This document shows, piece after piece, positions 1 to 22,045 of a stretch of 22,045 nucleotides of DNA. Within the stretch, counting starts at the first letter, position 1; every line of letters starts with the position of its first letter. The position numbers and the translations under genes were made by a program. The notes below the pieces were generated by a model that was not told the origin of the DNA, ran no database searches, and saw only the letters and a program-made list of their open reading frames with translations. The stretch is from IMG/VR virus record IMGVR_UViG_3300037963_000349, positions 1 through 22,045 of that record, one strand, 5' to 3'. The DNA comes from a virus.

Positions 1-78
1 CTTTTCAAAAGTTTCTCCTTTTTTAGTTGTTATTTCTTCTGTTTTTTTGTCTAGTATTTTACCTCTTATTTTATACAT
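1..78 (-). CDS. Partial N-terminus of a possible OB-fold / ssDNA-binding (DUF3127-like) protein
   Basis: The first 26 codons of a minus-strand gene are visible, starting at an ATG at 78-76 and running off the window edge. The visible peptide begins MYKIRGKILDKK and continues with a Lys/Thr/Glu-rich stretch ending GETFEK. A short beta-strand-like 'KIRGKIL' followed by a charged turn and 'KKGETFEK' resembles the start of the DUF3127 OB-fold proteins common in Bacteroidota phages, which are thought to bind ssDNA. It lies 12 bp after the next gene's stop in the same direction, so they probably share a transcript. With so few residues the family call is inference only; the existence of a coding start is fairly secure. 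Confidence 0.4.
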   Translation of the reverse strand, partial: MYKIRGKILDKKTEEITTKKGETFEK

Positions 79-90
79 TTTATTTATTTA

Positions 91-480
91 TTAATTATTA
101 TTTCTGTTAAATACATCTGCTTCAGATTCTCCAAACACATTATTCTCATAGAATCCTGTCAATTTTAAACAAGCCCTGCTCATAGCCCTTTTTTCTGCCA
201 TAGCAACAGGATATGAATTTTGATTGTTATTAGGAGCAGCTTCTCCAAACGTTTCAATTACTTTATCACCCATTCTAGCAGTTGCTTTTATTATTATACA
301 TTTAGTATCAGGTGAATTAAAAATTAATTCATATTTGATTTGTATATCATTTATAGCTTGTATTTTATCAATACCACTTCTTGTGATAATAGTATAAAAT
401 TTATGCTTAAAATAATCCTCATCAGTTAAATTATTTTCTACAAATAGTCTATTTAAGATTTCCTGTTTTGTTTCTTTCAT
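91..480 (-). CDS. Conserved phage protein, possibly recombination/ssDNA-annealing related
   Basis: A 129-aa soluble acidic protein. The C-terminal half carries the pattern ETFGEA, then PVAMAEKRAMSRACLKL (about residues 91-107), then FGESEADVF (116-124). An 'x-A-E-x-R-A-x-S-R-x-x-L-K-L-x-G ... G-E-x-E-A' arrangement recurs in phage proteins encoded beside ssDNA-binding proteins, and a similar RA..RAL...G.G..E-E signature occurs in Rad52-like annealing proteins. That link is inference. It is flanked by a possible OB-fold protein (12 bp downstream) and an HTH protein (2 bp upstream), consistent with an early recombination/replication block. No catalytic metal site is evident. Confidence 0.55.
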   Translation of the reverse strand: MKETKQEILNRLFVENNLTDEDYFKHKFYTIITRSGIDKIQAINDIQIKYELIFNSPDTKCIIIKATARMGDKVIETFGEAAPNNNQNSYPVAMAEKRAMSRACLKLTGFYENNVFGESEADVFNRNNN

Positions 481-482
481 AA

Positions 483-692
483 TTAAAATGGTCTTATAAA
501 TTTAACAATATCCAAGTCAATAAGTTCACAAAGCCTTTCAGCATCATCTACACTTAGTTTGCTTGGGTTATTTATTTTCTTTAATGTTGTAGGATAAGAC
601 CAATTCAATGCTTTCGCAATATCCATCTTATTCATTTCCTTAATAGACATAGCAATCTTTATTACCTGCCTTCGCATCATACGTGAGTTCAT
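483..692 (-). CDS. Small helix-turn-helix DNA-binding protein
   Basis: I chose the ATG at 692 (MNSRMMRRQV) rather than the upstream TTG at 719, giving 69 aa. The sequence reads as a compact all-helical HTH of the Cro/C1 type: a basic N-terminal helix (MRRQVIKIAMSIKE), the HTH proper around MDIAKALNWSYPTTLKKI, then LSVDDAERLCELIDLDI as the closing helix. 'AKALNWSYPTTLKKINNP' is the likely recognition region. It is divergent from the plus-strand unit starting at 886, with a 190-bp AT-rich gap between, so it is positioned to regulate the promoter in that gap. The role as repressor or activator cannot be told. Confidence 0.65.
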   Translation of the reverse strand: MNSRMMRRQVIKIAMSIKEMNKMDIAKALNWSYPTTLKKINNPSKLSVDDAERLCELIDLDIVKFIRPF

Positions 693-810
693 ATATTTAT
701 TTTTATAATTAAAGCACAATAATAGTAAATATATTTAACAAAACAAAAAGATTATTTAATACTTATTAACAATCATAATGTTAATAACTTATAAACTTTT
801 TTTAATATAA

Positions 811-844
811 TTTGCTTTGTATATAAAAAAATGTTTATATTTGT
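811..844 (+). promoter_or_regulatory. Bacteroidota-type promoter driving the plus-strand cassette
   Basis: TATATTTGT at 836-844 matches the Bacteroidota -7 consensus TAnnTTTGY exactly. Upstream TTTG occurs at 811-814 and 816-819, placing a -33 element 16-21 nt before the -7 box, within the accepted range. Transcription should start near 849-852 and give a leader of about 35 nt before the ATG at 886. The rest of the 693-885 gap is AT-rich, and I see no clear inverted-repeat operator in it. Confidence 0.75.
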
Positions 845-885
845 AGTATACAATTAAAACAAGTATTATTAAAAATATAGAAATT

Positions 886-1092
886 ATGAAAAATTTAAAC
901 GAATTAACATTAGAAGAAATAAAAACAAGATTTCATCAATTACAAAGTAAACGTAATTGGCACTCTAAAAGAACATGGTGTAGAGAAGATTCTGAAAAAA
1001 AGTGCGAGGAACTGGCAAAAGAAATAAAACGAATTGTAACTTTTTTACAAAACAAGGTTCAAGTAATTAATCTTATTAATAGAGCTAAATAA
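886..1092 (+). CDS. Small charged helical protein of unknown function
   Basis: A 68-aa basic protein, first gene after the promoter. It starts MKNLNELTLEEIKTRFHQLQ and is mostly alpha-helical, with a heptad-like spacing of Leu/Ile and a Lys/Arg/Trp-rich centre (residues 21-34, NWHSKRTWCREDSE). No family is recognised. The ATG at 886 is the only start close behind the predicted transcription start, and it lies in an A-rich context typical of Bacteroidota. Nine bases after its stop the ribozyme-like RNA begins, so self-cleavage would separate this message from the downstream genes. Confidence 0.6.
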   Translation: MKNLNELTLEEIKTRFHQLQSKRNWHSKRTWCREDSEKKCEELAKEIKRIVTFLQNKVQVINLINRAK

Positions 1093-1101
1093 ATAAAACA
1101 A

Positions 1102-1166
1102 AGTCGTCTGAGCGACTATAAATAGACATTAGGCTCAGAGCGTCCCTCACTAGTTGAGGGGGTTGT
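1102..1166 (+). ncRNA. Candidate pistol self-cleaving ribozyme
   Basis: The elements appear in the order expected for the pistol class. P1 is AGTCG 1102-1106 pairing with CGACT 1113-1117, closing a six-base loop TCTGAG (1107-1112). The linker ATAAATAG (1118-1125) matches the class linker UUAAAUAG. P2 is ACA 1126-1128 with TGT 1164-1166. A TTAGG junction (1129-1133) precedes CTCAGA (1134-1139), which is perfectly complementary to the P1 loop and forms the six-pair pseudoknot. GCGT (1140-1143) follows, as in the class, and includes the general-base guanine (G1140). P3 is CCCTCA 1144-1149 with TGAGGG 1155-1160, then GG|T, giving predicted cleavage between 1162 and 1163. The position usually AAG before the pseudoknot is AGG here, and P2 is only 3 bp. 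Confidence rests on remembered class consensus, not a covariance search. Confidence 0.88.
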
Positions 1167-1187
1167 ATAACCAAATTAAAAAGAATT

Positions 1188-1419
1188 ATGTCAACAGTAT
1201 TTAAAAATATAGAATGTAGTGTTAGTCAATTAGCAACTACAATGACTTTAATAGACAGCTATATTAAAGAACAAAGAACAATTAAACGGATCAGACAACA
1301 CAGAGCAAGTTCGGTTTTATCAAACTACTATTAAAGACAAAAAAGCTAACATCAAATCTATGATTGCTTTACAAGAGCAAATGGCAACTAAGGAATTAAT
1401 AACTAAACACACTTTATAA
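1188..1419 (+). CDS. Small helical protein split by a +1 frame change
   Basis: Reading from the ATG at 1188 gives MSTVFKNIECSVSQLATTMT and then a helical stretch, but that frame stops at 1332-1334 after 48 codons. The +1 frame is open from 1255 to a TAA at 1417-1419 and reads as a coherent Gln/Lys-rich coiled-coil tail (FYQTTIKDKKANIKSMIALQ...). The natural seam lies near ATT AAA CGG ATC (1281-1292), where skipping one base joins ...EQRTIK to GSDNTEQVRF.... The +1-frame stop overlaps the next ATG as TAATG, exactly like other coupled junctions here, which argues that the long product of about 76 aa is or was the real protein. Options are a programmed +1 shift at the rare CGG codon, a recent indel, or a sequence error. 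Confidence 0.55.
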
Positions 1420-1658
1420 TGGTACAAGAATATATAATAACAGGCGAAGGATATTACAACACGAAAGTTGCAAGTCCTGTATCTTTAAAAGAAATTGGAG
1501 ATATAAAATGGCAAAGAGGTGCTATTCGTTTTAAAGGCACAGAAGAACAATTAGATGCTTTTTTAGATACGTTAATACAAGATGAAACCTATTTTAAATA
1601 TAGAAATTGTTTTACAATAGAAGAATATAATAACCTAGAAAAAATACCAATACTATGA
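1419..1658 (+). CDS. Small protein of unknown function
   Basis: A 79-aa acidic protein. It begins MVQEYIITGEGYYNTKVASP and includes a beta-rich core (IKWQRGAIRFKGTEEQLDAF, about residues 29-48) followed by helices. Neither membrane segment nor Cys/His motif is present. Its ATG overlaps the preceding stop (TAATG), and its own stop overlaps the next ATG (ATGA), so it sits inside a translationally coupled cassette. No family recognised; a role in takeover or regulation is only suggested by its position. Confidence 0.65.
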   Translation: MVQEYIITGEGYYNTKVASPVSLKEIGDIKWQRGAIRFKGTEEQLDAFLDTLIQDETYFKYRNCFTIEEYNNLEKIPIL

Positions 1659-1888
1659 GATCAACACACTTAACAAGAACATTAGACTATTTACATGAAT
1701 TTGGAAGCATAACAACACTAGATGCCTTTAGAGATTTAGGCAATAGTAGAATTTCCTCAACTATCTTTTTACTTCGAAAGAAAGGATATAACATTGTGTC
1801 TGATTATACTGATGTGCCAACTAGATGGTTCAAAGATAATGGAGATAGGAAATTCACACAAGTAGTTCGTTACCGACTAATTGCATAG
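1655..1888 (+). CDS. Winged helix-turn-helix phage protein (HTH_39-like)
   Basis: A 77-aa protein with the pattern LDYLHEFGSITTLDAFRDLG followed by NSRISSTIFLLRKKGYNI. This matches the short phage winged-HTH family in which 'L..yL..hGsittldA...lG..rls..I..LRk.Gy.I' is the signature. The wing is formed by the segment up to VVRYRLIA at the C-terminus. The ATG overlaps the upstream TGA. It ends 25 bp before the convergent late string, and I see no strong terminator between them. DNA binding is well supported; the target is unknown. Confidence 0.75.
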   Translation: MRSTHLTRTLDYLHEFGSITTLDAFRDLGNSRISSTIFLLRKKGYNIVSDYTDVPTRWFKDNGDRKFTQVVRYRLIA

Positions 1889-1913
1889 TCAATAGAGATA
1901 TTTATACCCCCAT

Positions 1914-2051
1914 TTATTTAAGGTTTTTGATCAGCTCATTCATTCGCTTTTTTATACCTTTAGTGTCATAAACTTTATTAAAGTTTTTGTCGTAAGTATA
2001 ATAGGCATTGAGTTTGATTTCCTCACTATATATGTTACTATCTTTGCTCAT
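1914..2051 (-). CDS. 45-aa small protein, last gene of the minus-strand string
   Basis: A short ORF starting MSKDSNIYSEEIKLNAYYTY and ending MNELIKNLK, with codon use like its neighbours. Its ATG (2051-2049) overlaps the TGA of the phosphoesterase gene as ATGA, the same coupling seen at other junctions in this string. That overlap plus the well-formed helical C-terminus support a real gene. The protein is hydrophilic and has no recognised family. Confidence 0.6.
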   Translation of the reverse strand: MSKDSNIYSEEIKLNAYYTYDKNFNKVYDTKGIKKRMNELIKNLK

Positions 2052-2785
2052 AATTCCATTAACAAATTTATAGGTAATTTTCCGTTATTCAAAACGACCG
2101 CACACCCTATCGCGGGTTTTTTTCCTGCTTTAGCATATGCCATTGCATAGCTTTCATGATCAATTCCACAACCAACTTGCATACCAAATACTCTAAATTT
2201 TTGCCCCACATAATGCTCACAATAACTTTGCACATGGAGATGCCCCTGTACAGTATTCATCATATCTGCCCTACATTTTGTTCTAGCAGTACCACCCTCA
2301 CCATGTATGTATTGAACATTGTCTTTAACATATCTTTCTATAAAGTTCCATTTTGGCACTTCTAAGACATCTTTATAGCTTTTAATCCATTTACTAGGAA
2401 TAGATGATGTTTGAGCCTTCCGTGCTACCATTCTATCATGGTTGCCCAAAATTACAGTAGCTTTAGGAAATGCTTTGTACCAACGTGAAATTCTTTTTAT
2501 TGCATACTCTAATTCATCAGCTCCACCCATTCCATCAGCAGATGTTTCGTGATAACTTGCATAGTGATTATCTATGACATCGCCAATAAAAACGACTTCT
2601 GTGCAGTCAAATTCATCATATTTAGATATACAAAATTGTAAGTATTTATCAAGTGAAAAGGGTTCGTGAAGGTCGCCAATAACTAGAACATTATTATATC
2701 CTTCACCATTATTTTTGCGACTAGCTTTTATTAAGTCATATTCTGACTCAGTAAGTCTAGGTCGGTATGGTCTTAAATTATCTAT
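2048..2785 (-). CDS. Calcineurin-like metallophosphoesterase with a non-canonical start
   Basis: All five metallophosphoesterase motifs are present if the frame is read from 2785: GDLH (37-40), GDVID (68-72), GNHDR (114-118), H161 in IHGEGG, and GHLH (181-184). The first in-frame ATG is at 2530, inside motif II, and would delete two metal-binding motifs. The open frame extends upstream through a family-typical N-terminus (RPYRPRLTESEYDLI) but contains no ATG, GTG, TTG or CTG. The only start-like codon is ATA at 2785-2783, overlapping the holin TAG. The length from there is 245 aa, normal for these phage enzymes. Metal-dependent phosphodiester or phosphomonoester hydrolysis is expected; the substrate is unknown. 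It could instead be a damaged gene or be translated by a frameshift from the holin. Confidence 0.8.
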   Translation of the reverse strand: MDNLRPYRPRLTESEYDLIKASRKNNGEGYNNVLVIGDLHEPFSLDKYLQFCISKYDEFDCTEVVFIGDVIDNHYASYHETSADGMGGADELEYAIKRISRWYKAFPKATVILGNHDRMVARKAQTSSIPSKWIKSYKDVLEVPKWNFIERYVKDNVQYIHGEGGTARTKCRADMMNTVQGHLHVQSYCEHYVGQKFRVFGMQVGCGIDHESYAMAYAKAGKKPAIGCAVVLNNGKLPINLLMEL

Positions 2786-3165
2786 TTTTTCTTTATTTTT
2801 TCTAAACCTCTGCTACCAAAGTATGCTCCAATCGTTGTGATCAAACATATTTCTAACAGGGCAACCCACCGTTCCTCTACATTAAAATTAATTGTACCAC
2901 TATCAATAAACACTAATAATACTGTTGATACTATTAGAAATGCTAATGTTAATGGTCTGATATTTGCAGGTAACCAACCTGCTTTTGCATCAGCTTCCCA
3001 ACGCCTTGTAATTTGTTCTTGTGCATTAGCTTCAGCTTTAGCCACAATTTCTTTCAAGTTAGCCTTTAATTGCATACGTTCTTCATCAGTCGTAACAACA
3101 TTATCAACAATGTTACTAACAGATTTCATAAAATCACCACCTAGTATTTTGCCTAATATCTTCAT
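2782..3165 (-). CDS. Holin, 3TM gene-transfer-agent-release type
   Basis: A 127-aa protein with a charged amphipathic N-terminal half (Glu/Lys/Ala-rich, residues 14-55), then the signature WEADAKAGWLPANIRPLTLAF followed by a hydrophobic span (about 72-88) and a second span (about 101-118), ending in GLEKIKKK. The 'W..ADA..gW....iRP' motif just before the first membrane segment is characteristic of the GTA-type holin family. The basic tail suits a cytoplasmic C-terminus. An internal ATG at codon 13 (MKSVSNIV) could give a shorter isoform, as in dual-start holins. Its ATG overlaps the endolysin stop, so lysis genes are coupled. Confidence 0.8.
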   Translation of the reverse strand: MKILGKILGGDFMKSVSNIVDNVVTTDEERMQLKANLKEIVAKAEANAQEQITRRWEADAKAGWLPANIRPLTLAFLIVSTVLLVFIDSGTINFNVEERWVALLEICLITTIGAYFGSRGLEKIKKK

Positions 3166-3698
3166 AATGATTTGTATTCTATTAAAGGTCTATATTTAGT
3201 TTTGTTGTTTTCGTCTTTGTAAGCAACTAAAACCTGCCTTCTATTATCGTTTACTTTCCAACTAATGTGAATCCAAGCAGGGTAATCTGTGTCTTTGTTT
3301 ACTGTTGGTGGCGGTGTTCCAAACTCTAAAATACATTGGTCAAAATCTAAATCTAAGTCTATAAGTGCTTTATATATTTTAAGATTATCCATTTTACCAC
3401 GCTTAACAAATTGTAAATCTACTGCTTCACAACGACAATGCTGAGAACGTGCAACATAATTACCTTTCTCATCTATTTTAAAACTTCCCCCTATTGCTTT
3501 ATTTAATTCTGGAGACCTATAGCCACTCGTTATTCTTAGTGGAGCTGATAAACGGTCACGTATCGGCTGCAAAAGTTCGGTGGCTAATAAGGTCAATTTC
3601 CAGATTCCTTCCTTGTCGGGGGTATTATCAATGCCTAAGCGTAAAGCTGTATTGCTTCTTGTAAATTCTTGTAAAAAAAATGATTTGGATAACTTCAT
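3162..3698 (-). CDS. Endolysin, M15-family peptidase
   Basis: A 178-aa protein with the M15 zinc-peptidase layout: TSGYRSPELNKAIGG (57-71), SQHCRCEAVDL with His87 and Asp94 as zinc ligands, and WIHIS with His144 as the third ligand; a Glu upstream (around 125) may be the catalytic base. Such enzymes cut peptide cross-links in peptidoglycan. There is no signal peptide, so release depends on a holin, which is encoded immediately downstream with an ATGA overlap. The gene upstream also overlaps by ATGA. Length is typical of the single-domain phage form with no separate wall-binding domain. Confidence 0.85.
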   Translation of the reverse strand: MKLSKSFFLQEFTRSNTALRLGIDNTPDKEGIWKLTLLATELLQPIRDRLSAPLRITSGYRSPELNKAIGGSFKIDEKGNYVARSQHCRCEAVDLQFVKRGKMDNLKIYKALIDLDLDFDQCILEFGTPPPTVNKDTDYPAWIHISWKVNDNRRQVLVAYKDENNKTKYRPLIEYKSL

Positions 3699-4030
3699 TC
3701 AAATTTTGCTAAATAAACCTTGTCTATTGCATCTTGTAAATCATCAATAGATATATCTAGTTCCATCATTATATTTGCTTCATACCTTGCAACTTCTACA
3801 TTGTTATCAAATACAATTACTGTAGGCACAGCTAATATATTGTGCTTTTCTTGTTCCTCAGGATTGTGACATATAACAACATTTGCTTTTTCACAATCTT
3901 TCAAATCAGAAATGCTATAATTATTTTCTGAGTTCCAATCACTATTGTAATGCACTACCTTTACTTGACCATTACAAGAACCAACACAAAAAAAGAATAG
4001 TCCTAGTATTATGTATGGTAAATTATTCAT
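3695..4030 (-). CDS. Exported thioredoxin-fold lipoprotein lacking the CxxC cysteines
   Basis: A 111-aa protein. Residues 4-18 form a hydrophobic signal, and V-G-S-C (16-19) is an acceptable lipobox with Cys19 lipidated. The mature part has a thioredoxin pattern: strand KVVHYNSDWNSEN (24-36), strand NVVICHN, then VPTVIVFDN (68-76) with the conserved cis-Pro at 69, strand VEVARYEA and a final helix. The position of the WCxxC active site reads W32-N-S-E-N, with both cysteines replaced by Asn, so redox activity is unlikely. It sits between a one-TM coiled-coil protein and the endolysin, so an outer-membrane role in lysis (o-spanin-like) is possible. Fold call is inference from pattern. Confidence 0.6.
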   Translation of the reverse strand: MNNLPYIILGLFFFCVGSCNGQVKVVHYNSDWNSENNYSISDLKDCEKANVVICHNPEEQEKHNILAVPTVIVFDNNVEVARYEANIMMELDISIDDLQDAIDKVYLAKFE

Positions 4031-4299
4031 TAGTTAATCTCATCTATTTTTCCCCTCAAATACTTCATATCTTCTTTAATTTCTTGCACATCTTCCTGTG
4101 TTGATAATATAGAAGCACGTATCAATTTGTCCTTCAGTTCAAATTCCTTTTCACTAATAGGCATTTCAGGTAATGTCTTTGCAACTTCTACTTCTGCCAT
4201 CAACGTAAAATATGTAGCAGATAATGATATTACAAAACCAATTATCATTATAATAGTTTTTAAGTCAAGAGTAAATTCTGAAGATTCGTTTATTTTCAT
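4030..4299 (-). CDS. One-TM coiled-coil membrane protein, possible i-spanin
   Basis: I chose the ATG at 4299 (MKINESSEF), which overlaps the upstream TGA, over the TTG at 4308; this gives 89 aa. Topology: short cytoplasmic N-terminus, one hydrophobic span (about 13-34, TIIMIIGFVISLSATYF), then a soluble helical segment with coiled-coil spacing ending EDMKYLRGKIDEIN. One TM segment followed by a periplasmic coiled coil, encoded directly before a lipoprotein and an endolysin, is the arrangement of an inner-membrane spanin paired with an outer-membrane lipoprotein. It could equally be an accessory lysis or membrane protein; no family motif is visible. Confidence 0.55.
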   Translation of the reverse strand: MKINESSEFTLDLKTIIMIIGFVISLSATYFTLMAEVEVAKTLPEMPISEKEFELKDKLIRASILSTQEDVQEIKEDMKYLRGKIDEIN

Positions 4300-4532
4300 T
4301 TCATACAAGATTTATCACATTTTTTACCTGAAAACTTTTCTATCCCACTAATACCAAAACAACCTAAAACCACGTAAACAAAGCTGTCGTAAACAAATTC
4401 ATTGATTACTAGGTCTTTTCCAATCCACCCTGTGAGTAAATCAGCAATCATTATTAAACACATTATTAAGAAAGCTACAAATCCAATTATAGCTTTTTCA
4501 TTCCAAGCATTGTTATCTTTAAATATATCCAT
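4296..4532 (-). CDS. Two-TM holin-like protein
   Basis: A 78-aa protein: hydrophilic start (MDIFKDNNAWNEKA), hydrophobic span (about 15-36, IIGFVAFLIMCLIMIADLLTG), short loop with WIGKD, second span (about 46-63) and a Cys/Lys-rich tail (KFSGKKCDKSCMK). Size, two spans and a basic tail fit a small holin or antiholin. It lies at the start of the lysis block, coupled both ways by start/stop overlaps. With the 3TM-type holin at 2782-3165, the phage would have two holin candidates, possibly a holin/antiholin pair. Confidence 0.6.
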   Translation of the reverse strand: MDIFKDNNAWNEKAIIGFVAFLIMCLIMIADLLTGWIGKDLVINEFVYDSFVYVVLGCFGISGIEKFSGKKCDKSCMK

Positions 4533-5095
4533 TATAATTTATATTTTATTAAACCATTTTCTATGTAAATTCCTTCAGGTCTTTTTATAACCTTGCCATT
4601 AAGATCATAAAGCAATCCTGTATTTTTTGACTTGTTTATCACTTCTTGCATACCACTATTACAAGGTAGTCCTGTTGCACAATCAACATATTCTGTAATA
4701 ATGATTTCTTGAAACTCCACAATAGTGTCTGTTAGATATTCTGTGATGTATTCTGTTTCAATTATTGTTTCAACAATAGTATCTGTTTGTGTTATTATTT
4801 CAATGACAGGTATTTCTACAAATACTGTGTCGCATGACTCATTATATAAACCACAATCTTCTAATGTTGTTGGAACGGCATTTGCTTCATCCGAACCATC
4901 GACACAATCATCCCAGCCATCATTAAGATACAATAAGCCATTAAGACCATTAGGAACACAACCATTAGGACTATACTGAGTCCAATTAGACTCATCATCT
5001 CCACAATAAAAGCCACCTTGTTCCACACATAACTCGCAATTTGTTTGACTAAAAGCATATCCACATATTAAAAATAAAAACAATAATTTTCTCAT
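4532..5095 (-). CDS. Exported Cys-rich protein with LDLa-like repeat and possible T9SS-type C-terminus
   Basis: A 187-aa protein with a signal peptide cleaved after ...CGYAFSQ (residue 17). Residues 20-81 are Cys-rich and end in NDGWDDCVDGSDE (58-70), the calcium-binding signature of LDL-receptor class A modules, with the usual CDG cysteine replaced by Asn. Residues 87-140 are a Thr/Ile/Glu repeat (DTIVETIIETEYITEY style) that should form extended beta structure. The last 28 residues (LLYDLNGKVIKRPEGIYIEN...) resemble the end of type IX secretion C-terminal domains of Bacteroidota. It may be displayed on the host surface or be part of the virion. The T9SS link is inference. Confidence 0.6.
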   Translation of the reverse strand: MRKLLFLFLICGYAFSQTNCELCVEQGGFYCGDDESNWTQYSPNGCVPNGLNGLLYLNDGWDDCVDGSDEANAVPTTLEDCGLYNESCDTVFVEIPVIEIITQTDTIVETIIETEYITEYLTDTIVEFQEIIITEYVDCATGLPCNSGMQEVINKSKNTGLLYDLNGKVIKRPEGIYIENGLIKYKL

Positions 5096-5097
5096 AA

Positions 5098-6117
5098 CTA
5101 AAAGATTAAATAATTAAACCCAAACTTGCACTCATAAACAGGCTTATTCCAATACTTCAAATACGTTCCTTCAGCAAATAATCCTAAGTGCTTTGTAATT
5201 CTAACGCCTAAAACACTCCCTAAGTCCATTTCTAGCTGTTTTAAGCCACTTTCTTCATAGTCGAAAGAGTATTCGTCCAAACCATAGTGAAAAGGCATTA
5301 GATTCGCCCAAATGTGAATCCAATAATTTGGATTGTATTTATAGTATGATAATCCTAGCACTAAACTAAGTTCTTTTTGCATACCTAATTTATCTAATTC
5401 TTGTTCATTGTAATCAGCTATTGCTTGACCAAAATAGTGTTTGTAAAATTCATCATTAGATGTTGCAAGTAATTCATCATTTTTAAACCAATGCCATCTT
5501 CCATTTACAAACTCATTTGAATAGCCAAATTCTTCTGCTAATTGTCTAAATGATTGTTCTCCTGGTGTCCAAAGGTCATCAATAGGTGTAATGCCATAAG
5601 GGTTATGTTGTCTAAAAACACCACCAAAAGTAAAGTCAAAACCACCCTTAGTAAGTCTTAATCTAGCATCTAGTGAATTGTATCTAAGATCAACACGTTG
5701 TCTATCTGTATATTGTGCTTTTATTACAAATCTTTTACCTAAATATCGTAACCAATAATTCTGCTCATTAAGTGTGTCACCACGACTACGTATATATGAA
5801 TAATTAACAAGATACTCAAAACCAACAGCATTGGAAATAGTAACATTTTCTGCAACATTGTCCTCTGTTCCATAATACCAACTTTTTATTTTTTGTTCAT
5901 AACCAAAACGAGCCACTTTTCTGATTCCTACAGTTAGGTTAAAATCATAAGGATTAACTTGTGTAACATCTTCGTACCCTTTATCTACAGAGATATAGTC
6001 TTGATTTTCAACCATACTTGTATTCATATTCATAGATGTATAAATAGTAGAATACTTAAAAAAATCTATTTGCCCAAAAGACAAAAACGGAATTAATAAA
6101 AATAAATACTTTATCAT
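5098..6117 (-). CDS. Exported beta-barrel outer-membrane-like protein
   Basis: A 339-aa protein with a flavobacterial signal peptide (MIKYLFLLIPFLSFGQ, cleavage near 16). The mature part alternates polar and aromatic residues in strand-length segments (for example FEYLVNYSYI, FVIKAQYTDR, FDFTFGGVFR) and ends in KFGFNYLIF, a terminal aromatic typical of outer-membrane barrels recognised by the BAM machinery. No phage structural signature is visible. Carriage of a host-type outer-membrane protein inside a late string suggests surface modification, such as superinfection exclusion or receptor masking. It could instead be a virion protein that acquired a signal peptide. It overlaps the upstream gene by ATGA. 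Confidence 0.6.
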   Translation of the reverse strand: MIKYLFLLIPFLSFGQIDFFKYSTIYTSMNMNTSMVENQDYISVDKGYEDVTQVNPYDFNLTVGIRKVARFGYEQKIKSWYYGTEDNVAENVTISNAVGFEYLVNYSYIRSRGDTLNEQNYWLRYLGKRFVIKAQYTDRQRVDLRYNSLDARLRLTKGGFDFTFGGVFRQHNPYGITPIDDLWTPGEQSFRQLAEEFGYSNEFVNGRWHWFKNDELLATSNDEFYKHYFGQAIADYNEQELDKLGMQKELSLVLGLSYYKYNPNYWIHIWANLMPFHYGLDEYSFDYEESGLKQLEMDLGSVLGVRITKHLGLFAEGTYLKYWNKPVYECKFGFNYLIF

Positions 6118-6659
6118 AGCACTTTAGTATAAGAATAAGTTACATAAACATCACAAGACCAGCCACCATTAAAATTGTCACTTGAATACATCAAAAAAGG
6201 TTTGTTTAAAATTGATTGTGTGCAAGTTCCATTTGATGTAAAACTTCCTGTTAAAACCATAGTAATATCTTTTGTGCCACCATTCATCATATCTCTTACC
6301 GTATTCCAATGGGCAGTAGTATCATCAGCTTTATAGCCTAAATACAAGTTTTCACTAGAAGATTCTGTTGCAGCCGCATAAGTACATAGTATAGTTACAT
6401 TATATACAGTTATCATATAACCACTCAAAGCCCCTACTAAAGTTTTAAACGTACCTGCTGCTCCTGTAGCCCTCATAGCTTGTAACTCTGCATTAGATAC
6501 AGATATTTTATCTGTTTGTATTAAGTATTTTGTGTCAAACTTTTTGCTAGTTCCCTCTGCTGAACCAGTACTATCGTTTACATCTACCACCATAAATAAA
6601 TCCCCTGAACCTAATTGTTCTTCAAGTGCTGTTTTATCGGTTAACCTTTGTCCTGCCAT
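6114..6659 (-). CDS. Small virion appendage-type protein
   Basis: A 181-aa protein. The N-terminal third (LTDKTALEEQLGSGDLFMVV then DVNDSTGSAEGTSKKFDTKYL) has the pattern found at the N-terminus of many Bacteroidota phage fibre or appendage proteins, where 'GD...vvDv.DtT...GTSKk' recurs. The rest is beta-rich with many Thr, Ser, Asn and Tyr, which fits a compact receptor- or virion-surface domain, ending DVYVTYSYTKVL. It follows the connector gene and precedes the beta-barrel protein with an ATGA overlap. Role inferred from pattern and context. Confidence 0.5.
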   Translation of the reverse strand: MAGQRLTDKTALEEQLGSGDLFMVVDVNDSTGSAEGTSKKFDTKYLIQTDKISVSNAELQAMRATGAAGTFKTLVGALSGYMITVYNVTILCTYAAATESSSENLYLGYKADDTTAHWNTVRDMMNGGTKDITMVLTGSFTSNGTCTQSILNKPFLMYSSDNFNGGWSCDVYVTYSYTKVL

Positions 6660-6695
6660 TGTTATTGTCTTTAGTTAATTTTTTAATATAATTTT

Positions 6696-6749
6696 TTAAC
6701 TTCTTAAAGTTCTCCAAACTGCTTGGATATTTCCTGTGTATTTTAGCAT
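6696..6749 (-). CDS. Possible 17-aa microprotein
   Basis: An ATG at 6749-6747 overlaps the end of the connector gene (ATGCTAA) and opens a 17-codon frame reading MLKYTGNIQAVWRTLRS before a TAA. The overlap with the upstream stop resembles the coupled starts elsewhere, and it would occupy most of the 83-bp gap to the next gene. Amphipathic, with a basic C-terminus. It may be chance; no family support. Confidence 0.25.
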   Translation of the reverse strand: MLKYTGNIQAVWRTLRS

Positions 6750-7324
6750 CCATATATCGTAATATCTGCTCCTTGTAAAAAACTTTTCATTCTATTGCTT
6801 CTAGGTGCTGTAGGGTCTAGTTGTATTCCTGCAAAATAATTGTTTACAGTTGGGTCTAAATCAGCACCACTATTCGTAGAGTATTCAGGAAATGAACTTT
6901 GGTTATTTCTTAAATAATCTATACATCTTTGTCGGTAAAATTCAGCAGCATCAGTAGCCGTATTCATTACAGGCTCTAAGTCCTCATAAGTAGCACTAGA
7001 TGACTGTTCTGTTGCTCCCATAACTACAACTGCATTATTTACAAATCTTAGCCTTAGATAAGGTACTAAAGAAACAAAGCTAAACTGCACTAATGCAGGT
7101 TGTATATAATCCTCTACTAAAGTTTTATAAGCACCTGTTAATGAACCACCTTGAATATCTGATTTTAATTTAGCATCTAAATCAGTGCCTAGAATTGGTA
7201 GTATGTTCATATCTTGTGCGAGTAAGATATAAGGCATAATTAAATCATCTTCAACTGATCCACCAATCGCTGAATCTTTTTTTAATCTTGTTGCTGATAT
7301 GTATAATGTGTGTTGTATCGCCAT
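6743..7324 (-). CDS. Head-tail connector-like protein (DUF6712-like)
   Basis: A 193-aa protein that follows the portal gene by 9 bp. The N-terminal pattern 'ISATRLKKDSAIGGSVEDDLIMPYILLAQDMNILPILGTDLDAKL' (about 9-53) matches Bacteroidota phage proteins of the DUF6712 type, in which helices with 'I..A...ni.piLG..l...l' begin a connector-like helical bundle. A central hydrophobic helix set (YIQPALVQFSFVSLVPYL, about 88-105) and 'EFYRQRCIDYLRNNQSSFPEY' also fit. Position directly after the portal supports an adaptor role at the portal ring. The family assignment is from memory of the pattern. Confidence 0.65.
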   Translation of the reverse strand: MAIQHTLYISATRLKKDSAIGGSVEDDLIMPYILLAQDMNILPILGTDLDAKLKSDIQGGSLTGAYKTLVEDYIQPALVQFSFVSLVPYLRLRFVNNAVVVMGATEQSSSATYEDLEPVMNTATDAAEFYRQRCIDYLRNNQSSFPEYSTNSGADLDPTVNNYFAGIQLDPTAPRSNRMKSFLQGADITIYGC

Positions 7325-7333
7325 ATTTTTATT

Positions 7334-9484
7334 TTATTTTACACCTGGATAATGACCTTGATTTGGCATATTCTCAGGTGCTATTACTGCATCTTTTATT
7401 CCTCTTGGTTTTGGTGTATACGTCTTAGGTATACTGTCTGTTTTTTTGTAGTCATCCATACTTTCCGCATCTTTCAATTCTGTTCCCTCTTTTAATCTAT
7501 ATAGAATTACCTTCCAAGCGTGGCGACAATAAACTCCCCCTTTAAAGCGAAACAAATCGTACGGTCTACCTTTATGACCTAATTGTCTATTTACGCCCTC
7601 TCTACTTGCTTTATCTATATCTTCTATTCTATATACAAATCCTGCTCTTGATAACTGCATCATATTCTTGCAAAATGTTCTAGTAGATTTGCTTGGCTTT
7701 CTACTTTTCTTTATGTATTTAAACCTCACTCTATAAAATGATTTATCTAAATAACTTTTTCTATCTTCTTTGCTAACTATTTCATCAGCAAAATTATCTT
7801 TCTTATGCTCTTTAATTAATCTTTCTGCCCATTCCTCATAATCCTCTACATAATCTTGCTCATCTACAATTTCCCACTTTTCCTCATCAATCTTTTCTCC
7901 TTTTAAATTATCTAATAATTCATCAAATTGGTCATCTGATAAATCATCCCTAACATTCTCTATTTCTTTAACTTTTTTTTTTGCCCAACTTTGTCCTGCA
8001 TCACCACCCCACAATGCCCAAGCTATTCTACCTGCACTAGGAAAACCATCTTCACCAATCTCAAATCCTTCTGCTTTTTTATCTACTTCATGTCTAGCAA
8101 AAAAACTGTTCATTCTTTTAATCGTGTCAAAAGATAGATTGTCGCCATTCTTAATGTTTGTTGCTCTAGCTACTGCAACTTGTGTGCCACCTCTACCATA
8201 TTCTCTACGCCATTCTAAACCCTTTTTTGCTTCTTCTATCATTCCTTTTGTTGGTTTAGTATCTATGTCTTGTAAGTCTTTAAATTCTTTCTTTAAATCA
8301 TCAGTATCTATATCTTCTTTTGTAACACCTTCTTTCTCTTGGTCTTCTTCACTCTGAGTCTTAGTAACTTCTAAATCAATAAAATCAGCAGGTTTAAGCG
8401 ATTTAAAGTACAAATCAAGGTTTATGTCATTAACTTTGAAAATCTTGTTTAAACCCTTTAAAAGTGTGTTTTGAAAGGGAATTATAACTGTGTTGTTAAA
8501 TAAACTGTAAGCATCACGTAATTCATCAGCATTATTGCCTAATCCACCACCCTCTGAACGAATACCAAATAATATCGGTGATGTTACTCTATGTCCTGCT
8601 AGAATTTGATTTACAGACTGCTTAGACATTTCTACCCAAGCATTCTGAGCATCATTCATTTGGATAGGTTCTATAGTAGGTGTAGTTTCCTTGCCATCAT
8701 TAAATGTGATTAAGATTTTACCTGCATTTCCTGTTCCTGCAAATTTTTGATTTAATTGTCTTTCAATGGTTCTTCTTTCTTCTTCTGTCGGCACACCATT
8801 AGAGAATCCAACGTGCATTGAAGGGGTCATACCGCTAGTAATGTTAGCTAAGTGAAACTGAGCAATCTCTAATTCCATTTGAATCCAATCTGTAGCTGCA
8901 ACATAATCAGGAGCAAAGCCATAAAACAAAGCAGGGTTTTTATCTCTAATCATTAAGATTTGACTTGCTTGAGTTCTATCTTCTGTGTTAAAAGCGGCAT
9001 AAGCTCTAGGTCTGTATTCTCCTTTTTTAGCTTTAGACCAATCAGCAGAATAGTAATAATGTTGTATTTCACCATCTATCATTTTACCTGATCTTATATA
9101 TTGAGCAGGAATATGATGTATCTTAGCTATTTTACTTCTATCCCTTGACCATATTACGTTTACATAACAACCGCCAAATAGCTTTAAATCTAATGCTAGG
9201 TCTTTTAATACATCATCATCAGAATTATGTAAAAGTTCTGTTAATCTTAAATATGATTCTTTAGTGTCTGTAGATTCATCAACATTAGTAGCAGCCAATC
9301 CTTCACCATAAATCATTGCTCCTATTGACTTAATTAAAGCACCATTAATAGCACTTCCTAAGAATAGTTCTAACAAGTAGTTTGGATATAGGTTATCCTC
9401 ACCAAAAGAAATCCAATCATTCCTAGTATCTTCTACCAAGTGAGGTATGTTATAATGTGATAATTTTATTAAATCTAAATTCAT
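7334..9484 (-). CDS. Portal protein with extended C-terminal accessory regions
   Basis: A 716-aa protein, longer than a usual portal (400-500 aa). Residues 1-370 read as a portal: SFGEDNLYPNYLLELF near 27-42, the DWIQMELEIAQFHLANI helix (199-215), and MNDAQNAWVEMSKQSVNQIL then TSPILFGI (276-308), typical of wing and stem regions. An acidic linker follows (375-405). Region 410-505 (GLEWRREYGRGGT, FFARHEVDKK, AGRIAWALWGGDAGQSWA) is a segment recurrent in phage head proteins, with no assigned function that I know. Region 583-665 has RTFCKNMM, YRIEDI and GGVYCRHAWKV, a Cys/His arrangement that could be a divergent MuF-like or minor-head domain. Portal call strong; accessory functions inferred. 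Confidence 0.8.
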   Translation of the reverse strand: MNLDLIKLSHYNIPHLVEDTRNDWISFGEDNLYPNYLLELFLGSAINGALIKSIGAMIYGEGLAATNVDESTDTKESYLRLTELLHNSDDDVLKDLALDLKLFGGCYVNVIWSRDRSKIAKIHHIPAQYIRSGKMIDGEIQHYYYSADWSKAKKGEYRPRAYAAFNTEDRTQASQILMIRDKNPALFYGFAPDYVAATDWIQMELEIAQFHLANITSGMTPSMHVGFSNGVPTEEERRTIERQLNQKFAGTGNAGKILITFNDGKETTPTIEPIQMNDAQNAWVEMSKQSVNQILAGHRVTSPILFGIRSEGGGLGNNADELRDAYSLFNNTVIIPFQNTLLKGLNKIFKVNDINLDLYFKSLKPADFIDLEVTKTQSEEDQEKEGVTKEDIDTDDLKKEFKDLQDIDTKPTKGMIEEAKKGLEWRREYGRGGTQVAVARATNIKNGDNLSFDTIKRMNSFFARHEVDKKAEGFEIGEDGFPSAGRIAWALWGGDAGQSWAKKKVKEIENVRDDLSDDQFDELLDNLKGEKIDEEKWEIVDEQDYVEDYEEWAERLIKEHKKDNFADEIVSKEDRKSYLDKSFYRVRFKYIKKSRKPSKSTRTFCKNMMQLSRAGFVYRIEDIDKASREGVNRQLGHKGRPYDLFRFKGGVYCRHAWKVILYRLKEGTELKDAESMDDYKKTDSIPKTYTPKPRGIKDAVIAPENMPNQGHYPGVK

Positions 9485-9488
9485 AATT

Positions 9489-9986
9489 TTAACTATATGT
9501 GTTGGTTATATATACGTTTGCTGTATCACTATCATTATCTGTATATTCTTTATATTCAACCGCAGGATTAGTTTGACCCCATTTATTATCATATACATAA
9601 GCTAACCCTTGATATACAATGTTTAATGAATCTATTGTTTCTTGAGAAGGAATAGCGTTAAATCCTGTAGAATTTTCTCTTATTGTTATATCATAAAAAC
9701 CATAAGGTCTATCTATTGTTCCTAAATTAACAAAACCACTTGATAGTGCTTCTGAGGTTCTTAATGTAATTTGCATTTTTACATATCTCTCTTTATAAGT
9801 AGTTACATAATTACTTGCTCCTGAACCTGGTAAAAGATTAACAAAATTTCCTGTTTCTTGACTTCTTAAAGTTATAATAGGTCTTTTATCTATGTTGTCT
9901 TTATTTTCATAAGCATCATATATATTTACATAAAAATAATTGCCATAAGCAGTAGAACTATTATTGCCCCTCGCAAGTTGTATCAT
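9489..9986 (-). CDS. Phage structural protein of unknown role
   Basis: A 165-aa beta-rich protein upstream of the portal gene. Key segments are NYFYVNIYDAYENKDN near the N-terminus, RYVKMQITLRTSEALSSGFV (about 68-87), PYGFYDITIRENS (93-105) and VEYKEYTDNDSDTANVYITN at the C-terminus. Similar proteins with 'YGFYD.tIyEn' and 'YkeYtdNDsd..VYi' patterns are familiar beside portals in Bacteroidota phages, probably as neck or decoration components. No enzyme motif is visible. The ATG overlaps the TGA of the small gene before it. Structural role rests on composition and neighbours. Confidence 0.5.
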   Translation of the reverse strand: MIQLARGNNSSTAYGNYFYVNIYDAYENKDNIDKRPIITLRSQETGNFVNLLPGSGASNYVTTYKERYVKMQITLRTSEALSSGFVNLGTIDRPYGFYDITIRENSTGFNAIPSQETIDSLNIVYQGLAYVYDNKWGQTNPAVEYKEYTDNDSDTANVYITNTYS

Positions 9987-10141
9987 ATTTCTTTTTTCTT
10001 TTTAGGTTTATCTTCTATAAATAATCTATTTCTAACATCCTCTCTAAGTTTTGCAATCTGTGGTTGTGTTAAATCATCTAAAGGTAAATTGATAGAATCA
10101 ATGCTTTTGCCTTCCCACTCTTTTTTTAGTTTCCAAGCCAT
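9983..10141 (-). CDS. 52-aa basic small protein heading the portal module
   Basis: ATG at 10141-10139; the frame reads MAWKLKKEWEGKSIDSINLP, then a helix (LTQPQIAKLREDVRNRLFIE) and a Lys-rich tail DKPKKKKEI. The TGA at 9985-9983 overlaps the next ATG (ATGA). The N-terminal 'AWKLKKEWEGKSID' and the overlap on the downstream side support a real gene despite its small size. It follows an intrinsic terminator and a copy of the TATATTTAT element, so it is the first gene of a separate unit feeding the portal and lysis genes. Function unknown. Confidence 0.65.
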   Translation of the reverse strand: MAWKLKKEWEGKSIDSINLPLDDLTQPQIAKLREDVRNRLFIEDKPKKKKEI

Positions 10142-10152
10142 AGTAGTTTACT

Positions 10153-10181
10153 ATAAATATAAAAGTTAAGTTATTGTTTTT
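10153..10181 (-). promoter_or_regulatory. TATATTTAT upstream element, copy C
   Basis: On the minus strand AAAAACA, 13 nt, then TATATTTAT ending 8 nt before the ATG at 10141. It lies just downstream of an intrinsic terminator, where a new promoter would be expected. TATATTTA differs from the Bacteroidota -7 consensus TAnnTTTG only in the last base. It shares spacing with two other copies in this window. Confidence 0.5.
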
Positions 10182-10191
10182 TAGTGTACAA

Positions 10192-10218
10192 AAAAAGGGG
10201 TAATAAAACCCCCTTTTT
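10192..10218 (-). terminator. Intrinsic terminator after the major tail gene
   Basis: AAAAAGGGG (10192-10200) pairs with CCCCTTTTT (10210-10218) across a 9-nt loop. Read on the minus strand, the stem is followed by a T-rich run (7 Ts including the stem end), giving a good intrinsic terminator; the plus strand also has a T tract. It sits 20 bp after the stop of the major tail protein gene. Confidence 0.8.
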
Positions 10219-10238
10219 CTTTGTTTATAGAGTAACGA

Positions 10239-10832
10239 TTAAGTTCCTACAGTAATAGTTAAGTTAGCCTCATCAGTCAATCCATCAAATGGATATTTAG
10301 CTGTAGCAGCTCCTGCACTAGCAGGTAACTGAATTAAAGCGTTCTTTTCTTCTGCTCCCCATTCTATAGTATAACCATTTAAATCACCTTTTGCAGTTCC
10401 TGTAACTACTGTCCCTCCTGTAACGTAGCAACCACCATCTATACCTAATAAGTATACATTGTCATTTGCATCTTGAACAAAGATTTGACTTCTTGAATAA
10501 GCCATTAATCTTAATTCATTAGTCATGTCATGATCAATCTTTTGTAATGTTACAGATAATGCTTGTGTGAAAAATGTTGTTCCATTAGCATTGTCTGAGT
10601 TTATAGTAACAGTTAAGCTAGATAAATTTTGAACTAAGTCATACTTAAAAACCTCTACTGTACCACCACAGCAAGACCATGTAGCAAAACCAGCAGTAGT
10701 CATTTCTGTAGTGTTAATAGTAGCAGCAGCAGAAACATTATTACTGTATGATTTTGCAATATAGATAGCTTTCAATCCACCAATACTGTCTTTACAGTCA
10801 ATTAAACGTCCTCTTGTAATATTACAAGCCAT
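10239..10832 (-). CDS. Major tail (tube) protein
   Basis: A 197-aa protein. It starts MACNITRGRLIDCKDSIGGL, a pattern I associate with Bacteroidota-phage tail tube proteins ('MAC..TRGR..dCkdsiGGlk'), and continues with NGTTFFTQALSVTLQKIDHD and a turn at 'GGCYVTGGTVVTGTAKGDLN' before a strand ending ...LTITVGT. Two beta-sheet halves around a helical hairpin fit a tail-tube fold. A CCGG motif (54-57) is unusual. It is the only gene between two intrinsic terminators, as expected for an abundant protein. It could be a capsid decoration protein, but the N-terminal pattern favours the tail tube. Confidence 0.7.
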   Translation of the reverse strand: MACNITRGRLIDCKDSIGGLKAIYIAKSYSNNVSAAATINTTEMTTAGFATWSCCGGTVEVFKYDLVQNLSSLTVTINSDNANGTTFFTQALSVTLQKIDHDMTNELRLMAYSRSQIFVQDANDNVYLLGIDGGCYVTGGTVVTGTAKGDLNGYTIEWGAEEKNALIQLPASAGAATAKYPFDGLTDEANLTITVGT

Positions 10833-10857
10833 ATTATTTTATTATTAAAAGGTTAAT

Positions 10858-10882
10858 AAAAAGGGAGTATATTTCAACTCCC
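10858..10882 (-). terminator. Intrinsic terminator/attenuator between capsid and major tail genes
   Basis: GGGAGT (10863-10868) pairs with ACTCCC (10877-10882) across an 8-nt loop; on the minus strand the stem is followed by TTTTT (10862-10858). It lies 16 bp past the capsid stop and 26 bp before the tail gene start. The short 6-bp stem suggests partial termination or protection of the capsid mRNA 3' end. Confidence 0.7.
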
Positions 10883-10897
10883 CATTTATAGTATCTA

Positions 10898-11881
10898 TTA
10901 AGTCCAAACAGTTGAACCATATACACCATCAGCAGCAACCGCACATTGTACGCCTAATGCAAAGTTCATAACAATTCTTACATTGTCAGAACCATCAAAT
11001 TGATATGTAGGTATAACTCTCGCTTCAGTCCAATCTGTAGCTAAGTTAGTTCCAAATACTAGGTTTTCTTTGTATGTTGCAACGATAACATCATCAAACA
11101 TTCCAGGACATACGTAAATCGGGTATCCAAAATATGTAATTCCTTCAAATGATTGAGCAACACCTAGGCTATTGATACCTTGATTAGAACCTGCATTAGC
11201 TAATGCTTGAATTAAGAAAGCATAAGTTTTAGAGTTCATGTAGAAACCAAATCCAGGCTGAGATGTTAAACCTGCAATACCTACAGCAGCATCATAAACA
11301 GAAGCCATATCAGTTAAAATATCTGAAGCAGCTAAAGCATTTGCAAAATCAACTTCTGTAAAGTCTTTTAATGCTGAAGCATCAGCACCTGCTTCATCTA
11401 ATGTTCCGTCATTAGACAAGAAACCTGTTCCAAATGGTGAAGAACCTTTCCATATCATGTTTTCTATATGAGAACCTGCTTTTGCTGCAACTGCTGATAA
11501 TAAAAAGTCTTCAAATGTTCCTGGTAAGTTTCCGTTTCTGTCCATGTTCTCACCAATCCATGTAGGGAATACTGTTCCTCTGCAAATTTCTTCATTAACT
11601 TTCATGTCAGTTAAAGTAAGAACTTGCTCAGTTAATGATGTATCATTACCACTTGAGAAAGAACAAGCAGCAGCAACTACAGGGTCACTAACACCTAGAT
11701 TAGAGATAACTGCTTTTGAATTTAAACCGTCTATTTGTCTTACATATCCTTTAGCAATCGTGTCAGGAGATTTAACTGCGGCAGTCACATAAGGCAAAGC
11801 CAATTTACCTGCATAGGTGTTATCAGTTACGGTTATGTCAAACTGATAATCTTTACTTAAATTGTATTTATTATTCGCCAT
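10898..11881 (-). CDS. Major capsid protein, HK97-like fold
   Basis: A 327-aa protein. After a short N-arm (MANNKYNLSKDYQFDITVTD) come strands and helices with AKGYVRQIDGLNSKAVISNL, CRGTVFPTWIGENMDRN, then FEDFLLSAVAAKAGSHIENM as a spine-helix candidate (about 124-143), GFGFYMNSKTYAFLIQALANA (211-231) and a P-domain/A-domain segment ending in VIPTYQFDGSDNVRIVMNFA (286-305). Length, order and the 'FGYPIYVCPGM' loop fit HK97-type major capsid proteins of Bacteroidota phages. Upstream are protease and scaffold genes, and no N-terminal delta domain is visible, so the separate acidic protein likely serves as scaffold. Confidence 0.85.
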   Translation of the reverse strand: MANNKYNLSKDYQFDITVTDNTYAGKLALPYVTAAVKSPDTIAKGYVRQIDGLNSKAVISNLGVSDPVVAAACSFSSGNDTSLTEQVLTLTDMKVNEEICRGTVFPTWIGENMDRNGNLPGTFEDFLLSAVAAKAGSHIENMIWKGSSPFGTGFLSNDGTLDEAGADASALKDFTEVDFANALAASDILTDMASVYDAAVGIAGLTSQPGFGFYMNSKTYAFLIQALANAGSNQGINSLGVAQSFEGITYFGYPIYVCPGMFDDVIVATYKENLVFGTNLATDWTEARVIPTYQFDGSDNVRIVMNFALGVQCAVAADGVYGSTVWT

Positions 11882-11891
11882 TTTTTAAAAT

Positions 11892-12602
11892 TTATTTGTT
11901 ATTAATGTAATATGCTGCCCGTTCTTTAGTAGACAGTTTTCTTAAATCAACAGTTGAACTAAAGTTTTCACCTTCAGGATTGTAATTAATACCTTCCGTA
12001 GCAGGTTCGCCACTTAATTCAACTATTTTACTTTTTAATTCTTCGATTTGTGTCATAAGTTCCCCTATAACTTCATTAGACATTTCTGTCTTTTCTTCTT
12101 CAGAATCTTCTGTTTTTTCTTCGGAAACTTCTTCAGACAATTCAGCAGATGCTTCTACTTTGTCTGCTTTTAAATCAGCAACTGCATCTTCTAAATTTTT
12201 AATTCTTTTTTCCATTCCTGCCCAATCAGCTACGTCAGCTTCATCGTGTCCTGGCTCATGTTCTAATTCTTCTTTAGATTCTTCAGCTACTTCTTCAGAA
12301 AGTTCTTCTTCAGATGCTTCAACATCTTCAGCTTCTTTTTCTTCTCCTAAGTCTAGGATTTCAGATGAATCACCGATTGTCATTTTATTTCCGTTTTCCA
12401 TTGTGTACGACCCCGCAGATAATGCTTCTGCATCGCCATCATCACCAATAGCAAACACTTTAGACCCAATCATAAATTGCTCATCTTCTGTAGCAATAAT
12501 ACGACCATCATCTAATTTCATTTCAGCGTAGAATTTTACGCTATAAGATTTTGGTTCATTTTTCATTTTTAAGAGATTTAAAATTTTTTCTATAGTTCCC
12601 AT
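11892..12602 (-). CDS. Acidic scaffold-like protein
   Basis: A 236-aa protein with an unusual build. Residues 1-85 include a small beta domain (YSVKFYAEMKLDDGRIIATE to GNKMTIGDSSEILDLG). Residues 90-185 are extremely Glu/Ser-rich with coiled-coil segments (MEKRIKNLEDAVADLKADKV and ELMTQIEELKSKIVELSG). The C-terminus (LRKLSTKERAAYYINN) is basic and helical, as in scaffolds that bind capsid by a basic tail. It lies between the prohead protease and the capsid gene, the usual place for scaffold. It could instead be a decoration protein fused to scaffold. Call rests on composition and position. Confidence 0.65.
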   Translation of the reverse strand: MGTIEKILNLLKMKNEPKSYSVKFYAEMKLDDGRIIATEDEQFMIGSKVFAIGDDGDAEALSAGSYTMENGNKMTIGDSSEILDLGEEKEAEDVEASEEELSEEVAEESKEELEHEPGHDEADVADWAGMEKRIKNLEDAVADLKADKVEASAELSEEVSEEKTEDSEEEKTEMSNEVIGELMTQIEELKSKIVELSGEPATEGINYNPEGENFSSTVDLRKLSTKERAAYYINNK

Positions 12603-12609
12603 AACATTA

Positions 12610-12638
12610 ATAAATATAAAAGGATTAAAACTGTTTAC
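12610..12638 (-). promoter_or_regulatory. TATATTTAT upstream element, copy B
   Basis: On the minus strand GTAAACA, 13 nt, then TATATTTAT, ending 7 nt before the scaffold ATG at 12602. The identical GTAAACA and identical spacing in copy A, and the shared TGTTATGG at the start codon, argue against chance. Promoter or translation-enhancing element. Confidence 0.5.
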
Positions 12639-12642
12639 TTCT

Positions 12643-13641
12643 TTATCGTTTTACTGTTCTATTTTTGATAGCTGCACAGACTTTAGCAGCCGTTTCTTTA
12701 TTACCATATTGCTTGATTTGATCTCGCATACATTCATCCCAAGAATACTTTAACATAGCTTTTCTTTTAGCATAAGCAACATATTCTAGCATCTTGTATT
12801 TTTTCTTTCTTTTCTTTTTGCCTGTTTTAGTATATAATTCTTCTTTCATTGTAGCAGAAGAATGATCAGCACAAGGCATATATAATTTAACACCATCAAC
12901 AGTATGAGGATGTGAACCTGAACAACCTTTAAACATCTCTGCATAAATTTCAGCTTCTTCTTTAGTTCTAAATAATGGCTCACCATCTAAAGCACCAACA
13001 GGATTTAATTCATTGTCTAAGATTAGATTTTTAATTTTACCCATCATTACTTCATCAGGACATTCTTCGCATACTTCATCTAATATATCTACTTCCTTAG
13101 ATGCTTCAATTAGCTTATCTGTGAAATATCCCTCAATACTAAATCCTCTAACTTCTTTATTCTTAATAGCTTCCCAAATTTCAGGATTATTTTCTGCTGA
13201 TACTTGCACAAACCAAGTTCCAATAGGTAAGTTGTTAAAGCCATACATATTAGATTTGTCATATTTCTTATCTTCCTTAATCCATGATTCTACGACAGTT
13301 AATCCCTGAATAGGCTCTTTATGTTCAAAGGTATGATTATTGTTGTTTAAACTATTCATAAATAGCTTCTGTGCTTGTTTAATAGTTTCCTTTGTAAAGA
13401 ATACGTCATATTCTTCGTTTGTTTCTTTGTCTAGTCTAGGTATTTTTTTGTCAGGAATAAGGATTGCACCTACTAGTTGTTTTTTTTCTTCATCTACTTT
13501 TGCAAGAGATAAAAAGTCATTATTAAAGAAAACAAAATTTTCTTCTATTGCAGGAAACTTGACAACGCTGATCGCATCAACGCCAAACATGTCTGCTGTT
13601 TCGTCTATAATTAGTTCTATAAGTTTTTTCTTTTTTGCCAT
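12643..13641 (-). CDS. Prohead protease, XkdF-like
   Basis: A 332-aa protein. The N-terminal domain holds the XkdF-type protease signatures: HTFEHKEPI (about 122-130, likely catalytic His), VVESWIKEDKKYDKSNMYG (134-152), GTWFVQVSAENNPEIWEAI (about 159-177) and VRGFSIEGYF (182-191, likely nucleophilic Ser). This enzyme matures capsid and scaffold during head assembly. The C-terminal 130 residues are additional: CSGSHPHTVDGVKLYMPCADHS, a Cys/His-rich possible metal site, and YSWDECMRDQIKQYGNKETA to VCAAIKNR, a motif common at the ends of phage head proteases. A TATATTTAT element precedes the start. Catalytic residue choice is inferred. Confidence 0.8.
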   Translation of the reverse strand: MAKKKKLIELIIDETADMFGVDAISVVKFPAIEENFVFFNNDFLSLAKVDEEKKQLVGAILIPDKKIPRLDKETNEEYDVFFTKETIKQAQKLFMNSLNNNNHTFEHKEPIQGLTVVESWIKEDKKYDKSNMYGFNNLPIGTWFVQVSAENNPEIWEAIKNKEVRGFSIEGYFTDKLIEASKEVDILDEVCEECPDEVMMGKIKNLILDNELNPVGALDGEPLFRTKEEAEIYAEMFKGCSGSHPHTVDGVKLYMPCADHSSATMKEELYTKTGKKKRKKKYKMLEYVAYAKRKAMLKYSWDECMRDQIKQYGNKETAAKVCAAIKNRTVKR

Positions 13642-13648
13642 AACATCT

Positions 13649-13677
13649 ATAAATATAAAGTTCTTAATTTTGTTTAC
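13649..13677 (-). promoter_or_regulatory. TATATTTAT upstream element, copy A
   Basis: On the minus strand GTAAACA, 13 nt, then TATATTTAT ending 7 nt before the protease ATG. A TTG also lies 19 nt upstream of the TATATTTA box, which would suit a Bacteroidota -33 element. It occupies the gap between the tape-measure stop and the protease start, so it could begin head-gene transcription. Confidence 0.5.
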
Positions 13678-15164
13678 AACGTAGCTTGTACTTCTAATTC
13701 TTCTTGTAGTGCTTGTGAACTACTAATATCATTTTCTATAACAAAAGCCTGAATAGGTTGTGTTGCTGTAGTAACTGCTTCAATGTTAGGAATTAGAGGT
13801 CCTAATCCTGTTGGACTATCTTCTTCAGGCTCTACATCAGGCACACTAACTGTGCCACCTGTAGATGGTGCTACACTATCAATGCCACTTAATTCACCTG
13901 CCCCTCCACCATCTTTTACTTTTCCTAATATAGCTTTTGCTTGACCTACACCTGCTAAAACTTGACCTATTAATTGTGCAATTAGTAAAGGTGTTGTGAC
14001 AGGGGCTAGTGGTCCTGATGCTGCTCCTGCTGCTGATGCTCCCGCTATTGCACTTGAAATACCTGATGCTGTGTCTATTAAAATTTGTGCTACTGCTGCT
14101 GCTTTACCAACTTTAGTACCTTCACCTGCTAATTGACCTATACCTGCCAAAATTGATTTACCTGCACTAATAGTAGCCGCTTTTTTAGCTGCATCAGTTG
14201 CTTGTTGTATTTTTAGCCTATCTTTTCCTGTTTTCGTGTCTACTTTTAATACTTCTTTACTTGTTTTCTTTGTTTCTTTTATTAAACTGTCGTTATATTC
14301 TTTTTCTAATGCTTTTAAGTTTGTTAATTGTTCAGAACGTTGTCCTGTAATACGTTCATCTAAATCAGCAGTTTCTGTTTTTGCATCAATTAAAGCAACT
14401 TGTAAATCTATATTATCTTTATTTCTTGACAACTCTAATTCTGCTAATTCTACTTTCTTTTGTGCTAATGCTTCTTCTTCTTCAAATTGAGCATCTAAAA
14501 TTTCTCCTAATTTAGTATTTGCTGCAATTCTTTCTTCAAAAGTTAAACTAATATCATCTCTAATTTGTCTTTGTATTTCTGCTTCTTTTTGAAATGTTAA
14601 TTGCAACTGTCTTTGTTGTGCTTCTGCTAATTTTACTTCGTTTCGCAAATTAATAAGGTCTTTACCAAATTGCACAGATTCTTTTGCAGCTCCTTTTGCA
14701 TTTTTTATAAAATCACTAAAACTTTCATTATTGCCTACAACTGCTTCTTTAACACCATCAAAAGATTCTTTAGCTATTTCTCCTGCTTCTTTAAATTCTC
14801 CTTTTAATACTTTTCCTACTGCTTTTCCTAATAAACCTAAACCTTTTACAACAGAAATAACTACTGTTCCTATTTGAGTTAGTATATCACCAAACACAGC
14901 AGATGCTATATTTACCTTATCTAAAATTTGTTGATTAGCACTAAATTTATCTGCTAAGAATTGTAAGGCACTAATTACTGCACCAATACCTATAGCCTTC
15001 CATGCAAGACCAATTCCTCTAAATCCTGTTGCTAAAGCTGTAGTTCCTTTTTCTGTTTGTTTAGCAGTTTTATTTATGTCAGCTAATTCTTTCTCTACTG
15101 CATCTAATCTTTTTAATGCTTCTTCAGCATCTATTTTAAGTTCTACTGTTTTTACTTGCGCCAT
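13674..15164 (-). CDS. Tail tape measure protein
   Basis: A 496-aa protein with the tape-measure layout: an N-terminal coiled coil (KIDAEEALKRLDAVEKELAD, 11-30), a hydrophobic region (about 48-125 with GIGLAWKAIGIGAVISALQF and VVISVVKGLGLLGKAVGKVL), a long Gln/Glu/Lys helical rod (about 155-330), and a Gly/Ala-rich hydrophobic region (about 340-410) before a Pro/Glu/Ser tail. Being short for a tape measure, it predicts a tail of roughly 75 nm at the usual 0.15 nm per residue (inference). A 58-aa gene overlaps its start. It sits upstream of the head genes rather than after the tail tube gene. Confidence 0.75.
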   Translation of the reverse strand: MAQVKTVELKIDAEEALKRLDAVEKELADINKTAKQTEKGTTALATGFRGIGLAWKAIGIGAVISALQFLADKFSANQQILDKVNIASAVFGDILTQIGTVVISVVKGLGLLGKAVGKVLKGEFKEAGEIAKESFDGVKEAVVGNNESFSDFIKNAKGAAKESVQFGKDLINLRNEVKLAEAQQRQLQLTFQKEAEIQRQIRDDISLTFEERIAANTKLGEILDAQFEEEEALAQKKVELAELELSRNKDNIDLQVALIDAKTETADLDERITGQRSEQLTNLKALEKEYNDSLIKETKKTSKEVLKVDTKTGKDRLKIQQATDAAKKAATISAGKSILAGIGQLAGEGTKVGKAAAVAQILIDTASGISSAIAGASAAGAASGPLAPVTTPLLIAQLIGQVLAGVGQAKAILGKVKDGGGAGELSGIDSVAPSTGGTVSVPDVEPEEDSPTGLGPLIPNIEAVTTATQPIQAFVIENDISSSQALQEELEVQATL

Positions 15165-15328
15165 ATTATTCTTATTATTTCTTTTAACATTCTTTTGAAA
15201 CTTGTATGATATTCTTCCATACCATAAGCAAAGTCTAATTCTTTATTTTTATATTCCACTAATTGTAAGTGATCAATAGAAGGTATAATTACCTTTGCAG
15301 TATTTTCTATATATTTTTTTAATTCCAT
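15152..15328 (-). CDS. 58-aa protein overlapping the tape measure start
   Basis: I chose the ATG at 15328 (MELKKYIENTAKVIIP) over an upstream TTG at 15337, because the ATG overlaps the end of the large tail gene in the coupled style used here. The C-terminus (SFKRMLKEIIRIIWRK) is a strongly amphipathic, basic helix. It overlaps the tape measure start by 13 nt. Unrecognised; position next to the tape measure suggests a tail assembly accessory, but this is only context. Confidence 0.55.
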   Translation of the reverse strand: MELKKYIENTAKVIIPSIDHLQLVEYKNKELDFAYGMEEYHTSFKRMLKEIIRIIWRK

Positions 15329-18300
15329 ATTAACCAATCATTATTTTGTAAATATATTCCATCTCCATCTTGATATAAAGCCATATTATCGCCATACCCT
15401 AAACTCATGTTTCCTAATGTTTGTACAGTTAAATCTACTGTCAAAGACCAAACTCTCTTAGTTTCAGTTTGTAGGTCATCTAAACCAAATGACAAATTTG
15501 AATCATCGTTGCTTATATATAAAGATGTTCTAGAACCAGCTTCTGCTATATTAAATTGTTGAATTCCACCTGCTGTGCCTATTTGTGTAATAGTTCCCTC
15601 TATATTTTTAAATGCTGTATACCAAGAAAATGCTTCTAAATAACCTGTCGGATAAGTTGAGTCAGTCCCACCTACCACTACTGCCGTTCCATTTACTCTT
15701 ACGATCATATTAGAATTGTTTGGGATAGATGGATTTTTACTTCCTGTCACACCTTGAGGGTAAGCATAACCCCTTGTATTTCCTGTTGTATATCCAATTA
15801 AAACCATTCTGTGTGCTTCTCCATTTACAGAAGGAATAGATAAATTTTCATTTCTAAATTTAATTACTAAATCATCACCATTATAAGGAATCAGAGCAGT
15901 AGATGTTTTAGTATTATTAGTTCCTACTATAAATGGTTTGTTTAATTTAGCTAGTTTGCCTTGAAAAAGAGTTTTTGGTTGCCCTACACTAAACAATGCT
16001 CTTGCATTTCTTTCGTTTTGAACCCAAGCAGGTAAGCTATTAGTATTAGCAAAACAAGGTCGTAAAGATAAATCAATACCTAAAGATGCAGGAGGTGGAA
16101 CATCTATTAGATAGCCCCCTAAACAGTCACAACATTCGGGGTCTGCAAAAAGTCCTGTTTGGTCAGTATTGTTAATGGTAGGCGTACAATTAGGCGTTCC
16201 ACTAGGACACCAAGCATAGTAACCATTCCAATTATTATTGTTTGTATCTTGACTAATAACATAATTACATTCATAGCAAGTCCCGTCATAAGTATCATTA
16301 ATTTTAATCAAAGTAGCTTTTGTTGATACTTTTTGACCAACTTGATAATTTTGTATTTTTAAAATCCTCCACCATGTATCTTTAATAAAGATTTCATCAT
16401 TAAATTTAAAATTGAAAATATCTACTTCGTTTAAATTTAAATAACATTCCATTATTCTAGCATCTTCACCATATATGCTGTTTAGATAATTATTCCAATA
16501 TAAATAGTATAGACTATTTTGAGGAATTGTACCATTTACGTCAGAATTAAAAACAGTTAATTCTCCTGCTAGAGGAGGAGCAGGTGACCAATACAAAGAT
16601 TTGGTGGTGTTTGTAATTGTTGATTCACCTGATGAAGGTGTTAAATCGTAAGGACTACATAGTGGATATGTTTGGAAAGAATAAGATGTAATTACAGAGC
16701 TATTTTTATCTTGATGATGAAAGTATATAGTAATAGCATTACCTGATTCATCTTGAATGTTGGTAGCAGAACCATTATAAAAAAACAATTTAGGTTTGGT
16801 TTCATTTATAATGTTTTCATAACCACCCTCTATTTGATTATATGTAAATTCATAATGAACTGCCATATTGGGCAAAGCTGTAGGTGCTTGTGTATCTTCT
16901 GCGCTTACAAAGATTTTCTGATTTATATAAGGTGAAAATATAGGATTATTTTTTAATGTTCCTTTTGCAAAATCATTGTTGTTTTCTGTTCTAGTAAATT
17001 TACCATATACATTTAAATCGGGTGCTTCTAATTTTATAGACTTATTAGACATATCTACATCTTCTAAATCTGTTAAAATTGTTTCCTTTTTTTGTAATTG
17101 TGTAGTGTCTTTTACTATAATTTCTTTTGATGTATCTAATTTGTCTGTCCAATTTTTAATGCTTCCTTGTGCTAAATAATCATTATAAGGCTCAATAAGT
17201 ATATTACTAGGATTACTAGGATCAGTAACCATAACAAGGTTAAATCTCTCTATAATGTCTTTTAAAAATGACTTTTGTGTTATAGAGGGGTCAATACCAG
17301 CAGGAACTGTTACCTGTCTATCATATACATCAGGCGTAGGACCATTCCAACTAAATGTAACAGTATTTTTACAGCCAAAATAATAGTTTGGGGTAGTAAT
17401 ATCAGCCGCATATTTCATAATAGCAGGATATGCTGGGTCATATCTTTTCCACCCTTCATAACTAACTATAAATTTTCCTGATTTTCCTACAGGCATAGCA
17501 CTTAATGGACACCACACATTCACATTTAAAGTTTGTGTTCCTGTTCCTTGAACTGATGCCGATTGAGTTATTAGTAAATTACTTTCTCCTTCTCCATAAA
17601 CTGTGCTATAATCTGGTTCTCCTGTTGTTGGATTAAAGTCTATTATTTTTACTCTAACTTTTGCAATAGATTCTGTTTCACCCTGAGCCAAAAGGGTGTT
17701 AGATATATTTGTGGCTGTTGAGCGAAAGCGAAGAAGAACATCGCCTGTTTGTGCTACACTATTTTTAGTAAAATAATGTCCTGTAGTATTCCACATTCCA
17801 CTAGAATCAGATGGACTATTAAAACCTAATCCAGGCAGGGGTGAGTTTGTATTAGCTCTAACTAAAGACCAATTATCATATTGATAGTCACTACTATAAA
17901 CTGTCCACGTTCCCCAACTTTCGGAATTTCCAACTATTGTTGAACCAAAAAGTACTCCTACAGGCTCTGTTTGTGGTCTAGGTAATGCAGTATGATTACA
18001 AGTAGTCATAAAAATTTTACCAAAATAATTGCCATCTATAAAGCTAGATGTATAACTAAAACCTGCTTTTGCTATTATTAATCTAAATAATTCTTTAATT
18101 TGTATAGCAGGTCTAAATTGTGTAATAGGTACTTGTAAATTAGAATCATCTGCTGTAAGTGATGAAGCACTTAAATACTGTGAAACATCAGCTCCATAGT
18201 AAGCATTACCTATAGTAAAAGACATAGGATACATAACCTTCTGAACATTTACATCAGTATCTCTTAAAGGTGTTCCTGCAATGTTTTGAAAACCACTATC

Positions 18301-18792
18301 AGAGCCGTCCCAAGAAGCAGCCACATTAGCAGCAGTAAATGTGTGGTCTAGTTCTTCACTATAAGTTCCATTATCATTTAAAAAAACATCTTTCAATTTA
18401 TTGCTACCTATTACAGTAAATAAATCAGCAGTATTAGATAATAACACTACTTGATAAAATTGTGCTTTTTTATATACTGCTTTTAATTGAATTATGCCCT
18501 CAAATTGACTAACACCATCTGCAAACAAAACAGCATCAAATGATTTTCTAGTATCAAAGACTAAAGTACTTGCATTTACATTATACCAATCTTGAAAGAA
18601 TTTATTATTATTATCTGTGAATGGTAATTTAAAAGTTTGGCTAAAATTTGCTTTTCTTTTCTCAGGTTCTTTAACATCAGAAAATTGAAAATTAAGACTT
18701 ATGTTAGGTGATTCTTGTAAATCTAATTCATAAGTGCTGTCTGTAGTTGAGCTAGTAGTAGCTTTTCTATATGCAACTAATCTAATTTTCAT
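15319..18792 (-). CDS. Large tail tip/baseplate protein
   Basis: An 1157-aa protein. The N-terminal block (YELDLQESPNISLNFQFSDV, EPEKRKANFSQTFKLPFTDN, about 22-61) is a pattern I associate with large Bacteroidota-phage tail proteins that act as a distal tail or hub component. The middle is beta-rich with a repeat-poor Thr/Asn/Ser surface and aromatic carbohydrate-binding-like stretches. Around residues 840-900 a Cys-rich region (TCYECNYV, CPSGTPNCTP, ECCDCLGGYL) suggests disulfide-stabilised loops. It ends WLIWN. Neighbours are another large tail protein upstream and the tape measure downstream, consistent with tail-tip function or host recognition. No enzyme motif seen. Confidence 0.6.
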   Translation of the reverse strand: MKIRLVAYRKATTSSTTDSTYELDLQESPNISLNFQFSDVKEPEKRKANFSQTFKLPFTDNNNKFFQDWYNVNASTLVFDTRKSFDAVLFADGVSQFEGIIQLKAVYKKAQFYQVVLLSNTADLFTVIGSNKLKDVFLNDNGTYSEELDHTFTAANVAASWDGSDSGFQNIAGTPLRDTDVNVQKVMYPMSFTIGNAYYGADVSQYLSASSLTADDSNLQVPITQFRPAIQIKELFRLIIAKAGFSYTSSFIDGNYFGKIFMTTCNHTALPRPQTEPVGVLFGSTIVGNSESWGTWTVYSSDYQYDNWSLVRANTNSPLPGLGFNSPSDSSGMWNTTGHYFTKNSVAQTGDVLLRFRSTATNISNTLLAQGETESIAKVRVKIIDFNPTTGEPDYSTVYGEGESNLLITQSASVQGTGTQTLNVNVWCPLSAMPVGKSGKFIVSYEGWKRYDPAYPAIMKYAADITTPNYYFGCKNTVTFSWNGPTPDVYDRQVTVPAGIDPSITQKSFLKDIIERFNLVMVTDPSNPSNILIEPYNDYLAQGSIKNWTDKLDTSKEIIVKDTTQLQKKETILTDLEDVDMSNKSIKLEAPDLNVYGKFTRTENNNDFAKGTLKNNPIFSPYINQKIFVSAEDTQAPTALPNMAVHYEFTYNQIEGGYENIINETKPKLFFYNGSATNIQDESGNAITIYFHHQDKNSSVITSYSFQTYPLCSPYDLTPSSGESTITNTTKSLYWSPAPPLAGELTVFNSDVNGTIPQNSLYYLYWNNYLNSIYGEDARIMECYLNLNEVDIFNFKFNDEIFIKDTWWRILKIQNYQVGQKVSTKATLIKINDTYDGTCYECNYVISQDTNNNNWNGYYAWCPSGTPNCTPTINNTDQTGLFADPECCDCLGGYLIDVPPPASLGIDLSLRPCFANTNSLPAWVQNERNARALFSVGQPKTLFQGKLAKLNKPFIVGTNNTKTSTALIPYNGDDLVIKFRNENLSIPSVNGEAHRMVLIGYTTGNTRGYAYPQGVTGSKNPSIPNNSNMIVRVNGTAVVVGGTDSTYPTGYLEAFSWYTAFKNIEGTITQIGTAGGIQQFNIAEAGSRTSLYISNDDSNLSFGLDDLQTETKRVWSLTVDLTVQTLGNMSLGYGDNMALYQDGDGIYLQNNDWLIWN

Positions 18793-20237
18793 TAGCTATT
18801 TGTATTTAAAGGATTAGAGTATTCTATATTAATAGTGTATTTAATTTTTATACCATCATTAGCGCTAGTTTTTCTTACTATATTTTTATTAGTGACTAAT
18901 ACAGGTACAGTAAAATCTGTGTCTACATTTTCTATTATAAAAACATCTGTAGACATTACACATTTTTCTAATAACTCAGCATCTTGTTCTGTAATCCAAT
19001 CTGTATTTAATGTTTCTTTTAGTATAGCATCTGTCTTTCTTACCTTACGTGTACTATCAAAATTATTATATGAGTATTCTGTAGAATTATATTCTCCTAA
19101 TACTTGTCCGTATGTATCTCGTTTTACATCTACACTTTGTTTTGATTTCATTTTAAAATTAAAATAATCCCAACAACCTAAACTATTTAACCAACCTAAT
19201 CTTCTTATCTTATATCCTTTGCAACTAGCATCTTGTTTTATAAAATAATAAGCTGCGGTTCTTGCTGACGATCCCTCAAGTCCTTGTATTGTGTAATATG
19301 CCCAATTAGAAAAATTAGATGGTCTTGCATCTGTCTCAACTGATTGTGCTTGTAAATTACCTGGACCACAACCAAAATAAAGCAACTTCTCAGGCTGAGT
19401 ATCAGCTTGACCACCACTAGTCAAAGGAATTGCTCCACCATTTGTATTATTATTGACTAATAATTTAAATGTACCTATTTGTGAGCCATCAGAGTCATAA
19501 TATAAGACTACTATTTGTTCTATTGTGCTATCAAAATCACTTTCACCATTTAAAAATGCTACAGTATGAAAATCGCCTGTATTTGTAGAATCATCCCATT
19601 GAACATAATTTCTGTATACTGATGAACTAACAACATCACCTGTGCTTTGTTGTACATCACTTAAAAATCTTCCATTAACATCTTTGGTTTGAAAACTTTG
19701 AAATGCTGTGCCTTGAAAATATGTTCCTGATGTTCTTGCTGTTTCTAAAGGTAATGAAGCTGCAATATAATACTTAGTACTAGTTGCATTTTCACTAGTA
19801 TTTTCTGTAGGACTTATAGTTGCTCCTGCTGAGTATTCTTGATATGCTTTAACATAAATTTTTCTAAGTTGATTTTGATTTAGACTAAAGATTTTTGCTG
19901 CTACATTAGAGCCTAGTGTGTGTATTGACTTAGTTGTGTCATTTTGATCTGCATAAGTGTTTTCTATTTGTGTGTTTATAATATCGCTAACATCATATAC
20001 AGAGTAGACATTTGTAGTGCCTGTAGTATAGCCATTTGGTCTTTGTTTTATTTTACCTAGTAATTGTCCTGAAGCATCATCAATTCTTATTTCTAAAATA
20101 AATTTAAAATAAAATAAATCTGTTATTTCTGTTTGTTTTACTGTATAAGGTACTACAGGAGTCCAATTTGTTATTGCAGGTATTTTTGATGAATCTGCTA
20201 CAGGTCTTTGTGGTAATGATATACTTCCTATTGCCAT
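18792..20237 (-). CDS. Large beta-rich tail protein
   Basis: A 481-aa protein starting MAIGSISLPQRPVADSSKIP. It contains YYFIKQDASCKGYKIRRLGW then LNSLGCWDYFNFKMKSKQSV (about 327-366), a pattern that recurs in flavobacterial phage virion proteins encoded beside the large tail-tip protein. The remainder alternates strand segments with Thr/Ser/Gly loops and a C-terminal strand pair (DGIKIKYTINIEYSNPL). Coupled to the next gene by overlapping stop/start (stop at 18792-18794). No signal peptide or enzyme motif. It is likely a distal tail or baseplate component, inferred from size, composition and place. Confidence 0.55.
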   Translation of the reverse strand: MAIGSISLPQRPVADSSKIPAITNWTPVVPYTVKQTEITDLFYFKFILEIRIDDASGQLLGKIKQRPNGYTTGTTNVYSVYDVSDIINTQIENTYADQNDTTKSIHTLGSNVAAKIFSLNQNQLRKIYVKAYQEYSAGATISPTENTSENATSTKYYIAASLPLETARTSGTYFQGTAFQSFQTKDVNGRFLSDVQQSTGDVVSSSVYRNYVQWDDSTNTGDFHTVAFLNGESDFDSTIEQIVVLYYDSDGSQIGTFKLLVNNNTNGGAIPLTSGGQADTQPEKLLYFGCGPGNLQAQSVETDARPSNFSNWAYYTIQGLEGSSARTAAYYFIKQDASCKGYKIRRLGWLNSLGCWDYFNFKMKSKQSVDVKRDTYGQVLGEYNSTEYSYNNFDSTRKVRKTDAILKETLNTDWITEQDAELLEKCVMSTDVFIIENVDTDFTVPVLVTNKNIVRKTSANDGIKIKYTINIEYSNPLNTNS

Positions 20238-20238
20238 A

Positions 20239-20790
20239 TTATTTTATTATTGTTTCTAATTGTTTTTCTAAATCTTCTCCAAATGCTTCTACTATTGCAT
20301 CTGTTTGTTTTTTTAATTCTGTTGTAAATGGTTTACTAAAAAACTGTGTTCTTGTTAAACCTCTTTGATATATTGCTCTTTGTATTAAGAACGCTAAACT
20401 TTTTCTTTTTATAAACTTTCCATCTTTTCTAGCTGCTTTTAATGGCTTACTTACTATCCATCTATCAATAACTCCTCTAGGTGGCATCTTGTTAGAAAAC
20501 TTAAAAGGACTGCCTTGCCCCTTCATAAATTGCCCTGTTGTTTTACTTCTGCCTTTAGTACTACCTGAACCCCTAACACCTTCATCTACAAATTGCCAAT
20601 AATCTTCAGCACCACCAAATTCAAATTCCAATGTTACACTATCTTTTGATGCTGTAACTAAATAATCAAAATCATTATATAATGTATTAGGACTTGTTGT
20701 TTTCTTTTTCTTTTTTAATATACTTCTACCTTCCTTGACAACTTTTCCGCCAAGTTTTTGCATAGCTTGTATAGTATTTTTAAACTCCAT
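20239..20790 (-). CDS. HK97 gp10-like neck/tail completion protein
   Basis: A 183-aa basic protein. A basic N-terminus (KEGRSILKKKKKTTSPNTL) precedes the beta core, with 'WQFVDEGVRGSGSTKG' (65-80) as the hallmark of HK97-gp10-type minor tail proteins, in which 'Y..fvE.Gt...' sits before a glycine-rich loop; then PFKFSNKMPPRGVIDRWIVS (94-113), a helix region, and TRTQFFSKPFTTELKKQTDA near the C-terminus. These features match tail completion proteins that join at the neck. It lies between the gene with a terminator-like fold and the large tail protein. Upstream and downstream genes are nearly contiguous. Confidence 0.65.
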   Translation of the reverse strand: MEFKNTIQAMQKLGGKVVKEGRSILKKKKKTTSPNTLYNDFDYLVTASKDSVTLEFEFGGAEDYWQFVDEGVRGSGSTKGRSKTTGQFMKGQGSPFKFSNKMPPRGVIDRWIVSKPLKAARKDGKFIKRKSLAFLIQRAIYQRGLTRTQFFSKPFTTELKKQTDAIVEAFGEDLEKQLETIIK

Positions 20791-21299
20791 TAACTATTAG
20801 GTGTTATTGGTACAATACAAAGATTATTCTTGTTATTAACTTGCATACTTATAGTGGCTGACCAACCTGTTAAAAGATTATCAAATCTGGCTGTAAATGG
20901 TTCACAAGATATTGGAAGGTCTAATATAACCTCACCATCAACCCAACTTGTAGAATATAGACTTTTATGAAACTCATTAATTACATCTTGTAAGATTTGT
21001 AAATTTTCACTTAATGTGTCTAATCTACCTAATCTTTCTGTATTTGGTTCACCACCAACTGCTTGAAATTTATCTTCACTTTCATTAATCATATCTAAAA
21101 GATAGATTGTAAAAGTATAAGTCATAACACCTTTATCAACTGTTGCTGTTCCAGGCTCTGCATATAATATAACATAATCAGTTGCACCTAGTTTTTTGAT
21201 GTCAACTTCATCCATAAAGCCACTATGAAAACTATTGATCATATAATGCTTATCAGCTATTGTTTCTAAAAATCCTACAGCGTTTCTAAAAGTTATCAT
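20790..21299 (-). CDS. Putative tail terminator / neck protein
   Basis: A 169-aa acidic mixed alpha/beta protein starting MITFRNAVGFLETIADKHYM. It has a central strand 'YTFTIYLLDMINESEDKF', a helix 'LSENLQILQDVINEFHKSLY' (95-114 region) and a final strand pair ending in 'LLTGWSATISMQVNN'. This order (helix, meander, helix, C-terminal strand with a Trp) resembles tail-terminator or completion proteins in tailed phages of Bacteroidota. It follows the frameshift-product gene by a 14-nt overlap. No specific motif proves the function. Confidence 0.45.
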   Translation of the reverse strand: MITFRNAVGFLETIADKHYMINSFHSGFMDEVDIKKLGATDYVILYAEPGTATVDKGVMTYTFTIYLLDMINESEDKFQAVGGEPNTERLGRLDTLSENLQILQDVINEFHKSLYSTSWVDGEVILDLPISCEPFTARFDNLLTGWSATISMQVNNKNNLCIVPITPNS

Positions 21300-21537
21300 A
21301 GTTACTTCTTTGTTTATTGTTATAATCTTGAGAATAAGCCAAGTATGTTAGCACCTCTAAGATTGGTAATTTTGTTATTTTATTTATGTTTAATATATTG
21401 CTATTAGAAAGCGAATATAGGGTATTATACCAACCCCATTTAGACTGCATACTTACCCCTTTTGTGCTTTCATTTCCCGTGCTTGTAAATAGCTGTGCGA
21501 AATCCTTGCCAAGTTTTCTCCTAAAGTCAAAAAAAAA
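21286..21537 (-). CDS. -1 frameshift extension of the tail assembly chaperone (gpG-T type)
   Basis: The frame overlapping the upstream chaperone ORF is -1 relative to it and opens through the T9 run. It reads FFFDFRRKLGKDFAQLF, then KWGWYNTLYSLSNSNILNIN and ILEVLTYLAYSQDYNNKQR, close to the T-domain pattern of tail assembly chaperones ('WGWY..ly.la......i..lpi.evlt.lay'). An internal ATG at 21570 exists but would yield an unlikely 11-residue lead; the fused product is about 249 aa. In tailed phages the T extension binds tail tube subunits while the shorter form coats the tape measure. Fusion is inferred from the sequence. Confidence 0.75.
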   Translation of the reverse strand, partial: FFFDFRRKLGKDFAQLFTSTGNESTKGVSMQSKWGWYNTLYSLSNSNILNINKITKLPILEVLTYLAYSQDYNNKQRSNYDNF

Positions 21538-22034
21538 CCTAGACAACTTAATGCTATATCCATTGGACAATCTTTAAATAATTCCTCTTTAAATTCATCA
21601 GGGTTGTAATCCTCAATAGCATATCTTTCATTCCTTTTAAAAGTAATTTTCCTATAAAGTATTGACATAATAGTATGCAAATTTTCTATTGGCTCTTTAC
21701 AATAGCTTTCTAAATCAATATATTCTCCTGTACTAATGTTACTAAGATTAGGACAGAATCCGTATTCTTCACCATTAAATTCAAACACCTTTCTAAATTG
21801 TTCTTTGTTAGGCTCTGTATCAATCATGTTTTTAATTATAGCCATAATCTCTAATAAGTCCTTGTAAGCCATTTTTTTAACTACAAATGGACTTGTATTA
21901 CATAATAAAGCTAAACTCTTTACAATCTTATTTTTCTCACTTCCTTTGCCTTGTTGTATTTCTACATATTTTTGATAAGTGCCTATTGTTATGTCAGACC
22001 AATTATCAGGTATTGTTAATTTAACCTCTTTCAT
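21453..22034 (-). CDS. Tail assembly chaperone (gpG-like), unshifted product
   Basis: A 193-aa acidic, mostly helical protein beginning MKEVKLTIPDNWSDITIGTY. It contains 'IGTYQKYVEIQQGKG' and 'EFNGEEYGFCPNLSNISTGE', then 'YIDLESYCKEPIENLHTIMSIL', a pattern known in Bacteroidota-phage tail assembly chaperones. At residues 166-169 (GGT TTT TTT TTG) the slippery run occurs, after which the frame ends in LARISHSYLQAREMKAQKG. It precedes the neck and tail genes rather than lying just before the tape measure. Family call from pattern and from the frameshift. Confidence 0.75.
   Translation of the reverse strand: MKEVKLTIPDNWSDITIGTYQKYVEIQQGKGSEKNKIVKSLALLCNTSPFVVKKMAYKDLLEIMAIIKNMIDTEPNKEQFRKVFEFNGEEYGFCPNLSNISTGEYIDLESYCKEPIENLHTIMSILYRKITFKRNERYAIEDYNPDEFKEELFKDCPMDIALSCLGFFLTLGENLARISHSYLQAREMKAQKG
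21529..21539 (-). other. Slippery site for -1 ribosomal frameshifting (GG-T9)
   Basis: Nine Ts follow GG on the minus strand. In the chaperone frame the codons are GGT TTT TTT TTG, so T TTT TTT and T TTT TTG both satisfy the X-XXY-YYZ heptamer, and tRNA-Phe can re-pair in the -1 frame (TTT TTT TTT GAC). The overlap of the two frames brackets this site. Confidence 0.75.
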
Positions 22035-22045
22035 TACTAATAAAT

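Follow-up and report, generated by a model that had tools for sequence, protein, structure and literature searches.

Genomic context of the predicted cargo gene

The window, that is, the whole stretch of DNA analyzed here, is a 22,045-base IMG/VR virus record with coding almost entirely on the minus strand. Tail genes and genes for a prohead-protease-like protein (PF14550), a portal (PF04860) and a small appendage-like protein all precede a gene encoding a beta-barrel, and the order after the appendage-like gene is barrel, cargo protein, transmembrane (TM) protein, TM/coil protein, thioredoxin-like secreted protein, M15 endolysin (phrog_894, E 6e-29) and holin (phrog_3427, E 6e-22). The open reading frame (ORF) of the cargo protein, placed at 4532-5095 by an earlier note made from the letters alone, proved exact, encoding 187 amino acids on the minus strand. 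The same note had described a neighboring barrel gene and an overlap with a lysis block, and both descriptions hold: the ORF starts 2 bases past the stop of the barrel gene (5098-6117), and base 4532 is the single base that it has in common with the TM protein gene opening the lysis block. The features of the locus are the following:

2782..4308, minus strand: lysis block, with TM/coil protein, thioredoxin-like secreted protein, M15 endolysin and holin
4296..4532, minus strand: small TM protein that opens the lysis block and shares one base with the cargo gene; found in 19/80 loci
4532..5095, minus strand: predicted type IX secretion system (T9SS) cargo protein, whole ORF, 187 aa; 121 distinct relatives
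4535..4654, minus strand: predicted short T9SS CTD, residues 148-187, with S/GM-QE cleavage motif, motif B YDLNGK, motif D GIYI and basic end E
4661..4684, minus strand: DCATGLPC knob, residues 138-145, two invariant Cys just ahead of the predicted cleavage site
4688..4831, minus strand: beta-rich DTI/EYI stalk, about residues 89-136
4853..5038, minus strand: Cys-rich LDLa-like head, residues 20-81, invariant Cys 20, 23, 31, 46, 64 and 81
4886..4930, minus strand: LDLa-type calcium-site motif Y-x-N-D-G-W-x-D-C-x-D-G-S-D-E, residues 56-70
5048..5095, minus strand: probable signal peptide, residues 1-16 (...YAFS/Q), no lipobox; family inspected by eye
5098..6117, minus strand: partner, a secreted outer-membrane beta-barrel of 339 aa predicted with AF2, type I (no EF-hand loop)

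Several other genes of this region were characterized. The TM/coil protein (4030-4308, minus strand) presents an N-terminal TM segment and a predicted coil in an inner-spanin-like layout, and weakly matches the holin/antiholin phrog_10340. The thioredoxin-fold secreted protein (3695-4030, minus strand), present at 72/80 loci, contains a cis-Pro-like VPT, and a relative of it matches PF00085 at 6e-7; a redox role for this neighbor was considered and rejected, with CXXC found in 0/70 relatives. The probable tail appendage protein encoded at 6114-6659 (minus strand), in which the N- and C-termini are both conserved and the middle is highly variable across loci, is a candidate receptor-binding protein. 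In related loci, a GH16 glycoside hydrolase gene (PF00722, E 8e-16) lies between the barrel and cargo genes of a 63-kb phage contig (L161:6056-6763), and an ORF adjoining the cargo gene (L184:6980-7408) encodes a nuclease-like sequence (DRVIDGDTIDA...IDTPE), which we take to resemble staphylococcal nuclease. Basic Cys-rich peptides of 27-28 aa (MKKLICRIIKFLTFGNFCINCCNKCDK) are encoded directly 3' of the barrel in L258, L287, L296 and other loci, at the position of the cargo gene or of the small TM protein gene.

A phage protein family with constant module order

A scan of IMG/VR identified at least 94 contigs encoding the cargo protein, of which 80 were kept, and the head was found to be encoded in 225 contigs, whereas tblastn returned no match to the cargo protein among 50,697 deposited phage records, and none to the cargo protein or the barrels in cultured phages. 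The initial description of the motif as rare in phages hence holds for deposited genomes, but not for IMG/VR. Relatives from the cargo scan, together with loci from the barrel scan, yielded 121 distinct sequences, a lower bound for the family, in which the modules always follow one another in the same order: signal peptide, Cys-rich head, beta-rich stalk, DCxTGxPC knob and a tail of 40-42 aa. By inspection, 120/121 members present an A/S-x-Q-like end of the signal peptide, and a lipobox is present in 0/121. The distance from the head to DCxTGxPC ranges across the family from 27 to 187 aa, reflecting variation in stalk length, and the knob appears in the context EYxDCxTGLPC, with the same knob identified in the cellular proteins L081, L082 and L083.

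The N-terminal head resembles LDLa modules

The calcium cage of LDLa modules is composed of three Asp and one Glu at spacing 4/6/1, together with backbone oxygens. In the cargo protein, where NDGWDDCVDGSDE corresponds to residues 58-70, the equivalent residues D59, D63, D69 and E70 (spacing 4/6/1) are invariant in 121/121 members, as is C64, and an aromatic residue occupies position -3 from D59 in all 121 (Y in 85, W in 36). D66 is less strict (113/121), and the position of the fourth LDLa cysteine is never Cys (N in 117, A in 3 and G in 1 of the 121). The recurrence of the motif in 121 distinct relatives indicates that it is not a product of chance. The near-complete LDLa motif initially reported is complete and invariant in its ligand pattern, but the module is without Cys4 and falls under the Pfam cut-off. 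In the profile check that had been proposed along with it, PF00057 matched 27/40 members below threshold, with a best score of 23.9 bits (L068 head) against a gathering threshold of 24.1, and 14.8 for the window member.

The best solved-structure (PDB) matches of the family profile are VLDLR modules (E 0.03), and all the best matches are LDLa-type; the AF2 model of the cargo protein is poor (pLDDT 51 overall and about 45-60 in the head). The phage head shares with LDLa (PF00057) the four acidic calcium ligands, the aromatic residue at -3, F-x-C, DCxDGSDE and five of six cysteines in the same order, and departs from it in the replacement of Cys4, an extra N-terminal Cys, a longer and variable loop ahead of the aromatic residue and the score under the Pfam cut-off. 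We hence designate the head as a putative LDLa-like variant with five of six cysteines, rather than a certified LDLa domain, and calcium binding by it appears reasonably probable. Such a likeness could also have arisen by convergence, in which case the head would be a small bacterial surface domain, rich in disulfides and equipped with a DxxDC...DE metal loop, that has no kinship with animal LDLa. The absence of Cys4 throughout the family, the extra Cys in front, the slightly insufficient Pfam score and the recovery of head relatives only from Flavobacteriales (4/395 genomes, and 0/296 in a phylum-wide draw) are all in keeping with this scenario, but the ligand spacing, the aromatic residue, F-x-C and the five-cysteine order fit LDLa, as do the structural matches, and we regard convergence as a serious contender that falls somewhat short of even chances. 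No relevant report of LDLa proteins in phages emerged from a search of the literature.

The C-terminal tail fits a short T9SS sorting signal

The cargo protein ends in YDLNGKVIKRPEGIYIENGLIKYKL, the motifs of which are kept in 121/121 members: motif B (YNLxG), motif D (GxYI, with a relaxed first position) and the basic end E are each present in all 121, with constant spacing from B to D. In 119/121 members a cleavage-like site, x-[G/A/S/N]-[I/M/L]-x-[E/Q], follows straight after the PC knob and defines a tail of 40-42 aa; it constitutes a relaxed form of PT/GI in which the Pro is not found at the same place. Short CTDs are expected to form a three-stranded sheet that binds PorV; in the AF2 model the tail reaches a pLDDT of about 80 and contains strands at 175-179 and 182-186, preceded by short bridges. 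The canonical T9SS sorting models (PF18962 and TIGR04183), also part of the proposed check, did not match in 40 members or in the window record. The tail resembles canonical type A CTDs in its C-terminal position and in the B/D-like motifs YDxxGxxI and GxYI, but it lacks the YPNP strand, has about half the length and obtains a profile-profile probability of 15-25% in hhalign against long CTDs, compared to 98.8% against Bacteroidaceae tails.

A closer counterpart is provided by Prevotella intermedia, for which Ye et al. (2025) described 48 'short CTDs' of 43-55 aa, 40-51 in the seed set (PMC11969387). These present cleavage at PT/GI (Ile at +2), a motif B with Tyr and Gly, a gap of 1-6 aa between B and D, a motif D formed by GxY and then Ile, and a basic motif E with a terminal basic residue; five cleavage sites were determined and C-terminal glycosylation was observed (PMC11969387). 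The phage family matches this cargo in its tag of roughly 40-55 aa, x-T/G-I site, motifs B (Y..xG) and D (GxYI) and basic E, and in the combination of an N-terminal signal peptide with diverse ectodomains, including LRR (PMC11969387). It differs in being phage-encoded and predicted from sequence, in the occurrence of the tag on Flavobacteriales-type proteins, and in the DCxTGLPC knob and DTI stalk that precede the tail. The earlier proposal of a T9SS-like C-terminus is thus upheld by the fit to the P. intermedia short CTD and by the association with T9SS documented below, and fails with respect to canonical models.

A test profile built from Prevotella/Bacteroidaceae tails alone, whose likeness to the phage tail in motif D is selected because they were first fetched with that tail as query, matched every one of the 124 family ORFs at E<=1e-4, including 121 at <=1e-6; at E 0.01 there was no match among the 2130 remaining phage ORFs or among 2254 reversed sequences. 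In 61 Bacteroidaceae genomes, short tails and SprA were both present in 36 and both absent in 21, with 2 genomes presenting only the tail and 2 only SprA (Fisher p 5e-12); this co-occurrence is confounded by phylogeny (Prevotella versus Bacteroides), but its direction is that predicted for a T9SS signal. The SprA-positive Bacteroidaceae genomes encode 950 short tails, with up to 91 proteins per genome.

Those of the Bacteroidaceae short tails that were tested are unmatched in Pfam and NCBIfam, and a curated model for short T9SS-type tails seems to be absent. Prevotella MA2016 (G005) encodes SprA and 21 short tails, with a single sub-threshold PF18962 match. The draft genome G666 contains 72 short tails without a SprA match, a discordance attributable either to incomplete assembly or to T9SS-independent use of the tail.

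The cargo gene is associated with one barrel subtype

The AF2 model of the partner protein (pLDDT 75, pTM 0.70) shows a closed antiparallel barrel, and the protein carries a signal peptide. Structure searches returned the OmpG, CymA and TamA barrels (Z 10.6-11.4), which are generic matches, and a single close viral homologue was found in BFVD (A0A516LKJ4, TM 0.8, 30% identity). PorV and PorP/SprF were not among these generic structural matches, an absence that is uninformative.

In the cargo-first scan, the cargo gene was preceded by the barrel gene at 80/80 loci, and the barrel-first scan detected the cargo gene in 75/78 loci, the other three ending at a contig edge. A portal-anchored scan provided 29 informative contigs, 24 with the barrel and 16 with the cargo gene; all 16 encode both, 8 encode only the barrel and 5 neither, and no contig has cargo without barrel. 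The notion of an obligate pair was rejected on account of the 8/24 barrels without cargo.

The eight cargo-less barrels belong to a second subtype with an inserted loop of canonical EF-hand type (e.g. FYFIDANGNGYLDRLEQSFYRW). Across 155 informative distinct barrels, 125 without a strict EF loop are accompanied by cargo, and the 30 cargo-less barrels are all of the second subtype, with a strict EF-hand loop in 20 and a degenerate one (D-x-N-x-N-x-x-x-D-R-x-E) in most others. Cargo is hence found with 0/30 barrels of the second subtype versus 125/125 of the other, and no looped barrel among the 155 is accompanied by it. The barrel with an EF-hand-type loop (e.g. DANGNGYLDRLE) was recorded at L258:9352-10374 and at 29 more cargo-less loci.

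This alternation suggests that a predicted calcium module works with the barrel, but it is suggestive rather than probative, because it may stem from one ancient split. A broader formulation is that the whole clade would possess a two-part calcium-dependent surface device, composed of the barrel and an LDLa-like partner exported by T9SS, that seals the infected cell against further phage; one barrel subtype would receive its calcium module in trans from the LDLa cargo, and the other would have it in cis as the EF-hand-like loop. We regard this formulation as distinctly unlikely.

Cellular relatives and the probable host

Searches of bacterial genome contigs with a full-length family profile yielded no confirmed relative, whereas cellular relatives were recovered by tail-only and head-only searches. 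The Flavobacteriales secreted proteins L081, L082, L083 and L197 end in the same stalk-knob-tail arrangement, for which strong matches were obtained in 4/395 genomes, one in each; L083 is an LRR protein from a single-cell genome and L081 contains GCTDPxACNY repeats. The same head was identified in the cellular proteins L233, L240 and L241, and more distantly in L242. These head-sharing proteins are large and adhesin-like, with GCTDPxACNY repeats, and L240 combines the head with a canonical long CTD at its C-terminus. The occurrence of the same head and, separately, of the same stalk and tail on Flavobacteriales proteins indicates that the phage gene joins two host-type surface modules.

Given these modules in common with Flavobacteriales surface proteins, the host of the phages is probably a member of the Bacteroidota, and the places from which records of related bacteria come suggest that these phages are probably marine. 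Among the genomes that encode the cellular relatives, SprA is present in G001-G003, with 36 canonical CTD proteins in G001 and 25 in G003. P. intermedia has been called the sole species for which short CTDs have been reported alongside long ones (PMC11969387), but G001 and G003 also appear to carry both, and short CTDs probably occur outside Prevotella as well.

Discussion

The analysis reported here supports the first reading of this ORF in substance, with a correction on each of its LDLa and T9SS counts. Considered together, the conserved tail motifs, the specific profile match and the association with SprA make surface placement by the host T9SS a well supported prediction, and the protein itself is likely to be a T9SS surface cargo. 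The best explanation of the locus as a whole, to which we assign a fair degree of probability, is that of a late-gene T9SS cargo coating the infected cell.

According to this model, the signal peptide would direct the protein through Sec into the periplasm, and the host translocon and the PorV shuttle would recognize the short CTD of 40-42 aa and bring the protein across the outer membrane, a step for which the motifs, the profile match and the T9SS co-occurrence provide the basis. By analogy with P. intermedia cargo, the PorU sortase would cut before residue 148, at the x/G-I-like site, and the new C-terminus, just past the Cys139-Cys145 knob, would be linked to surface polysaccharide. The LDLa-like head, predicted to fold around one Ca2+, would then be shown on its beta-rich stalk beside the phage barrel, and the surface of the dying cell would be changed or masked in such a way as to prevent adsorption of both sister virions and new progeny.

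The position of the cargo gene beside the lysis genes makes its late expression probable. This, the absence of the gene from some relatives with the same lysis block and the reported links in Flavobacterium between gliding/T9SS and phage susceptibility (PMC6867891) lead us to favor surface masking or superinfection exclusion, that is, an anti-readsorption function, although we advance this role only tentatively.

Its main rival is a T9SS-exported adhesin or aggregation factor, in which the head, instead of hindering phage adsorption, would make infected cells adhere to one another or attach them to particles or prey polymers, and thereby aid phage spread or host nutrition. The adhesin-like nature of the large, repeat-containing cellular proteins that share the head speaks for such a function, as does a stalk length as variable (27-187 aa) as that of displayed adhesins, but expression beside lysis genes would leave little time for adhesion to be of benefit, and we consider it unlikely. 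If the tail were merely CTD-like, the protein could instead stay in the periplasm or join virions; a tail of only about 40 aa that canonical T9SS models do not match, and a gene coming after that of the probable tail appendage protein (6114-6659), would agree with this. The presence of all four CTD motifs, which keep a fixed spacing and are each found in 121/121 or 119/121 members, the specificity of a tail profile that tracks SprA and the use of the same tail by cellular proteins of several architectures argue against it, and make a periplasmic or virion-associated protein quite improbable.

The third reading to be weighed places the cargo protein and the barrel in lysis, where they would form a non-canonical spanin that disrupts the outer membrane alongside holin and endolysin. 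The conserved order of barrel, cargo, TM protein, endolysin and holin, the signal peptides of both proteins and a position that implies late expression can all be cited in its favor. Spanins, however, need a lipobox or a TM anchor, and the family has neither a lipobox (0/121) nor a TM segment after the signal peptide, while the TM/coil protein at 4030-4308 is a better fit to an inner spanin. Furthermore, the gene is missing from close relatives with the same lysis block (8 with only the barrel and 5 with neither gene), which indicates that lysis does not need the cargo, and the conserved CTD would be left unexplained. Participation in lysis is very improbable.

In the literature that we found, the use of T9SS by phages has been noted for one genome, that of Cryophage, whose authors propose superinfection exclusion or strain competition for its T9SS cargo (PMC7468147). 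Both systems feature phage gene products bearing T9SS sorting domains. In Cryophage, the sorting domains are of type A and are borne by an endoglucanase, a GH39 protein and a PA14 protein encoded in variable islands (PMC7468147), whereas the phages analyzed here encode a single conserved family that combines an LDLa-like head with a short CTD and always has the barrel as its neighbor. A cargo family with a short CTD, its conserved pairing with a barrel and the alternation between LDLa and EF-hand are what is new in this system.

The cargo gene is conserved in a large group of uncultured phages and carries a minimal sorting signal that standard annotation overlooks, so that phage-encoded T9SS cargo may be widely overlooked as well. 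With a cargo tied to a dedicated phage barrel, the system outlines a testable route by which a tailed phage would rewrite the outer surface of a diderm host.
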